This document shows, one piece after another, positions 1-64,000 of a DNA stretch of 64,000 nucleotides (position 1 is the stretch's first letter; each line of letters starts with the position of its first letter). The stretch comes from Bacteroidota bacterium (GTDB lineage Bacteria > Bacteroidota > Bacteroidia > B-17B0 > Aurantibacillaceae), in assembly GCA_029237825.1 (NCBI GenBank), contig JAQZBQ010000010.1, positions 1 through 64,000 of the forward strand, in the 5' to 3' direction. The notes under the pieces are model-generated. The model was not told the origin of the DNA. It ran no database searches and was given only the letters and a program-made list of their open reading frames with translations. A program made the position numbers and the translations under genes.

Positions 1-143
1 CAGGATTGTCCGATTGGTGTTTAAATGTGATAATATTAGCTAACTGATTATCAAGTTTTTATATATATTCTATTATCTATAATTAACATTATGTTAAATA
101 GTAGGTCTGGAATGTTATATAATCCTTAATATGTTTGGAGGAA

Positions 144-1292
144 TTAACGAATCAATTCAGATACCGCAAGTTTTCCCACCAATGAACCAATCGCTACCCC
201 CATTCCTCCCATTCGAACCGCACACACCACATTGTTAGAGATTTTTTGTATTATCGGTTTTTTCTCGTTCCCCACACCCATAATTCCGCTCCACCGCTGT
301 TCAATTTCAAAATCGACTCCCGGCAGTATGATGTGGTGAAGTAAATCCTCAAGGTGCTTGTGGATTTTTCGATTTAAATCAAAAGCCACAGTTGTTTCCT
401 TTTCGAAATCCAGGTTCCTTCCACCGCCAAACAAAACACGTTTCCCTACATTTCTAAAATAATAATATCCTTCGTCGTAATGAAAAGTGCCTTTTAATTT
501 TAACTGATTAATTGGTTTTGTAATTAATACCTGGGCCCTTGCAGGTTTTACATCAATTCCGCCGAGAAGCTGCGTAGCAAAACCATTGGTAGCCACAATA
601 ACATGCCGCGCTTTTAATTGTCCGACAGAGGAATCAACTGCAACGCCTTCGTCTAAATCTTTTATCTGGCTCACCTCTACTGCATTCAAAACATATACTC
701 CTATACGTTGGGCTAATTGTAGCAGGTTTTGCATCATCTTTCCGGTATCTATTTGTCCTTCCTTTTTATTCAAAATCAATCCTTGAATTTTATTAAAGTG
801 GAAAGCTTTAATCTTCTTATTATCAATGCGATATGTCTCAGTGATTTTAGTTAATGATTTTAGTCGTTTATTGAACCCTGAAATATGTTCCGCACATTCC
901 ACAAACTTTTGTTCATCCCCAAATAATTCATAGCCACCGTTTTCCTGAAAATCAATGTTCTTATCCCCTAAACGCTTTCTGAGAAGTTCGAGTCCTTTAA
1001 TTCGCATTTCCACAGTCTTCCATACCAAGTCTTCCGGTGTGTGCTTAAGGTCGGATAACAACTCACTTACGCTTCCAAAACAGGCAAAACCGGCATTTTT
1101 TGTGCTGGCCCCAAGCGGGAGAATTCCGCGTTCCAACACGAGAACTTTTGATTTTGGAAATTTTTCTTTAAAAGAAATGGCTGAATTTAATCCAACAATC
1201 CCACTTCCGATGACAATTAAGTCGATATCCCGGAAATATGAACGCGTTTCCCAAAAGCTAAAATTTGTTGAAATGGCTGAATTGGCATTCAT
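144..1292 (-). CDS. FAD-dependent oxidoreductase (DAO family)
   Basis: A 382-residue protein of the D-amino-acid oxidase/glycine oxidase-like family, which oxidises amines or 2-hydroxy acids with FAD. The Rossmann dinucleotide motif GSGIVG is at residues 29-34, a basic/acidic strand LVLERG follows near residue 50, and a C-terminal segment rich in Gly (MGGMGVAIGSLVGKLA) matches the second FAD-contact region of the family. The substrate cannot be told from the sequence. The ATG at 1292 is divergent from the coiled-coil protein gene starting at 1360, so the 67 nt between them must hold both promoters. No signal peptide, so cytoplasmic. The family call is firm; the specific enzyme is not. Confidence 0.85.
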   Translation of the reverse strand: MNANSAISTNFSFWETRSYFRDIDLIVIGSGIVGLNSAISFKEKFPKSKVLVLERGILPLGASTKNAGFACFGSVSELLSDLKHTPEDLVWKTVEMRIKGLELLRKRLGDKNIDFQENGGYELFGDEQKFVECAEHISGFNKRLKSLTKITETYRIDNKKIKAFHFNKIQGLILNKKEGQIDTGKMMQNLLQLAQRIGVYVLNAVEVSQIKDLDEGVAVDSSVGQLKARHVIVATNGFATQLLGGIDVKPARAQVLITKPINQLKLKGTFHYDEGYYYFRNVGKRVLFGGGRNLDFEKETTVAFDLNRKIHKHLEDLLHHIILPGVDFEIEQRWSGIMGVGNEKKPIIQKISNNVVCAVRMGGMGVAIGSLVGKLAVSELIR

Positions 1293-1359
1293 TTTATCGG
1301 TCGGTTTTGGAAATTTGATTAAATTTAACCCTCATTACAAAATTACATCTTTGTACCAT

Positions 1360-3885
1360 ATGAAGGTAGCCCTGCGGATAATAATATTTTTTCTTTTTAG
1401 TTCCGTTATCGTAGTAGGTCAAGATTGGACACTTCCTTTTTCCAGTCGCGTTGAAAAAAACGGTAAAAAACTTATCGGAGCAACTATTACGCTCATGCAG
1501 GGAAATAAACAGGTCCTTCAAACTATTACCGGGGAAGATGGAGCCTTTAAACTACAGATACCGCCGAACGGGGATTTTACGGTAATTGTTACTAAGCCAG
1601 GTCATTGCGTAAAAAAGTTTCAGGTTTCAACACGCGGGGTACCTCCTGATAAAACTCAAAATAATTTTAAAGGGTTTAATATCGAGGCAATTAGTTTATT
1701 TGAACCCCTTCCAAATATAGATTATTCGGTATTAAATCAGCCCTTGGTTAAAGTAACGTATGATCCGACGAAAGACAATTTCGAATACGATGAGGCGTAT
1801 AGTAACCAAATGCTTTCCGCTTTAGACAGACTGAGGCAGTTAGAACAGGACGCGATTAATAAACAAAAAGAACTGGAAGCAAATTATTCAGCGTCGTTAA
1901 AATCTGCAGATAAAGCGTTTCAAAAAAAAGATTGGGTCACAGCCCGTGCCGGTTATAACCAGGCCTTAACTTATAAACCAGGTGAGATTTATCCAAAAGA
2001 TCAGCTTGCACAGATTGAAGTAATTATTAAAGATCAGGAAGCGCTCAACAAAAAAGCCGCTGATGATGCTAAAGCAAAAGCTGACGCGGAAGCAGCTGCA
2101 AAAAAGAAAGCTGAGGAGGAAGCTGCCCGTGTTGCTAAGGAAAAGGCTGACAAATTAGCGGCGGAAGCAGCTGCAAAAGCGAAAGCCGAAGCAGAAGCTA
2201 AAGCCAAAGCGGAAGCTGAAGCTGCAGCAAAAAAGAAAGCGGAAGAAGAAGCAGCACGATTAGCAAAGGAAAAAGCGGATGCAGAAGCTAAAGCAAAAGC
2301 AGAGGCCGAGGCTGCAGCAAAAAAGAAAGCTGAGGAGGAAGCTACCCGTATTGCTAAGGAAAAGGCTGATAAATTAGCGGCGGAGGCAGCAGCAAAAGCG
2401 AAAGCCGAAGCTGAAGCCAAAGCAAAAGCAGACGCCGAAGCAGCGGCTAAAAAGAAAGCCGAAGAAGAAGCAGCACGATTAGCAAAGGAAAAAGCGGATG
2501 CAGAAGCTAAAGCAAAAGCAGAGGCCGAAGCAGCAGCTAAGAAAAAAGCTGAGGAAGAAGCGGCCCGTCTTGCTAAGGAAAAGGCTGATAAATTAGCGGC
2601 GGAGGCAGCGGCAAAAGCGAAAGCCGAAGCTGAAGCCAAAGCCAAAGCAGACGCCGAAGCAGCGGCTAAAAAGAAAGCCGAAGAAGAAGCAGCACGATTA
2701 GCAAAGGAAAAAGCGGATGCAGAAGCTAAAGCAAAAGAAGAGGCCGAGGCCGCAGCTAAGAAAAAAGCTGAGGAAGAAGCTGCCCGTCTTGCTAAGGAAA
2801 AGGCTGATAAATTAGCGGCGGAGGCAGCAGCAAAAGCGAAAGCCGAAGCCGAAGCCAAAGCAAAAGCAGACGCCGAAGCAGCGGCTAAGAAGAAAGCCGA
2901 AGAAGAAGCAGCACGATTAGCAAAGGAAAATGCTGATAAACTTAATGCCGAGGCTAAAGCCAAAGCAGACGCCGAAGCCGCAGCTAAGAAGAAAGCTGAG
3001 GAAGAAGCAGCACGTCTTGCAAAAGAAAATGCAGATAAACTGGCTGCCGAGGCAGCGGCAAAAGCGAAAGCCGAAGCGGAGACCAAAGCCAAAGCAGACG
3101 CAGAAGCTGCAGCAAAAAAGAAAGCTGAGGAAGAAGCTGCCCGTATTGCTAAAGAAAATGCAGATAAACTGACTGCTGAAGCTAAAGCCAAAGCGGACGC
3201 TGAAGCAGCAGCTAAGAAAAAATCTGTGGAAGAAGCAGCACGTCTTGCAAAAGAAAATGCTGATAAACTTGCTGCCGAGGCCAAAGCCAAAGCGGACGCT
3301 GAAGCAGCAGCTAAGAAGAAGGCTGAGGAAGAAGCCGCTCGTCTTGCAAAAGAAAATGCAGATAAACTTACTGCCGAGGCCAAAGCCAAGGCAGATGCTG
3401 AAGCAGCAGCTAAGAAAAAAGCTGAGGAAGAAGCAGCTCGCCTGGCAAAAGAGAAAGCTAACAAGGAAAAAAACACACCGCCACCCTTTGACAAATATAA
3501 AGATGCGATCGCAAAGGCAGACGGATTATTTAAATCCAAGAAATACAAAGAATCTAAAACTGCTTATGAAGACGCTTTAATTGCAAAGTCTGGCGATTCC
3601 TATGCTAAAAAGCAGTTAGCTGAAATTGAAAAGCTACTAAAATCAGATGTGGCAACTGCGGCGGATGTTGATGCAAGACAAAAAAGCCTTCTGGCAAAAT
3701 ACAGTCCCGGAGTTACTGAAGAAACCATTAGCGGCCCTGGAGTGGTCATTATTCAAAGGGTTGTGGTAAAAGAAACAGTTGCATATGTTTATCAAAAGAA
3801 AATTTTTAGCTGGGGTGGTGTTACCTATTTCCGCGATGCATCCACAATAACCGAATCAACTTTCGAACAAGAAACAAAACCTTAA
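1360..3885 (+). CDS. Secreted protein with 13-copy Ala/Lys/Glu coiled-coil repeat
   Basis: The reading frame is open further upstream, but ATG 1360 is the likely start. It begins a clean signal peptide (MKVALRIIIFFLFSS..., cleavage near residue 21) and sits 6 nt after a near-consensus -7 box. The product is 841 residues. Residues about 30-105 resemble a carboxypeptidase-regulatory/CNA-B-like beta domain (LIGATITL, GEDGAFKL). A TPR-like helix pair is near residues 185-230, and a second, similar unit near 710-755 (KSKKYKESKTAYEDAL). Between them about 480 residues consist of 13 imperfect copies of AAAKKKAEEEAAR-LAKE with ADAEAKAKAEAE spacers, a very highly charged helical rod. TolA-like rods look similar, but no TolA or TonB C-terminal domain is visible. 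It probably lies in the periplasm or at the envelope. Function unknown. Confidence 0.85.
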   Translation: MKVALRIIIFFLFSSVIVVGQDWTLPFSSRVEKNGKKLIGATITLMQGNKQVLQTITGEDGAFKLQIPPNGDFTVIVTKPGHCVKKFQVSTRGVPPDKTQNNFKGFNIEAISLFEPLPNIDYSVLNQPLVKVTYDPTKDNFEYDEAYSNQMLSALDRLRQLEQDAINKQKELEANYSASLKSADKAFQKKDWVTARAGYNQALTYKPGEIYPKDQLAQIEVIIKDQEALNKKAADDAKAKADAEAAAKKKAEEEAARVAKEKADKLAAEAAAKAKAEAEAKAKAEAEAAAKKKAEEEAARLAKEKADAEAKAKAEAEAAAKKKAEEEATRIAKEKADKLAAEAAAKAKAEAEAKAKADAEAAAKKKAEEEAARLAKEKADAEAKAKAEAEAAAKKKAEEEAARLAKEKADKLAAEAAAKAKAEAEAKAKADAEAAAKKKAEEEAARLAKEKADAEAKAKEEAEAAAKKKAEEEAARLAKEKADKLAAEAAAKAKAEAEAKAKADAEAAAKKKAEEEAARLAKENADKLNAEAKAKADAEAAAKKKAEEEAARLAKENADKLAAEAAAKAKAEAETKAKADAEAAAKKKAEEEAARIAKENADKLTAEAKAKADAEAAAKKKSVEEAARLAKENADKLAAEAKAKADAEAAAKKKAEEEAARLAKENADKLTAEAKAKADAEAAAKKKAEEEAARLAKEKANKEKNTPPPFDKYKDAIAKADGLFKSKKYKESKTAYEDALIAKSGDSYAKKQLAEIEKLLKSDVATAADVDARQKSLLAKYSPGVTEETISGPGVVIIQRVVVKETVAYVYQKKIFSWGGVTYFRDASTITESTFEQETKP
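2030..3470 (+). repeat. Coding tandem repeat (Ala/Lys/Glu rod)
   Basis: Thirteen copies of a unit coding for AAAKKKAEEEAAR followed by LAKEKAD or LAKENAD, separated by spacers of two lengths (with or without KLAAEAAAKAKAEAEA). Two-unit blocks around 2220-2810 are nearly identical at the DNA level, which points to recent duplication by slippage or unequal crossing-over. The complementary strand stays open for about 1.5 kb across the repeat only because of the Ala/Lys/Glu codon composition. Confidence 0.9.
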
Positions 3886-3893
3886 ACTCCTTT

Positions 3894-4847
3894 ATGCCAG
3901 ATATCTTTGAAGACGTACATTGCTGCGTATGCGGTAATACCAATCCTTCTGATTTTAAAACCCTTTACGAAAAAGAAAAATTTAGTGTAATTGAATGTAA
4001 GAAATGTTCCTTCACGTTCATTCCGCCTTATTTTCGTAAACAGATTTCCTACGAAAATTACAAAGATGAGAATGTGGCCAACGCTGTTCGCCAGGGAAAC
4101 AATTGGGTGAAAATTGAACGCCATAAATTACGCTATGATTTAATTAAGAAATACAAACCAACAGGATCTTTATTTGATTTAGGGGCCGGCTGGGGGCATT
4201 TTATGTTAACTGGAAAAATGTTAGGGTACGAAGTATATGGCATCGAAATTTCTGAACAGCCTTACCTCTACTCTAAAAATGATTTAAAACTTCCCGTAGA
4301 TCATATTGATTTTTTTGAAATGCCGGAAGAACGGAAATTCGATATCGTTACCATGTGGGATGTATTGGAACATATTGATAAAGCGGATGAGGTAATAGCC
4401 AAATGCTCCCGTATCACATCAAAAAATGGCTATATCGTTATCCAGGTTCCTCAAATTGATTCCTATTTCGCTAAAAAACACAAAGATAACTGGAAAATGA
4501 TGGGACTTGACCATGTGAACTATTTCAGTAAGAAAACAATTACGCAATTACTTGAAAAGCATGGCTACAATGTTGAAACTATTAAATCTTCTTTTGAAAT
4601 TAAGCTGTTTATCATGTATACCATTCTTCCGCTTCTAAAGCGTTTAAAGGGAGATAAAAAGCAAACCCAGCAACAGGCGAACGGGACCATCAAAGCTTCA
4701 GAACGGCAGCAATACTTTAATACTTTTACTGAAAAGCCGATGTGGAAACTTAAACTGTATATGAAGATTCATAACCTCATTTACAAAACACTTTCAGCTT
4801 TAAATATCGGTGAGGAAATGATCGTAGTGGCAAAGAAAACCAATTAG
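3894..4847 (+). CDS. Class I SAM-dependent methyltransferase with N-terminal zinc ribbon
   Basis: A 317-residue protein. A CxxC pair (C10/C13 and C35/C38) forms a probable N-terminal zinc ribbon. The SAM-binding motif I, FDLGAGWG, is at residues 94-101, followed by the acidic strand VYGIE and the motif VTMWDVLEHI, all typical of Methyltransf_23 enzymes that often modify sugars or surface glycans. It follows the coiled-coil gene by 8 nt on the same strand, so the two are probably co-transcribed. It converges with, and overlaps by 4 nt, the acetyltransferase gene on the other strand. The substrate is unknown. Confidence 0.85.
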   Translation: MPDIFEDVHCCVCGNTNPSDFKTLYEKEKFSVIECKKCSFTFIPPYFRKQISYENYKDENVANAVRQGNNWVKIERHKLRYDLIKKYKPTGSLFDLGAGWGHFMLTGKMLGYEVYGIEISEQPYLYSKNDLKLPVDHIDFFEMPEERKFDIVTMWDVLEHIDKADEVIAKCSRITSKNGYIVIQVPQIDSYFAKKHKDNWKMMGLDHVNYFSKKTITQLLEKHGYNVETIKSSFEIKLFIMYTILPLLKRLKGDKKQTQQQANGTIKASERQQYFNTFTEKPMWKLKLYMKIHNLIYKTLSALNIGEEMIVVAKKTN

Positions 4848-5371
4848 CTATTTAATAGTAACTGATAAAATACCTCATCTTCAAATTTACCTGGCGCAAT
4901 GAGGTTCCAGTCTTTTTTGATACCGGCTTTTACATAACCGCATTTTTCAAATAAAGCGATACTTTCGTTATTCGACACGCTGATATTACAATACAATTGA
5001 TGTAATAACAATGTATATTGAGCATATTCCCTAACAAGCTGAAGTGCCTCAAATGCAAAACCATTTTTACGGTAAGCTTCAAAAATTAAAACCCCTACTC
5101 CAACCCGCGAATGTCTTGGGTCAAATTCAAACAAATCAATGGTTCCCACTGGTGTATGCGTGTTTTGCTCGCAAATCATCAGCCGTAATTGCTTATTAGT
5201 GTAAATATCCTGGTGGGACGATTGCAGGTATAATTCAATCACATGTTTGCTGAATGGAACCAGTGTATTACTCACTTTCCAAACGGAAAGGTCATTCTCA
5301 ATTTCATAAAGCAAGGAAAGATCATCCATTTCAACGGCCCTAAGATAGATATGCTGAGATTGGATAAACAT
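4844..5371 (-). CDS. GNAT-family N-acetyltransferase (RimJ/RimL-like)
   Basis: A 175-residue GNAT protein. The central beta-strand and acetyl-CoA region (RVGVGVLIFEAYRKNGFAFEAL), then SVSNNESIALFEKCGYVKAG, match the RimL/SpeG-like subgroup. These enzymes acetylate protein N-termini, polyamines or antibiotics; the acceptor cannot be inferred. It lies 2 nt after the unknown gene at 5374-5934 on the same strand, so the two form an operon. Confidence 0.85.
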   Translation of the reverse strand: MFIQSQHIYLRAVEMDDLSLLYEIENDLSVWKVSNTLVPFSKHVIELYLQSSHQDIYTNKQLRLMICEQNTHTPVGTIDLFEFDPRHSRVGVGVLIFEAYRKNGFAFEALQLVREYAQYTLLLHQLYCNISVSNNESIALFEKCGYVKAGIKKDWNLIAPGKFEDEVFYQLLLNS

Positions 5372-5373
5372 GC

Positions 5374-5934
5374 CTATTCTTTATAATATTGGGCCCTTTC
5401 AAATTGTATAATATCCTGCAATTCGGAATTGGAATAAACAGGAAGAGAAAATTCATAATTATCAGATACAGTCACATGTTGCGCTATGGTTTCAGCAATG
5501 TAGTTGTTGAATTTCAAGCGTTCTATGAGTTCATACAGCAATTCAGATTTCATTTCAGTCAGGGCGTAAAATTCCTGAAAATATAATTTAATCGGACTTA
5601 AGCAACTTGCTTCATTTGCTTTAACCTGCTTAAAAAGCCTGATGTAATGCTGACATATTTCCCTTTGGAAATCCGTACTAAAAACCGGGTGGGGTTTCAA
5701 TTTGCAAAAAACCGCTGGAATTTTTTTTTGATGTATCATCTTTAATAAAACCGCGCAATCCACATTAAGTTCATGACCTTTTATGGTCAGTGAATTATAA
5801 TTTCCGTCAAACATGAGTCCAACATGTGGAGGTGTTCTTGTCGCATTTAATATAACAAGCCAGCTTCCTTTTTTCAAATCTGCATCCTTTGAATTGTTTG
5901 TAATTTGAAGTGTATTTGGCGCAGGCATGATCAT
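5374..5934 (-). CDS. Hypothetical protein, 186 aa
   Basis: I do not recognise this family. The protein is 186 residues, soluble, without a signal peptide or membrane segment; its second half is mostly helical and rich in charged residues. A consensus -7 box (TAACTTTG, complement of 5939-5946) ends 4 nt before ATG 5934, so the mRNA may be leaderless. A second in-frame ATG lies 6 nt downstream. The gene is transcribed with the acetyltransferase that follows after 2 nt. Confidence 0.7.
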   Translation of the reverse strand: MIMPAPNTLQITNNSKDADLKKGSWLVILNATRTPPHVGLMFDGNYNSLTIKGHELNVDCAVLLKMIHQKKIPAVFCKLKPHPVFSTDFQREICQHYIRLFKQVKANEASCLSPIKLYFQEFYALTEMKSELLYELIERLKFNNYIAETIAQHVTVSDNYEFSLPVYSNSELQDIIQFERAQYYKE

Positions 5935-5938
5935 TCCT

Positions 5939-5946
5939 CAAAGTTA
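5939..5946 (-). promoter_or_regulatory. Bacteroidota -7 box TAACTTTG
   Basis: A perfect TAnnTTTG box ending 4 nt before the ATG at 5934. No clear -33 TTG is seen at the usual spacing. Confidence 0.6.
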
Positions 5947-5963
5947 CGTAAACTTTTATAAAA

Positions 5964-6899
5964 CTACGAAAGCGCGAGGCCAAGCCTTTGACTAATTACT
6001 CCTTCTTTTAACGAGAAGGTTGAAACACGCATTTTATTCAATCCCAGTTCAATCAAAATAAAATCAATGAGCAAAACCGAAATCACAATCATGTCTACGC
6101 GCATGTCAATTAAACCCTTAATGTAATACCGGTCTTTTAAGGTGGTTCGTTTGATTTTATCGCTGATGTAGAAATAATGTTCGAGGTTTACCGAATACTC
6201 TGTTTGGTGTTCGTTTAATTCAGCGGTTTGAAATTCTCCGGCGATCACATCAATTACCGAATCAAACGCTCCCGATGAGCCTATTAATTCTACTGATTTA
6301 TAAGACTTTACAGCCTCAAACAATGGCGCTAATTCCTCACGTAAATATTGATTGAAGCGACTGGCTTCCTCTGGAGTCAACGGGTCAGATAGTTTAAACT
6401 TATCCAGCAATCTCGCAGCGCCCAACAAAAAACTTTGTTTCCAAAATACAGTGGACTGGTTTGCTAAGATAAATTCTGTACTTCCGCCGCCAATATCCAT
6501 GATTAATGAAACATCGTCGTTCATTTTTACTGCCATTCGGTTACCATGATAAATCAGATCGGCCTCCTCATTCCCGTCAATGGTAATAACGGAAATCCCG
6601 GCTTCTTTTTTTGCCTGTTTTACAAATTCCGGTCCGTTGGATGCGGAACGAATGGCCGAGGTAGCAAAGGCAAAAGTTTCTTCCACATTGAATTCTTTTA
6701 GGTAAACCTGAAATTGTTTTAATGCATCGATCCCTCTTTGAAAAGGTGCCGGCGCAATGAAACCCTGGTTAATAGTGCCTTCGCCAAGTTTTACCGCAAT
6801 ACGCGTATTATACACTTTTCTGAAAGTAGCATTTTGCTGACGTTCGGCAATTAACAGGTTAAAGGTATTGGTACCGAGGTCTATAATGGCAAAAATCAT
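5964..6899 (-). CDS. Ppx/GppA family phosphatase (exopolyphosphatase)
   Basis: A 311-residue protein of the ASKHA superfamily that hydrolyses polyphosphate or pppGpp. The phosphate-1 motif IIDLGTNTFNLLIAE is at residues 4-18, the phosphate-2 motif IMDIGGGSTEFIL near 133-145, and a conserved TSAIRSASNG near 79-88. The length equals the two-domain core, without the C-terminal HD-like domain of E. coli Ppx/GppA, which is normal for this phylum. Cytoplasmic. Whether polyP or pppGpp is the main substrate cannot be decided here. Confidence 0.9.
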   Translation of the reverse strand: MIFAIIDLGTNTFNLLIAERQQNATFRKVYNTRIAVKLGEGTINQGFIAPAPFQRGIDALKQFQVYLKEFNVEETFAFATSAIRSASNGPEFVKQAKKEAGISVITIDGNEEADLIYHGNRMAVKMNDDVSLIMDIGGGSTEFILANQSTVFWKQSFLLGAARLLDKFKLSDPLTPEEASRFNQYLREELAPLFEAVKSYKSVELIGSSGAFDSVIDVIAGEFQTAELNEHQTEYSVNLEHYFYISDKIKRTTLKDRYYIKGLIDMRVDMIVISVLLIDFILIELGLNKMRVSTFSLKEGVISQRLGLALS

Positions 6900-6951
6900 C
6901 AGCTGTGGAAATTTAATTCAGTCTCCAATATAAACATAAAAGCTAATAAAA

Positions 6952-7932
6952 CTATTGTATCAGGTATTGATACCTTTGCTTCAAAAATCGCTTATCTGTT
7001 CCCCTTCTTTTTTTATCGGTTCCCATATTGGACGAGAAGATCAGGGTAATTTCATGAGAACCTTTTTGGTATTTTCGTAAAGGCGAGGTTACAATATCGT
7101 AGGAATATGAAATCTGGATCTCGTCCTTAATCGTATAACCCAAATGCAGGGCAATCGCGTCATTTAGCCTGAATCCTAGCCCGGCAATTAACTGCTTTTT
7201 CATATGCAATCGAACGGTATAGTCAAATGAAATGGGTACTCCCGGAACAAATACTGCCAACACGGAGTTCTCAAAGGTAAAGTCAAGATTCTCCGCATAA
7301 TTATACCCCGCAGAAATATTATAGTGAGGAACATTGGTATAGGTACCTTTTTTAAGTGAATCGTTTTTATAATGTTCTATTTTTGATCCCGAAATATTAT
7401 TGGCCCCTACCCCCAAATGAAAACGGTCGTTGAAATACACTAATCCAAAACTCCCGTCAAAGCACCTCGACTTATCAAAATTATACTGGTCAATGGCTTT
7501 ATCCTGTTGGTTTCTAAGGGTAATATCAGTACCGACAAATTTTTGCTGAATGTAATTACCCTGCACCCCAAATGAGAGTTCCGAATCAGGGAATTTTAAA
7601 TGATAGGCCGCTGTAATACTGGTTGCTAAATTCCTGAATGGGCCAATGTCATCCTTAAACACAAATCCGCCTACGCCTACTCTGCCTTTCCATAAACGGC
7701 TATTTAAAGTTAATGCGTAAGTTTTGGGAGATCCTTCAAAACCTGTCCACTGGTTTCGGTAATTTGCGCGTACATCCAACAACCGCTTTGTACCGCAAAA
7801 GGCCGGATTATATAAGGTCTGATTTGCTCTGTACTGTGTCCACCACGGATATTGCTGGCCAAAAGCTGTTATCGAGCAAACACAAAAAATAAATAAAGGG
7901 AGTTTTCTAATCAAAGCATTAATTGTAATCAT
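6952..7932 (-). CDS. PorP/SprF family type IX secretion outer-membrane protein
   Basis: A 326-residue outer-membrane beta-barrel with a signal peptide (LIRKLPLFIFCVCSITAFG-Q). The N-terminal block QQYPWWTQYRANQTLYNPAF and the FRNQWTGFEGSPKTY-like segment (here YRNQWTGFEGSPKTYAL) are signatures of PorP/SprF proteins. These partner with particular T9SS cargo or anchors, and SprF is needed for secretion of the SprB adhesin in Flavobacterium. It follows the SPOR-domain gene by 18 nt in the same operon. The 2040-residue CHU_C adhesin gene lies divergently about 1.5 kb away and is a candidate partner (inference). Confidence 0.92.
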   Translation of the reverse strand: MITINALIRKLPLFIFCVCSITAFGQQYPWWTQYRANQTLYNPAFCGTKRLLDVRANYRNQWTGFEGSPKTYALTLNSRLWKGRVGVGGFVFKDDIGPFRNLATSITAAYHLKFPDSELSFGVQGNYIQQKFVGTDITLRNQQDKAIDQYNFDKSRCFDGSFGLVYFNDRFHLGVGANNISGSKIEHYKNDSLKKGTYTNVPHYNISAGYNYAENLDFTFENSVLAVFVPGVPISFDYTVRLHMKKQLIAGLGFRLNDAIALHLGYTIKDEIQISYSYDIVTSPLRKYQKGSHEITLIFSSNMGTDKKRRGTDKRFLKQRYQYLIQ

Positions 7933-7950
7933 TAATTAGAAAATTAAATA

Positions 7951-8775
7951 TTAGTTGACCCTCACGCCATTTTTATAACGTGCTATGAATCCGGAATACC
8001 CTTTAGCTTTTAAATTATCACGGAATTTTACGGCTTCGTCAAGCGAATTAAAATTACCTACGGTAACTTTATACATTCCATTAATTAAATCAATATTAAC
8101 TTTCCCCGCGCCGGAAAACTTGCTTTTAGATGGTTCGTTTGAATAGGCTCCAATTTGAACACGGAAAGTCATGCCGGCATCGGATGACGAAGAAGCAGCC
8201 GGTGTTGAAGGCTTGTTGGTAGTTACCGGCGAACTGGAAACAGGCACCGATTCAACAGGTTTGTCTGAACCAGTAGAATTTGTGGTTACCGGTTTAGACT
8301 CAGTCGGTGTAACATTGGTAACTGGTTGTGATTCCACCGGAGTAGCTGCTACTGCCGAAGATGCTCCTCCAATAGTAATTGTAATAGGTGCAGCTTCTAC
8401 TTCCTTTTTTTCACTGTTCTCCAAATAGAAAAATTTCTGACTAAATGTTGCAGGGCTCACTGCATCTGAGTTTGCCTGTACTTTTAGTTTAATTGTAAAT
8501 TCCGGTTCACTAGGCACAGAAACCCAAACAATTTTTGCACGCTGGTTTTCAAAAGTGAAATTACCAGACTTGGCATCTACTGCCGATATAACATAACCAC
8601 CTGGGACATCCATCTGGTATTTTGCAAAATTTCCAACTGCCCCCTTTATAATTTTAACATCTGCCTCTATGCTTGATCCTGCATTCATGTTAGATGGAAA
8701 ATTTGCGTTAATGGTAATTTGTGAAAAAGCTGCCGTTATGCTTGAAAGTGCAAAAATGGTTAATAATTTTTTCAT
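7951..8775 (-). CDS. SPOR-domain exported protein
   Basis: A 274-residue protein with a signal peptide (residues 1-18), a beta-rich N-terminal domain (about 20-135), a Pro/Ser/Thr/Val linker (about 140-200) and a C-terminal SPOR peptidoglycan-binding domain (about 200-270: FRVQIGAYSNEPSK..., MYKVTVGNFNSLDEA). SPOR domains bind denuded glycan strands at division sites or anchor envelope complexes. It is the first gene of the operon with the PorP/SprF gene, with a consensus -7 box at 8796-8803 (complement). This suggests a periplasmic partner of the T9SS barrel. Confidence 0.88.
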   Translation of the reverse strand: MKKLLTIFALSSITAAFSQITINANFPSNMNAGSSIEADVKIIKGAVGNFAKYQMDVPGGYVISAVDAKSGNFTFENQRAKIVWVSVPSEPEFTIKLKVQANSDAVSPATFSQKFFYLENSEKKEVEAAPITITIGGASSAVAATPVESQPVTNVTPTESKPVTTNSTGSDKPVESVPVSSSPVTTNKPSTPAASSSSDAGMTFRVQIGAYSNEPSKSKFSGAGKVNIDLINGMYKVTVGNFNSLDEAVKFRDNLKAKGYSGFIARYKNGVRVN

Positions 8776-8795
8776 ATATCAGTTTTGGAATTATA

Positions 8796-8803
8796 CAAAT
8801 ATA
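8796..8803 (-). promoter_or_regulatory. -7 box TATATTTG for SPOR-sprF operon
   Basis: A perfect TAnnTTTG box on the minus strand, 20 nt before ATG 8775, with a TTG at the complement of 8821-8823 (17-nt spacing, slightly shorter than the usual 19-21). Confidence 0.6.
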
Positions 8804-8997
8804 ATTATTTTGTTTAATTACAATACCAATCGGTTCATTTTGTACCCTTTCAAACCAGGCACAAAATTACTCGGGATTTATGATTTTCAATTGCAGGATT
8901 TCTCCTAAAATATTTCAAATTTTTTTCGTTCCCTCAAGGCTTTTCAATTTCTTTCACATTTAACAGTTCAGAACGAAATGGTATCAAAAAATTGATA

Positions 8998-9005
8998 TAT
9001 TTTTG
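8998..9005 (+). promoter_or_regulatory. -7 box TATTTTTG for the 9031 gene
   Basis: A perfect TAnnTTTG box 25 nt before ATG 9031. It probably drives the small secreted protein and the adhesin gene downstream. Confidence 0.5.
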
Positions 9006-9030
9006 GTGTTAAACGTAATAACTAAATCAG

Positions 9031-9402
9031 ATGAAAAACATCTATTCCATTCTGTGCCTCTTTTTCATTTTCCTGTTACCAAATTTCATCTTGGCACAGG
9101 AAAAAACACCATTGGCTCCCAACGAATTTTTAACCATGCACTACTATACCTTTCAGGGAACCATGGACCAATCGAAAATTGAAAGCTTTGAACAAACACT
9201 TCAGGCCATTCAATTTGTTAGGGAAGCAAAGGTTCGCTATAAGCCTGAAAAAGGGATGGGACAGGTGGTACTGGTTGTAAGAGAAAAGTCCGTAACATCC
9301 GAAGGAGATCAGATCTTTAGTCCTACATCTATAAAGCAGGCGATGATCCGCAATGGTTTAACACCAATGGAGTATACAACCGGCCTTTACGAACACAAAT
9401 AA
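9031..9402 (+). CDS. Small exported protein, possibly HMA-like fold
   Basis: A 123-residue protein with a signal peptide (MKNIYSILCLFFIFLLPNFILAQ). The mature part (FQGTMDQSKIESFEQTLQAIQ, VREAKVRYKPEKGMGQVVLVV, SPTSIKQAMIRNGLTP) has the beta-alpha-beta-beta-alpha-beta order of a ferredoxin/heavy-metal-associated fold, but no CxxC metal site. It lies 26 nt before the giant adhesin on the same strand and is probably co-transcribed. Small proteins of this kind before CHU_C adhesins may serve in their secretion or attachment, but that is inference. Confidence 0.75.
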   Translation: MKNIYSILCLFFIFLLPNFILAQEKTPLAPNEFLTMHYYTFQGTMDQSKIESFEQTLQAIQFVREAKVRYKPEKGMGQVVLVVREKSVTSEGDQIFSPTSIKQAMIRNGLTPMEYTTGLYEHK

Positions 9403-9428
9403 ATTTATTTATAATCTAACGTTCTTGT

Positions 9429-12400
9429 ATGAGAAAAATCTATTTAGCTTTCCTGTTAATTGTTTCTTTTAATTTATTGCATGCGCAGGGCGAAAACTGT
9501 TCCGGCGCGGTTTCATTAACAAATGGAATGTGTGTTTCCGGTACCGCCGGGCTAACCCAAAACATTGCGGGTTGCGTGGGTAACGCGGATGATGATGCAT
9601 GGTATAAATTTGTTGCAACCGGTACTAGCCATTCCATTACTGTTACCGGCTCTGCAAGCTATGATGCTGTTTTGCAGTTTTTTTCAGGAACTTGTTCTTC
9701 CCTCATTTCGGGGGGTTGTGTTGACAATAGTTTTAACGGGCAGGCTGAATCCATGGTTGCCTCGGGCTTAACTGTCGGGAATACTTATTATGTGCGTGTA
9801 TACCATTATTTTGCGGGTTCGGGTTCCAGTACATTTACCATTTGTTTAAATAACCCTCCTCCCGCGCCATCCAATGACATCTGCGGAAACGCAATCAGTC
9901 TGGCAGTGAATGCAGTTTGTGTAAATACCTCCGGGACCACTTTTGGTGCCACCCAATCGTATGCAGGTTGCGCCGGTACAGCCAACGATGACGTTTGGTA
10001 TTCATTTACGGCAACAAATTATACTCAAACCATTCAGGTTGCAGGTTCAGCAGCTATGGATCCGGTAATTGAATTATACAGCGGAAATTGCGCATCCTTA
10101 TCATCCATGAGCTGTACGGATAATACATTTTCCGGCGGTACTGAAACAGCAACAGCCAGTGGTTTAACACCAGGCCAAACTTATTTTTTCAGGGTGTACG
10201 ATTATTATTCTGCAGCAGGTAACACGTTCAGTGTCTGCGTTTCAGGAACGAGTATTATTGCGGGTTCGCAACCAAACGACGAACCCTGCAACGCTATTCA
10301 AATACCGGCTGTAACAGCAGACTGTAATAACCTCACCTTTTCAAACATCGGTGCAACAGCAACTATTTTACCGGGTACACCTCCGGCCACCTGCGAGAAT
10401 TATAATAACTCTACTAATACTATGGGTGCGTTATCAGCCGGAGGGTTTACAACCACCACCAAAGATGTCTGGTTTAAAATCACCGTTCCTGCCAGTGGTA
10501 ATATTTATATCACACCTACACCCAACCAGGGCGCCGGATGGATTCAGGATGGTGTGATGATGCTGTATCGTGGTACCTGCGGTGCACTCACAAGCTATAC
10601 CTGTTCGGATGATTACAATTACCCAGCCGGGTACAATGATTTACAGCCATTCGTAAGAGCTACAGGCTTAACTCCTGGTGAAACGGTTTATCTAAGGTAT
10701 TGGGGTTATGGTTCTGAACAGGGAAATTTTGGTTTTTGTGTTCAGTCGCCAACCAATGATTTATGCGCTAACGCTCTGTACATATGTGATATCAATGGTT
10801 ATTCTGCTACAACAAGTCCTGCCTACGACCGCGACCATCCCTGTAACATGCGCGGCAATGGTGAAGGTCCTGGTCCAACCTATACCTATAGTGTCAACGC
10901 AAACCCCGCCGGGCCGTTTGGTGCGGGAGGAACATGGGGAACCGGATCTACCGTTAATGATGTTTACATTGATAACAACTCTTGGGTTCGTTTTACGGCG
11001 GCAAGTCCAACGGTTTCATTACGTGTAACCGTATACGATTGCTGGGGAATAGGTACCAATAGTATTACCGGCACACCCGGTACACCACGCGGTGTTCAAA
11101 TGCAGATTTTTTCTTCATCATCAGCTTGTTGCGGATTTACTCCGGTTTCTGATTATAAGGAAAATGCGTCTGGCTCTTTTTCCGGTGGTATCAGTACCTA
11201 CACTGTCACTGCAAACAGTTTAACCATTGGTAATGATTATTACGTGATGGTGGATGGATGGAGCGGAGACATTTGCAACTATAATATCCAGGCCATATCA
11301 GGGGTTTCCCTTCCTGCAATCACAGCAGTTCCCGGCACCATTTGCCCGGGGAACAGTTCTATTTTAACAGCCCCAAGCGGTGCCACGGGTTATACCTGGG
11401 AACCAACCGGTGAAACTACACAAACCATTTCTGTATCACCTGGTACACAAATGACATACACTTGTTACGTGGGTGGGGTTTGTGGCTATAAACAAACACT
11501 CACCAAAACCGTTTTCCTGTATACTACGCCAACAGTGGCCATTAATTCGGGTGCCGCAATTGTAAACTGCGGAACACAAACCACAACCCTTACCGGAAGC
11601 GGCGCAAGTAGCTATTCCTGGAGTACGGGCAGCACTGCAACTTCGTTTACAGTCGCCCCGACGGCCAGTCAGAGTTACTCGGTCATTGGCACATCCGTCA
11701 ATGGGTGTACCAATACCGCCGTCACGAATGTAACAGTAAATACTGTACCAAGCCTTACGGTAGCAAGTTCGTCCAATACGATATGTACAGGTTCGGGAAC
11801 AACTTTATCAGTTAGTGGAGCTAATACGTATGTGTGGTCGCCTGCCGGATCGTTAAGTGCCTCCACTGGAACCGCTGTAACAGCGAGTCCAACGGTTAGC
11901 ACTAATTACTCCATAATAGGAACTGCTGCCAACGGCTGTACCAATTCGGCAACGTATTCGGTAACAGTTAACCCTAAACCAACTGTTTCATCAACAGCTA
12001 GCAACTCAGTTGTGTGCAGCAGCGGCTCAACTACCTTAAACGGAACGGGCGCAAGTACCTATACATGGTCTGGTGGCGTAACCGACGGTGTGGCATTTAC
12101 GCCAACCGTTACTGCAACCTACACCGTTACCGGAACTAATGCGGTAACCGGTTGTACCAATTCGGCAGTAAGGACTATCACAGTAAATACCACTCCAACG
12201 GTTTCTGCTTCCAGCAGTAATTCGGTAGTATGCTTTGGCCAGTCAACTACACTAAGCGGGTCGGGTGCAAACACATATACATGGACAGGCGGAATCACCA
12301 ATGGCGCAGCATTTACGCCCACTTCCACTTCAAGTTACACAGTAATTGGAACCGCTGTAAACGGATGTACAAATTCTGCAGTCAGAACAATAACCGTAAA

Positions 12401-15400
12401 TTCTTTACCGGTTGTTGGAAGTACAGCGAGCAGTGCCACTTTGTGCAACGGGTCTTCTGTAACTTTAAACGGTACCGGTGCTAACAGTTATACATGGACG
12501 GGCGGCGTTACTAACGGAGTCGCTTTTGTGCCCCCTGCGGGCGTAAACAGTTATACCGTTATTGGCGCAGATGCAAACACCTGTACAAACACTGCTGTAA
12601 GAACCGTTACCGTTAATACCATTCCTGTTTCCGCAACCAGCACTTCCGGATCCATAACCTGCGTAACCAATACAGTGAACTTAAATTCAAGTCTTGCCGG
12701 CCAGAATTATACCTGGACAGCACCTGCTGGAAGCTCGGTATCAGGTGGAACTGCCAATAACCAAAACGCTATTGGTCAGGGACCCGGCACTTATACCCTT
12801 CATGTGATGAGTTCCGCGGGTTGTTCATATTCTACAACACTCGCTGCTAATATCAATACTACTGCACCAACGTCAAGCGCAAGCGGAGGAACACTTACCT
12901 GCAGCCAGACTTCAGTTGTTTTAAACGGCGGACCCGCGAATGGCGTTACTTATAACTGGTCTGGCCCGGGAATTTCAGGCAACACAACAGGAGCAAATGC
13001 CACTGCAACCGTTGTCGGAAATTACTCACTTGTTACAACCAGCACCCTTACAGGATGTGCCAGTACTGCCGCCGCGGTAGCAACCGTTACTAATAATTTA
13101 ACTACTCCTACCGTATCTGCCGGATCGAACCAGGTAATTACGTGTGCAGCTCCATCGGTTACCCTATCCGGGTCATCAAGCGGGGGCGCACTCCTAAACT
13201 GGAGCAATGGTTCCACAACTAATACAACAACCGTTGGCGGTGCCGGAATTTATACTTTAACTGCAACTCACCCGGTTACCGGATGTTCTGCCACTTCAAC
13301 CGTTGAAGTTCTGCCTAGCGCAGGAACGCCAACCGGCGCAGTTGGTGCGGTTACAGGCTCCATTACCTGCAGCAATACCAGTTTAACGATAAGCGTCAAT
13401 TCAGGAATTTCACCTCTTACCTACTCCTGGACAGGCCCTGGTTCCATTGCGTCGCCAACTTCTTCGGCTACTTCTGTTTCTTCGGGAGGCACCTATACTG
13501 TTACTATAACAAACACAGCCAGTTGTTCCCAATCCTATCCGGTGGTTGTACCAACCAATACAACTCCGGTTACCGCTGGTGCGTCACTGGCCGTTTCCGG
13601 AAGCAGTATAACCTGTACAACAAATAGTTTATCGTTAAACGCCACGCCAACTGGAACACCGTATGTTTATTCCTGGAGTGGTCCCGCAATTTTATCCGGA
13701 TCGAACACGGCTAACCCTGTGGTTGGCTCGGGTGGAAATTACACCGTTACGGTTACAAATTCCGTTACAGGATGTTCGGGTGTTAGCGGCACAACTAACG
13801 TATCGGTTCCTACCAATACAGCTTTTCCAACCCTGAACCTGAGCGCTTCTTCAATCACAACAACCTGTGGCAACCCAACCACAACGGTTACCGCTTCAAG
13901 TAATGCAGATCCTGATGCTACCTATTCATGGAACGCTCCTGCTTCCGGGACCATCAGCAATGCAGCTGCAAACTCGCCTACCCTCGGTGGCTCCGGAATC
14001 TTTACCGTTGTGGCAACAAATACCGTTAACGGTTGCTCCTCTTCGGTTGGCACCGTTTCAGTGTCGGCCGATAACAATACACCAACCTTTACTTTATCTG
14101 ATAACAGCGTTACCATTACTTGCTTTGTACCTACTCCAAGCGTAACACTCACATCAACTGTAAGTAACCTCACCTATTCATGGACCCCGCCACCGGCGAG
14201 CGGTGCAAATATTGCCAGTGCAACCTTCACCGCAGCGGGGAATTACACCTGCATCATCACTAATACAGTAAACAACTGTTCTACAAATATTCCTGTGGTG
14301 AGTGTGGTAACAGATACGGTAGTTCCGGCTGTAACCGTTACTGCTCCGGCTTCTATTACCTGCGCTTCAACTACTGTCAATGTCTCTGCATCTTCAGTAC
14401 CATCGGCAGTTACGTATACCTGGAGCGGGAACGGCATCTTAGGAAGTGCGAATAATTCATCCATAACCGTTAACGCGCCGGGCGTGTTCAGCGTTTCGGT
14501 TACTGATACCGGGAATGGTTGCGCAAATAATACGGTTACGGTTGAAGTAGGCACCAATACGCTTACGCCGGCACTTTCTGTAAACGCCACCCAAACGGTG
14601 TTAACCTGTTCACAAAACAGCAGTACTTTAACGGCAAATCCTTCGGGTGCAGTTTGGACTCTGCCGGGAGGAAACACATCCGCAAACCCATTAACCGTTA
14701 GTACGGCCGGTGATTATACAGTTACGGCCACCGACGGAGTTAACGGCTGTCTTACTACAAGTGTTATTACCATTAATAACAGTAGCGTACTGCCGGATGC
14801 AAACGCGGGTGCAACGGTTTCCATGCCTTGTAATTCATCTAGTACTACTTTAAATGGAACTTCATCCACAACCGACCCCGTTACATTTGAATGGGCTGGT
14901 CCTGATGCAGGAAGTATTTCGTCGGCTACCAACATTGCCTCGCCTACTGTAACGATGCCGGGTACCTATACATTAACGGTTACTAATTTATCGAACGGTT
15001 GTGTTGCAACCTCTACCGTGCAGGTTACCCTGGATAATGTTGTTGCCGGTTTTAATGCTGATCCGATAATAGGTGAAATTCCATTAACAGTTACCTTTAC
15101 CAATACCAGTGTTGGTGCTACCTCTTACATCTGGAACTTTGGGAATGGATCCACATCAACATTCACTAATTCAAGTACGGTTTATACCAGTGAAGGAACT
15201 TATACGGTAACGCTGATTGCTTACTCAGGAGCCTGTTCAGATACCATTCGTAAAACCATTGTTGCGGAGGATGGGTTTTCAATTGAAATTCCCAATGTGT
15301 TTACACCAAACGGCGACGGAGCCAATGATGCGTTTCATATTAAAACTTCCGGTGTAAAATCGGCTGAAGGATTTATTTATAACCGGTGGGGACAATTGCT

Positions 15401-15551
15401 GCACAGCTGGGACGCACTTAATACTTCCTGGGACGGGAAAGCCTCGAATGGCGAAGAATGCCCCGATGCTACGTACTATTACTTAATTAAAGTAATCGAC
15501 AAAAAAGGCAAGGAACACGTTGCACCGGGCTATGTGCTGATTATCCGTTAA
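9429..15551 (+). CDS. Giant T9SS adhesin with CHU_C (gliding motility) C-terminal domain
   Basis: A 2040-residue secreted surface protein. The signal peptide is residues 1-20 (ending LLHAQ). Residues 24-440 hold three pre-peptidase-C-like jelly-roll units, each starting N-x-C-x-A-I/V and containing DDxWYxF and GLTxGxTYYxRVY. After a Cys-rich segment (about 440-630), about 15 Ig-like/PKD-like repeats of 75-90 residues follow (motif YTWTGG...YTVTxxxxxGC). A PKD domain is near 1875-1945 (FTNTSVGATSYIWNFGNGST), and the CHU_C type-B sorting domain is near 1951-2040 (IPNVFTPNGDGANDAF, YNRWGQLL, YYYLIKV). Such proteins are exported by the T9SS and act in gliding or adhesion. The repeats differ enough to look long-established rather than freshly duplicated. 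Confidence 0.93.
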   Translation: MRKIYLAFLLIVSFNLLHAQGENCSGAVSLTNGMCVSGTAGLTQNIAGCVGNADDDAWYKFVATGTSHSITVTGSASYDAVLQFFSGTCSSLISGGCVDNSFNGQAESMVASGLTVGNTYYVRVYHYFAGSGSSTFTICLNNPPPAPSNDICGNAISLAVNAVCVNTSGTTFGATQSYAGCAGTANDDVWYSFTATNYTQTIQVAGSAAMDPVIELYSGNCASLSSMSCTDNTFSGGTETATASGLTPGQTYFFRVYDYYSAAGNTFSVCVSGTSIIAGSQPNDEPCNAIQIPAVTADCNNLTFSNIGATATILPGTPPATCENYNNSTNTMGALSAGGFTTTTKDVWFKITVPASGNIYITPTPNQGAGWIQDGVMMLYRGTCGALTSYTCSDDYNYPAGYNDLQPFVRATGLTPGETVYLRYWGYGSEQGNFGFCVQSPTNDLCANALYICDINGYSATTSPAYDRDHPCNMRGNGEGPGPTYTYSVNANPAGPFGAGGTWGTGSTVNDVYIDNNSWVRFTAASPTVSLRVTVYDCWGIGTNSITGTPGTPRGVQMQIFSSSSACCGFTPVSDYKENASGSFSGGISTYTVTANSLTIGNDYYVMVDGWSGDICNYNIQAISGVSLPAITAVPGTICPGNSSILTAPSGATGYTWEPTGETTQTISVSPGTQMTYTCYVGGVCGYKQTLTKTVFLYTTPTVAINSGAAIVNCGTQTTTLTGSGASSYSWSTGSTATSFTVAPTASQSYSVIGTSVNGCTNTAVTNVTVNTVPSLTVASSSNTICTGSGTTLSVSGANTYVWSPAGSLSASTGTAVTASPTVSTNYSIIGTAANGCTNSATYSVTVNPKPTVSSTASNSVVCSSGSTTLNGTGASTYTWSGGVTDGVAFTPTVTATYTVTGTNAVTGCTNSAVRTITVNTTPTVSASSSNSVVCFGQSTTLSGSGANTYTWTGGITNGAAFTPTSTSSYTVIGTAVNGCTNSAVRTITVNSLPVVGSTASSATLCNGSSVTLNGTGANSYTWTGGVTNGVAFVPPAGVNSYTVIGADANTCTNTAVRTVTVNTIPVSATSTSGSITCVTNTVNLNSSLAGQNYTWTAPAGSSVSGGTANNQNAIGQGPGTYTLHVMSSAGCSYSTTLAANINTTAPTSSASGGTLTCSQTSVVLNGGPANGVTYNWSGPGISGNTTGANATATVVGNYSLVTTSTLTGCASTAAAVATVTNNLTTPTVSAGSNQVITCAAPSVTLSGSSSGGALLNWSNGSTTNTTTVGGAGIYTLTATHPVTGCSATSTVEVLPSAGTPTGAVGAVTGSITCSNTSLTISVNSGISPLTYSWTGPGSIASPTSSATSVSSGGTYTVTITNTASCSQSYPVVVPTNTTPVTAGASLAVSGSSITCTTNSLSLNATPTGTPYVYSWSGPAILSGSNTANPVVGSGGNYTVTVTNSVTGCSGVSGTTNVSVPTNTAFPTLNLSASSITTTCGNPTTTVTASSNADPDATYSWNAPASGTISNAAANSPTLGGSGIFTVVATNTVNGCSSSVGTVSVSADNNTPTFTLSDNSVTITCFVPTPSVTLTSTVSNLTYSWTPPPASGANIASATFTAAGNYTCIITNTVNNCSTNIPVVSVVTDTVVPAVTVTAPASITCASTTVNVSASSVPSAVTYTWSGNGILGSANNSSITVNAPGVFSVSVTDTGNGCANNTVTVEVGTNTLTPALSVNATQTVLTCSQNSSTLTANPSGAVWTLPGGNTSANPLTVSTAGDYTVTATDGVNGCLTTSVITINNSSVLPDANAGATVSMPCNSSSTTLNGTSSTTDPVTFEWAGPDAGSISSATNIASPTVTMPGTYTLTVTNLSNGCVATSTVQVTLDNVVAGFNADPIIGEIPLTVTFTNTSVGATSYIWNFGNGSTSTFTNSSTVYTSEGTYTVTLIAYSGACSDTIRKTIVAEDGFSIEIPNVFTPNGDGANDAFHIKTSGVKSAEGFIYNRWGQLLHSWDALNTSWDGKASNGEECPDATYYYLIKVIDKKGKEHVAPGYVLIIR

Positions 15552-16089
15552 GTTTGATTCGTTTTTCATAACGATATTTTTGAAGTGGTTGTTTTGTTTT
15601 TAAAGACAGAGTAACCGCTTTAACTTTTATGGTTGGATGTGGCCGGGAAACTTCAGAAAGTATTAAAATAAGGGCGTACCGGCGCAAGTGACAGGCGCCG
15701 TCGGGCTTTCGGCACTCGCTTTTTTATTCGCATGCATGCTTCATAAAAAGAGCTCAAACAAATGCCTCAATCCCTTACGCGAATTAATTTTCAATAAGAA
15801 GTGATATTTTTTACCGCTAAATCTACTTTGTAAATTATAGATTGTATGTTAACATATGATTTTGTGCGATTTAAAATTGAGAAGCATTATAAATAAAACA
15901 AAATCAAAATACATGAGTAAATGTGCAGCAGGCTTTTGGCTATTCGGTGATGACAAAACAGAACATTGGTTCAGAGAGATCTCGAAAATTTAAAACTTCT
16001 TTCACGAATACTACAATGGTTTTTATTCCATGGCTAAATACCTTTGAACTTAAAATCAACTTTACTTATAACTTCAAAATTTACGTACC
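15552..16089. other. Gene-free stretch holding a dispersed repeat
   Basis: No supportable gene lies in these 538 nt. A short open frame at 15923-16183 overlaps the DUF3606 gene and lacks coding character. The stretch contains one copy of the dispersed hairpin repeat (about 15666-15780) and otherwise AT-rich sequence leading to the DUF3606 gene. Confidence 0.6.
15666..15780 (-). repeat. Dispersed hairpin repeat, copy A
   Basis: Read on the minus strand it starts GCGTAAGGGATTG, then CTTTTTATGA, CGAATAAAAA, CCGAAAGCCCGAC, a hairpin CGGCGC-ctgtcactt-GCGCCG, and ACGCCCTTATT. The same blocks, in order, occur on the plus strand at 38687-38777 with a different hairpin. I take it as a dispersed intergenic element of this genome, orientation as read here. 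Confidence 0.75.
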
Positions 16090-16272
16090 ATGTCAGATAA
16101 CAAAACCAAAATTAAGCCACAGGACTCTTCTAAAATTAATATCAATGAAGATTATGAAGTACAGTATTGGACAAAAACTTTAGGCTGCACAAAGCAGGAA
16201 TTGAAAAATGCTGTTGAAAAAGCAGGCGTATCAGCCGAGGCGGTGCGGAAATTTTTAAAAGAAGACAAATAA
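16090..16272 (+). CDS. DUF3606 domain protein
   Basis: A 60-residue protein that is a DUF3606 domain from end to end: KTKIKPQDSSKININEDYEV, the WTKTLGCT block, and AVEKAGVSAEAVRKFL. The family is small, basic, helical and widespread in proteobacteria and Bacteroidota. Its molecular role is unknown, though many copies are linked to stress. It stands alone, 15 nt before the convergent gene at 16288-16602. Confidence 0.88.
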   Translation: MSDNKTKIKPQDSSKININEDYEVQYWTKTLGCTKQELKNAVEKAGVSAEAVRKFLKEDK

Positions 16273-16287
16273 ATAGATTAGCTTTTT

Positions 16288-16602
16288 TCAAGCTGGTTTT
16301 ATTAAACGATTTTTGGCATACTTAACAAAAAGGTTTTCTGGTAAGCCCTCCCTGGATTTCTGGCAATAGAGATTTACCGCTTCTAACAACATGACCTTAA
16401 GGCCTTCTTCAATATTTGGAGGTAAATTATTATTGATAACACCATTTTGCAAGGTGGCAAAAATGTAATAATGCCTTTCGTTGTGTCGGAGTACAAAAGC
16501 GTAATTTCCATCTTCCTTTTTACCGGTTAGTATTACTGGTGGCAAAAAAGGTAACAATATTGTATTCTTATAAAAGACAGGTGAGGTTTTTAATGAATTC
16601 AT
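16288..16602 (-). CDS. Hypothetical protein, 104 aa
   Basis: Unrecognised protein of 104 residues without signal peptide. The middle (YAFVLRHNERHYYIFATLQNG) looks like an antiparallel beta-sheet, followed by a helix (GLKVMLLEAVNLYCQK) and a basic tail. It starts at ATG 16602 and converges with the DUF3606 gene. Codon use is like its neighbours, so it is probably real. Confidence 0.6.
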   Translation of the reverse strand: MNSLKTSPVFYKNTILLPFLPPVILTGKKEDGNYAFVLRHNERHYYIFATLQNGVINNNLPPNIEEGLKVMLLEAVNLYCQKSREGLPENLFVKYAKNRLIKPA

Positions 16603-16797
16603 AATTCCTAAATTAGAAATTGTTTTTCAAAGCCACTTTACAACTTTTTAATAAAACTCAGTTCGAAACATAATCTGTCTAAAATATAATAGAACAAGTG
16701 CCTTATAGTTGGCATTTTACAATATAAATCTATCAGTTTATATTAAGTTCATTTAAAAACATATAGCCTCTATCCACTTGCTTAAATGCGGATAAAA

Positions 16798-17181
16798 CTA
16801 TAACGACGGATAATAGATGATTTTGGTAACACATATTACACCATCTACATTTTTGTTATGATCTTTAAGTGGATAATAAGAAGATTCGAAAATTGCCCCG
16901 TCATTGGTAATAGTACCCCTTGTGCGCGCGTTGTTTACTTCATTACCTTCTAGTGCTTCCAGTAAATGTCCATACGATTTTGAGGAAGCAAGAGCAGGAA
17001 ACGCCTGAAGAAGCTTATTACCCAATATCTCCTCCTGGGTTTTACTCAGTAATTTTAAAGCATTTTCATTGGCTAAAACATAATGTAATTGCTTATCCAA
17101 TACCGCTATCACATGGTCTTTGTTTTTCTCCGCAACTTTATAAATAAGGTCCGAATATTTTTTTAAAATGTCTGTATCCAT
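16798..17181 (-). CDS. Stand-alone PAS domain protein
   Basis: A 127-residue protein with a single PAS domain over about residues 18-122 (HVIAVLDKQLHYVLANENAL, EEILGNKLLQAFP, SYYPLKDHNKNVDGVICVTK). It has no output domain. Single-domain PAS proteins either pass ligand or redox signals by protein contact or belong to split sensor systems. No partner is adjacent; the nearest signalling gene is the lone receiver protein at 19374-19772. Confidence 0.82.
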   Translation of the reverse strand: MDTDILKKYSDLIYKVAEKNKDHVIAVLDKQLHYVLANENALKLLSKTQEEILGNKLLQAFPALASSKSYGHLLEALEGNEVNNARTRGTITNDGAIFESSYYPLKDHNKNVDGVICVTKIIYYPSL

Positions 17182-17340
17182 AGTAATGCGGCTTAAATAA
17201 GGCTAAAAGACGAATTTAAAATAATTAAAGCCAAGGTATAACAAATTCCAATGTCTCCAAAACGGGAAAAGAAAAAAATGAAATTTAACGACAGAACACC
17301 AAGCTGGAAAGCAACCCTCTTTAATTGGTTCTGTTAAGCG

Positions 17341-17886
17341 CCGGCCGGAGTTCCGCATTTTTTAATCCGTGGCGGTGTGCTTTGTTGGCGATTCGGTATT
17401 CAGGCATCCTGTGCCATTTTGGTACCATTTTGTTTTGCTTTGGTTGCAGGATGTAACAGGAAGCTGATGTATTGGGCCGCCAGGCAAGCATCCCGTGCCA
17501 GCCTGTTACCTGATTGTGGCGTTTAACTGATTGGCTGTGCCGGGATGAAAGCATCCCTTACCACTACTCTACTTAACTGACACAGCAGGCCTGCATCCTG
17601 TGTCGGAATGTAAGCATCGTGTGACGGGATGGTAGCATCCCGTACCAATAAAGTAGCAATGTGTGTCGGGATGGTAGAATCCTGTGTCATTAATTAAGCA
17701 CCCCGTACCAGTTAACTAGCGTCCTGTACCAATAAAGTAGATTCCTGTGCCGGGATGGTAGCATCCTGTGTCATTAATTATGCATCCCGTACCATTTAGG
17801 TAAAATCCTGTGTCGGGATGGCAGCATCCCGTACCATTAATTACGCATCCCGTACCAGTTAAGTAGCATCCCAACCCAATTACTAC
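17341..17886. repeat. 21-bp tandem minisatellite with hairpin-forming units
   Basis: Units of exactly 21 bp. Fourteen consecutive units run from 17593 to 17886, with consensus GCATCC-YGTRYC-9nt. The 9-nt tail has three versions: GGGATGGTA, A(A/G)TTAAGTA-like and ATTAATTAn. Degenerate units keep the same register upstream (17404, 17488, 17551), so the array began at least 19 units earlier and decays towards 17341. A GGGATGGTA tail followed by GCATCCCG forms a perfect hairpin CGGGATG-gtag-CATCCCG. Stop codons break all six frames, though on the minus strand a heptapeptide pattern YxxGTGC can be read in two segments separated by TAG at 17716-17718. There is no space between units, so this is not CRISPR. 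Confidence 0.9.
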
Positions 17887-18197
17887 CACTTATGCTACAA
17901 GTTGCCCACCTTATTGCATTTAGATTTACCAGTTGCAAAATTCCTTGCACCTTTTTTACACAGCATCGTTATATGGTGTAATTAATACAAGGTATCACTT
18001 AACATAAAGAAGCCATGCCACCTTACACCACCGCCGTAGCGCATCATTAAGCCGGTTGCCTGCCCTGTTTGAAATCCTGAACGTTCGCCTCTGTATACTG
18101 CTTATCGCCCGATTTCAACACAAGCCGGCAGCCTTTACGGCAAAAAAAGTCCAAGTAAAAAAGACGGTATACTTTAACACTTAAACATTTTTCAATC
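17887..18197. other. Gene-free stretch between the 21-bp array and the FN3 gene
   Basis: I see no gene, hairpin or repeat in these 311 nt. The base composition becomes more GC-rich towards 18020-18150, matching the following two genes rather than the region upstream. Confidence 0.5.
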
Positions 18198-18803
18198 ATG
18201 AAAAAAAGTAGTTTAAAGGCGGTTTTAAATATGAGTCAGCTCAGCATAGCCGCCAAAATTAACCGGGCCAGGCTAATTGTACAGGCAATAGACTCTCACC
18301 CCAATACCTTTACAAACCCTGTACCTTCGCTTAACAGCGTGTACCTGGCCATTGATGAACTCGAGGCAGCTTATACCGGTGCCTCGGATGGCGGAAAAAC
18401 AAAAACGCGTGTGATGTATGATAAGGAGGACGCGCTGATGCTTTTAATGAACGACCTGGCTTCTTACGTGCAAATGGTAGCCGCTGGAGACGACGGGATT
18501 GTGCACCTGGCAGGGCTCGAAGTAAAAAGCTTTAGCAGGCGTAACCCGAGGGATTTTTCTGTAGAACAGGGCGATCATACCTGCTCGGCAGTGGTTACGG
18601 CACCTTACGTCAGGCGTGCAGCCTACCTGTGGGAATACACTAACGACCCGTCAGGCTCATGGATAAGCGCCGGAGATACCCTTACCAGCAGCATCGAAAT
18701 AAATGACCTGGTACCGGGAACGCGTTACTGGTTCAGGGTGGCGGTTATAGACAGTACCGGAAGGCACCCGTTTAACACACCGCTGAGTTTAATTGTATTA
18801 TAA
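18198..18803 (+). CDS. FN3-like domain protein, 201 aa
   Basis: A 201-residue protein without signal peptide. The N-terminal half (1-110) is helical and unrecognised; the C-terminal half (about 115-200) fits a fibronectin type III fold (AYLWEYTNDPSGSW, INDLVPGTRYWFRVAVID, the typical GxxYxFRVxAV core). Start ATG 18198. The gene is more GC-rich than its neighbours and lies just after the 21-bp array, with a second small gene 28 nt downstream, so the pair may be one transferred cassette. Function unknown. Confidence 0.7.
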   Translation: MKKSSLKAVLNMSQLSIAAKINRARLIVQAIDSHPNTFTNPVPSLNSVYLAIDELEAAYTGASDGGKTKTRVMYDKEDALMLLMNDLASYVQMVAAGDDGIVHLAGLEVKSFSRRNPRDFSVEQGDHTCSAVVTAPYVRRAAYLWEYTNDPSGSWISAGDTLTSSIEINDLVPGTRYWFRVAVIDSTGRHPFNTPLSLIVL

Positions 18804-18831
18804 TGTTTAACTAATTTAAAAATGAGAAATT

Positions 18832-19182
18832 ATGGAAAGCTCACGCAAACCGCAGGCCGTTCAGTTCATAGCCGATGATCACCTGCTACGGTTTATTGAT
18901 GAACAGGCTAAACACAAACCACACAATGCCATGGTGCAATTGCTGCACAAAGCAGTAGGTGCACAACCCACCACGCAGGACACGCTGTGGTGGACCGTGT
19001 TTTTACTAACATGGGTAAGCGCCGACGAACTGGCAAAAAAAGAACTGATACAGGCCATAGCCAACGGCAGCAAACTTACCAAGGCCGATGCGGGGCGGGC
19101 ACTCGAAAATGGTGCCAAAGCCATTAAGCTGCTGGTAGATGCCGGCATGCAAAGTGGTAACCTGTACGACTGCGGTTGCTAA
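18832..19182 (+). CDS. Hypothetical protein, 116 aa
   Basis: Unrecognised 116-residue protein, mostly alpha-helical, with a short hydrophobic stretch (LWWTVFLLTWVSA) and a C-terminal CGC. It is 28 nt downstream of the FN3 gene in the same direction and shares its higher GC content. A strong intrinsic terminator follows at 19204-19238, marking the end of the two-gene unit. Confidence 0.6.
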   Translation: MESSRKPQAVQFIADDHLLRFIDEQAKHKPHNAMVQLLHKAVGAQPTTQDTLWWTVFLLTWVSADELAKKELIQAIANGSKLTKADAGRALENGAKAIKLLVDAGMQSGNLYDCGC

Positions 19183-19203
19183 AGCGGTTTTTTTAACCAT
19201 GCG

Positions 19204-19238
19204 AAAAGCGGAAACTGATGGTTCCGCTTTTTTTTTTC
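19204..19238 (+). terminator. Rho-independent terminator
   Basis: A 10-bp perfect stem AAAAGCGGAA/TTCCGCTTTT with an 8-nt loop, followed by a run of T. It ends the FN3/116-aa transcription unit. Confidence 0.85.
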
Positions 19239-19345
19239 AAAATTGCTACGGTAAAATAATATTAGCTCAGCTTTTAGTAAATAAATACTGAAACCTTTCA
19301 ATTCAATGCTTGAAAATTTTGTAACGTAGAGTATTGATTACCCAT

Positions 19346-19353
19346 TAAATTTG
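19346..19353 (+). promoter_or_regulatory. -7 box TAAATTTG
   Basis: A perfect TAnnTTTG box 20 nt before ATG 19374 of the receiver gene. Confidence 0.5.
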
Positions 19354-19373
19354 AAGCATTACAAAAACCATAA

Positions 19374-19772
19374 ATGAACATGAATATGATTAACTCTGAT
19401 TATCTTTCAAATCAGGTTAGTTCGATACTATTGATCGACGATAATGTGGTGGATAATTTTATTCATCAAAGTTTAATTAGCCGGATTGGCCATTTTAACA
19501 TTCAGGTTTGCCAATCGGCTGATGCGGCCTTGCAGCATTTGACAACTTGTCAAACCCGTTACGATTTAATATTACTGGATCTTTTCATGCCTTTTATGGA
19601 TGGCTTTAAGTTTATAGAAGCTTTTAATTGTCTGAATTTTAATAATAAGCATGGCGAGGTCTGCGTTTTAACAGTGAGCATTGATCCAAAAGATAAAGTA
19701 CGCGCCAGGCAACTGAATTTAAAATTTATTGAAAAACCAATCTCGCGCGCTCAACTGTTATCTATCCTGTAA
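19374..19772 (+). CDS. Single-domain response regulator receiver
   Basis: A 132-residue CheY-like receiver. The acidic pair is in ILLIDDN (residues 19-25), the phospho-acceptor Asp in YDLILLDLFMPFMDGF, a Thr in VCVLTVSIDP, and the Lys in LKFIEKPISRAQL. No output domain. A perfect -7 box TAAATTTG at 19346-19353 is 20 nt upstream. No kinase is adjacent; it may interact with the signalling operon at 29-32 kb or an unlinked kinase. Confidence 0.88.
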   Translation: MNMNMINSDYLSNQVSSILLIDDNVVDNFIHQSLISRIGHFNIQVCQSADAALQHLTTCQTRYDLILLDLFMPFMDGFKFIEAFNCLNFNNKHGEVCVLTVSIDPKDKVRARQLNLKFIEKPISRAQLLSIL

Positions 19773-19812
19773 AAAAGGTAGGTGATGATTACATTACGAC
19801 AGCAATCACAGG

Positions 19813-20169
19813 TCAAATTTTACCCAAAGACGAATCACCTATAACAAAGGTTATACTATCAGGGTCTATGCAATGCCATGTATCTTTTGCATTTGGTCCT
19901 TCACCTTTAAATACGAAACCCAGGTGCGATGAGCAATGGCCACAGCTCGCCTCAATAATGGTGTCTGAAAACGTATAAGTAACCGCCTTTTCGATGGATG
20001 TAGTAAAACTTGGCCAACCACAAAACGATTGAAATCTTTTGGTTGATACATACACGGGATAGCTACAGGTTTTACAAGCATAGATTCCGGCAGAAAACTG
20101 GCTATTGATATGCGCCTTACTAAAATTAAAATTTTTAAACTGGTTTAAGAATAATAAACTTCTATCCAT
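19813..20169 (-). CDS. MsrB-like methionine-R-sulfoxide reductase
   Basis: A 118-residue SelR/MsrB domain protein. Two zinc CxxC pairs are present (C32/C35 and C76/C79), as is the GWPSF motif at 51-55. A Cys at residue 100 (HCIDPDSITF) is in the place of the catalytic Cys of the RYCINS motif. The protein is shorter than usual MsrB (about 140-150) at the N-terminus and its catalytic segment is atypical (HCIDP for YCINS), so it could be a divergent paralogue with another substrate. Reduces R-methionine sulfoxide if active. Cytoplasmic. Confidence 0.82.
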   Translation of the reverse strand: MDRSLLFLNQFKNFNFSKAHINSQFSAGIYACKTCSYPVYVSTKRFQSFCGWPSFTTSIEKAVTYTFSDTIIEASCGHCSSHLGFVFKGEGPNAKDTWHCIDPDSITFVIGDSSLGKI

Positions 20170-20445
20170 AATTGTTTTATTGATTAAATATTCAACGACA
20201 TTCCAGTACCGTATTATAAAAATATTTCGGAAAATTATCTAAACATTATTTTTTGGGCGAATCTGGTAAAAGAATCGGTGAGATATAAAATATCTATCAC
20301 TTTTCTTTTAGCGGTAACAACAGAAATACTTTAGGAAATTTGTAAAACCGGAATTAATCCTCTACCGGCTATTAAATTTCCGTCCTTAACGATAAATTGT
20401 TATATGAATTTACATAAATACCATTTTTGTAAAACATAATTTACA

Positions 20446-20688
20446 ATGAAAAGTCTGGCTCTACTATCTGTATTTCTATTCTTTATTATTTTTTCGTCCT
20501 GCCGAAAAGATTTTACCTGCACCTGCTCAAAAATTTATAAAAATCAAACGGGCAATAATACCAGGGATTTTTCCAAACAAACGTTTCAAGATACCAGGAA
20601 AAATGCCGAAACAAAATGTAAAGCGCTCGAAACTTCGTGCGATGATGACCTGGGTGATTACACTTTAAAGTGCGAGGCTGATTGTTAA
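20446..20688 (+). CDS. Small Cys-rich lipoprotein
   Basis: An 80-residue protein with a lipoprotein signal (LFFIIFSSC, lipid Cys at about residue 19) and seven further Cys in 61 residues, in the pattern TCTC...KCKALETSC...LKCEADC. The even spacing suggests disulfides in an extracytoplasmic domain. The family is common in Bacteroidota but its role is unknown. The next gene follows after 18 nt. Confidence 0.7.
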   Translation: MKSLALLSVFLFFIIFSSCRKDFTCTCSKIYKNQTGNNTRDFSKQTFQDTRKNAETKCKALETSCDDDLGDYTLKCEADC

Positions 20689-20706
20689 TTTTTTTTGGTT
20701 CTGATC

Positions 20707-21135
20707 ATGCAATTTTCTAACAGCAACGCCGCATCATTCGAAAACGCTTCGCCTTATCCCTCTAACGGACATGAAGTACCCGCCGCGAGTCATTCCAACA
20801 CGATCTATAGCAGCGTACTTACCTTTAATAAAGGAATTGATAACCTAAAGGATACCATTACACATACCATACAGCAAAACGGACATTCAAAAATTGAACT
20901 AACAAAAGTAATTTTTATGGATGGCGAGCAAGACCCTGCCCGTATAACCATTTATTGTAACAACCAATTCCTGTTTAATTTAGGAAGGTTTGAGCCTTCA
21001 AAAAGTGAAGACTTTATCGTCGCTGCCATAAATAGGTATATTGTTTTTAATAACAGCGAATTAGAACTAAAGGTGAATTCCCGGAAACCATTTAAAGTAA
21101 TTCTGCACTATCAATACCACAACAAAAACGCTTAA
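20707..21135 (+). CDS. Hypothetical protein, 142 aa
   Basis: Unrecognised. The frame opens at a TTG at 20695, but ATG 20707 is the better start (MQFSNSNAASFENAS). Mostly beta with an N-terminal helix (DNLKDTITHTIQQNG). No signal peptide or membrane segment. It lies 18 nt after the Cys-rich lipoprotein and is followed by a terminator at 21236-21270, so the two are probably one operon. Confidence 0.6.
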   Translation: MQFSNSNAASFENASPYPSNGHEVPAASHSNTIYSSVLTFNKGIDNLKDTITHTIQQNGHSKIELTKVIFMDGEQDPARITIYCNNQFLFNLGRFEPSKSEDFIVAAINRYIVFNNSELELKVNSRKPFKVILHYQYHNKNA

Positions 21136-21235
21136 ACAAAATAGACTAATTACAATCCTGAGAGTGGTTTTGTGTAATTCATTTTGCATAAACTACTTTA
21201 CATTTGAGAATAGTTTTCAATGATTTAGTTTTTTT

Positions 21236-21270
21236 AAAAAAGGCCCCTTTCATTTTTAAGGGGCTTTTTC
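21236..21270 (+). terminator. Rho-independent terminator
   Basis: Stem AAAAAG(G)CCCCTT/AAGGGGCTTTTT with one bulged G and an 8-nt loop, ending in TTTTTC. Confidence 0.8.
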
Positions 21271-21419
21271 GTTGCTTAAACTGGCTGCCTGGTAAGTAAA
21301 AAGATAATCCGGCTAGATATTTTCGTTTTACAAATGGGTCTGTATGAAATAGCGTGAATTATGTAAGATCGTGTCGTTGAAATTGTATAGTTTTAAATTA
21401 AACTAAAAAACTATTTTAT

Positions 21420-22121
21420 ATGAAAAAAGCTTTACTTCTGTTTGTATCTGTTATGAGTGTAACAATTGGCCTAAGGGCTCAATGCACAATTCAGCAAAGT
21501 TGTACACCATCAGGCGGTTATTGTTCTACACCCGCAGCCAACTCAAGCCTTCCAAATGCAAACGAGTTAACGCCCTATAATTCTGTTATTCAGATTACGT
21601 TGGCATCAAGCTGGGCCGGAAACACAATTAACAGCGGCACATTAACCTCTGTTACAGGTTTGCCTGCCGGTTTATCTTATTCTTCAAATCCAACAAATGG
21701 TGTTATTAGCGGTGGCGGAAGCGGTTGCATTTTAATAACCGGAACTCCTGCAACGGGTAGCGCAGGCACCTATACTATTACTGCTAACATGAGTTTAAAC
21801 ACAATGTTTGGGTTGATACCGGGTACCCTGAAATGGACTTTAACAGTACTTGGTACAACAGGCATTACTGAAGGCACTACCGGAAATAACGGAACCGCTA
21901 TCATTGCACCAAACCCTGTTAAAAATAAAATAAACATCATGGCAGATTTTTATTTTACGCAAGTAACCCTATTTGATGCACAAGGAAAAGAAATTACCAT
22001 TCAGAAAATGAGTGATACAGACAATGGCTCAATTGATGTTAGCCATATTAGCCAGGGACTTTACTTTTTACATATAAGTGATGGAACCAATAGTGTGGTT
22101 CGTAAATTCATTAAAGACTAA
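21420..22121 (+). CDS. Secreted protein with T9SS type A sorting domain, 233 aa
   Basis: Signal peptide at residues 1-20 (MKKALLLFVSVMSVTIGLRAQ). A middle beta domain (about 40-150) resembles a putative Ig/cadherin-like fold (LPAGLSYSSNPTNGVISG, GTPATGSAGTYTITA), and the type A sorting domain covers about 158-233 (IIAPNPVKNKINI, LFDAQGKEI, GSIDVSHISQGLYFLHI, VVRKFIKD). It is exported by the T9SS and processed at the cell surface. Small cargo, function unknown. A terminator follows. Confidence 0.88.
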   Translation: MKKALLLFVSVMSVTIGLRAQCTIQQSCTPSGGYCSTPAANSSLPNANELTPYNSVIQITLASSWAGNTINSGTLTSVTGLPAGLSYSSNPTNGVISGGGSGCILITGTPATGSAGTYTITANMSLNTMFGLIPGTLKWTLTVLGTTGITEGTTGNNGTAIIAPNPVKNKINIMADFYFTQVTLFDAQGKEITIQKMSDTDNGSIDVSHISQGLYFLHISDGTNSVVRKFIKD

Positions 22122-22164
22122 TTAAACCCGCACAATGTGAAATTTGTTTTCACATGAACACATA

Positions 22165-22196
22165 AAAATCCCTGCCGAAAAGCGGGGATTTTTTAT
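22165..22196 (+). terminator. Rho-independent terminator
   Basis: Stem AAAATCCCTGC/GCGGGGATTTT (one T-G pair), 6-nt loop, then TTTTA. It lies between the convergent T9SS genes at 21420 (+) and 22302 (-). Confidence 0.8.
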
Positions 22197-22301
22197 TTTC
22201 ATTTATCAGATTTTCAATCATCTATGTTATTAGGCAAGTGCAACAGAAAATGATAAAAATGGTTCAGTATTTCCTGTTTTTACCAACACACTTCAGCTCA
22301 C

Positions 22302-23945
22302 TTATTCCAAAACTATCCGCTGAGTTACATTACTGTCTTCATTTATAACTTCCAGAAGATAGAGTCCCTTTGAACAGGCACTTAAATCCAAATGTTTTAC
22401 ACATGTACCCTGCCCCTTTTGTAATACCTCTTTAGCTATAAGTTGGCCCTGTGAATTATAAAGGTTAAGTATTAAATCGTTTTCCCTTTCCTGACGGTAT
22501 TGAAGCTCAAATAAACCTGATGACGGGTTTGGGAAAACTGACAACGGTGGGTCAAATTTCATTACTTCCTTATATTGGTTGGTGAAAGTACCACAAGTCC
22601 ATTTTATCATATAAAGGTCTGAATTTGATGAAGAGTACATAGTATAAACTGCACTTCCCGGATCAAAATCTGCTGATCCGTTAAGTGGACCTATCGCGAT
22701 CATACTTCCATATTTATCCACAGCAATGTCCATTATGTTACTCGCATCTGCTTTACCAACACAAATAAAATTTCCTTTGCTATTATATTTTGCAATGAAG
22801 ATATTTAACGGATATCCAACGGAAAGATGAAATGTATCAGCACCCAGGTCAAAATCCACTTTAAAGCCAAAAACACCCGCAGTGATAATGTTGCCCTGCG
22901 AATCAAAAGCCAAATCGTATGCCGCGCAACTCCCGCCCTGCGGTGATGTGAGGTTAAATTGCCGGCCCCAGGTAAAATGTCCCGAAGTATCAAACCTGCA
23001 TATAAAAGAAGTGGGCAATGCGGAACTCAGATTATAAACGGCCTGGCCCGGATTGACATCGAGTGTGCCATTAAATGTACCGGTGAGCGCTAATGAATTA
23101 TTGGGCCCTAATGCTAGTGTATAATTGAATTCATTAGCCGCATTCCCAATCTGCTTTTTCCACAAAAAATCGCCATTGGAATTTAGCTTGCATATAAAAA
23201 TATCCTGCCCACCGTTCGAAGTGAGGCTATCGCTTGCCCCGGATCCAAAATAGGTAACGCCGGAGAAATTACCCGACGCATATACACTTCCATCTCTATC
23301 AACGGCAATTGAATAGCATTGTTCATTTGTGTATTTTCCGCCTATTTGTTCGGCCCATTGAAAAACACCGTTAGAATCCAATTTAATTATGAAAATATCA
23401 CTTTGGCCTTTGGCAGTTAAATTAAACACACCCGGGCCCGGATCAAAATCTTTCGTATAATCAAACGTTCCTGTGGCATAAATATTATCTAACGAATCTA
23501 CCCCAATCGAAAACACATTATAAACAAACAGGTTTGCCATCCAGATAACATTGCCCGTTGAAGATAATTTTGAAAAGAATGAATTTCCGGCGCTTTGGAA
23601 ACCAGTCAAAAAAATGCTGCCCTTTGATCCAATAGTTAAATCTCTTCCACCCTGATCACCGTTTCCACTAATTTGCTTCAACCAGATCATATTACCGGCA
23701 TTGTCCATTTTTGAAATGTACCCATCGTAGGATGTGGCGGCTAAGGAGAATGAAGGGTTACCGGGTGCAAATTTCATTGTTCCCTGAAACATCCCTGTTG
23801 AGTAAACGTTCCCTGACAAGTCAGTTGTAATAGCGGATCCCACGCCACCAATTGGGCCGCTAAATTGCTTCGCCCAATTTAAAGCTGGCTGTGCCTTTGC
23901 GGCAAAGCAAAAGAAAATAAAAATGAATTGAATTAAAACGCGCAT
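22302..23945 (-). CDS. SBBP beta-propeller protein with T9SS type A sorting domain
   Basis: A 547-residue secreted protein with a signal peptide at 1-18 (IQFIFIFFCFAAKAQ). About eight repeats (residues 25-455) follow the SBBP pattern: GNVYSTGMFQGTM, then FxPG, SxxDGYISKMDNAGNMIWLKQ. This predicts a beta-propeller with an acidic, possibly calcium-binding motif DxxGxxxW at blade ends. The C-terminal sorting domain is at about 468-547 (SVFPNPSSGLFEL, LYNSQGQLI, LSACSKGLYLLEV). Surface-exposed or released. Binding partner unknown. Confidence 0.9.
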   Translation of the reverse strand: MRVLIQFIFIFFCFAAKAQPALNWAKQFSGPIGGVGSAITTDLSGNVYSTGMFQGTMKFAPGNPSFSLAATSYDGYISKMDNAGNMIWLKQISGNGDQGGRDLTIGSKGSIFLTGFQSAGNSFFSKLSSTGNVIWMANLFVYNVFSIGVDSLDNIYATGTFDYTKDFDPGPGVFNLTAKGQSDIFIIKLDSNGVFQWAEQIGGKYTNEQCYSIAVDRDGSVYASGNFSGVTYFGSGASDSLTSNGGQDIFICKLNSNGDFLWKKQIGNAANEFNYTLALGPNNSLALTGTFNGTLDVNPGQAVYNLSSALPTSFICRFDTSGHFTWGRQFNLTSPQGGSCAAYDLAFDSQGNIITAGVFGFKVDFDLGADTFHLSVGYPLNIFIAKYNSKGNFICVGKADASNIMDIAVDKYGSMIAIGPLNGSADFDPGSAVYTMYSSSNSDLYMIKWTCGTFTNQYKEVMKFDPPLSVFPNPSSGLFELQYRQERENDLILNLYNSQGQLIAKEVLQKGQGTCVKHLDLSACSKGLYLLEVINEDSNVTQRIVLE

Positions 23946-24100
23946 ATTTTATATTAAAGTTGGTAAATGCTCTTCGTTTTCTATAATTAATATCGATAAA
24001 AACTGGATCCGATGCGCTGTATTTACAAATAGAGGAAATAACTGTAATGCCTTACACTTTTACAAATATTATTTATATTTAGTACTTATAAAAGTGCTTT

Positions 24101-27100
24101 ATGACCATCCCTCAGTACCTTGAGAATATTAATAAACGATACAAAACAGGCAACGCAACCGAACACACATTCAGAGGTGATTTACAGCAATTAATTGAAG
24201 CCCTGGTTCCGGGTATTGACGCTACCAATGAACCCAAACGACAAAAATGCGGAGCGCCCGATTACATCCTGACTAAAAAAGGTATTCCTGTTGGCTTCAT
24301 TGAAGCAAAAGATATTGGAGATCCGGATTTAGAAGGCAACAAGAAGACAGGAAACAAAGAGCAGTTTGATCGGTATAAGGCATCCCTTAATAATTTACTA
24401 TTTACAGATTACCTGAACTTCCTGTTTTATAAGGATGGAAATTTAGTCACATCCATTAAAATTGCTCAGTTGGTAGAAAAGCCTTCCAAAAACGGAAGCG
24501 TGTTTACCACAGAAATAGAATTCCTTCCTCAAAACTACGACACGTTTAAAAACCTTTTAATCCATTTTTCGCAAGAGATTACCCAAACCATTAAAAGCAG
24601 TTTAAAGCTTGCGCAAATGATGGCTGGCAAAGCACGTTTATTATCTGATGTGATTGAGAAGGCTTTAACAAGCGATGAAACCAATCAGGAAAACAGCACG
24701 CTGAAAGAGCAAATGCAGGCCTTTAAGGAATTGCTCATACACGATATTACGCCCAAAGGTTTTGCGGATGTGTATGCCCAAACCATTGCGTATGGTATGT
24801 TTGCTGCCCGTTTGCATGATCCAACCTTACCCACTTTTAGCAGGCAGGAAGCTGCCGAACTGATACCCAAAACCAACCCATTTTTAAGAAAGTTGTTTGG
24901 CTACATTGCCGGCCCTGATATCGACGACCGCATCAAATGGATCGTAGATAGTTTGGTGGAAATATTTTTGGCCTGCAACGTGGAGGAGATTTTAAAAAAC
25001 TATGGGAAATCAACCAAAATGGAAGACCCGATCATCCATTTTTATGAAACGTTTTTGAGCGAGTACGACCCTAAATTACGTAAAGCACGAGGTGTATGGT
25101 ACACACCGGCGCCGGTGGTTAATTTTATTGTGCGGGCAGTGGATGATATTTTAAAAACTGAATTTGATTTGCCTCAGGGTTTAGCTGACACATCCAAAAC
25201 AAAAATTAAGGTAAATATACAGGGCAAGCAGGTTGAACAGGAAGTACATAAAGTTCAAATACTAGACCCTGCCACCGGTACCGGAACGTTTTTAGCAGAA
25301 GTTGTAAAACACATCTATAAAAAGTTTGGCGGGCAGCAAGGTATATGGAGCAACTACATTGAAACCCACTTGTTACCCCGTTTAAATGGTTTTGAGTTAT
25401 TAATGGCCTCTTATGCCATGGCGCATTTGCAAATGGATTTATTTTTAACCGAAACGGGTTATAAGCCAAGCAAAGAACAACGCTTGCGCATATACCTCAC
25501 AAACAGTTTAGAAGAAAGCCATCCGGATACCGGGACCTTATTTGCCAATTGGTTAAGTACCGAAGCTAATGAAGCCAACCAAATAAAACGTGACACACCG
25601 GTGATGTGTATCATTGGTAATCCTCCTTATAGTGGCGAAAGCGCCAACAAAGGCGAATGGATTATGAACCTGATGGAAGATTATAAAAAAGAACCAGGTG
25701 GTAAAGAAAAATTAAATGAACGAACATCTAAATGGTTAAATGATGATTACGTTAAATTCCTGCGATACGGACAACATTTTATAGAAAAAAATGGAAGTGG
25801 AGTTTTAGCTTTTATTAATCCTCACGGCTTTTTAGACAACCCAACCTTTAGGGGAATGCGTTGGCATTTATTAAAAACGTATGATAAAATTTACACCATT
25901 GATTTACACGGTAACAGTAAAAAGAAAGAAACTGCACCTGATGGAAGTGCTGACATAAATGTGTTTGATATCATGCAAGGGGTTTCTATAAACATTTTTG
26001 TAAAAACAGGGAAGAAAAAAACGAATGAATTAGGTAAAGTATTTCATTTAGATATATACGGTAAGCGGGATTTTAAATATGATTATTTGCTCTCTAATTC
26101 TATTGAAAAAATTCAATTTAAAGAAATTAAAACTACAGCACCAATGTATTATATGGTGCAAATGGATTTAAACAAAGAAGCAGAATATAAAATAGGTTTC
26201 TCACTGAATGAAATGTTTCTTATAAACGGAAATGGCATAACAACCGCACATGATACTTTTGTAATTAAGGATTCAAGTAAGGAATTACTAGAATGGTTTA
26301 ATGCATTTAAAAACACAGACAGGAACGAAGAATTACTTCATAAAAATTTCGAAGTCAAAAAGAAAAGTGGTTGGAATATACTTGAGGGATATGATAATAT
26401 AAAAAAGATAACAGATACTTCAACTTTTATAAAAAAAATTAGATACAGACCTTTTGATGACAAATATATTTTTTATGAAGATAAATTGGTTTGGAGGACA
26501 GTGAGAAAGGTAATGAACAACTACTTATCTGGTGATAATTATGGTCTATTGTGCCCAAAAGCTTTTAAGGATAGTTCTTTTTCGCATATTTTTATAACAG
26601 ATATTATATCAGAGGCAATTTTTTTATCATCTCAAACAGGTTCAAATGCTATGAATTTGCCTCTTTATATTTACCCCGAAACAAAAGGTCAAATAACCAT
26701 CGGTCAATCATCGGTAAGAACACCAAACCTTAATTTAGAAATTATAAATCAAATCGCAGATAAATTAGGTTTACGTTTTACCAACGAAAAAGAAAAAACC
26801 AAAAACACTTTTGCGCCAATTGATATTTTAGATTACATCTACGCGGTGTTGCATTCGCCCACTTATAGAGAAAAATACAAAGAGTTTTTAAAAATTGATT
26901 TTCCAAGGGTGCCTTATCCAAAGGATGCAGCCACCTTTTGGCAATTGGTAAAGCTGGGAGGAGAAATACGGCAAATCCATTTGTTGGAATCTCCCGTTGT
27001 TGAGCAATACATTACACAGTACCCGGTATCAGGAGATAACCTGGTTACCAAACCTAAATATCAGGATGGTAAAGTCTTTATCAACGATACTCAATATTTT

Positions 27101-27286
27101 GATAAGGTTCCGCAAATAGCCTGGGAGTTTTACATCGGTGGCTACCAACCGGCGCAAAAGTGGCTCAAAGATCGTAAGGATAGGAAACTGGAGTTTGATG
27201 ATATTTTGCATTACCAAAAAATCATCGTGGCGTTAACGGAAACAGATCGTTTAATGAAGCAAATTGATAAAATAGCAATTGAATAA
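24101..27286 (+). CDS. Type ISP-like restriction-modification protein without helicase
   Basis: A 1061-residue fusion. A PD-(D/E)xK nuclease domain is at the N-terminus (APDYILTKKGIPVGFIEAK, about residues 51-70). A helical coupler follows. The gamma-class adenine methyltransferase has motif I ILDPATGTGTF near 387-397 and motif IV GNPPY at 505-509. The C-terminal region (YRPFDDKYIFYEDKLVWRTVRK, near 785) matches the type ISP target-recognition part. The segment FYETFLSEYDPKLRKARGVW is typical of type ISP and Eco57I-like proteins. The SF2 helicase of LlaGI-type enzymes (about 1500-1600 residues) is absent, so this is better seen as type IIG-like: it would methylate one adenine and cleave unmodified DNA. 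It stands alone, without separate S or M genes. Confidence 0.85.
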   Translation: MTIPQYLENINKRYKTGNATEHTFRGDLQQLIEALVPGIDATNEPKRQKCGAPDYILTKKGIPVGFIEAKDIGDPDLEGNKKTGNKEQFDRYKASLNNLLFTDYLNFLFYKDGNLVTSIKIAQLVEKPSKNGSVFTTEIEFLPQNYDTFKNLLIHFSQEITQTIKSSLKLAQMMAGKARLLSDVIEKALTSDETNQENSTLKEQMQAFKELLIHDITPKGFADVYAQTIAYGMFAARLHDPTLPTFSRQEAAELIPKTNPFLRKLFGYIAGPDIDDRIKWIVDSLVEIFLACNVEEILKNYGKSTKMEDPIIHFYETFLSEYDPKLRKARGVWYTPAPVVNFIVRAVDDILKTEFDLPQGLADTSKTKIKVNIQGKQVEQEVHKVQILDPATGTGTFLAEVVKHIYKKFGGQQGIWSNYIETHLLPRLNGFELLMASYAMAHLQMDLFLTETGYKPSKEQRLRIYLTNSLEESHPDTGTLFANWLSTEANEANQIKRDTPVMCIIGNPPYSGESANKGEWIMNLMEDYKKEPGGKEKLNERTSKWLNDDYVKFLRYGQHFIEKNGSGVLAFINPHGFLDNPTFRGMRWHLLKTYDKIYTIDLHGNSKKKETAPDGSADINVFDIMQGVSINIFVKTGKKKTNELGKVFHLDIYGKRDFKYDYLLSNSIEKIQFKEIKTTAPMYYMVQMDLNKEAEYKIGFSLNEMFLINGNGITTAHDTFVIKDSSKELLEWFNAFKNTDRNEELLHKNFEVKKKSGWNILEGYDNIKKITDTSTFIKKIRYRPFDDKYIFYEDKLVWRTVRKVMNNYLSGDNYGLLCPKAFKDSSFSHIFITDIISEAIFLSSQTGSNAMNLPLYIYPETKGQITIGQSSVRTPNLNLEIINQIADKLGLRFTNEKEKTKNTFAPIDILDYIYAVLHSPTYREKYKEFLKIDFPRVPYPKDAATFWQLVKLGGEIRQIHLLESPVVEQYITQYPVSGDNLVTKPKYQDGKVFINDTQYFDKVPQIAWEFYIGGYQPAQKWLKDRKDRKLEFDDILHYQKIIVALTETDRLMKQIDKIAIE

Positions 27287-27623
27287 AAGGAACAGTAATT
27301 AATTATTACCTTTGCAATGGTCGTTGGTAAGCTTAGAGCCCCTCGGACCCCAAACTAAAAGGTCAGGTACACTAGTATCTGGCCTTTTAGCGTTTCAGGA
27401 ACTAAGGAATGCCTCGTTATACCTTTTGTTCAGCATCAAATGCACAGTTGAATCTTTCCAATTAATCCCATTTTGCTTAGCGTACCTAATTGCCATAACA
27501 GTTACTTTGCCTTACACTAAGTGCAAGCTATTAGGGATTTAGTCGATTATAACGTACATCGTACGCATAATAGAGTAATTTAACAGCAGTAATATCCATA
27601 AGAATCCTTATATTTTAAAAAAC
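27287..27623. other. Intergenic stretch with a hairpin and a 33-codon minus-strand ORF
   Basis: No convincing plus-strand gene: the open frame at 27312-27542 lacks coding character. On the minus strand, ATG 27496 to TGA 27395 encodes 33 residues beginning MAIRYAKQNGINWKDS, directly followed by a 12-bp hairpin. It may be the remnant of a larger gene or a small peptide. Confidence 0.4.
27355..27390. terminator. Palindromic hairpin after the RM gene
   Basis: Arms CTAAAAGGTCAG and CTGGCCTTTTAG pair over 12 bp with one T-G pair and a 12-nt loop containing ACTAGT. It may terminate the RM gene on the plus strand and the 33-codon frame on the minus strand, although only short T runs follow. Confidence 0.55.
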
Positions 27624-27962
27624 ATGGAAATAATTAATAGTGACAAAGTTAACTGGCCGGAGCTTTTTTTAAAATACGAGTATATTGTTGTGAATTACCA
27701 ACCCGATTTAGAATGCCCGGGTTGTTATGAAACCAATCACGTATTTATTGAGTTATCGAAAAAACAAGAGTTTGAAGAAGTGAAATTTCTGTGGGTAGAC
27801 TCAAGAAATAACCCCATAGCTGAGCAATTTATAAAAAAAACGCAATCGGCCTTTATTGCTGTATTTAAAGACGGCTTTCTTGTTGAATGTAATAATGTAA
27901 CAGGCGAGCAGGATTTAAGGGATATGTTGAACAGATTATTAGTATTTAAAATTAAATTATAG
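27624..27962 (+). CDS. Thioredoxin-like protein with CPGC motif
   Basis: A 112-residue thioredoxin-fold protein with a CxxC at C31-P-G-C34 in the right place after the first strand (YIVVNYQPDLECPGC), a second strand VKFLWVDSRNNP and the AFIAVFKDG strand before the last helix. No signal peptide. The usual cis-Pro region reads QSAFIAVF, so the cis-Pro is not obvious. It is 4 nt before a paralogous gene. Probably a cytoplasmic redox or stress protein; the partner is unknown. Confidence 0.7.
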   Translation: MEIINSDKVNWPELFLKYEYIVVNYQPDLECPGCYETNHVFIELSKKQEFEEVKFLWVDSRNNPIAEQFIKKTQSAFIAVFKDGFLVECNNVTGEQDLRDMLNRLLVFKIKL

Positions 27963-27965
27963 GTC

Positions 27966-28295
27966 ATGGCGGTAAACGAAACATCAGATTCATTATTATT
28001 CCTTCAGGTAGCAGAAAATGACAGGGTAATCCTTAAATATCATACCAAAGATTGTGGTAAGCCATGTGCTGATTTTATTCCCGTGTTTAAATCGTTGTCG
28101 GAAGAAAAGAAGTATAAAGACATTATTTTCCTGGTGGTTGATGCAGATAATAACCCTCGGGCTAAAGAACGGATATTAGAAATGAATCAGCCCGTAATAA
28201 CCATTTACTATAAAGGGAAATTATTAGAAAGCCGCCACACATCTAATAAGGAAGGTGTAGAAGCGTTATTAGAAGAGCTCCTAAAGGTTGATTAG
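27966..28295 (+). CDS. Thioredoxin-like protein with C-x3-C motif
   Basis: A 109-residue paralogue of the preceding gene, sharing the layout VILKYHTKDCGKPC, FLVVDADNNPRAKE and QPVITIYYKGKLLE. The active site is C30-GKP-C34, one residue longer than thioredoxin, and a Pro (QPVIT) is at the cis-Pro position. No signal peptide. The pair are co-transcribed (4-nt gap). They resemble YtxJ/thioredoxin-like stress proteins only loosely. Confidence 0.72.
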   Translation: MAVNETSDSLLFLQVAENDRVILKYHTKDCGKPCADFIPVFKSLSEEKKYKDIIFLVVDADNNPRAKERILEMNQPVITIYYKGKLLESRHTSNKEGVEALLEELLKVD

Positions 28296-28621
28296 GCAAC
28301 ACATTCATAACCCACATTGTTAGATAAGTGGATTTTATTTTACCGTGCATCGTAAAAAAGGTTTTTTCCGAAAAAAAAATCCTTTTAAAGTTTTACTTAC
28401 CTCTTCCCAAACACTTAAAAGGTTTACAGAGCCTTGCCAATGGCTCAGTGCAGTTTTTAAAACTATAGTATAAAATAATTCATTTATGATATATTAATAA
28501 CGCAGCTTATTGGAGTGATTTTTGCGTATACTTGTACCGGCGAAACAATTCATACTTATTTAGGTTGTTTATTAAAAGCTCTCTTTTCAGAGGATACTGA
28601 TTACCTATAACATCTAAATTT
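28296..28621. other. Gene-free stretch with hairpins
   Basis: Contains a terminator-like AT-rich hairpin at 28354-28388 (AAAAGG-TTTTTT / AAAAAAAT-CCTTTT) and a small GAGCC/GGCTC hairpin at 28429-28446. No gene seen. Confidence 0.45.
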
Positions 28622-28894
28622 ATGATACTAAGCGCCAGGTTGGAGTTGTTGGCTTTACGAGCTATTTTGCTAACATTTAAAAACGACGGTGCCCCGCACC
28701 TGAAAAATACCCTTTCGGAGTTTGACCTCTCATTAAGTGCCGAAACCATACCTGTACACCGCTTCCTCAACAGACTGTTTCTTAGTGCGAGTGGTTCACC
28801 TGTAAATTATGTTGAATTTAATACCATTAAAACCGAATTTATAGATGAAATAGATTCTATTTTAAGTTCACCTGTTACACCGTCTGTTGGGTAA
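28622..28894 (+). CDS. Possible small protein, 90 aa
   Basis: A 90-residue frame starting at ATG 28622, helical at the N-terminus (ILSARLELLALRAILLTFK). No recognised domain. An overlapping minus-strand frame (28507-28770) is a rival. The plus frame is favoured by its fuller open span and better amino-acid composition, but no clear promoter or RBS is seen. Low confidence. Confidence 0.35.
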   Translation: MILSARLELLALRAILLTFKNDGAPHLKNTLSEFDLSLSAETIPVHRFLNRLFLSASGSPVNYVEFNTIKTEFIDEIDSILSSPVTPSVG

Positions 28895-29073
28895 TGCACC
28901 CGGGCTGGCAGAAAATAAAGGTATAGTATTCAATAAGTAAAAACAAGTGAGTGAACATCAGCGAAAAAAGGTCGCCAAAAACCATATTATAACAAGGAGC
29001 AACAATGCCTGATGGAATTATGATGATTTTTATTTTAAAAGAAGGAATTGACCCACTATTGAAACACCCTTAA

Positions 29074-29577
29074 CTATGCTTGTCCCCTGCTTAAATCAAT
29101 CAACACCTTAGAAGTAAGGAGTTGTTCGTGGGTAGTATAGTGATCCATTTCATCCATAATTAAGGTATGCACTACCGCGTTTTGCGTATACGATTGCAGG
29201 AAAAAATTAAACATTTTACGCTTCACACGCGTTCCTAAAATAATGTCTTCAGCCAGAACTTCCGAACGGTCTAAAATCTTTTGTCCTTTTTTATCTACAA
29301 TTTGATTGTTTTTGTACGAGAGAAGATTCTTCTCTACCAATGTAACAACCTTATTATGGGCCAAAGCTTCTAACAACTCTTTGTTCGTATCCATACTCAT
29401 CGTTACCAAATCCTTTTCCGAGAGTTTTGATAACGGACGCATCATTGGCAAATCCACTTCCCGGCAAAACCTAATTCCAACCAATACAAACTCTTCCAGT
29501 TTGTTGTTCAATAAAAAGTTCGCATAATCAGGTATATACTGAAATTTAAGCGCAGATTTAAGGTGATCAGGTATCAT
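29074..29577 (-). CDS. Stand-alone sensor domain, 167 aa
   Basis: A 167-residue helical protein. The sequence HLKSALKFQYIPDYANFLL, then LVGIRFCREVDLPMMRPLSKLSE and ELLEALAHNKV, resembles the N-terminal sensor region found before PAS or kinase domains in many Bacteroidota hybrid histidine kinases (family knowledge, recalled). Here it is free-standing, without a kinase. It is the last gene of the RR-RsbQ-HK operon, 171 nt after the kinase stop. Its fold and ligand are unknown. Confidence 0.65.
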   Translation of the reverse strand: MIPDHLKSALKFQYIPDYANFLLNNKLEEFVLVGIRFCREVDLPMMRPLSKLSEKDLVTMSMDTNKELLEALAHNKVVTLVEKNLLSYKNNQIVDKKGQKILDRSEVLAEDIILGTRVKRKMFNFFLQSYTQNAVVHTLIMDEMDHYTTHEQLLTSKVLIDLSRGQA

Positions 29578-29748
29578 AATTTAGAATTAAGGGTTGCAAA
29601 ATTAGTAAATCGGGCAAAATAAGAAAAACGTTAATAATCTTTTAGCTTAAAAATTAAATTCGAACGTCGGAACAAAGCCGTTTTAATAAAAGGTGTCAAA
29701 TTAATAATCTGGTAAATATGAAAGGCATTATAACCATCGCAGTCAATT

Positions 29749-30921
29749 TTAAAAGTATTTTGTAAAAGGCAAAATGATTGTTACTGTTGTTCCAACATCT
29801 TCAATGGAATCAATGGAAATATTGCCGCCATGTTTTTCTACAATTTTCTTGCATAATGATAAACCAATCCCGCTACTCAATGGGTCGCTGTGGAGCTTTT
29901 TAAACATTGAAAAAACATAGTCTTTATGTGCGCTGTCAAAGCCATGGCCATCATCGCTAAAAGTGATTCTGGCAACATCATGGTATTCATAAGTGTCGCT
30001 GGTTTCTTTAAAAATGTTATCCCTGTACACAGCACAGGATATGGAAAGTCGCACGTGATCACCGTGCCTGAATTTAACAGCATTGCTAAGTAAGTGGAAA
30101 AATAAAAGCGTTAAATCGTCTGCTATTCCCTGAACTTCGGGTAGCGTGTCCTGTACAATTTCTAAGCCGGTAAATCCTGTTTCTTCACTAATTCTTTCTT
30201 CTGCCTGCTTAAGGCATTCATTCAGGTTTACAGGTTGCATTGCTGAGTTTTCATGGTTTAAGCCAAGAAACAAATTTAAAGAGGAGTTAATTGTTTTGAG
30301 ACGGATTGCACTTTTAATTACTTTTTCAGAATAATCCTCGCTTTTATCCTCCTGTCCCAGGCGGGAAAATAATAGGATTTTGCGTACACATTCCTGCATT
30401 TCATGATTGACGATATTATTAAATTGCAGCAATTCGTCATGCAGTTTGTTAAGCGTATGTACTTTTTCGTTGAGTTCCCTGCTGTGCTTTTGAATGGCTT
30501 CGCGGGCTGCTATTAACTCCTTGTTTTCATTTAACGCCTGCTCCGCTTTTTTCTTTGCAGCCAATATTTCCTCTTCATATTTCCTGCGGTTTGGTACCGG
30601 TAAAAAAATACATACGTGAAGTGTACCATCCCCGGTTTCCACTTTTTTGGCACTGGTTATAACCGGCACAAGCGTTCCGTTTTTGCTTTTAAGGTTCAGA
30701 AAAATTTCATGAACGCTTTCCTGCATTTTCAGCAAGGGAAAAAAGTGAGTCTGAAAAAAGATGCGCCCCGCTATATCCAGTAAGTATTCAAATTTTAATC
30801 CGTCTAATTCCGACTTAAGATAGCCAAGCATTTTGCACAGCGTGGCATTTATCTCAACGATGATTCCTTTATCATTAAAAGAAACGTACCCGTTAGGAAC
30901 ATTATCAAAGTCTATGGCCAA
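29749..30921 (-). CDS. PAS-domain sensor histidine kinase
   Basis: A 390-residue cytoplasmic kinase. The PAS domain is at residues about 5-110 (VSFNDKGIIVEINATLCKML, GDGTLHVCIFLPV), then a coiled coil (115-165), and the HisKA helix with H173 (NIVNHEMQECVRKI). The HATPase domain is at about 265-385 (HLLSNAVKF, SDDGHGFD, SSGIGLSLCKKIVEKHGG). The start is TTG 30921: the first ATG lies at residue 31 and would remove part of the PAS fold. It begins 6 nt after the RsbQ-like gene. RsbQ in Bacillus is needed for signalling through the PAS protein RsbP, so this kinase may take the place of RsbP (inference). Confidence 0.9.
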   Translation of the reverse strand: MAIDFDNVPNGYVSFNDKGIIVEINATLCKMLGYLKSELDGLKFEYLLDIAGRIFFQTHFFPLLKMQESVHEIFLNLKSKNGTLVPVITSAKKVETGDGTLHVCIFLPVPNRRKYEEEILAAKKKAEQALNENKELIAAREAIQKHSRELNEKVHTLNKLHDELLQFNNIVNHEMQECVRKILLFSRLGQEDKSEDYSEKVIKSAIRLKTINSSLNLFLGLNHENSAMQPVNLNECLKQAEERISEETGFTGLEIVQDTLPEVQGIADDLTLLFFHLLSNAVKFRHGDHVRLSISCAVYRDNIFKETSDTYEYHDVARITFSDDGHGFDSAHKDYVFSMFKKLHSDPLSSGIGLSLCKKIVEKHGGNISIDSIEDVGTTVTIILPFTKYF

Positions 30922-30927
30922 TTTTAA

Positions 30928-31737
30928 TTAGTTCTGGTTAACAGCGAGGTATTCCTTAATGGCTTCAATGGTTTCTTCGGGTGCACTCATGTGCGGGCAA
31001 TGTCCGGTTGCTTCTAAAACCCTGAGTGAACTGTTTGGGATATGTGAATGGAGGTAATTTCCAACTTCCAGTGGCGCAATGATATCATCTGAGCATTGCA
31101 GAATAAGCGAGGGTGTTTTTACTTTTTTCAAATCACCTCGGTTATCTGACAGGAAAGTGACTTCCGCAAATTGACGCGCAATAACAGGGTCGGTTGAACA
31201 AAAACTCTCGGTTAATTCTGTTGCAAGCTCAGGGTGATCAGGATTTTTCATAATTGCCGGCGCTAAAAAGTTAGCCCATCCAATGTAGTTTTTCTCCATG
31301 GTATCCAGTAATTCCAGAATGTCTTTTTTTGCGAAACCGCCTAAATACCCCTCATCATTTATGTATCTTGGTGAGGGGCCAACCATGATGATATGGCTAA
31401 AATATTCAGGATGTTTAATGGAAGCCAATGCACCAATCATACCGCTAACGGAGTGCCCAACAAAAATTGAATTTTTTAATTGAAGCGCCTCACAAACTTC
31501 AAGAACATCTTCTGCATATCCGGCAAGTTCGCTGTACCGCCCCTTGTTATAGGCTTTGATATCAGAATTACCGGATCCTACATAATCAAAGAGTACCACT
31601 TTATAGTGGTCGGTAAAAGCGGGCGTAATAAAACGCCACATATTTTGGTCGCATCCAAACCCGTGCGCAAATACCATTGTTTGGGTACCGTTGCCAATGA
31701 TTTTTACATTATTTCGTTTAAGAATATCCTGTTTCAT
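30928..31737 (-). CDS. rsbQ: RsbQ-like alpha/beta hydrolase
   Basis: A 269-residue hydrolase strikingly similar to Bacillus RsbQ and the plant KAI2/D14 receptors. Recognisable segments are FAHGFGCDQNMWRFITPAF, LFDYVGSGNSDI, EVCEALQL and FVGHSVSGMIGALAS. The triad is Ser96 in GHSVSG, Asp217/218 in QCSDDIIAP and His246 in TGHCPHM, with nearly the same spacing as RsbQ (Ser96, Asp219, His247 in B. subtilis by recollection). In Bacillus, RsbQ activates the PAS phosphatase RsbP under energy stress, probably through a hydrophobic ligand. Here it lies between a response regulator (2 nt) and a PAS kinase (6 nt). Confidence 0.9.
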   Translation of the reverse strand: MKQDILKRNNVKIIGNGTQTMVFAHGFGCDQNMWRFITPAFTDHYKVVLFDYVGSGNSDIKAYNKGRYSELAGYAEDVLEVCEALQLKNSIFVGHSVSGMIGALASIKHPEYFSHIIMVGPSPRYINDEGYLGGFAKKDILELLDTMEKNYIGWANFLAPAIMKNPDHPELATELTESFCSTDPVIARQFAEVTFLSDNRGDLKKVKTPSLILQCSDDIIAPLEVGNYLHSHIPNSSLRVLEATGHCPHMSAPEETIEAIKEYLAVNQN

Positions 31738-31739
31738 AA

Positions 31740-32207
31740 TTAATATCCGGAAGTGGTCCGTACTTGAAAAAATTGTGATGTATTTGAACTTAAAAAACTT
31801 TTAAAATTCCCGTTGAGATTTTGAGCGATTAAACTAAGCATTTTCTTTAGTTCAGTAGGTTTATCGGGCTTAACACAGTAACTATCAGCTCCTAAGTCAT
31901 AGGCAATATTTACCTCACGTGGGTTAGACGAACTGGATAACATAATTACAGGGATGTCTTTAATGCGAGCGTCATGCTTTACGGTTGTCAGAAATTGCCA
32001 ACCCGTCATCACGGGCATGTTGATGTCGAGAAAAATTACATCAGGAACAGGTTTAGACGGGTTATTAAGATACTCCAGTGCATCTGTTCCACTGGGTTCA
32101 CTGATGCAATCAATCTCTTCTGATATCTGATTTAACGATTTACAGAAAAGCTCTCTGTCATCATCATCATCATCAATTACCATAATATGTTTTTCAATTG
32201 AGTCCAT
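31740..32207 (-). CDS. Response regulator receiver
   Basis: A 155-residue CheY-like protein: MVIDDDDDDRELF at the N-terminus, phospho-acceptor Asp in DVIFLDINMPVMTGW, Ser/Thr in IPVIMLSSSSNPRE and Lys in SYCVKPDKPTEL. Residues 130-155 form a short tail without output domain. It is the first gene of the minus-strand operon (response regulator, RsbQ, PAS kinase, sensor domain). It is probably the phospho-acceptor for that kinase. Confidence 0.92.
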   Translation of the reverse strand: MDSIEKHIMVIDDDDDDRELFCKSLNQISEEIDCISEPSGTDALEYLNNPSKPVPDVIFLDINMPVMTGWQFLTTVKHDARIKDIPVIMLSSSSNPREVNIAYDLGADSYCVKPDKPTELKKMLSLIAQNLNGNFKSFLSSNTSQFFQVRTTSGY

Positions 32208-32474
32208 GTAGTGTTGAATTTAATGCGATGTAACGTGTGGTGCAAAACTACTGATATGCCAATAAAAACGATTTTCTTTTCGATAAAAGGGTAATTTGAT
32301 TGGGTGGCGCAGGTTACACTGTTTTGAAAACGCTGGTTTAGTTTCGTATAAATTAATCGGTAAGAGGGTAAAAAACGTCGTTTGTATGTAAAGGTTTTAA
32401 ATCTTAATAGTTTAACTTTACAACCTTTATGGATAGTTCCTGTTTCCAGGGATTATTATAATTTAAAACGTACT

Positions 32475-32864
32475 ATGAATAAAAAAGAAGAACTAGAGGA
32501 ACTACATAATAAAATGATCCAGGAAATTCAGGACTATGCGATCATTTTAATGGATAAAGACGGAACGATACTTTCCTGGAATAAAGGGGCAGAAAAAATA
32601 AAAGGTTATAAAGAATCGGAGATCATAGGTCAAAACTTCCGTTTGTTTTATTTACCAAGTGATCGGGAAGCACATTTGCCGGAAAAATTAATTGAGCAAG
32701 CCTCCAAAGAAGGTCGCGCCAAACATATTGGCAGGCGGGTAAGAAAAGACGGCAGTACCTTTTGGGGCAGCATTTTAATTACCGCCTTGCATAATAAAGC
32801 AGGTGAAGTCATTGGTTTTACCAAGCTCACACGCGAACTTGAAGAAGGCCGCAAATCAGATTAA
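32475..32864 (+). CDS. PAS domain protein, 129 aa
   Basis: The frame is open from 32382, but ATG 32475 starts a coherent PAS protein: IQDYAIILMDKDGTILSWNKGAEKI, FRLFYLPSDREAHLPEKLI, SILITALHNKAGEVIGFTKLTRE. It is a single PAS domain with the haem/flavin-type GxxxxxxFTKxTRD-like ending often seen in photosensor and redox PAS domains. No output domain. Divergent from the RsbQ operon (268 nt between starts) and likely part of the same signalling island. Confidence 0.85.
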   Translation: MNKKEELEELHNKMIQEIQDYAIILMDKDGTILSWNKGAEKIKGYKESEIIGQNFRLFYLPSDREAHLPEKLIEQASKEGRAKHIGRRVRKDGSTFWGSILITALHNKAGEVIGFTKLTRELEEGRKSD

Positions 32865-32896
32865 AACTAACCAGCAATGTATTGGTAACTAAACTT

Positions 32897-33091
32897 TTAA
32901 TGCGCGTTACTTGAATCTTTGGAATCGGCTTTGCTTTCTGGTTGAGCCGAATTCTCCTGTGGATTTTGATCTACTTTCTCGTTGTAATTTCCGGGCTCTT
33001 GTGAGTTGGATGCGCCGTTGTTTCCGCTCCGGTGTTCTCCACAGGATATAAATGCAAGCCCTAGGCAGGCAATGATTAGTTTAATTTTCAT
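32897..33091 (-). CDS. Small lipoprotein, 64 aa
   Basis: A 64-residue lipoprotein: signal MKIKLIIACLGLAFISC with the lipid Cys at residue 17, followed by a low-complexity Asn/Ser/Gln/Lys/Asp tail. No structured domain. Start ATG 33091. Confidence 0.65.
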   Translation of the reverse strand: MKIKLIIACLGLAFISCGEHRSGNNGASNSQEPGNYNEKVDQNPQENSAQPESKADSKDSSNAH

Positions 33092-33204
33092 GGTGTAAGT
33101 TTTGATTTAAGGTTCAAAACTACACAGTCAATGCCTATACTAAATAATTAATCGATGAGGCCGCTAAATGCATGGCTGTAATACTGTTAATGGTAAAGTA
33201 CTTT

Positions 33205-34065
33205 TTATTTAATATGCCTCAGCGCTTTTAAAGTAAAGTAGATTGAAAGTAAATTGAACAAAGGAATGATAAAAATTACCGGGATAACCGTGTAACCTAA
33301 AGATGCCATCATTAACACTTTCGAAGTTAAAGCAGTCATTAAAATTGCCAGGAATACGATATAAACCAAACTCAATTTATAGCCAATTTCCTTTCGCTTT
33401 AAAAGCAAAATTCCAGATATAAACGCTGCCGGTAATAAAATGGAAAGATCAAGGGCTTGAACAACCAGCGTGGTATAGTGCTCAACTTCCTTTGGAATAC
33501 TAAATGTGAGTGCTGGTGGCAAAACAATTGACAACCATAATAATGCAATGGAAATGGAAGTAAAGATTAAGAATAATCCCAACCCTTTTGCGGGGAAGCC
33601 TGATAAAATATGACTTGCGATGTCTTCCCTGAATATAGAGAAGAAAGACAAAACAAAACCATAGAAACTTAATGACAAGAGTAAAACCCATAATAGAAAA
33701 AGCGAATTGTACATGGCCATCATTGAAAAGAACAGGTAGGTTACTAAAAAATAGCCAAGAACGCCGGTCAGAAAAATTTTTGCCCGCAGAGACTCTTTTC
33801 TATAATAGTAAAGGCTCACCAACAAAAATGGAATAGCAACAAAGAGCGTAATAATATCCTGAGCAATACCTTGCGGCGCCACTTCAGCAGACATCTGATG
33901 GTAAACACCTTTGCCGTACAACTTAACTTCCTGCCCTCTTACAGAAATATGGGAAGATGGGCCGGGCCCGCCTTTGAAAAAAATACCAATTGTGGCAGCT
34001 ATTGCAGAAAGCAAGGCGATGCAGAGAACGATAATACTTATGGTACTCTTACGCTGCATATTCAT
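33205..34065 (-). CDS. Multi-pass membrane protein, 286 aa
   Basis: Unrecognised integral membrane protein with about seven to eight hydrophobic helices (residues 7-25, 70-85, 95-112, 116-140, 165-185, 200-218, 225-245, 250-275). Between the first two helices is a soluble loop (about 30-65). The gene start overlaps the end of the 129-residue membrane protein gene (17 nt; 11 nt if the third-codon ATG is used), so the two are translationally coupled. Confidence 0.7.
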   Translation of the reverse strand: MNMQRKSTISIIVLCIALLSAIAATIGIFFKGGPGPSSHISVRGQEVKLYGKGVYHQMSAEVAPQGIAQDIITLFVAIPFLLVSLYYYRKESLRAKIFLTGVLGYFLVTYLFFSMMAMYNSLFLLWVLLLSLSFYGFVLSFFSIFREDIASHILSGFPAKGLGLFLIFTSISIALLWLSIVLPPALTFSIPKEVEHYTTLVVQALDLSILLPAAFISGILLLKRKEIGYKLSLVYIVFLAILMTALTSKVLMMASLGYTVIPVIFIIPLFNLLSIYFTLKALRHIK

Positions 34066-34438
34066 GGCGCTTTGGTAAATAACGTGCGAGGATAAATATA
34101 ATAACAGCGAATATTATAATAGCAGGTTGCATCCACGAAACATAACCGATAATCGATACCTGTACAACTATCCATGCTAACAACAAGACTGCACAGGCAA
34201 CAGACATCCCGCGCGCGCGTACTGAATTTTTAAAGACCAATACTGAACTTAGGGCACACATCCCACCAACAACAACAAAAAGGAAAACTCCAGGAATAAA
34301 ATAGGAAGTAAACGGACTGCCTTCTAACCAGGATAAAGGTATGCTTTCCGCACCCGATAAACCATAATAACCGCCACCAAAGGCATTAAGCGCAATAAAA
34401 GCCAGCAAACAGCCTAAAAAAATCCGGATTATTTTCAT
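34049..34438 (-). CDS. Membrane protein, 129 aa
   Basis: Unrecognised protein with four hydrophobic helices (residues 4-25, 45-65, 76-95, 97-118) and a short basic C-terminus (ARYLPKRHEYAA). It precedes and overlaps the 286-residue membrane protein gene, suggesting one complex. Confidence 0.7.
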   Translation of the reverse strand: MKIIRIFLGCLLAFIALNAFGGGYYGLSGAESIPLSWLEGSPFTSYFIPGVFLFVVVGGMCALSSVLVFKNSVRARGMSVACAVLLLAWIVVQVSIIGYVSWMQPAIIIFAVIIFILARYLPKRHEYAA

Positions 34439-34670
34439 AATTAATACGTTAAAACTTAAACGATAGGAACTAACGAACTGTAAAAAAATTGGGAAAAATT
34501 ATACGCCAGAAACTGAGTAATTTAAAATTAACTAAAAAAATATAGTCAGCATATTATATCATTCAACAAAATAATAGTTTTTAATAGACAGGTTATATGT
34601 TTAAACACACCTATCGGAATGACCTTAATCAGGAACATTAAAACGGCCGAAAATTTCTGAAAGCAAAAGA

Positions 34671-35615
34671 CTATTTATAAATCTTAATAAACGGCCTTTT
34701 TCCGGTGGCCTTGTAGCCTCTTATCATGCGTTCGCTATTAAAAGCGATGCCTATATTACCGGCTTTATCAAGACAGATAGCGCCAATATCACCGTCTATT
34801 TTTTTGTTTTCTTTAAAAATAACGTAATCGCAGGCTTCCTGAACCGACATCTTTTTATAGGCTATACATGCTGAAATGGAATGTGCAAGCACACTTTTAA
34901 TCAAAAACTCACCATCACCGGTGCCGGATATTGCACAGCGGTCATTATTAGCATAACAACCTGCCCCGATAACACAGCTGTCCCCTATTCTGCCTTCCTT
35001 TGCATTTGGTGTTCCGCCTGTGGAAGTTGAGGCGGCAAGGTTTCCATCTTCATCCAGGGCAACAGCTCCCACAGTGCCATGGTAGCGCTGGTTTATTTCA
35101 TCCAGAGCAATTTCTTTGGTGTCCAGAAATTCTTCCTTAACCTTTTTTGCATACTCATCGTATTGGTACTCAGTAATAAAATAGGAATCCGGCTCCAGAC
35201 TGGTATGGATTCTTTTTGCATAATCAAGCGCACCATGTGCTCCCAAAAAGCGGTACTTTGTATTGAGCATGATGGCTTTTGCCAGGGAAATAGGGTTTTT
35301 TACATTTTGCAGCAAGGCTACAGCGCCCGAGTTCATGGTTTTTCCATCCATGATAGCAGCGTCCATTTCAACCTGTCCTAATGCATTGAGCGCCGAACCA
35401 CGGCCGGCATTAAAAATCGGGCTATTCTCCAGTTCTATCACTGCCTGCTCAACGGCATCAACAGCGGAGCCATTCTTTGCGAGAACGTTGTATCCCGCGT
35501 TCATGGCTTTTTCAATGCCTTTCTCGTATTCCTTCTTATGCTTTCTGAGGAACTCGGAATCTTCGCCGGCACCCCCGTGCACAACAATTGCTATTCTTTT
35601 TTGTTTAGCTGGCAT
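34671..35615 (-). CDS. Isoaspartyl peptidase/L-asparaginase
   Basis: A 314-residue Ntn hydrolase of the plant-type asparaginase (IaaA) family. It begins with VVHGGAG; the autocleavage/nucleophile Thr is in YHGTVGAVALDEDGNLAASTSTGG (about residue 180), and the Gly-rich GNLAASTSTGG and GTGDGEFLIK motifs are present. It hydrolyses beta-aspartyl dipeptides, including beta-Asp-Arg, and asparagine. The start is ATG 35615, 51 nt after the cyanophycinase gene on the same strand. Together they form the classical two-step cyanophycin degradation route (knowledge; coupling inferred from position). Confidence 0.93.
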   Translation of the reverse strand: MPAKQKRIAIVVHGGAGEDSEFLRKHKKEYEKGIEKAMNAGYNVLAKNGSAVDAVEQAVIELENSPIFNAGRGSALNALGQVEMDAAIMDGKTMNSGAVALLQNVKNPISLAKAIMLNTKYRFLGAHGALDYAKRIHTSLEPDSYFITEYQYDEYAKKVKEEFLDTKEIALDEINQRYHGTVGAVALDEDGNLAASTSTGGTPNAKEGRIGDSCVIGAGCYANNDRCAISGTGDGEFLIKSVLAHSISACIAYKKMSVQEACDYVIFKENKKIDGDIGAICLDKAGNIGIAFNSERMIRGYKATGKRPFIKIYK

Positions 35616-35666
35616 ATAATGAATGGCTATTGTTTTAAACGTGATAGTGGGTATTTGGTAGAGATA

Positions 35667-36497
35667 TCATTTTGATTCCCCATTCTTAACAATTAAAGTT
35701 CGTTCGTTAATTAAAAATTTTTCACCCGGCCCTAAAACGTTCAATTTGATTCCTTCCACGGTTACCGGTGTGCCATGATCTACTTCGGCTAAATTGGAAT
35801 AGACAATTTCTTTACCATCAACAATTACTACAAGGCCAGAACCCACCACTTCCATGGTCTCGGCAGCTTTAATGATCAGGCAGGTATCTTCACCTAAACC
35901 AATTCCTAAAATAACCGGGTTTCCGGTAACGGTTTGAATGAGCCTTCCAAACCTTCCGCGTTCAGTAAAATGCGTATCTATTAATACGAAATCCATTAAA
36001 TCAAACCCACTGATCATCTCAAGTTCACCTTTTATCATGGCATCGCAACTGTTGCCTGATAAAAGCATAGTGCTTGACATGGCAGCAGCGCCGGCACTCG
36101 TGCCTGCCACCACAAAATTAGGTTCATCATAATACCGTTGTTTAATGAGTTGCATGAGTTCGGTGCCGCCGAGTAAACTTGTTAAGCGTAACTGGTTTCC
36201 GCCACTAAACATGACCACATCGCATTCCTTTATCTTGGCAATGTCCTTTGGGCTATCTGCTTCATCCCTGGTATCATAGTGAACAAAACTCAGCTTTGTA
36301 ACACCTAGCGATTTAAATGCCTTTCGGTAGTCGCTGGCAACTTCGCGCGGAATTTCCGTAGCGCACATCATCACACAAACCTTTGGATGGATTTTTTTAC
36401 TTTCCTCGATAACCCTGGCGAGTACCGTCTTTTTATGTTCCTTATCTTCTCCGCCGCCTATCGGGATGAGTGTGCCTTTTGGTTTAATAGTCTTCAT
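35667..36497 (-). CDS. cphB: Cyanophycinase
   Basis: A 276-residue serine peptidase of the S51 family. Motifs: GTLIPIGGGEDK near the N-terminus, DVVMFSGGNQLRL, the nucleophile Ser in VVAGTSAGAAAMSS, and LIDTHFTERGRFGRL. It cleaves cyanophycin (multi-L-arginyl-poly-aspartate) to beta-Asp-Arg dipeptides. There is no signal peptide, so it acts in the cytoplasm. It is followed by the isoaspartyl peptidase that would split the dipeptides. No cyanophycin synthetase is in this window. Confidence 0.93.
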   Translation of the reverse strand: MKTIKPKGTLIPIGGGEDKEHKKTVLARVIEESKKIHPKVCVMMCATEIPREVASDYRKAFKSLGVTKLSFVHYDTRDEADSPKDIAKIKECDVVMFSGGNQLRLTSLLGGTELMQLIKQRYYDEPNFVVAGTSAGAAAMSSTMLLSGNSCDAMIKGELEMISGFDLMDFVLIDTHFTERGRFGRLIQTVTGNPVILGIGLGEDTCLIIKAAETMEVVGSGLVVIVDGKEIVYSNLAEVDHGTPVTVEGIKLNVLGPGEKFLINERTLIVKNGESK

Positions 36498-36597
36498 GTT
36501 TAGTGCTTGTTGTAACGTTAATGACTATTTATTTTTGCTTGTTTTATTCTATCAATACGTATATTTTATAGTTTCTATAATCCTACAGAGAGATTCA

Positions 36598-37092
36598 TTA
36601 ATCATTTTCCCGGCAGAGGTAAATGATGAGAAAGACCACTGCAGCAAGTACCAGTAACCTCACAATTATTTTCCGGATTAACAGGTCGGGCCTGAATTTC
36701 CAAAGTGCTCCCCAACCTCTTTCATGTAATAAGCGCGGTATTCTGCCATGAAAAATATCACCAAATAGCCCTTCAATCACATCAATTCTGTCAGCCAGCA
36801 AAAGCGGTAACCAGTGCCGGTACATATTTTCGCTGTATTTAAATGCAAGTCGCCGGATTGCTCCGCTTAACCCTTTTGGCGGGTAAACCGAACCAAAAAC
36901 CGCTGTGTTATAAGGTCGCTCTGTTGATTTTAAAATTTCAACCGTGGTTTTTTGCAAGGGTGGCCGGCTCCAGTTTTTACGTTGATGATCATCACCCGTA
37001 TATTTTTTTATCGGGTATGTTGGTTCATTTTCAGGATCATGATCAACGCCCCACCCATTTATTTTTGTGTAATCTATTACTTTTTTTTCCAT
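36598..37092 (-). CDS. Small protein with C-terminal TM, 164 aa
   Basis: A 164-residue protein with a single C-terminal membrane helix (residues 140-160, IVRLLVLAAVVFLIIYL), a hydrophilic N-terminus containing YPIKKYTGDDHQRKNWSRPP, and a Pro-rich YPPKGLSGAIRRLAF. Not assigned to a family with certainty. It starts 1 nt after the zinc alcohol dehydrogenase stop, on the same strand, so the two are co-transcribed and possibly work together. Confidence 0.7.
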   Translation of the reverse strand: MEKKVIDYTKINGWGVDHDPENEPTYPIKKYTGDDHQRKNWSRPPLQKTTVEILKSTERPYNTAVFGSVYPPKGLSGAIRRLAFKYSENMYRHWLPLLLADRIDVIEGLFGDIFHGRIPRLLHERGWGALWKFRPDLLIRKIIVRLLVLAAVVFLIIYLCREND

Positions 37093-37093
37093 T

Positions 37094-38248
37094 TTATTTT
37101 CTTGCTGAGGGTGGAATTAAAACAGTTTTAATACAATTATCTAGTTTATCCGAAAAGATCCTGTACGCGTCGGCAACGTTTTCTAAGGGAATGCGGTGCG
37201 TGATGAGCAACTTCGGATTGATACGGCCAGCTTGAACATGATCAATTAATTTAGGCAACAGGCGTTTAACGGATGCCTGGTTGGCACGAATGGTAATACC
37301 TTTATTAACGACATTACCAATTGGAATTAAGTTATCCGTTGGCCCGTATACACCTACAATGGAAACGATACCTCCTTTTTTAACGGAGTTTATTGCCCAG
37401 TGCATTGCTGTTGCGGATCCTGCCTGTAACATGAGTTTTCTCCCTAAAATAGTTTGCCACCCATCACCAACTGCCTCACAACCGACAGCATCAATGCACA
37501 CATCCGCGCCAAACCAATCGGTGGTTTCTTTTAAGAACTGTACCACATCATCCATTTCTTCAAAATTGTAAGCCTCGCACGGGGCGTAGTTTCTTACAAA
37601 CTCAAGCCGGTAATTAATTTTATCAATAACAATAACGCGTGATGGCCCAAACAACCAGGCACACTTGGCAGCCATAATTCCAATGGGACCTGCGCCAAAA
37701 ATAACAACTGTATCACCTTTTTTAATACCGCCCATTTCACAAGCCTGGTATGCGGTTGGCACAACGTCTGTTAACAGTACAGCGTCGTCGGGATCCATAT
37801 CGGCAGGAATAACAGTGGGACCCACATCTGCAAACGGGACCCTGGCATACTCAGCCTGTCCCCCATCAAAACCGCCGGCAGTATGAGAATATCCAAAAAT
37901 TCCACCAACAGCTGTAGCCTGCGGATTGGACTCGTGGCAATTACCGTATAATTCTTGTTTGCAAAAGGCGCAACGCCCGCAGCTGATATTAAATGGCACC
38001 AACACAGTATCGCCTACTTTAAGTTTTTGTACCTCGGAACCAATTTCTTCTACGACACCAACAAACTCATGTCCGAACGTAGTTCCCACTCTTGTATCGG
38101 GCACCATGCCATGATAAATATGTAAATCTGAACCACAAATGCAGGAACGGATCACGCGAACAATGCAATCTTCGGGATGTTCAATTTTTGGCATGGGTTT
38201 GCTGGCAGCCCTCACTCTAAAAGGACCCCGGTATGACATTGCAAGCAT
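37094..38248 (-). CDS. Zinc-dependent alcohol dehydrogenase (formaldehyde dehydrogenase-like)
   Basis: A 384-residue MDR-superfamily enzyme. Catalytic zinc site: CICGSDLHIYHG and GHEFVG. Structural zinc: the four-Cys lobe CGRCAFCKQELYGNC. The NAD-binding motif GAGPIGIMAAKCA sits near residue 190. The extended loop after this resembles glutathione-independent formaldehyde dehydrogenases and related polyol dehydrogenases. Substrate not resolved. It leads the operon with the small TM protein. Confidence 0.9.
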   Translation of the reverse strand: MLAMSYRGPFRVRAASKPMPKIEHPEDCIVRVIRSCICGSDLHIYHGMVPDTRVGTTFGHEFVGVVEEIGSEVQKLKVGDTVLVPFNISCGRCAFCKQELYGNCHESNPQATAVGGIFGYSHTAGGFDGGQAEYARVPFADVGPTVIPADMDPDDAVLLTDVVPTAYQACEMGGIKKGDTVVIFGAGPIGIMAAKCAWLFGPSRVIVIDKINYRLEFVRNYAPCEAYNFEEMDDVVQFLKETTDWFGADVCIDAVGCEAVGDGWQTILGRKLMLQAGSATAMHWAINSVKKGGIVSIVGVYGPTDNLIPIGNVVNKGITIRANQASVKRLLPKLIDHVQAGRINPKLLITHRIPLENVADAYRIFSDKLDNCIKTVLIPPSARK

Positions 38249-38502
38249 AGTATCTTAATTTAAGTTGTTACTAATTTGTTTGGCTAATTTCTAAAAGTAT
38301 GCCCCGGCACCGTATTTAACGGAAATAATCGCTGAACGGTATTTACCAATAGGTCAAATCCGTTTCAGCTTTTTGTTATTGAAAGGTGGTGTTCGTATGT
38401 ATGTGTAGGCCTTATCTCTGTTCTTACAAAAATTGAAGTTAGAAGAAGGGTGTGACCAAATTATGTACAATACTTTTTGCAGCCAAAAAGTATTCAAAAA
38501 GC

Positions 38503-38616
38503 TTATGATTTTGTGATAGGCAATTCCGGCTGAAGGAGCCGGACCGCGGATAAAGCAACCGCTTGCGCATGTCTGCCCTTCATTGCTTTTACAGCTATTT
38601 CTGCACAAAATCATAA
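38503..38616. repeat. Nested inverted-repeat element
   Basis: Outer arms TTATGATTTTGTG (38503-38515) and CACAAAATCATAA (38604-38616) are perfect 13-bp inverted repeats. Inside, GCAAT (520-524) pairs with ATTGC (582-586); a CCGGCT/AGCCGG hairpin (loop gaagg) is at 38526-38542 and a GCGG/CCGC hairpin at 38546-38562. The layout fits a folded RNA or a MITE-like element; it lacks a T run. Confidence 0.65.
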
Positions 38617-38686
38617 TTGACATACGAACTATTACTTACTAAGTAGATATAGAGTAATATCGTACACCATCGAGCAGCGGTGAAAG

Positions 38687-38777
38687 CGTGAGGGATTGCA
38701 GTGGAAATCCTTTTTATGAGGAACGAATAAAAAGATTGCAACGAAAAGCCCGACCCTTTAGGGTCACGCCCTTATTC
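38687..38777 (+). repeat. Dispersed hairpin repeat, copy B
   Basis: Plus-strand copy of the same element as at 15666-15780: GCGTGAGGGATTG, CTTTTTATGA, CGAATAAAAA, ACGAAAAGCCCGA, hairpin GACCC-ttta-GGGTC, ACGCCCTTATT. The loop hairpin differs in sequence but keeps its pairing. Confidence 0.8.
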
Positions 38778-38795
38778 TATACTTTATAAAGCTAA

Positions 38796-38835
38796 AAGAG
38801 ATTGAAGTGCAAAGCCCGGCCCGAAGGGTGTGCCC
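38796..38835 (+). repeat. Dispersed hairpin repeat, partial copy C
   Basis: A shortened copy adjacent to copy B: GAGATTGAAGTGCAAAGCCC, then GG, a small hairpin CCC-gaa-GGG, and TGTGCCC. It keeps only the right-hand part of the element. Confidence 0.6.
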
Positions 38836-38883
38836 AAATGAATATTCTATCCTTTTCTTTTTCTTATGCCGAATTACTGATAA

Positions 38884-39519
38884 TTACATCCCCAGATTCA
38901 AATGCGACTTGAAGGAGATTTCGTAATCCTTAATGCTACGGCGAATCACCTCATGCGCCTCATCACGACCGTAAGTTTCTGTAATTTCTACGATGGCACT
39001 CGACTCGCCCGGTATATTTTTATACGTTAAAAAATAATGCTTCAACCGGTTGATCAATGGTTCAGGACAATCTAAAATATCCCGCCACTGACTGTAAATT
39101 TCATCTTTGGCCATTACCGCAATGATTTTATCATCCGCTTCATTTTTATCAATCATCCTGAAACCACCAATAGGAATTGCCTCGACGATGATGTCCCCAC
39201 TGGTAATGTTCCGTTCAGTTAACACACAAATATCAAGCGGGTCGCAGTCGCCAATTATATCTGTACGGCCGGTGCGCTTATTCGCCCGCTCGGCCACTAA
39301 ATTGCCGCAATAAGTTTGTGGAACAAATCCGTACAAAGCAGGAATGATGTTTGAAAATTTCTGAGGCCGGTCTACTTTACGGTAACCTGAGGCTTTATCA
39401 ATTTCATATTTCACATGATCAGCCGGAACCATTTCAATAAAAGAGGTAATGATGTCAGGACATTTATCTCCTATTGAAATTCCATGCCATGGGTGCGCTT
39501 TATTTAACTGTACTTTCAT
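38884..39519 (-). CDS. ppa: Inorganic pyrophosphatase
   Basis: A 211-residue family I inorganic diphosphatase, hydrolysing PPi to drive biosynthesis. The signature DIIGDCDPLDICVL contains the metal-binding D-x-DPxD; YEIDKASGYRKVDRP and NIIPALYGFVPQTYCG are further family motifs. Cytoplasmic. It lies 6 nt downstream of the NTR-like membrane protein gene on the same strand. Confidence 0.93.
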   Translation of the reverse strand: MKVQLNKAHPWHGISIGDKCPDIITSFIEMVPADHVKYEIDKASGYRKVDRPQKFSNIIPALYGFVPQTYCGNLVAERANKRTGRTDIIGDCDPLDICVLTERNITSGDIIVEAIPIGGFRMIDKNEADDKIIAVMAKDEIYSQWRDILDCPEPLINRLKHYFLTYKNIPGESSAIVEITETYGRDEAHEVIRRSIKDYEISFKSHLNLGM

Positions 39520-39525
39520 TGAATT

Positions 39526-40098
39526 TTAAGGTTTAAAGAATTTGTTGAACAGCCAGTAGAAGGCTACTAATCCGAATAATGAAATAATAACAAAAAGAAT
39601 GGACTGGTTACCGGTTGGCAGGATGTTCCTGTTTTCAACGCGGTTTGGATTTTGTTTCATAAGCTTGTGCAGACCTAAATTGGTTTGAAGGTATCGCATT
39701 TCTTCTTCATAAGAAACGCCTGTTGTTTCTGTGAAAAAGTCTTCTTTGGCGTTACGGAAAAATTTACGGCTCCGGCTGCAAAAATCCATTTTGGCATTGT
39801 CTACCTGATTGTAATTTGCATAAATTATCCATTCGTCTCCTGACCGAAAATCAATTTTACAGGGATCTTCCTCATTAAAAATGATTTTAAAATCAGTGGC
39901 AAGCATCCCTTTATATAATTCATCCACCGTAAAAATAGCTTCACTTTTTTCCTTTTTGAAGGTAACGGTTTTAACCCTGCCTTTAAATATGATTTCATAT
40001 TTATTGGTTTCCTCCTTTGTTAACGACGTTATGGGACACTGGCATGCCTGGCTGAGCCTGAAGCCAAGGATTAAAAGTATGACGATTAAGTGTTTCAT
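39526..40098 (-). CDS. TIMP/NTR-like exported protein with C-terminal TM
   Basis: A 190-residue protein whose signal peptide (ILLILGFRLSQAC) is followed by CQCP, the N-terminal Cys pattern of netrin/TIMP-like domains. An OB-like beta barrel follows (FKGRVKTVTFKKEKSEAIFTVDELYKG) and a C-terminal membrane helix is at residues 166-185 (ILFVIISLFGLVAFYWLF). Bacterial TIMP-like proteins are of unknown role. It is 6 nt before the pyrophosphatase gene. Confidence 0.7.
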   Translation of the reverse strand: MKHLIVILLILGFRLSQACQCPITSLTKEETNKYEIIFKGRVKTVTFKKEKSEAIFTVDELYKGMLATDFKIIFNEEDPCKIDFRSGDEWIIYANYNQVDNAKMDFCSRSRKFFRNAKEDFFTETTGVSYEEEMRYLQTNLGLHKLMKQNPNRVENRNILPTGNQSILFVIISLFGLVAFYWLFNKFFKP

Positions 40099-40140
40099 AG
40101 TAAATAGTATTCTTTTCGGCTAATGAAGAAGCGGTTTTTA

Positions 40141-40168
40141 TAAGCGATTCTGTTTTTATTATCGCTTA
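40141..40168. terminator. Hairpin between hutH and the NTR-like gene
   Basis: Perfect 8-bp stem TAAGCGAT/ATCGCTTA with a 12-nt loop, between hutH (end 40245) and the next minus-strand gene. No good T run on either strand, so it may be a weak terminator. Confidence 0.45.
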
Positions 40169-40244
40169 AGCAACTGTTTTTAAATGTCCAGGTTGCTAAG
40201 CAAAATTAGGTGCAATGCAATGTATACAGAAGCCAACAAAAACC

Positions 40245-41759
40245 TTACACATTCATAGTCTTCACGAACTGCAGGGTTGCTTCCATTTCCTGGTACATGA
40301 CCTTATCATCTTTTACAAATGGAATCAATTTCCTGAAATCACTCAACACGTTTTCAATTGTTACTGATGATTTTAGAGGCCTTCTGAATTCAATTGCCTG
40401 CGAGGCATTGAGCATCTCAATTGCCAGGAGCTTCTCAACGTTCTCTATCACTTTATAGCATTTGGTTGCGGCATTTGCTCCCATGCTCACATGATCTTCC
40501 TGCCCATTACTGGAAACAATGCTATCGATACTGGCTGGTGTACACAATTGTTTGTTCTGACTTACGATACTTGCTGCTGTGTATTGCGGGATCATAAATC
40601 CTGAATTGAGGCCCGGCTTAGCAACGAGAAACGCCGGCAAATTACGAATGCCGGAAATTAATTGGTAGACGCGCCTTTCGGATATATTACCGAGTTCAGC
40701 CATAGCGATCGCTAAAAAATCGAGTGAAATGGCCAATGGCTGTCCGTGAAAATTACCACCGCTTATAATTTCGTCATCTTCAGGAAAAACTGTTGGATTA
40801 TCGGTTACAGAATTAATTTCTGTTTCAAAAACAGAATTGACATAGGCTGATGCATCTTTTGTTGCGCCATGTACCTGCGGGATGCAACGGAACGAATAGG
40901 GATCCTGAACCTGAACTTTCTTTTGAGCTAATATTTCACTGCCTGCTAAATTCCGGAGGATTGCCCTGGCTGTTTGCAGTTGCCCATTATGCGGCCTGAT
41001 GATGTGAATATTGTCTTTAAATGGTTCTATTCTTCCATCAAAACCATCCAGGGATATGGCGCCGATAAAATCGGCAAGTTCATTTAAACGATTTGCTTTT
41101 ATTAAACACCAAACGCCATACGCGCTCATAAACTGCGTACCGTTTAATAAAGCTAATCCTTCTTTGGATTTTAACTTTATGGGTTCTAAGCCTAGCTGAT
41201 TTAAAACAACCGAAGCAGGATATTTGTTTCCCTGGTAGTTTACCTCGCCCATTCCTAGTAAGGGCAAAGATAAATGCGCCAGTGGAGCCAGGTCGCCCGA
41301 CGCGCCCAAAGAACCCTGCTGGTAAATAATAGGATACACTTTAAGGTTGTATAAATCGATCAGCCGTTCAATTGTTTTTAATTGCACCGCACTCTTACCA
41401 TACGACAATGATTGAACTTTTAATAATAACATCAGCCGTACAATTTCTACTGGCACTTCGTCGCCCATACCGCATGCGTGAGACATAACCAGGTTGGTTT
41501 GTAATTGTTCCAGTTCACCATCGGGAATTACTACGTTGCAAAGAGATCCAAATCCTGTGTTGATCCCATAAATAGGCTCTTTTTGAGATGCCATTTTTTG
41601 ATCAAGGTAGTCGCGGCAGGCGTTAATTTTCTGTTTTGCTTCACCCGAAAGTTCCAGGCTGGCGTTTGTTTCGATGATATGCTGAATTTCCTTAATAGTT
41701 ATTCGCTTATCAGTACGAATGGTAAAAGTTGTTTGTTTATGTATGTTATCGTTGTTCAC
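40245..41759 (-). CDS. hutH: Histidine ammonia-lyase
   Basis: A 504-residue MIO-dependent aromatic amino-acid lyase. The MIO tripeptide A153-S154-G155 in GSLGASGDLAPLAHL is clear; also YGINTGFGSL, the RPHNGQLQTA segment and QEDHVSMGANAA near the C-terminus. It deaminates histidine to urocanate, the first step of histidine degradation. The start is GTG 41759, which overlaps the end of the tonB gene by 14 nt. No hutU, hutI or hutG lies in the window, so the pathway would have to be completed elsewhere. Confidence 0.93.
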   Translation of the reverse strand: MNNDNIHKQTTFTIRTDKRITIKEIQHIIETNASLELSGEAKQKINACRDYLDQKMASQKEPIYGINTGFGSLCNVVIPDGELEQLQTNLVMSHACGMGDEVPVEIVRLMLLLKVQSLSYGKSAVQLKTIERLIDLYNLKVYPIIYQQGSLGASGDLAPLAHLSLPLLGMGEVNYQGNKYPASVVLNQLGLEPIKLKSKEGLALLNGTQFMSAYGVWCLIKANRLNELADFIGAISLDGFDGRIEPFKDNIHIIRPHNGQLQTARAILRNLAGSEILAQKKVQVQDPYSFRCIPQVHGATKDASAYVNSVFETEINSVTDNPTVFPEDDEIISGGNFHGQPLAISLDFLAIAMAELGNISERRVYQLISGIRNLPAFLVAKPGLNSGFMIPQYTAASIVSQNKQLCTPASIDSIVSSNGQEDHVSMGANAATKCYKVIENVEKLLAIEMLNASQAIEFRRPLKSSVTIENVLSDFRKLIPFVKDDKVMYQEMEATLQFVKTMNV

Positions 41760-42531
41760 TGGTAGCGTTATCTTTATTGATGTTATTTAAATTAAAAACA
41801 ATCGGGTATTTGGTTTTATATCGAATAGCTTTGCCATCTTTTTTACCCGGTTTCCACTTAGTTTCCCGCATAATACGAAAGGCTTCCTGTGTACAAAGAT
41901 GATTGAATTCTTTCTCTGCAACGAGGTTGCTAATGGTTCCGTTGGGTTCCACAACAAAACTTAAAACCACAGTTCCCTGGAGGTTTTGACGAATTGCAAG
42001 ATCGGGATACTCGAGATTACTGAGTATAAATTCACCTAACGCTTCTTCACCTTTATAATATTCGGGCGAGGAATCAGCCATTTTGTAAATAACGAAGCTT
42101 GTATCAAATGTGGCTTGGTCCTTATGAACTACAAAACCACGTGATTTTGTATACTTCTTATACGTGTCAGGATTAAACTTAAAAACAAGGAATGTCTGTG
42201 AAGCGACATTTACACTGCCAATTTTTCCCGGTTCAAAAATAAAAAACCGCAGTAAGCGCATGGCTTCGGCTTTAAAGCCTTCTTCATAATCCTGTTTGAA
42301 TTCAATATCTTTTACGGAACCATCTGGTAAAACAGTAAAATAGATGGCTACATCACGGCCTACTCTCCTTTTCAAAAGATCTGCCGGATACATTACCTGA
42401 GATTGAAAAACAAAATCCACGTCTGCTTTTCCCCCCACCGGTTGAGCTGGTTTATCGACTTCCGTAACTAATTTTTCCTGTGAAAACGAAGTGACTGAAA
42501 AAAACATATAAAGAAAAAAAATATGCCTCAT
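41746..42531 (-). CDS. TonB-family energy transducer-like protein
   Basis: A 261-residue exported protein (signal MRHIFFLYMFFSVTSFS). It has two TonB C-terminal-like domains: residues about 35-115 (MYPADLLKRRVGRDVAIYFTVLPDGSV) and 160-250 (YPDLAIRQNLQGTVVLSFVVEPNGTIS). There is no N-terminal membrane anchor with Pro-rich rod, so it is not a classical TonB. Overlaps prmC by 4 nt (ATGA) and hutH by 14 nt, showing translational coupling in the operon. Confidence 0.85.
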   Translation of the reverse strand: MRHIFFLYMFFSVTSFSQEKLVTEVDKPAQPVGGKADVDFVFQSQVMYPADLLKRRVGRDVAIYFTVLPDGSVKDIEFKQDYEEGFKAEAMRLLRFFIFEPGKIGSVNVASQTFLVFKFNPDTYKKYTKSRGFVVHKDQATFDTSFVIYKMADSSPEYYKGEEALGEFILSNLEYPDLAIRQNLQGTVVLSFVVEPNGTISNLVAEKEFNHLCTQEAFRIMRETKWKPGKKDGKAIRYKTKYPIVFNLNNINKDNATSEQR

Positions 42532-43403
42532 TTCTTTTGCGCTTTTAAAAACCGTTGTTTGCCACTCATATCGTTTAAGATTTCTGTAAAAATAAAGAAA
42601 TTACCGGCATCCGCATAGTTTTTTACCGGTTGCGCATACATGGGATTTAACTCAAAAAACAACAATCCCCGACTTTCCAGGCATGAAGTACAAAGATCAA
42701 CGATGCGTTTATAAAAAATAATGGGGTCGTTGTCTTCAACGAAAAGCGCCAGATGTGGTTCGTGATTCACAACCCGTTCTTCCATTTGAGTAGCTTCTGA
42801 ATTTAATACATACGGCGGGTTACTCACGATCACATTAAAGGTTTGCAGGTGGCAGATGTCAGTTGAAAGAATGTCAGCAAGTACAAAATCAATATCGGTA
42901 TCATGCTTGATGGCATTCGATTTCGCGATTTGCAGGGCCTCTTCAGATACATCAATTGCTGTAACAGCCGCTTCCGGTAAATACTTTTTTAAAGTCACCG
43001 GTATGCATCCCGAACCGGTTCCTATGTCGAGAATTTGGAATTTTGGTAATGCACTTTTTTTTAATTCACGAATCATCAGGTCAACCAGTTCCTCAGTTTC
43101 GGGTCGTGGAATTAAAGTTGCAGGGCTAACGCGGAACGTTAACCCGTAAAAAAAAGCTTCTTTCAAAACGTACTGAACCGGAATTCCCTTTTGCAGTTCT
43201 TTCCCGGTATTATAGATATTTATTAAATCTGACTGATTGATTTTTTCCTGAAAATTCGATTTTACCTGTGACTTTGAATAGCCGAGAAATTTTTCGCACA
43301 CCAATTCAAATATGGCATACAATTCACCTGAATCATAAATGGAGGACAATTCGGATTTATAAAATTCGTAAAGATCAGAGAGTTTATTGGAGGCTATTCT
43401 CAT
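42528..43403 (-). CDS. prmC: Peptide chain release factor N5-glutamine methyltransferase
   Basis: A 291-residue methyltransferase acting on the GGQ glutamine of release factors. Motifs: the helical N-terminal domain, LIPRPETEELVDL, SAM motif I ILDIGTGSGCIPVTL, and the catalytic NPPY (VSNPPYVLNSEA). The ATG overlaps the TGA of uvrB by 4 nt. Confidence 0.93.
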   Translation of the reverse strand: MRIASNKLSDLYEFYKSELSSIYDSGELYAIFELVCEKFLGYSKSQVKSNFQEKINQSDLINIYNTGKELQKGIPVQYVLKEAFFYGLTFRVSPATLIPRPETEELVDLMIRELKKSALPKFQILDIGTGSGCIPVTLKKYLPEAAVTAIDVSEEALQIAKSNAIKHDTDIDFVLADILSTDICHLQTFNVIVSNPPYVLNSEATQMEERVVNHEPHLALFVEDNDPIIFYKRIVDLCTSCLESRGLLFFELNPMYAQPVKNYADAGNFFIFTEILNDMSGKQRFLKAQKK

Positions 43404-45424
43404 TTTTCTGCCATCAATTTTTCAAGGCCAAACATTTCATCTCTTAAACTGGCTGCTTTTGCAAAGTCCATTTCTTTAGAGGCTTTTAGCATAGCAGATT
43501 TTAACTTGGTGATCTGTTTTTTCAATTCGTCTTTACTCATATACTGCACTACAGGATCAGCGGCTACACTGAATTCTTCAGGTTCCACATAAGCACGAAC
43601 TAATTTCCCATCCACAGTTACTTCAATACCATGGTCGTTTGGTTGCAACAAAGCTTTTTTACCCGCCTGTGTGGGGGTTATACCGTGTTTATAATTATAT
43701 TCTATCTGTTTTTTCCGTCTTCTTTCTGTTTCTTCAATTGTAACACGCATACTGTCGGTAATTTTATCTCCATACATGATTACTTTACCGTTAACGTTAC
43801 GCGCTGCCCTTCCGGAGGTTTGCACCAGGCTTCTTACATTTCTTAAAAATCCTTCTTTGTCCGCATCTAAAATGGCAACCAATGAAACTTCCGGAAGATC
43901 AAGTCCTTCCCGCAATAGATTAATTCCAATTAACACATCAAACATACCAACCCTTAACTGTCGTAAAATTTCAACGCGCTCCAACGTATCTACTTCGCTG
44001 TGAATATACCGGCACCTGATTTGAAGTTTGGTCAGGTATTTCGAAAGTTCCTCAGCCATTCGCTTAGTGAGTGTAGTCACCAACACGCGCTCATCTTTTT
44101 CAACGACTTTATGAATTTCGTCAAGCAAATCGTCTACCTGGTTTCCACTAGGACGAACTTCAATGATCGGATCTAAAATACCGGTAGGCCTTACCAATTG
44201 TTCTACCACTATCCCTTCCGATTTTTCAAGTTCATACTCTGCCGGCGTTGCGGAAATATATATGACCTGGTTGGTTAAATCTTCAAACTCTTCAAATTTT
44301 AAAGGACGGTTGTCCATTGCCGATGGCAGACGAAAACCGTATTCTACCAGATTCTGTTTTCTGGATAAATCACCTCCAAACATGGCGCCAATCTGTGGAA
44401 CAGTAACATGACTTTCATCAATCATCATGAGGTAATCATTCGGGAAATAATCCAGAAGGCAAAATGGTCTTGTTCCCGGAGGGCGCCCATCCAGGTACCG
44501 TGAATAGTTTTCAATGCCACTGCAATAGCCCAGTTCCCGCATCATTTCCAGGTCATAATTCACCCTTTCTTCAATACGCTTTGCTTCCAGCTCTTTCCCT
44601 TCCGAACGTAAAAATGCTTTATGGCGTTCAAGGTCCTCCTGAATCTGTACCATTGCACTTTTCATGGTATCGGGCGATGTGACAAAGATATTGGCAGGAT
44701 AAATAGAAAAGCTTTTAAATTTTTCGATAACCGTACCGTATTTTGGATCAAATGTTTCAATGGATTCAATTTCATCGCCAAAAAAACTAATCCGAACCGC
44801 GTGGTCGGCATAGGATAGATTCACATCAACTGTATCGCCTTTTACACGGAACGTACTCCGTTTAAATTCTTCCGTTGTTCGGGAATACAATGCAGCAACC
44901 AACATGTGCAATAAACGGTTCCTGGAAATTACTTTCCCAACTTCAACCGCTACGATATTCTTTTTAAAATCAGTTGGATTACCAATACCGTAAATGCAGG
45001 AAACAGAACACACCACGATAATATCGCGCCTGCCTGATAAGAGCGCAGAAGATGCGCTGATCCTTAACTTTTCAATTTCATCATTGATTTGTAAATCCTT
45101 TTCAATGTACGTTCCTGTTGTAGGGAGAAAGGCTTCGGGTTGATAATAGTCGTAATAACTCACGAAATATTCCACGGCGTTCTCCGGAAAAAACTGTTTG
45201 AATTCGCTGTACAATTGAGCAGCAAGCGTTTTATTATGGCTTAAAATTAAGGTTGGTTTGTTTATTTGCTGAATCACATTGGCAGCAGTAAAAGTTTTAC
45301 CTGAACCGGTTACACCTAATAGTACCTGGTGTTTGGTGTTAGATTTTAATCCATCAACTAATTGTTTAATGGCAGCAGGCTGGTCACCCGTTGGTTGAAA
45401 TTCCGATATAAGTTTAAAAGACAC
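43400..45424 (-). CDS. uvrB: Excinuclease ABC subunit B
   Basis: UvrB of 674 residues, the DNA-damage verification helicase of nucleotide excision repair. It shows the Walker A GVTGSGKTFTAANVI near residue 35, the beta-hairpin YDYYQPEAFLP, DESHVTVPQIGAM, YISATPAEYEL and a C-terminal UVR coiled coil (residues about 635-670). The frame stays open to a TTG at 45463, but GTG 45424 is the better start: it begins VSFKLISEFQPTGDQP, matches UvrB length, and lies 4 nt after a perfect -7 box. First gene of uvrB-prmC-tonB-hutH. Confidence 0.94.
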   Translation of the reverse strand: MSFKLISEFQPTGDQPAAIKQLVDGLKSNTKHQVLLGVTGSGKTFTAANVIQQINKPTLILSHNKTLAAQLYSEFKQFFPENAVEYFVSYYDYYQPEAFLPTTGTYIEKDLQINDEIEKLRISASSALLSGRRDIIVVCSVSCIYGIGNPTDFKKNIVAVEVGKVISRNRLLHMLVAALYSRTTEEFKRSTFRVKGDTVDVNLSYADHAVRISFFGDEIESIETFDPKYGTVIEKFKSFSIYPANIFVTSPDTMKSAMVQIQEDLERHKAFLRSEGKELEAKRIEERVNYDLEMMRELGYCSGIENYSRYLDGRPPGTRPFCLLDYFPNDYLMMIDESHVTVPQIGAMFGGDLSRKQNLVEYGFRLPSAMDNRPLKFEEFEDLTNQVIYISATPAEYELEKSEGIVVEQLVRPTGILDPIIEVRPSGNQVDDLLDEIHKVVEKDERVLVTTLTKRMAEELSKYLTKLQIRCRYIHSEVDTLERVEILRQLRVGMFDVLIGINLLREGLDLPEVSLVAILDADKEGFLRNVRSLVQTSGRAARNVNGKVIMYGDKITDSMRVTIEETERRRKKQIEYNYKHGITPTQAGKKALLQPNDHGIEVTVDGKLVRAYVEPEEFSVAADPVVQYMSKDELKKQITKLKSAMLKASKEMDFAKAASLRDEMFGLEKLMAEK

Positions 45425-45428
45425 GGCG

Positions 45429-45436
45429 CAAAGATA
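45429..45436 (-). promoter_or_regulatory. -7 box TATCTTTG for the uvrB operon
   Basis: Perfect TAnnTTTG on the minus strand, 4 nt before GTG 45424. It shows the frame upstream is not translated and implies a very short or absent leader. Confidence 0.7.
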
Positions 45437-45520
45437 CAATGAAACGGCAATAACCGATTGCAAAAAAGATTAAAATAAAGGGAGAGCAATTTGTAAAATC
45501 CGGTTTACCTGAGCGGCATT

Positions 45521-47608
45521 TTAGCGGTTAATAATTAGCGACTTATTAATGGCACGCGTACCGTCATGTAAACGTACGATATATATACCATTTGGTAAAT
45601 CGCTGGTGTTTAACTCCAGCTCATGACCACCTTCCTGAAAAAGCCTACTCTCAATGGATTTCATTTTCACTCCAAGAATGGTGAATACATCAACCGATAA
45701 ACTTTTAGTCTGCTTTACTGCCAGCTTTAAAGAACAACTGTTTGTAGCGGGATTAGGAAAAACTTCAAATGTTTCAATTGTTTCAGAAATATCTTTTGTA
45801 GCAGTGGTAATATGGATATTTATGTCGTCGATAAACAAATTATTTCCGCCATTGCTGTTAAACTGGAATTTAAGTCGGAATGTGGAAGTAAACTGGACGG
45901 ATATAATTGGAGCAGTAACCAGTTTCCATTCACCTGCAGAGGAGGGAATAAAAGGCATCGAAGCCTTGACTGGCGCGGTTTCTAAAAGTGACCCGAGAGC
46001 ATTAAATCTGGCAATTGATAATCCACCGCATGAACTTAAAGCGTAAAGAATCAACTGATCGCGGTTGCTGGTATCTTTTCTGGCGAAAGCATATTTAAAA
46101 CTTAAGGTAATTGCTGAAGCACCAGCGATATTAATTGCGCTGCTATACAATTCATCCCTGCCGTTAATAGTTGTATTGAAATTATCCATCATTACCGAGT
46201 TACTGCCCGATGAGGCAGCTAAGCCTGTTAACTCCCACGTATTAGCGGTATCCAGGTTATTGGCAAACCATTCTAATCCGTTTAATGAGGTAATGGTTTC
46301 AAAGCTTTCTGTGAAAGGATAAGTTGTAGCTGCATTGGATTGAACATGAATGTAATTCTGCTTAACAACTACCTGAGAATCCATTCCGATTTTAACTTTT
46401 AATGCCACATCATAAGATCCTGGAACCGTGTAAGATATCGTGGGGTTATTACTCGTTGAAACCGATGGTGTCCCTCCTGCAAAAATCCATTGAACAGAGG
46501 TAAAATTCCCGTGGTATGAGGTGTTTGTGAAAGTTACCGCAGATGCAGCAGGACAAACCATGGTTTTGTTGCTCGTAAAATCGGCGTGACAACTAGAAGC
46601 CGCTGTATAAACTCCGGTGGCCATTAAATTAGCAGGTTGCCACAAATTGTTTCTCCCCGCAATTGAGGAATTTAAACAGGCCTGCATCCGGGCTTTTTGG
46701 CCTTCAGTAAACATGATGTTACAATAACTGTAATCCATGGCGTTTTGAACGTTATCTACCGTGTTACCGCAGGAAGCTCCGTTAAGGTTACAGGATTGCC
46801 AGCCGATGGTTGGTGGTGTATCGGCGACAAGGTCATCGATGTTACAATCTTTGTTCGGATCGGCACAGGGATAAAAATAAAAATTAGGCACATTATTGCC
46901 GCCCCAGATATGATGCAGGTTCAGGTAATGCCCGCATTCATGCGCAAAAGCTACGGATTGGGTTAAGTTTGATGTACCAAACGTACCAACATAATTGTGC
47001 GACAATACAATTCCATCCCATGAAGGCATGGTATCGGCATCGCTGGGCCAAATGGCATGTCCGGCAAGTCCTGCTGCATTAGCTACAATATACACGTTCA
47101 GGTATTGTGTTGGCGGCCAGTGAATCAAACTCTTTACACGATGGTCGCCTGAAGAAGTTAAGGAAGATGCAATGCGGTTAATACCGCTATGGCAGTTTCC
47201 CTGAGGATCTTTTGTTGCCAGTCTGAATTCAATGTCACAGTCTGCATGAATACCTTGAAAAGCCGAATGAATGGTGGCATTATTGGGGTGTGTCTTATTA
47301 AAGGTTTTGTTAACGATTGTCAGCCCGTCTTTTATTTGCGCGTCCGAAATATTTTCGGTACCGTAATTATGAATTACATGAAATACCACAGGAATTACAT
47401 AGGTTGCGGTTGTCGGCTTGTTCTGATCCTGGATAAAGGCCTGAGTAAAATTCTCCAGATGCGCGTCACGTTTGATAACCGCTTTTGCAATTTCAGGATT
47501 TTGCTTAAGCGTTTGAATGCGCATTTCATCCGCACCGCAGTGCAGGGGTTCCTGGCCATTCATCATACAGCTTAAAGTCAGAGCGAGAAAAGATAGAAGT
47601 TTCTTCAT
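45521..47608 (-). CDS. Secreted M43 zinc metalloprotease with T9SS type A sorting domain
   Basis: A 695-residue pappalysin/cytophagalysin-type protease. The signal peptide is at 1-19; a propeptide-like segment precedes the catalytic domain (about 80-325) with VVFHVIHNYGTENISDAQI and the zinc site HECGHYLNLHH, which contains HExxH plus a third His (HExxHxxxHH). A PKD-like domain is at about 340-425 (WIFAGGTPSVSTSNNPTISY), a MAM/jelly-roll-like domain (about 435-605), and a type A sorting domain (about 615-695: FEVFPNPATNSCSL, LNTSDLPNGIYIVRL). It is an extracellular protease exported by the T9SS. Confidence 0.93.
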   Translation of the reverse strand: MKKLLSFLALTLSCMMNGQEPLHCGADEMRIQTLKQNPEIAKAVIKRDAHLENFTQAFIQDQNKPTTATYVIPVVFHVIHNYGTENISDAQIKDGLTIVNKTFNKTHPNNATIHSAFQGIHADCDIEFRLATKDPQGNCHSGINRIASSLTSSGDHRVKSLIHWPPTQYLNVYIVANAAGLAGHAIWPSDADTMPSWDGIVLSHNYVGTFGTSNLTQSVAFAHECGHYLNLHHIWGGNNVPNFYFYPCADPNKDCNIDDLVADTPPTIGWQSCNLNGASCGNTVDNVQNAMDYSYCNIMFTEGQKARMQACLNSSIAGRNNLWQPANLMATGVYTAASSCHADFTSNKTMVCPAASAVTFTNTSYHGNFTSVQWIFAGGTPSVSTSNNPTISYTVPGSYDVALKVKIGMDSQVVVKQNYIHVQSNAATTYPFTESFETITSLNGLEWFANNLDTANTWELTGLAASSGSNSVMMDNFNTTINGRDELYSSAINIAGASAITLSFKYAFARKDTSNRDQLILYALSSCGGLSIARFNALGSLLETAPVKASMPFIPSSAGEWKLVTAPIISVQFTSTFRLKFQFNSNGGNNLFIDDINIHITTATKDISETIETFEVFPNPATNSCSLKLAVKQTKSLSVDVFTILGVKMKSIESRLFQEGGHELELNTSDLPNGIYIVRLHDGTRAINKSLIINR

Positions 47609-47707
47609 ACAATAGGTTTAATAATTAAAAATACTCATAATCCTTTTCAAAACACCAATCATCTGAGAAGTAGGATTCAGGCAGTATTTTTCAAAAGAAA
47701 AAAAGGA

Positions 47708-49939
47708 TTATACCCGGATACCGATAACACAGACGTCATCCACCTGTTCTAAAGCGCCTTTCCACAGTTCGAATGTTTGGTCGAGGTGATTTTTTTGTTC
47801 TTTCAAAGGCATTCCATTTAAATCAACCAGTTTATTTTTAAGCTGACTGTATTTGAATTTTTTTCCCTTAGTACCGCCAAACTGGTCGGCAAAGCCATCT
47901 GTAAATGTGTAAACCGAATCGCCGGGTTGCAGTTTAATTTGAAAAGTTTTAAAATCCACAGCATGCTCCATATATCCAACGGGCATTTTTTGTGGTTTAA
48001 ATTCTATAAGCGCTTTATTCCGCACCAGGTAAACTGAATTGTTTGCCGACGCATATTCCAGTGTTTGTGCCTCGATATCAATCCTGCAAAAGGTGCAATC
48101 CATGCCATCCATAGAATAGCCTTCATCCGTTTTCAGTGAACGAATAATTTCTTCCCTCAAATGATTCAAAACCATTCCAGGATCGTTTATTTTACGTTCT
48201 ATGACAATTTCACTCAGCAAATTAATACCGAGCATACTCATAAAACCGCCCGGTACGCCATGTCCCGTGCTATCAGCCGTCATGTAATACAGTATCCTGC
48301 CATCTACATGAAACCAGTAAAAATCACCGCTCACTATATCTTTTGGTTTAAATACAATAAAATGCTCAGCACCCAATCTGCGGAATTCATCTTCAATATA
48401 GTTCCCTGAAGTGAGCATGGCATCCTGTATCCGCTTGGCATACGTTATACTGTCGATGATCTCTTTATTTTTTAATTCAAGGCTAAACTTTTGTTGTTCG
48501 ATCAACTGCTTTTGCTGGCGTGTGGTTTGAAGTCTTTTATTTAAAATAATGACAAAATAGATTACGATTAGTAACATAATCACAATGCTTATGATAAATA
48601 ACATTTGCCGTTTTTGTTTTTCGGCTGAAATGGCTTCTTGCGTTTGCTTCAGTAATTTTTGTTTCTCAAGCTGCTTATCGTATTCATACTGGCTCTCTTT
48701 CCTGAACAATTCCCTTTGGCGCTCTTCTCCGATAACTTCCTCTTTCAGGTAGGTGTATGTTTTTAAATAGTGATAAGCGCTGTCTTTTTCATTGATTGAT
48801 TCAAAGCCAGTAGCCAGGCGCTTCGCTGATTCGTACTCCTCACTTAATGCGTTTAAACTTTTTGCAGTAGAATATGCTTCACGAAACTGTGGAATGGATT
48901 TATGATATTTTTTTTGTTTCATGTACACATCACCCAATCCATTGTAGCCATATACTAATCCGAAGCGGTTTCCTACACGGCTGTTTATTTCCACTGAGCC
49001 TTTAAAGAATTTTTCCGCCGAATCCAAAAGGCTATTTCTGATGGGAGCAGCTGATGTATAAGAGATATTTAAGGCGATGATCTTTAGCGAATCATTTGAT
49101 AAGGTGGACATGAGATCATATATGCTTCCGATATTAATATATGCTACGGATATACCAATCTGATCCCCGCCTTTACGGTGGAATTCCCTACTCTTTTCAA
49201 AAAACTTCAGGGCTTTGATCAAATCGTGGTTTTCCATAAACACGTTTCCCAGTCCGTTATAAGAAACTGCAATGCCCCTGTTATTTTTTAAGCGCTGATG
49301 CAAGCTCAAAGCCTTAAACAGATATTTCTTGGCAGATTCTTTTTCGTTTAAGCGATTATATACTTTCCCGATATTATTGCAAACGTCGGCTAAGCCTGAA
49401 CTGTCTTTTAAGGCATTGTAAAGTTTTAGCGCCAGCAAATGGTTTTCAAGTGATTTCGGAAAGTCACTTAAATCATAATACACGTTACCTGTTTTTGAGT
49501 AGGTATCGGCCAAACCCTTGCTGTTACCGGTTTCAGTGAATAATTTCAGACTCATTGCGTGATGGGGCAACGCATCCTGATACCTGCTCTGGTGCCACAA
49601 CACCAATCCCGATAAATTGTGTGCCGCTGCCAGTTCGTTTTTTAAACCTTCCTTTTCAGCGAGTTGGGTTGAAATGTCCAGGTAAAAATTTGAACTATCA
49701 TAGTTACTTCTGCTTTCATAAATAAACGCCAATTGGTTTGCAGCAGTAGAAATGCCTTTAGCATATTCCAGAATTCTGCTCATTTGTAATGCGCTGTGTG
49801 CTGCCTTAACCGAATGGCTTAAATCATTTTTGGTGAGGTAGTTCCGGCTTTGTTTAATGAGCGTAAAAACCTTTAATGAATCTTGTGAAAAGGCAGGAAT
49901 AATGCAACCTATAAATATAAAAACGAGACAGCGCTTCAT
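47708..49939 (-). CDS. TPR sensor with PP2C/SpoIIE phosphatase domain
   Basis: A 743-residue protein: signal peptide (MKRCLVFIFIGCIIPAFS), eight or so TPR repeats (residues about 35-400), a membrane helix near 447-470 (LFIISIVIMLLIVIYFVIIL), a coiled-coil linker, and a SpoIIE-type PP2C phosphatase (about 500-743) with FKPKDIVSGDFYWF, MTADSTGHGVPGGFMSML and DDVCVIG. The periplasmic TPR part would sense a partner; the cytoplasmic phosphatase usually acts on anti-anti-sigma factors. The start is taken as ATG 49939 with a GTG just before. A -7 box is at 49953-49960. Divergent from the Kelch gene. Confidence 0.92.
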   Translation of the reverse strand: MKRCLVFIFIGCIIPAFSQDSLKVFTLIKQSRNYLTKNDLSHSVKAAHSALQMSRILEYAKGISTAANQLAFIYESRSNYDSSNFYLDISTQLAEKEGLKNELAAAHNLSGLVLWHQSRYQDALPHHAMSLKLFTETGNSKGLADTYSKTGNVYYDLSDFPKSLENHLLALKLYNALKDSSGLADVCNNIGKVYNRLNEKESAKKYLFKALSLHQRLKNNRGIAVSYNGLGNVFMENHDLIKALKFFEKSREFHRKGGDQIGISVAYINIGSIYDLMSTLSNDSLKIIALNISYTSAAPIRNSLLDSAEKFFKGSVEINSRVGNRFGLVYGYNGLGDVYMKQKKYHKSIPQFREAYSTAKSLNALSEEYESAKRLATGFESINEKDSAYHYLKTYTYLKEEVIGEERQRELFRKESQYEYDKQLEKQKLLKQTQEAISAEKQKRQMLFIISIVIMLLIVIYFVIILNKRLQTTRQQKQLIEQQKFSLELKNKEIIDSITYAKRIQDAMLTSGNYIEDEFRRLGAEHFIVFKPKDIVSGDFYWFHVDGRILYYMTADSTGHGVPGGFMSMLGINLLSEIVIERKINDPGMVLNHLREEIIRSLKTDEGYSMDGMDCTFCRIDIEAQTLEYASANNSVYLVRNKALIEFKPQKMPVGYMEHAVDFKTFQIKLQPGDSVYTFTDGFADQFGGTKGKKFKYSQLKNKLVDLNGMPLKEQKNHLDQTFELWKGALEQVDDVCVIGIRV

Positions 49940-49952
49940 CACTTGTATAAAT

Positions 49953-49960
49953 CAAACATA
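49953..49960 (-). promoter_or_regulatory. -7 box TATGTTTG
   Basis: Perfect TAnnTTTG on the minus strand, 13 nt before ATG 49939. Confidence 0.6.
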
Positions 49961-50070
49961 CGAAGAAGAATTCAAAACTGTACCAAATCTTTGTCCGATC
50001 ATTATTCTACCAGCAAGCGATTCATAAGACATCCTTACCGAAAAAGAAAAGGCTTCGATTATCTGCGATG

Positions 50071-50078
50071 TATTTTTG
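50071..50078 (+). promoter_or_regulatory. -7 box TATTTTTG for the Kelch gene
   Basis: Perfect TAnnTTTG, 6 nt before ATG 50085. It rules out the upstream in-frame TTG at 50076 as start. Confidence 0.65.
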
Positions 50079-50084
50079 CGGTAC

Positions 50085-51290
50085 ATGAAAATTGTTATTT
50101 TACTCGCTCTATTTCTGACCGTATATGCTCCTATAAAGGCACAGAATGGCTGGGATCAAAAGTCAAGTCTCGAAGGAGAAGCCCGGAACCGTGCAGCTGG
50201 GTTTTCTATTGGGAATTGCCTGTATGTATGTACCGGGGAAACCCAAACCGGCAGATGGGGTTCGGTAGATTTGTGGCAGTGGAACCAAACTACAGATAGC
50301 TGGACCCAAAAAACTGATTTTCCGGGCGGAGCACGCTTCGACGCCATGTCTTTTTCAATTGGAAATAAAGGATACATCGCTGGCGGTGGCTCACAAAGCG
50401 GTTGGCACAACGATTTTTGGGAATACGACCCCGCATTGAACAAATGGTCTAAAAAAGCGGATTTAGGAGGTGGACCAAGAGCACAAGGCGTTGGTTTTTC
50501 TATTGGACAAAAAGGTTACATCGTTACAGGTGGAAATGGTAGCCCGCTCAGCGATTTATGGGAATGGGACCAATTATCAGATTCATGGACCAAGAAAGCG
50601 GATTTTCCAGGTCCGCACCGAACCTTTGCCGCCTCATTTGTCATTGGGTCAAAAGCATATATTGTAGGCGGATTGAATAGCAGCGCTTTGCAGGATTTGT
50701 GGGAATGGGATCAAGCAAGCAATACATGGAGCGAGCGATCATCGTTTTCGGGAGTGGGTTCTATTGGAATTTGCGCATTTGCGATTCACTCCAAGGCCTA
50801 CATTGTAACCGGAAAGGATGAGTTGGGCAATACCTTAAAAAGCCATTGGGAATGGGATCAGGCTACCGATACCTGGAAACAACTTACCGATTTTAGCGGA
50901 AACGGGCGATGCATGGCTACTGCTTTCCGGATTGGAGACAAAGGTTATATTTCCACTGGCGGGCATTATGGAGAAAGTCCGTATCCTTTGCTGGAAAAAG
51001 ATTTATGGGAATTTTCACCACAAACCCAAACAGGCATTGAAGAAAAAAATAATAATTCATCGCTTTACCTTTATCCGAATCCCTCTCCGGGAATGTTTAC
51101 GCTTTCATTTCCCGGTGATGAAAACGAGAAAGTTTTACTGGTCTACAATTCAGCCGGAAAATGCATTTATACTGAAACATTTAAACTAGAACAGGTGCGA
51201 ATTGATCTAAGTAATCACGCAAAAGGAATTTATTTCCTGGAGGTATGCACCGATAAAAAAAGACTGGGGCAAAAAGTAGTCCTTGAATAA
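50085..51290 (+). CDS. Kelch-repeat protein with T9SS type A sorting domain
   Basis: A 401-residue secreted protein. The signal peptide is MKIVILLALFLTVYAPIKAQ. Six Kelch blades cover about residues 25-310, with repeated GYIxGGG and DLWEWDQxxxxWxxKxxF, predicting a six-bladed propeller. A type A sorting domain follows at about 324-401 (LYPNPSPGMFTLSF, VYNSAGKCIY, LSNHAKGIYFLEV). It is exported by the T9SS; the ligand is unknown. Confidence 0.92.
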   Translation: MKIVILLALFLTVYAPIKAQNGWDQKSSLEGEARNRAAGFSIGNCLYVCTGETQTGRWGSVDLWQWNQTTDSWTQKTDFPGGARFDAMSFSIGNKGYIAGGGSQSGWHNDFWEYDPALNKWSKKADLGGGPRAQGVGFSIGQKGYIVTGGNGSPLSDLWEWDQLSDSWTKKADFPGPHRTFAASFVIGSKAYIVGGLNSSALQDLWEWDQASNTWSERSSFSGVGSIGICAFAIHSKAYIVTGKDELGNTLKSHWEWDQATDTWKQLTDFSGNGRCMATAFRIGDKGYISTGGHYGESPYPLLEKDLWEFSPQTQTGIEEKNNNSSLYLYPNPSPGMFTLSFPGDENEKVLLVYNSAGKCIYTETFKLEQVRIDLSNHAKGIYFLEVCTDKKRLGQKVVLE

Positions 51291-51344
51291 TTATTCTAAA
51301 AGAAAAGATCGAAACAAAATAGATACAGTCAATACCTGAGCTTT

Positions 51345-52145
51345 TTATTTCTTTTTGTTTCCTTTAGTTAAAGTACTCTTGCGTACTTTGCTTGTTTTGT
51401 GGCTTTTTCCGGGTCGTTCATTTGGTTTCAAATTTCCATTCCCCGGTTTCGATTTCCTATCTTTAATCTCTGAAGATGACGCCGTTTTTAAACTCCTGGC
51501 ACTGGCCGATACGACGGTATTAACCCTACAATATTCACAATGAGTATTCATCACGCATTCTACATGTTTAGGATTGGCTGGCCGGCAGGTTTCACGACCT
51601 AAAAAAGACAAAGCCATCCCTAAGTCGTTCCAGGTTTTTTGAGGCATTGCTTCCATTAACTGGAGTTCAATTTTTTTTGGATCGGCTCCTTTAACAATAC
51701 CAATGCGCGGTGCAACTCTTACAACATGCAGATCAACGATTACCCCTTCGGCTTTTTTACCGGCTTCACGTAAAATAACATTCGCTGATTTTCTTCCTAT
51801 ACCTGGAAGAGCGGTCAAATCTTCCAGGTTTAAAGGAATGTTTTTATCCTGTTTCACAGATTTCGCAATTTCAATTATCCACTTTGACTTGTTCCTGAAA
51901 TTCCGGACTTTGGAAATGAAGGGTTGAATGGATTCGGCATTTGATTTCGAAAGCACTTTCATACTGGGGAATTCCTTAAAAAATGCCGGTGCCAAAGAAT
52001 TTATATGTTTATCCGAGTCCTGCGCAGATAAAATAACCATAACCAGCAGTTGGTAGGTATTTTTATATTCAAGCGGGTGCCTTTTTCCTTTGTACTTTTT
52101 CAACAAAGGCTTAAAAGCACTTGGCCAGTCAACCCGGGTAATCAA
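51345..52145 (-). CDS. nth: Endonuclease III-like DNA glycosylase with basic tail
   Basis: A 266-residue HhH-GPD protein. The helix-hairpin-helix LTALPGIGRKSANVIL carries the catalytic Lys119 and VDLHVVRVAPR the catalytic Asp138, as in Nth. The [4Fe-4S] motif reads C187-x6-H194-x2-C197-x5-C203: the second cluster Cys is replaced by His, with one further Cys at 206. Residues 210-266 form an extra Ser/Lys-rich basic tail that may bind DNA. The start is TTG 52145, since the next Met (residue 36) would cut the core. It removes oxidised pyrimidines in base excision repair. Confidence 0.88.
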   Translation of the reverse strand: MITRVDWPSAFKPLLKKYKGKRHPLEYKNTYQLLVMVILSAQDSDKHINSLAPAFFKEFPSMKVLSKSNAESIQPFISKVRNFRNKSKWIIEIAKSVKQDKNIPLNLEDLTALPGIGRKSANVILREAGKKAEGVIVDLHVVRVAPRIGIVKGADPKKIELQLMEAMPQKTWNDLGMALSFLGRETCRPANPKHVECVMNTHCEYCRVNTVVSASARSLKTASSSEIKDRKSKPGNGNLKPNERPGKSHKTSKVRKSTLTKGNKKK

Positions 52146-52163
52146 AATGAGTTAATAAATGGA

Positions 52164-53384
52164 TTAAGTTAACTTAAAATATTCCTTTGCTTTCATTGCA
52201 ATTTCATTGCCATAAGCCAGAGACGCAGTTGCCGCCGGGGAAGGAGAATTGATCACATGCATAGAATTACCATGATATTCAATTTTAAAATCATCGAGCA
52301 TATCACCTTCAGGCCCTAATGCCATGGCGCGGATACCGCAGCGGGCAGGCTCAATATCATCCATTTCTAAATCCGGGATCAGCTTCCGTAAACGGTTCAG
52401 GAAATACGTTTTACTGAACGCACCACGGTATTCATCCATACCAAAACGCCAGTGCTTACCGAAAAATTTCCAGGTTCCTTTAAAGCCAAAAGCTTCTAGT
52501 GTATCCCTGAAACTGAAAGCAGTTTTCTTGTATCCTTCCCGGGCAAAAACAAAAACAGCGTTCGGCCCACATTCTACTCCACCTTTAATCATTCGTGTGA
52601 AATGCACACCTAAAAACGGGAACTGCGGATTAGGAACAGGATAAATCAGGTTCTTTACCTTTTTACGTCCTTTTTCGGTGAGATCATAATAATCGCCACG
52701 GAAGCCAACAATGGCGGCATCCGTTTTTACCTTGTCTTTCCTGGTAATGCGGTCGGCCTGCAAGCCTGCACAAGAAATTAAATAGTTACAGTTAAATGTT
52801 CCCTTTTCGGTTTGCACATCGGTGGTGTCACCTTTCTTTTCGAAACCCGTTACCTTATGACCGGTTAAAACTTTACTTCCGTTGTTCTTTGCATGAATAA
52901 GTTCAACATATTTTCTCGCAACATCTGTGTAGTCAATGATCCCTGTACATGGAACCCATATTCCTGCAATCCCTTCACAATGCGGTTCAATTTCTTTAAT
53001 ACGTTTGGAGTCAATCATTTCTATTCCCTCCACTCCATTTGCCAAACCGTTTTTAAATACTTTGTTCATATGTGCGAGTTCACTTTCTTTGGTTGCAACA
53101 ATGATTTTACCGCAAAGGTCGTGGGGAATATTGTGCTCCTTTACAAATTCCATCAACTCACGTCTGCCGGCAACGCAATTGATTGCTTTATATGAACCGG
53201 GTTTGTAATAAATACCTGAATGAATTACCCCTGAATTATGACCGGTTTGATGGGAGGCCACTTCTTTTTCTTTCTCGAGAACGAGTATGGTTTTATTAGG
53301 ATTTTGAAGGGTGAGTTTATAGGCAGTTGCTAGTCCCACAATTCCCCCGCCTACTATAATTATATCGAAATGATTAGTGCTCAT
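52164..53384 (-). CDS. lhgO: L-2-hydroxyglutarate oxidase
   Basis: A 406-residue FAD enzyme of the DAO superfamily, oxidising L-2-hydroxyglutarate to 2-oxoglutarate. FAD motif IIVGGGIVGLATAYKL at the N-terminus, then the diagnostic HQTGHNSGVIHSGIYYKPGS and PNPQFPFLGVHFTRM. The frame continues upstream of ATG 53384 for 23 codons, but MSTNHFDIIIVGGG is the family-like beginning. Cytoplasmic or membrane-associated. Unlike the FAD enzyme at 144-1292, the substrate is well supported. Confidence 0.93.
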   Translation of the reverse strand: MSTNHFDIIIVGGGIVGLATAYKLTLQNPNKTILVLEKEKEVASHQTGHNSGVIHSGIYYKPGSYKAINCVAGRRELMEFVKEHNIPHDLCGKIIVATKESELAHMNKVFKNGLANGVEGIEMIDSKRIKEIEPHCEGIAGIWVPCTGIIDYTDVARKYVELIHAKNNGSKVLTGHKVTGFEKKGDTTDVQTEKGTFNCNYLISCAGLQADRITRKDKVKTDAAIVGFRGDYYDLTEKGRKKVKNLIYPVPNPQFPFLGVHFTRMIKGGVECGPNAVFVFAREGYKKTAFSFRDTLEAFGFKGTWKFFGKHWRFGMDEYRGAFSKTYFLNRLRKLIPDLEMDDIEPARCGIRAMALGPEGDMLDDFKIEYHGNSMHVINSPSPAATASLAYGNEIAMKAKEYFKLT

Positions 53385-53490
53385 TATAATAATTGTAAAT
53401 TTGTCAAATATAAGTTTTGTTGATTTAACCACAAAGGATGCGGTACATTTCAATTTGAGAGACTTACCAAACCTGAATTAACCTCATACC

Positions 53491-54102
53491 ATGAAAATAA
53501 TTTGTATCGGCCGTAATTATGCAGAGCACGCGAAAGAATTAAACAATGCCGTTCCAACAGAACCGGTATTTTTCATGAAACCGGACACGGCCTTGTTAAA
53601 GGACGGAGAACCGTTTTATTATCCTGATTTCACGAAAGACCTCCATCATGAAATTGAAATTGTTTTAAAAATTAATAAAGTGGGAAAGCATATCCGTGAA
53701 GAATTTGCTCATAAATATTATGATGAAATAGGTTTGGGTATTGACTTTACAGCCAGGGATTTACAAAACAAGGCGAAAGAAAAAGGTTTACCATGGGAAA
53801 AAGCAAAAGCATTTGATGGATCAGCGCCTATTGGGAAATTTGTTTCCAAAAATCTTTTTACAGATCCAAGCGGAATTGATTTCGAATTGAAAGTGAATGG
53901 CACTAACCGTCAGAAGGGGAATACAAAAGACCTTCTGTTTAGTTTCGATAAAATTATTTCTTACGTATCGCAATTTGTGACTCTAAAAGTTGGTGACCTT
54001 ATTTTTACCGGTACTCCTGAAGGTGTAGGAGCAGTGAACATTGGTGATAAACTTCAAGGTTATATCAAAAACGATTTGTTTCTTGAATTTGAGGTGAAGT
54101 AA
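53491..54102 (+). CDS. Fumarylacetoacetate hydrolase family protein
   Basis: A 203-residue FAH-fold hydrolase/isomerase beginning MKIICIGRNYAEHAKEL. The metal ligands are in HHEIEIVLKINK (ExE) and IGLGIDFTARD (Asp); VGDLIFTGTPEGVG is the conserved C-terminal loop. The length is that of the small oxaloacetate decarboxylase/acylpyruvase (FAHD1/YcgM) subgroup. It is divergent from lhgO with 106 nt between starts, so the two may share a regulatory region in dicarboxylate metabolism (inference). Confidence 0.9.
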   Translation: MKIICIGRNYAEHAKELNNAVPTEPVFFMKPDTALLKDGEPFYYPDFTKDLHHEIEIVLKINKVGKHIREEFAHKYYDEIGLGIDFTARDLQNKAKEKGLPWEKAKAFDGSAPIGKFVSKNLFTDPSGIDFELKVNGTNRQKGNTKDLLFSFDKIISYVSQFVTLKVGDLIFTGTPEGVGAVNIGDKLQGYIKNDLFLEFEVK

Positions 54103-54347
54103 TTTGTTTGAAAATAAAATGGACCTATCCGTTTTTATTCAACTTCACATTTAATTATAGAAAAGTAGGAACCCACTTTTACTTCTTTCCGGGTTGCAAT
54201 GACAAAAAAGATATTTGATTTAATTAATTGTTAAACAGGCAAAGAATATAAAGTGACTTCAAGAATATTTTATAATGTTATTCATGCGAGTGCATTGTAC
54301 ATTGATTAAACTTTAATGTAACTTTACATGACCTTAAAATTTTTGCT

Positions 54348-55352
54348 ATGAAAAAAATAAATGTTGCTATCAATGGATTCGGACGAATTGGGCGTGTGTT
54401 TTTCAGGTGTGCCTTTAATCATCCCGATATAAACATCGTCGCTATCAATGACATTACCGATTCTGCTACTTTAGCGCACCTGTTAAAGTACGATTCGGTC
54501 CACCGCCGTTTCCCCGGCGAGATTACACATGATGCAACCCATATCTTTGTGAATGGTAAAGAAGTTAAAATATTTGCCTCAAAAGATCCGGAAGAACTCC
54601 CATGGAAAGACCTTGCGATTGATGTAGTTATTGAATCAACCGGTTTATTCCTGGATAAAAAATCAGCCCAGAAGCATTTAAATGCCGGAGCAAAAAAAAT
54701 CATATTATCAGCGCCTGCAAAAGATGATGATATCAGAACCATTGTTATGGGTGTTAACGACGAACAACTCACAGCGGGCGATACCATTGTTTCAAACGCG
54801 TCGTGCACAACAAACTGCGCATCGCCAATGCTTAAGGTGTTAAAACAATGGGGAATTGAGGAAGCGTATGTAACCACGGTTCACTCCTATACAGGAGATC
54901 AGCGTTTACATGATGCGCCCCATAAAGATTTACGACGAGCGCGTGCTGCGGCCATGAGCATCATTCCAACCAGTACTGGTGCCGCAAAAGCCCTTGGAAA
55001 AATATTCCCTGACCTGGAAGATAAATTGGGCGGCTGTGGGATGCGTGTACCGGTGCCTGACGGCTCCTTAACTGATATTACATGCGTTTTAACGGATTAT
55101 CCGAGTGTGGAACAAATCAATAGCGCTTTCAAGGAAGCTTCGGAAAACGATTTAAGAGGAATTCTTGAATATTCTGAAGATCCGCTTGTATCAGTAGATG
55201 TCATTGGAAATCCGCATTCGGTTGTTTTTGATTCGGATTTTACCAGCGTGGTAGGAAATCTCGTAAAAGTAATTGGTTGGTACGACAATGAATACGGCTA
55301 TAGCAACCGACTGGTAGATCTGCTTTTAAAGATGCAGCAGTTGAAAGCATAA
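54348..55352 (+). CDS. gapA: Glyceraldehyde-3-phosphate dehydrogenase
   Basis: A 334-residue type I GAPDH. NAD motif NGFGRIGRVFFR, active-site Cys in SNASCTTNCASPML, the phosphate-binding SYTGDQRLHD and RAAAMSIIPTSTGAAKA, and a C-terminal WYDNEYGYSNR. It works in glycolysis or gluconeogenesis. The box AATTTTTG (54338-54345), with one mismatch to the -7 consensus, ends 2 nt before the ATG. Confidence 0.95.
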   Translation: MKKINVAINGFGRIGRVFFRCAFNHPDINIVAINDITDSATLAHLLKYDSVHRRFPGEITHDATHIFVNGKEVKIFASKDPEELPWKDLAIDVVIESTGLFLDKKSAQKHLNAGAKKIILSAPAKDDDIRTIVMGVNDEQLTAGDTIVSNASCTTNCASPMLKVLKQWGIEEAYVTTVHSYTGDQRLHDAPHKDLRRARAAAMSIIPTSTGAAKALGKIFPDLEDKLGGCGMRVPVPDGSLTDITCVLTDYPSVEQINSAFKEASENDLRGILEYSEDPLVSVDVIGNPHSVVFDSDFTSVVGNLVKVIGWYDNEYGYSNRLVDLLLKMQQLKA

Positions 55353-55498
55353 TTCAACACGCAGTTTTTTTTAAATTCTTACTTCATATTTTGGACTTAA
55401 CAGAGTAAATTGCCGCTTGTCAGCGATTTAACTTTTTTTGTCACCTTTTCGAAGACCAGCGTTATAATCTTCATTATTTTCGATTTATCAAAATCTAT

Positions 55499-58237
55499 AT
55501 GAAGAGATTATTACTCTGTTTATGTTTACTTAGTTCAATCTCCTCAATTAGCCAGAAGCTGAATGTTTCAGGCAACCTTCAAGACACAGTTTCCAAGTCG
55601 CCTTTACCAAATGCCATCATTATGGCTATAAAATTGATGGATTCAACCCTGGTAGAATTTACCAGATCGGATGACCAAGGCTTTTTTAAACTGAAACCAA
55701 TACCTGTGGATACGTACCAGGTTATCATATCTCATCCCAAATTTGCTGATATGGGATATTTTATTTTTGGCGATCTGAAGAATCTGAATTATGATTTTGG
55801 AAAAATCATTCTGCAACCAAAAAATGTGTCGTTAGAAGAAGTGACCATTTTTGCATTTAAAGATCCTGTTTACTATAAAGGCGATACCCTGGTGTATACC
55901 GCCGATTCCTTTAAAACGCGTGCAAATGCCACGGTAGAAGACCTTTTGAAAAAGTTACCGGGTTTGAAAGTGGATAAAGATGGCAAAATCACATCCCAGG
56001 GAAAAGCCGTTGATAAAGTTTTAGTAGATGGGGATGAATTTTTTGGAGGCGATCCGACCGTGGCAACCAAAAACTTAAATGCCAGTGCAATTGAATCTGT
56101 GCAGGTATATGAAAAGAAAAGTGATGATGTGGCCAATTCGAGTACAGGGGAAGAAACACTAAAAATTTTAAATCTTAAATTAAAAGACGAAGCGAAAAAA
56201 GGTTATTTCGGGAAGTTAAGTGGTGGCAGTGACTTTCAGAAGTTTTATGAGGGAGAAGCACTTGGAAATTATTTTAAGAAGAAATTAAAAGTGTCTGTTT
56301 TCGGGCTGGCAAGTAACACACCTAACTCGAGTTTTGGCTGGGATGATGTTTTTAAATATGGACTGAACAATGAATTTAGTCGGGGTGAGAACGAGGATGG
56401 GGACATGTACATGTCCTACACGAGCAGTCAGCCACAAGGGATTCCGCGAACCCTCAAAACAGGATTTTATTATAATGACCGGATTTTTAAAAACACCAAG
56501 CTGAACTTAAATTATTCTTATAACAATAGTTTGGTTCAATCTCAGAGCACTAAAAGGTCGCAATATTTTTTAGAAGATACCAGTTACACCACGACAAACG
56601 TTACCGAATCAGTCACAAAAAACGAGGCCCACGCTATTAATATCGGGATTGAACAAAAGATTGATTCACTCACCGACTTAACTTTAAACACAAGAATTAA
56701 ATTTATTAATTCAGGCCTATCCAGTAAGGATGAAACGGATTTTTTAAGCGCAAATCAATTAAAAACACGTAACACTGCGATTCAAAATAATACTAAAAAT
56801 GAAGGATTTGATATGACGAATAGCGTTAAGTTAATTCGCAAATTCATGAAGAAGGACAGGGTTCTCACTTTAACGTATAACAATTCCGTTTCAGAAACCA
56901 GAAGCGATGGTGTATTGGAAACAGATAATTTTTCTTACCTCGATTCTTCCGAGTTTTTAAATTCGGTAAACCAAAGAAAAGAAGGATTTAATACCAACCA
57001 GAATCATATAGCCGGATTGGCCTTTATTGAACCCATTACAAAAAAAATAAAAGTAGAAACATCTTACGATTACATGTATTATTCCAGTAAACAGGATAAG
57101 AAAGCTTTGAATAACGTAAATGGCGAATACAACCAGGTGGATTCAACGTTTACTAACAATTTTATAAATATTAAGCAGATTAATCGTGCCGGATTAAAAT
57201 TCATTTACGAGAGTAAGAAAATGCGAGTGGCAATTGGTTCTAAAGTTCGTAACGTGTACGTTAATAACAACAACATTTTTAAAGCACAGCAGGTCACCCA
57301 AAATTTTAATAATATCCTTCCGTTTGCTACGTACCGGTATAAGTTTTCTGATAATAAATCATTAAATGTTAAATATTGGACCAGTTCAGTGAATCCTACC
57401 ATTAGCCAGTTGCAGCCCGTACGGGATAATACAAATCCAAACTTTATCAATATCGGTAACCCTAACCTTTTGCCAACCTTAACGCATCAGGTCGACCTGA
57501 ATTATAATTCCTGGAAATCAGTCAGTGGGAAATATACCTGGTTGGGAATGACATATATGTACACCGATAATGACATGTCAACTGCGACGACTTATGACAC
57601 TATCGGACGAACTGTTTCACAGGCTATAAACGTGAATGGCAATTTTAGCTTGAATGGCTACATTGGAACAAGCCTTCCATTCTTTTCAAAAAAACTCGAA
57701 ATCGGGCCAAACGTGAATGCATCCTACTCCAGCAATAAAACACTGATCAATGCCGAGCAAAATATTACGAAAGATTTAAGAAGTTCGGTCAATTTAAACA
57801 TACGCCTTGATATGGATAAAATTGAAGCGGGCATCAATGGAACCTATGCTTACAACCAGGCGGTTTCAACCCTAAACAACAGCAGTAATAAACCCTATAC
57901 GTCACAAACCTTATACGGATATATTAACTTAAAACTTCCACTGAAATTTGCGCTTGGCTCAGACGCCAACTATACCATTAATGCTAACCGAACCAGTGGA
58001 TACAATATCAATTACCTCGTCTGGAACGCGTCTGTTTCAAAAACATTCGGCAAGAAAGAGAATTTTATTCTTGGGGCTTACGCCTATGATATCCTCAACC
58101 AAAATATCAGCGTTGACCGTGATATCACAAGCAATGTTGTAACTGATATTAAAACCAATATCATATCCCGTTATTTCTTACTTAAAGCAACACTTAAATT
58201 CAACAGTAATAAAACCAAGGAAGAAGATGAATATTAA
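55499..58237 (+). CDS. TonB-dependent receptor-like outer-membrane beta-barrel protein
   Basis: A 912-residue outer-membrane protein. Signal peptide at 1-19 (LLLCLCLLSSISSISQ), a carboxypeptidase-regulatory/CNA-B domain (about 22-105), a plug-like domain (about 130-235: VEDLLKKLPGLKVDKDGKI, KVLVDGDEFFGGDP), then the OMP_b-brl barrel (about 240-912). No typical TonB box is obvious. It pairs with the GLPGLI gene, which overlaps its end by 11 nt; this pairing is frequent in Bacteroidota. Substrate unknown. Confidence 0.93.
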   Translation: MKRLLLCLCLLSSISSISQKLNVSGNLQDTVSKSPLPNAIIMAIKLMDSTLVEFTRSDDQGFFKLKPIPVDTYQVIISHPKFADMGYFIFGDLKNLNYDFGKIILQPKNVSLEEVTIFAFKDPVYYKGDTLVYTADSFKTRANATVEDLLKKLPGLKVDKDGKITSQGKAVDKVLVDGDEFFGGDPTVATKNLNASAIESVQVYEKKSDDVANSSTGEETLKILNLKLKDEAKKGYFGKLSGGSDFQKFYEGEALGNYFKKKLKVSVFGLASNTPNSSFGWDDVFKYGLNNEFSRGENEDGDMYMSYTSSQPQGIPRTLKTGFYYNDRIFKNTKLNLNYSYNNSLVQSQSTKRSQYFLEDTSYTTTNVTESVTKNEAHAINIGIEQKIDSLTDLTLNTRIKFINSGLSSKDETDFLSANQLKTRNTAIQNNTKNEGFDMTNSVKLIRKFMKKDRVLTLTYNNSVSETRSDGVLETDNFSYLDSSEFLNSVNQRKEGFNTNQNHIAGLAFIEPITKKIKVETSYDYMYYSSKQDKKALNNVNGEYNQVDSTFTNNFINIKQINRAGLKFIYESKKMRVAIGSKVRNVYVNNNNIFKAQQVTQNFNNILPFATYRYKFSDNKSLNVKYWTSSVNPTISQLQPVRDNTNPNFINIGNPNLLPTLTHQVDLNYNSWKSVSGKYTWLGMTYMYTDNDMSTATTYDTIGRTVSQAINVNGNFSLNGYIGTSLPFFSKKLEIGPNVNASYSSNKTLINAEQNITKDLRSSVNLNIRLDMDKIEAGINGTYAYNQAVSTLNNSSNKPYTSQTLYGYINLKLPLKFALGSDANYTINANRTSGYNINYLVWNASVSKTFGKKENFILGAYAYDILNQNISVDRDITSNVVTDIKTNIISRYFLLKATLKFNSNKTKEEDEY

Positions 58238-58955
58238 ATTTTCACTCATATTGGTTTTTTGCTGTTGGTTGATTCCAAAGTTATCGTTCACGCAAATTTC
58301 ATACGGCAAAATAACTTATGAACGCAAAACAAATTTGTATAAGAAATTTAAAAATAATGGTGATGTAAAAGAATGGCTAAAAGAAGAGGATAAAAACAAA
58401 ATTGATGTATTTGAATTATTTTTCAATGATTCACTCTCTGCATTCAAACCACAGGAAAGTGACCTTGTTGAACGAATGAGTTGGGCAACGACCAAAAATA
58501 TGGTTTACCAGAATCACGTAACCGGAAAACGTTTTACTGAAAAGAAAATTTGGGGAGAAACTTTTTTAATGGTAGATACCATACGGACATTTAAATGGAA
58601 AATAACAGACAGTAAGCGTACCGTATGTGGGTATCAATGCCGTAAGGCGATCTGGGAGGCAAATGATTCCACACGGATTTATGCATGGTTTTGCACAGAA
58701 TTGGTTCCATCAATCGGCCCGGAAAGCTTTGTAGGTTTGCCTGGAACTATACTGGGCCTGGCTACAGAGGACGGAGGTATTATTTATTTTGCCAAAACCA
58801 TTGAAGTTGTGAAACCGGAACTGCAAGTGTTGCTCCCAAAAAAATCAAAACAAAAAATTTATAAAACGGGTGAATTAAAAGAACAAATTGCCAAACAATA
58901 TGGAAAAGAAAAATGGGGCAAGATTATGTTATATAATAACTTTGAAATATGGTAG
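58227..58955 (+). CDS. GLPGLI family protein
   Basis: A 242-residue exported protein named for its motif: GLPGTILGLATEDGG is the GLPGLI signature near residues 172-186. Signal peptide MNIKFSLILVFCCWLIPKLSFT. It starts within the end of the barrel gene (11-nt overlap), so the two are translationally coupled. The motif FKITDSKR..CGYQCRKA (two Cys) precedes the GLPG segment. Probably periplasmic and partnering the barrel; molecular role unknown. Confidence 0.93.
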   Translation: MNIKFSLILVFCCWLIPKLSFTQISYGKITYERKTNLYKKFKNNGDVKEWLKEEDKNKIDVFELFFNDSLSAFKPQESDLVERMSWATTKNMVYQNHVTGKRFTEKKIWGETFLMVDTIRTFKWKITDSKRTVCGYQCRKAIWEANDSTRIYAWFCTELVPSIGPESFVGLPGTILGLATEDGGIIYFAKTIEVVKPELQVLLPKKSKQKIYKTGELKEQIAKQYGKEKWGKIMLYNNFEIW

Positions 58956-59020
58956 TTGCTTAAGCCTTATACATATCCTTTTCCCGCACCTTAATCTGCT
59001 TGTTATTTGGTTTCTTTTTT

Positions 59021-59028
59021 TAAATTTG
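59021..59028 (+). promoter_or_regulatory. -7 box TAAATTTG
   Basis: Perfect TAnnTTTG, 5 nt before ATG 59034, with a TTG at 59000-59002 (18-nt spacing). Confidence 0.65.
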
Positions 59029-59033
59029 TGTGG

Positions 59034-60083
59034 ATGGCCAAAGTGTTATACATAATCTGTTTGACCTTTTTTTTCACCCAAGCGTTTAGTCAGTTGGTGG
59101 CCGACGCGGGTCCGGATCAAACAGGTTGCTATAATGGCAGTTTAACCATCGGTGGATCACCAAGTGCTACAGGAGGAAATCCTCCCTATAAATACCAGTG
59201 GCAGCCGGCAACCTATTTGAGTTCAAGCACAGTCGCCAATCCGGTTATTTCAGGTTTAACCTCCGGGATAACTTATACCCTTACTGTTACTGACAAAGAC
59301 ACCAATATTGTTTCCAATACCGTTACTATTAACCTCGATAATATTCATACGTTTAACGCCGGTATTGATACAGGATACTGTTTTGGGCAAAGTTCCGGAG
59401 TTTATATCGGCGCTCCACAAAATAGTAATTTGTATCATTCATTTAGTTGGCAACCTGCTGCAGGACTCGATAACCCAAATTCTCCCAAACCTTTAGCCCA
59501 ACCGTTAATCAGTACCGTATATACACTCACTGTTTCAGACGGAATTTGTCCGGATAATATTACTACCGTTAAGGTTTCATCGTTTGGACCTCCTGACGTA
59601 TACGCTGGTGCTGACACCACCATTGATGAAGGAGCTACAATTACCTTGCATGGGTCTGGGGGCGTAACATATTGGTGGCAACCCGATAACCGGATTAAAT
59701 ATATGTCTTCTGCAAACCCTGATGTTTGGCCAATCACAACCACAACCTACCTGTTATATTGCACAGACCAGCACGGATGCGGTGCAAGTGACGAAGTAAC
59801 CGTAAACGTCATTCCAGGCGATATGCTTCATTTTTACAGCGCCTTCACTCCCAACAGTGATGGTGATAATGATTTCTTCTACATCGGAAACCTCGAAAAA
59901 TATCCTGATAACAATTTAAAAATATACAATCGTTATGGCAAGATGATTTACAGCGCCACAAATTATGATAATACCTGGAATGGTACCTATTTAGGAAACT
60001 TACTTCCTACAGGAACGTATTTTTATGTGCTTAATGATGGAAAAGACCAATTACATAAGGGCACGGTTACCATTTTAAGGTGA
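59034..60083 (+). CDS. Secreted protein with CHU_C (gliding motility) C-terminal domain
   Basis: A 349-residue protein. ATG 59034 is favoured over an upstream in-frame start (59007) by the -7 box between them. Signal peptide MAKVLYIICLTFFFTQAFS. Three Ig/PKD-like units follow (DAGPDQTGCYNGSLTIGG; GIDTGYCFGQSSGVYIG; GADTTIDEGATITLHGSGG, about residues 22-255). The type-B sorting domain is at about 263-349 (FTPNSDGDNDFFYIGN, YNRYGKMIYSA, TGTYFYVL). A small relative of the 2040-residue adhesin; exported by T9SS. Confidence 0.9.
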   Translation: MAKVLYIICLTFFFTQAFSQLVADAGPDQTGCYNGSLTIGGSPSATGGNPPYKYQWQPATYLSSSTVANPVISGLTSGITYTLTVTDKDTNIVSNTVTINLDNIHTFNAGIDTGYCFGQSSGVYIGAPQNSNLYHSFSWQPAAGLDNPNSPKPLAQPLISTVYTLTVSDGICPDNITTVKVSSFGPPDVYAGADTTIDEGATITLHGSGGVTYWWQPDNRIKYMSSANPDVWPITTTTYLLYCTDQHGCGASDEVTVNVIPGDMLHFYSAFTPNSDGDNDFFYIGNLEKYPDNNLKIYNRYGKMIYSATNYDNTWNGTYLGNLLPTGTYFYVLNDGKDQLHKGTVTILR

Positions 60084-60163
60084 CTTAAGTTTATTTTTCC
60101 TTAAATTTTTGTATGCTACATTTTGTAGCATTCTTTTTTAACAGGCTGAGCTATTTTTGTATA

Positions 60164-60414
60164 ATGGATTTCAAAGCATTTTCGAAACTTAGTCTGCATG
60201 GCAGAGCGGCAATTGTATTTGGCGAGGGCGACTATGTTGCATCTATTAAAGAATATTCTTTTCTATTAAACTGTTTATTGTAGATGACACGTTCATCGAA
60301 GTCTTTTACAACATTCACAGCAATGAACTCGAAGATATCGCGGTTCTGGAACCTGATGATAGAAGACTGAGTGCTTACAGTCATGGTATTGATATACAGG
60401 ATTTGTTCAAATAA
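60164..60414 (+). pseudogene. Frameshifted small gene
   Basis: Frame 1 from ATG 60164 encodes MDFKAFSKLSLHGRAAIVFGE... to TAG 60281-60283. The sequence continues in the +2 frame from about 60265 (LFIVDDTFIEVFYN) to TAA 60412. Together the two frames give an approximately 82-residue protein of a small Bacteroidota family (N-terminal SLKERAAIVFxEG, then FxIxxxFIEVxYN, ending with L.DLF), known to me only from pattern. A one-base deletion near 60265-60272 explains the break. It could also be a sequencing error. Confidence 0.6.
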
Positions 60415-60572
60415 GTCTGTGATATCCTCATACACCAATCGATATAATTTCCCGGGCTATTAAATTTAGAATCTTACCGAAAATAAGAAATAGAGGCACG
60501 TTTGCGGCGATACCTTTGAAATTAATTCGCATAATAACTAAAACCATTAGTCTCACTTAAATATAAGAAACT

Positions 60573-61187
60573 ATGAGATCTCTATTTATCACGATTCCAG
60601 CAGCGTTAATTATTCACGTTGCACACGCACAAAACGGCCCTGCACCTATTACAGTAAATACCAGCACAGTCGTTACCGTATCACCATCTTACACTCAACC
60701 GGTTGTTGCAGCCGACCCGACTGCTGGTGAACGCATCATGGATTTTAAAAGTGTTTACGAAGCGGCAACATTGGAAGAAGAAGTTCAAACTGCAACTGAA
60801 CGGTTTCTACTTTCAAAGTCTCAACAGGAAGTTTGGTATACCGCAGCCTTTGACCGAAGAATTGCAGAAAAACAAATTTATGATAAACTGAGTGCCAACA
60901 CTCCGGATTACAGTAAAGAAGGAGGATATAAAGCCTTACGTATGGCGCAAAATGCATTTTATGAAACCATCATCGGGTACCTTACTCCTGCTCAAAAACA
61001 ATCACTGGAAATGGATCGTGTTATCAGAACGGAGAAACAAAGAAGGCTTGCATTGTTACCGCCACCGCCTCCACCAGCGCCAACAGTAACTGTTGCTCCG
61101 GTAGATTCTACATCAATAAAAGAAGCGGAAAAACTAAAAGCGCCGGCAAAAAAATCGAAAAAGAAAAAGAAACCGGCAGGTTCCTGA
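60573..61187 (+). CDS. Exported protein of unknown function, 204 aa
   Basis: A 204-residue protein with a signal peptide (residues 1-19, LFITIPAALIIHVAHA). The middle (about 50-150) is helical and charged (AATLEEEVQTATERFLLSKSQ, LTPAQKQSLEMDRV), resembling Spy/LTXXQ-type periplasmic proteins in its repeated helix and LTPAQ. A Pro/Val linker and a Lys-rich tail (KAPAKKSKKKKKPAGS) end it. It may bind the cell wall or nucleic acid. Function unknown. Confidence 0.7.
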   Translation: MRSLFITIPAALIIHVAHAQNGPAPITVNTSTVVTVSPSYTQPVVAADPTAGERIMDFKSVYEAATLEEEVQTATERFLLSKSQQEVWYTAAFDRRIAEKQIYDKLSANTPDYSKEGGYKALRMAQNAFYETIIGYLTPAQKQSLEMDRVIRTEKQRRLALLPPPPPPAPTVTVAPVDSTSIKEAEKLKAPAKKSKKKKKPAGS

Positions 61188-61204
61188 TAGTAAAAACGTA
61201 TTAA

Positions 61205-61277
61205 GATTTAAGGAAGGTAGGAAATCTCGAACCAAGGCTAACTCAGGACTGGTAATAAATGCTACCTACCTTAAATC
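61205..61277. terminator. Inverted repeat between convergent genes
   Basis: Arms GATTTAAGGAAGGTAGG (61205-61221) and GCTACCTACCTTAAATC (61261-61277) pair at 15 of 17 positions with a 39-nt loop. It may be a bidirectional terminator between the plus-strand gene ending at 61187 and the minus-strand gene ending at 61356. Confidence 0.5.
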
Positions 61278-61278
61278 A

Positions 61279-61437
61279 TTAGTTCGCGACGATCATAATC
61301 AGAATAATAAAGAGCACGGCAATTAAGAATGCTGCCGGATGAGCAAAATTTATGGTCATTCCCAGTGAAGGAATGCGCTTAGGAACAAAAAGTCTTTTAT
61401 CTTTTTGGTTAAAATCCCTTTCAAATCGGGTTTGCCA
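61279..61437 (-). pseudogene. DUF5808-like fragment
   Basis: In the frame +2 to the OmpA gene, an open stretch of 52 codons (61437 to 61282, TAA at 61279-61281) encodes WQTRFERDFNQKDK, then RLFVPKRIPSLGMTINFAHP and a membrane helix (AFLIAVLFIILIMIV). The block RLFVPKR-x-GMTINFAHP matches the DUF5808 pattern as I recall it. It has no start codon of its own except an internal ATG at 61359, whose ATGA overlaps the OmpA stop and would give a 26-residue single-TM peptide. Confidence 0.5.
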
Positions 61438-63638
61438 TTAGGCAATGTATTTGGCGCAACTGGAGCAGTTTCTCCGTATCCCTTGGCAATAAGTTTTTCC
61501 TTCGGCACACCCTTTTTTAATAAGGCAGTTACAACAGACTGCGACCGTGCCTGAGACAATGTCATATTAGCAGCATCATTTCCTTTATTATCTGTATGGC
61601 CAGACACTTCGATTACAAGCTCCGGATATTCCTTCATTAAAGCAACCAGTTTATCAATTTCCACTCCCGATTCTTTTCTAAGAATAGATTTATTTGAATC
61701 AAAGAAAATATTATTCAGTACGATTTTAGAACCCACTTCCACTTTGTCCAGTACAACATCTTTCTGCAACAGTGAATACTCTGCTAATTTAGGGACATTA
61801 ATGTTTTCTGAATGAAACAAGTATCCCTTTGCCTCATATGAGATATTGTAATTTTGGCCGCGGTTCACCACAAAGTAATAGGCTCCTGAATCAATGGTAG
61901 TATAAATTGTCTCCAGCAAATTTCCTGTTAAATTATCTTTCACCACAATTTCTGCACCTGGTATGGCTTTTCCATTTTTATTCCGTACCACTCCTTTAAC
62001 ACCCATTGTTCCGGGAGTTTTCGTATCGTCGTTAACCATTTGAAGCGTAAAATTCCGTTCAATTTCCTGATAGGCAGAATTTGGAGCAATCACCAACGAA
62101 ATGGAAACCGGTTGATACTCCTGTGCTTCAAAGTTTACTTTATAGGTTTTCCCCTTTACACCCGGAGCTAAAATCATTAAATATTTACCGGTTTTCTCAT
62201 TAGGGCGAATATCCTGAAGTACCAAACCATTTTCATCCATCACTGTGATACGCGCATTAGCCGGATGTTTATTTTCACCGTTAAATCGGAGAAGGCCTTT
62301 TAGTAAGGTTAATGGTTCACATACTGAGCGTTCAAAATCAATCCGGTAAATATCTTTATCCCCAATACCGCCTTTACGGTTCGAAGAAAGATAAGCGCGT
62401 TTACCGTCAGCAGATTGTACGAAAAAAATATCATGATCCGGCGTATTAATAGGAGCCCTTAAATTTTCGGGTTCGCTCCATTTACCGTCAGCTCCTCGGG
62501 TTGTTTTAAAAACATCAAATCCGCCCATGTTTTTATGCCCCTTTGAACTAAAAAACATCGTTACGCCGTCTGGATGAATAAAAGGCGCTTCTTCATCCTC
62601 TTTCGTATTAATAGTTGGTCCCATATTAGTAGCCTTACTCCATTCGCCATTTGGTAATTTTTCGCAGCTCCAGATATCTCTACCGCCAAATCCACCTTCT
62701 TTTCTGTTACTCACAAAGTAAAGCGTGTTTCCATCAACAGACATCGTGGCGTGCGTTTCCCAGTCTGGAGAGTTAACGCTTGCACCAATCGGCAGCAAAG
62801 GTGACCATATTTCACCTTCTAACCGGCTGTAATAAATATCCCCGCCATTCACGTCCTTGTATACAAAAAGCAAACTTCCATCGGGTGATAGGCCAATATT
62901 TGCTTCATTGCCCGAGGTGTTGATGGTTGACGCAATTTGTGTGGCTTCGCCCCAGCTACCGTTTCTACGCTTGGTGCTCAGATAAATGTCTTCCATATAT
63001 AACCCGTCATCCGATTTTTCCCGACCCGTACTACCAGGCCGTCTTGAGGTAAATATCAGTGTTGATTCATCCGCAGAAATTACCGGTGCATAATCCGGGA
63101 AAGGAGAATTGATACTATCCCCTAAATTTACTACCCTTACCCTTGCGGTATCTTTTGTAAATTCCTGGGCATTGGTGTTTTTCTGAAGTTCTTTATCTAG
63201 TTCTGCTGTAAGGGAAGGATTTCTGTCGCCAACCTGTTCTTTGAACTTTTGGAAATTGACATAGGAAGCAATAAAATTATAATTTAATCGATAGGCTTCC
63301 GCCAGATAATAAAATGCCTGATCGGACGCTCTTTTTTCCAATGGGTTTTCAGGAGAGTAATTATGTGTTACATTTTTTACCGCCCTTTCAAGGTGATACA
63401 CTGCTTTCTCTTTTTCAGGCGATTGCAGGTAACATAAACCCAGCTTATAATTGATATTAGCTGAACTCGAATCAATTTGATAAGCCTCCTGAAAACTTCT
63501 AAGAGCCAAGGGATAATTTTCTTCCAGCATCAGGTAATTACCCTCAACAAACTTTTCCCGATACAATGTTTTATTACTCTGAGAATGAACGCTATGAGTT
63601 GTAATACCTAAAACAAAAAATAAAATGATTTTCTTCAT
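61356..63638 (-). CDS. PD40/OmpA envelope protein with altered C-terminus
   Basis: A 760-residue envelope protein: signal peptide (1-19), a TPR-like region (about 30-150), WD40-like PD40 repeats (about 180-410: TLIFTSRRPGSTGRE, TLYFVSNRKEGGFGGRDIW), two carboxypeptidase-regulatory beta domains (about 440-525 and 540-620) and an OmpA peptidoglycan-binding domain (about 635-735: IFFDSNKSILRKES, VEVSGHTDNKGNDAANMTLS-like core). The domain breaks off after NTLPNGK: the expected GRxxNRR ending is absent and replaced by KGILTKKIKDFLFLSAFLHWE-like residues. This suggests a frameshift or fusion. A -7 box lies at 63663-63670. Confidence 0.88.
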   Translation of the reverse strand: MKKIILFFVLGITTHSVHSQSNKTLYREKFVEGNYLMLEENYPLALRSFQEAYQIDSSSANINYKLGLCYLQSPEKEKAVYHLERAVKNVTHNYSPENPLEKRASDQAFYYLAEAYRLNYNFIASYVNFQKFKEQVGDRNPSLTAELDKELQKNTNAQEFTKDTARVRVVNLGDSINSPFPDYAPVISADESTLIFTSRRPGSTGREKSDDGLYMEDIYLSTKRRNGSWGEATQIASTINTSGNEANIGLSPDGSLLFVYKDVNGGDIYYSRLEGEIWSPLLPIGASVNSPDWETHATMSVDGNTLYFVSNRKEGGFGGRDIWSCEKLPNGEWSKATNMGPTINTKEDEEAPFIHPDGVTMFFSSKGHKNMGGFDVFKTTRGADGKWSEPENLRAPINTPDHDIFFVQSADGKRAYLSSNRKGGIGDKDIYRIDFERSVCEPLTLLKGLLRFNGENKHPANARITVMDENGLVLQDIRPNEKTGKYLMILAPGVKGKTYKVNFEAQEYQPVSISLVIAPNSAYQEIERNFTLQMVNDDTKTPGTMGVKGVVRNKNGKAIPGAEIVVKDNLTGNLLETIYTTIDSGAYYFVVNRGQNYNISYEAKGYLFHSENINVPKLAEYSLLQKDVVLDKVEVGSKIVLNNIFFDSNKSILRKESGVEIDKLVALMKEYPELVIEVSGHTDNKGNDAANMTLSQARSQSVVTALLKKGVPKEKLIAKGYGETAPVAPNTLPNGKPDLKGILTKKIKDFLFLSAFLHWE

Positions 63639-63662
63639 GAATTAAAAAAAACAGTAAAGTTT

Positions 63663-63670
63663 CAAATATA
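63663..63670 (-). promoter_or_regulatory. -7 box TATATTTG
   Basis: Perfect TAnnTTTG on the minus strand, 24 nt before ATG 63638. Confidence 0.55.
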
Positions 63671-63781
63671 ATCATTTCAATACGACGGTTTTGATAAACT
63701 ATGAACAATAACGGTACAACCCTCGAAAAAGTGAACAAATTAAAATATGCATCAGAGTGAAAATTCTTTCGGGATTTGATT

Positions 63782-63789
63782 TATATTTG
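63782..63789 (+). promoter_or_regulatory. -7 box TATATTTG
   Basis: Perfect TAnnTTTG, 5 nt before ATG 63795. Confidence 0.6.
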
Positions 63790-63794
63790 ATCAA

Positions 63795-64000
63795 ATGAAG
63801 TACTGCCTGTTTATATTATTTTTATTCCCTTTATCTCTTTTATCTTCCAATGGTGAAGGACCGATTGCCCCAAGATCCGCAGCATTGGGGCATGCATCCT
63901 TAACCCTTTTCGATGCCTGGAGTGTGAGAAATAACCAGGGTAGTTTAGGTTTTGTCCGTAAGGGAGAGGCGGCGGCTTTTTATGAAAACCGTTTTTTGGT
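63795..64000 (+). CDS. Partial PorV/PorQ-like outer-membrane barrel protein
   Basis: The gene runs off the window after 68 codons. Signal peptide MKYCLFILFLFPLSLLS. The mature start (GPIAPRSAALGHASLTLFDAWSV, then NNQGSLGFV) has the layout R-A-A-L-G-x-A-x-x-x-x-D-x-W-S-x-x-x-N-x-G of PorV/PorQ-type outer-membrane proteins, which take part in T9SS attachment. The family call rests on a short segment only. Confidence 0.6.
   Translation, partial: MKYCLFILFLFPLSLLSSNGEGPIAPRSAALGHASLTLFDAWSVRNNQGSLGFVRKGEAAAFYENRFL

Follow-up and report, generated by a model that had tools for sequence, protein, structure and literature searches.

Tandem arrays with a period of about 21 bp recurrently precede genes of an FN3-domain family in Bacteroidota

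The intergenic repeat array that we analysed in a 64,000-nucleotide stretch of a Bacteroidota genome (the window) is one example of a recurrent non-coding cis-architecture of Bacteroidota, in which genes for a protein with a helical region and an FN3 domain are accompanied, mostly within about 1 kb upstream, by a tandem array with units of two helical turns (20-22 bp); we hold this conclusion with high confidence. Functional DNA is usually recognised through conserved sequence, whereas these arrays, across many genera, keep length, place and symmetry instead, and as there is no conserved array sequence, homology searches miss the feature. The pattern is apparently undescribed, a provisional statement because our literature search was incomplete in coverage; it returned no description of FN3-linked arrays, and only the BrickBuilt element came close.

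The array in the window and the gene behind it

The core of the array (17593..17886) consists of 14 contiguous units of 21 bp, with starts at 17593, 17614 and so on to 17866 in the unit table. It is preceded by a distal degenerate part (17404..17592) in the same register, where in-phase relic heads at 17404, 17488 and 17551 match 12, 12 and 11 of the 12 head positions and the intervening units are no longer recognisable. That this is a real repeat array is confirmed: its head-to-tail units of constant length lie well above chance, with a 21-bp comb score of 0.631 at 17593 as the best of the window, compared to 0.45 for the second-best place (a coding repeat at 2110) and to a maximum of 0.367 in 60 Markov-1 simulations of 64 kb each, and TRF detects it at periods 21, 42, 63 and 84. 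A previous reading of the DNA from its sequence only had recognised the strict 21-bp register correctly, but its 'nineteen or more' units come down to about 17 recognisable ones (14 plus the three relics). Each unit is composed of a 12-nt head, GCATCCYGTRYC, and a 9-nt tail, for which the unit table displays the three types already noticed in that reading. The head (positions 1-12) is better preserved than the tail, with 1.11 versus 0.66 bits per column, and 15 of the 26 head-like words in the window lie inside the array.

Dyads in the window array sit only at unit junctions. A perfect hairpin had been proposed wherever one tail type meets the next head; among the four GGGATGG-(T/C)AG junctions, the CGGGATG-N4-CATCCCG hairpin is perfect at two, CGGGATG-gtag-CATCCCG at 17625..17642 and CGGGATG-gcag-CATCCCG at 17814..17831, and imperfect at the other two. 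The earlier remark on hairpins, taken more generally as an enrichment of dyad symmetry, is borne out by the arrays described below as a set, although the averaged unit of the window array does not reach significance by itself (z 0.03). The minus strand has an RNA folding z of -3.5. It can also be read as the heptapeptide YxxGTGC, broken by stops such as the TAG at 17716-17718, just as the sequence-only reading had it, and stops are present in all six frames of the array.

The unit is single-copy in its own genome, and BLAST found no match to the array sequence in 60 relatives or in plasmids. Rfam gave no match for the array, its sole match in the window being a Flavo-1 RNA (RF01705, 57 bits) at 38681-38759 on the plus strand. 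As the unit sequence is absent elsewhere, the array taken alone would be an ordinary private minisatellite. The previously proposed rule that a conserved role is unlikely if the array occurs nowhere else is nevertheless inapplicable, because the sequence is private and the architecture is recurrent. The left flank (16328-17262) contains a PAS-domain ORF and an ORF of 104 aa; a paralogous copy of it, on another contig of the same genome (C21; locus L048), lacks both the array and the FN3 gene. The window also contains short interspersed repeats at 15672-15781, with 80-94% identity to numerous sites both in the own genome and in relatives from the genus, and long Ala/Lys/Glu-rich coding repeats with periods of 90-219 bp at 2050-3450.

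Downstream of the array, a leader of unique sequence (17887..18197, plus strand) leads to the FN3-family gene (18198..18803, plus strand), whose 201-aa product comprises a strand and helices (about 110 aa) followed by the FN3 domain; at other loci, paralog homology covers gene and leader together. Pfam reports only a weak fn3 match and nothing above the curated cut-off, while the AlphaFold2 model (pLDDT 86.9) has the strand and helices followed by the FN3 domain, and Foldseek matches the C-terminal part to FN3 structures. On the basis of its homologs the ORF belongs to a Bacteroidota family, with matches in 19 of the 60 genomes searched (the own genome counted) and, at E <= 1e-15, in 43 of 295 genomes sampled from the class; at the looser E <= 1e-3 the latter number rises to 141, many of which are probably matches to the FN3 domain only. 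Up to about ten copies per genome are listed, plus further candidates from a first look. At the thresholds used, the protein was not found in viral contigs, phages or plasmids (72,556 plasmid records). Members are usually basic (median pI 9.4 versus 6.9 for neighbouring proteins, p 4e-10), although the window protein, with a pI of 6.1, is not, and hydrophobicity, the only property considered here, makes no strong signal peptide evident.

A second ORF of 116 aa follows at 18832..19182 (plus strand), and a terminator-like hairpin with a T-tract (19203..19232, plus strand) closes the unit. The GC-richer two-gene stretch directly after the array that the sequence-only reading described is borne out. 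A conserved two-gene cassette was rejected, as elsewhere the FN3 family occurs without linkage to the 116-aa gene. In the 116-aa ORF, residues 68-103 bear a weak resemblance to the N-terminal helices of HU (a Pfam match to PF00216 that stays below cut-off at E 0.0019), and related segments occur in HU-like proteins of about 97 aa in relatives; its single-sequence fold is poor (pLDDT 47). A strong hairpin just 3' of the FN3 stop is found in 48 of 60 homologous loci. At locus L124, around 28-90 bp past the FN3 stop, there is a palindromic element of about 62 bp that is present in high copy, on both strands, in genome G121 and its genus relatives. No common promoter motif was found in the FN3 leaders; GTTAAAGGGTGT-like words are common to three of them, from three genomes (L017, L021, L028), at about -190 to -330 from the FN3 start.

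Arrays upstream of other FN3-family genes

At a first set of 25 homologous loci, TRF and autocorrelation revealed arrays upstream of the FN3 gene, with lags that are mostly multiples of 21 (or 20) and with unrelated units. A second set of 60 loci was picked by protein homology alone (a few genes overlap with the first set), and 1 kb upstream and 1 kb downstream were scored along with 410 distant 1-kb control segments from the same loci. The upstream segments exceeded the 95th percentile of these controls, which mix coding and intergenic DNA, in 53 of 56 cases and the 99th percentile in 44 of 56, compared to 6 and 3 of 59 downstream segments, counts that overstate independence because the loci are clustered by genome and genus. 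The best-scoring period in this set is 21, 42 or 63, except at a few loci, where it falls in the ranges 40-44 or 61-62. The typical array is about 330 bp long and ends about 210 bp before the ATG; three of the 56 loci (L094, L117 and L130) are without a clear array. The window array, with its 20-22-bp period, no more than 1 kb upstream of the FN3 gene and in the same orientation, belongs to this FN3-linked group. It had been asked whether the array always precedes the pair formed by the FN3 and the 116-aa gene: for the FN3 gene this is nearly always so, whereas the 116-aa gene is not a conserved partner.

A census of long intergenic gaps, which spans parts of two genomes only, gave two different pictures. 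The 86 gaps of at least 350 bp that were counted in 800 kb of the own genome are all free of 20-22-bp arrays, and the sole intergenic array in this sequence or in the window adjoins the single FN3 gene. In 800 kb of a second genome, G134, such arrays occupy 14 of 116 long gaps. Most FN3 genes in these 800 kb have an array, and about ten intergenic arrays with a period of 21 or 42 bp (contigs C44, C45 and C64; L155-L194) are without an FN3 gene. No FN3 relics were found within 2 kb of these stand-alone arrays, one of which precedes an uncharacterised gene of 329 aa (C44 near 56653). The FN3 gene is therefore not required in cis in G134.

Period, symmetry and turnover of the arrays

Most arrays repeat with a fundamental period of 21 bp, the others having 20, 20.25, 20.5, 20.75, 21.25, 21.5 or 22 bp; lengths such as 20, 20.5, 21.5 or 22 bp do not correspond to a whole number of codons. 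The period climbs with the GC content of the array (Spearman rho 0.40, p 5e-4), which is the direction expected if unit length tracks two helical turns, in a trend that is phylogenetically confounded, since one genus supplies all three 22-bp arrays. Variation among units has no codon-position pattern in the 44 arrays of 21 bp examined (43 at homologous loci and the window array; Stouffer -1.2, 1 of 44 at p<0.05). The codon statistics, like those on dyads and RNA folding, include only arrays that pass a periodicity threshold. Dyad symmetry exceeds a column-permutation null at p<0.05 in 25 of 63 arrays; against a relabelling null that preserves the order of conservation the Stouffer value is 8.8, and the excess over three paired controls, mirror and pseudo-complement among them, has p of about 2e-7 to 1e-6 (n=49). 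Intrinsic curvature, calculated from wedge values, displays no clear excess over column-permuted arrays (Stouffer 1.5-1.7) that would mark it as a selected property. Likewise, a polar, CRISPR-like growth toward the gene is not apparent: the proximal half is slightly more regular in 32 of 49 arrays (p 0.01), but the peak is unshifted (p 0.32).

These data bear on two alternatives in which the array would act as RNA or protein. The sequence-only reading had left the choice between a structured non-coding array, which is supported in general, and a decayed heptapeptide-repeat gene, which is not. A heptapeptide-repeat gene on the minus strand, decayed or living, could be suspected because 21 bp equal seven codons, because the arrays L010 and L033 have open frames, and because stops are slightly fewer than in permuted arrays; but periods of 20, 20.5, 21 and 22 bp, the rise of period with GC and the absence of codon periodicity argue against such a gene and toward helical phasing. 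With the stops in all six frames of the window array in addition, we regard it as very improbable, and we have rejected it, having found neither the open frame nor the codon-biased variation of a repeat protein gene. If, instead, each unit formed a hairpin in a structured RNA, transcribed from the array as a 5' leader or as an antisense RNA and bound by FN3-family proteins, which are often basic, this would explain why arrays on either strand fold better than when their columns are permuted (mean z about -1.1) and why the minus strand of the window array folds so well. The folding has, on the other hand, no strand preference relative to the gene (21 of 49), for which reason a symmetry at the DNA level fits better than an RNA hairpin; the period follows the DNA helical repeat and GC content, and the window array is without an Rfam match, so that a structured RNA appears to us a decidedly unlikely explanation.

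Almost every locus has unit sequences of its own, an indication that what counts is spacing rather than sequence. Three same-genome pairs of paralogs, each pair at separate places (L096/L097, L143/L144 and L117/L127), have proteins that are 61-79% identical and leaders that can be aligned, and yet no match from array to array was found; of these loci, L117 has no clear array, as mentioned above. Homology between L096 and L097 extends from -530 to +707, ending at the 3' edge of the array and just past the gene, and that between L143 and L144 ends within about 60 bp of the 3' edge of the array; no shared neighbours were found for the paralog pairs. Between the orthologs L104 and L105, one locus in two close species, the array is kept with indels of unit blocks, while the orthologous locus L103/L106, with 70% protein identity and shared downstream genes, yielded no upstream match. 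Taken together, paralog and ortholog comparisons indicate that an array belongs to its place, persists in the short term and turns over faster than its surroundings, with its period staying. The unit sequence turns over faster than leader and gene, and period, position and orientation stay.

Possible roles and relation to known systems

The best explanation overall, which we favour tentatively and at somewhat less than even confidence, combines the FN3-linked architecture of two helical turns with a regulatory platform. The platform mechanism on its own is putative, and we consider it possible rather than probable. Rather than preserving a fixed sequence, selection would maintain the helical phase and, within each unit, a dyad-like site, and similar sites would line up along one face of the DNA. 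Such a row, lying upstream of a single-gene unit, might be a platform on which proteins bind cooperatively or wrap the DNA, and in this way control or insulate the FN3 gene; its units would be born by tandem duplication and later decay. The first candidate for the binder would be the FN3-family protein itself, which is small, usually basic and without an evident signal peptide, and the second a nucleoid protein. The FN3 protein of the window, which is not basic, and the averaged unit of its array without a significant dyad count against the platform, as do the stand-alone arrays of G134, the three FN3 loci that have no clear array, the curvature without a clear excess and the leaders without a common promoter motif. 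By analogy with iterons, each chromosomal member of the family may maintain an upstream array of its own, which it perhaps also builds and reads, the two forming iteron-like pairs with fast-diverging specificity; in this somewhat doubtful but tenable extension, helical period and symmetry instead of sequence would be the conserved information, and many different versions of such pairs would coexist in one genome.

Two further explanations dispense with a regulatory role. On the one hand, the arrays may be by-products of mobility or duplication, if the FN3 unit (leader, gene and hairpin) is copied and the array is either a preferred insertion site or is built at the 5' junction from local DNA. 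The sharp ends of the L096/L097 homology without shared neighbours agree with such copying, as does the array-free paralogous copy of the left flank of the window, and stand-alone arrays could be empty sites. Yet these stand-alone arrays have no FN3 relics, no empty orthologous site was found, and an incidental, unsystematic look noticed no transposase, terminal repeats or target duplications; a pure by-product moreover leaves the dyad excess unexplained, and we judge this explanation unlikely. Alternatively, the arrays could be neutral minisatellites of long intergenic gaps, produced by slippage or unequal crossing-over, processes that would favour a length of about 21 bp, and FN3 genes would simply have long gaps. 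Differences in sequence between arrays, their degenerate edges and the many arrays without FN3 genes in one genome are in line with neutrality, but the array-free long gaps of the own genome, set against the array at its single FN3 gene, and the 53 of 56 FN3 loci are not; neither are the near-constant period over many genera and the dyad excess, and we give neutrality little credence.

The regulatory platform, if correct, would make these arrays a natural collection of many independent cases in which the bacterial reading of DNA periodicity, and the joint divergence of arrays and their readers, could be studied, and a by-product of gene movement would reveal an unrecognised route by which bacterial minisatellites are born. 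In addition, the array gives a large, unexplained FN3 gene family a testable partner, and arrays may explain the assembly breaks beside some FN3 genes.

Several known systems invite comparison. BrickBuilt, a minisatellite or MITE of Porphyromonas gingivalis, has a unit of 23 nt, occupies many loci per genome, is predicted to form stem-loops and has reported promoter activity; its copies have their sequence, leader, tail and inverted-repeat ends in common, and gave no BLASTn match outside P. gingivalis (PMC4596501). The FN3-linked arrays are likewise intergenic tandem repeats in Bacteroidota genomes, but hardly any two loci have the same units, and what they have in common is an FN3 gene. A BrickBuilt-type MITE was rejected for the window array, whose unit is single-copy and for which no flanking pair of inverted repeats is reported. 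VNTRs in bacterial promoters also lie, as tandem repeats, upstream of a gene, whose expression they may tune (PMC3899988), and REP and other palindromic extragenic repeats are intergenic DNA with dyad symmetry, dispersed as copies of one sequence (PMC3733652). The FN3-linked arrays share intergenic dyads with REPs, from which they differ in being tandem and locus-specific. No VNTR class known to us keeps to a single gene family across genera while its helical period is fixed and its sequence is not.

Plasmid iterons, which lie upstream of rep genes, are direct repeats with units of about 17-22 bp. Like the FN3-linked arrays, they measure about two helical turns, lie upstream of a gene, have a sequence specific to the replicon and place their sites on one face of the DNA. 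In contrast to iterons, the gene adjacent to our arrays encodes an FN3-family protein and no Rep, so that a replication initiator is missing, and neither a replication function nor DnaA boxes nor a plasmid context has come to notice; the family gave no hit in the plasmid records. By analogy, the FN3-linked array would work most like plasmid iterons, minus the replication initiator gene that defines them.
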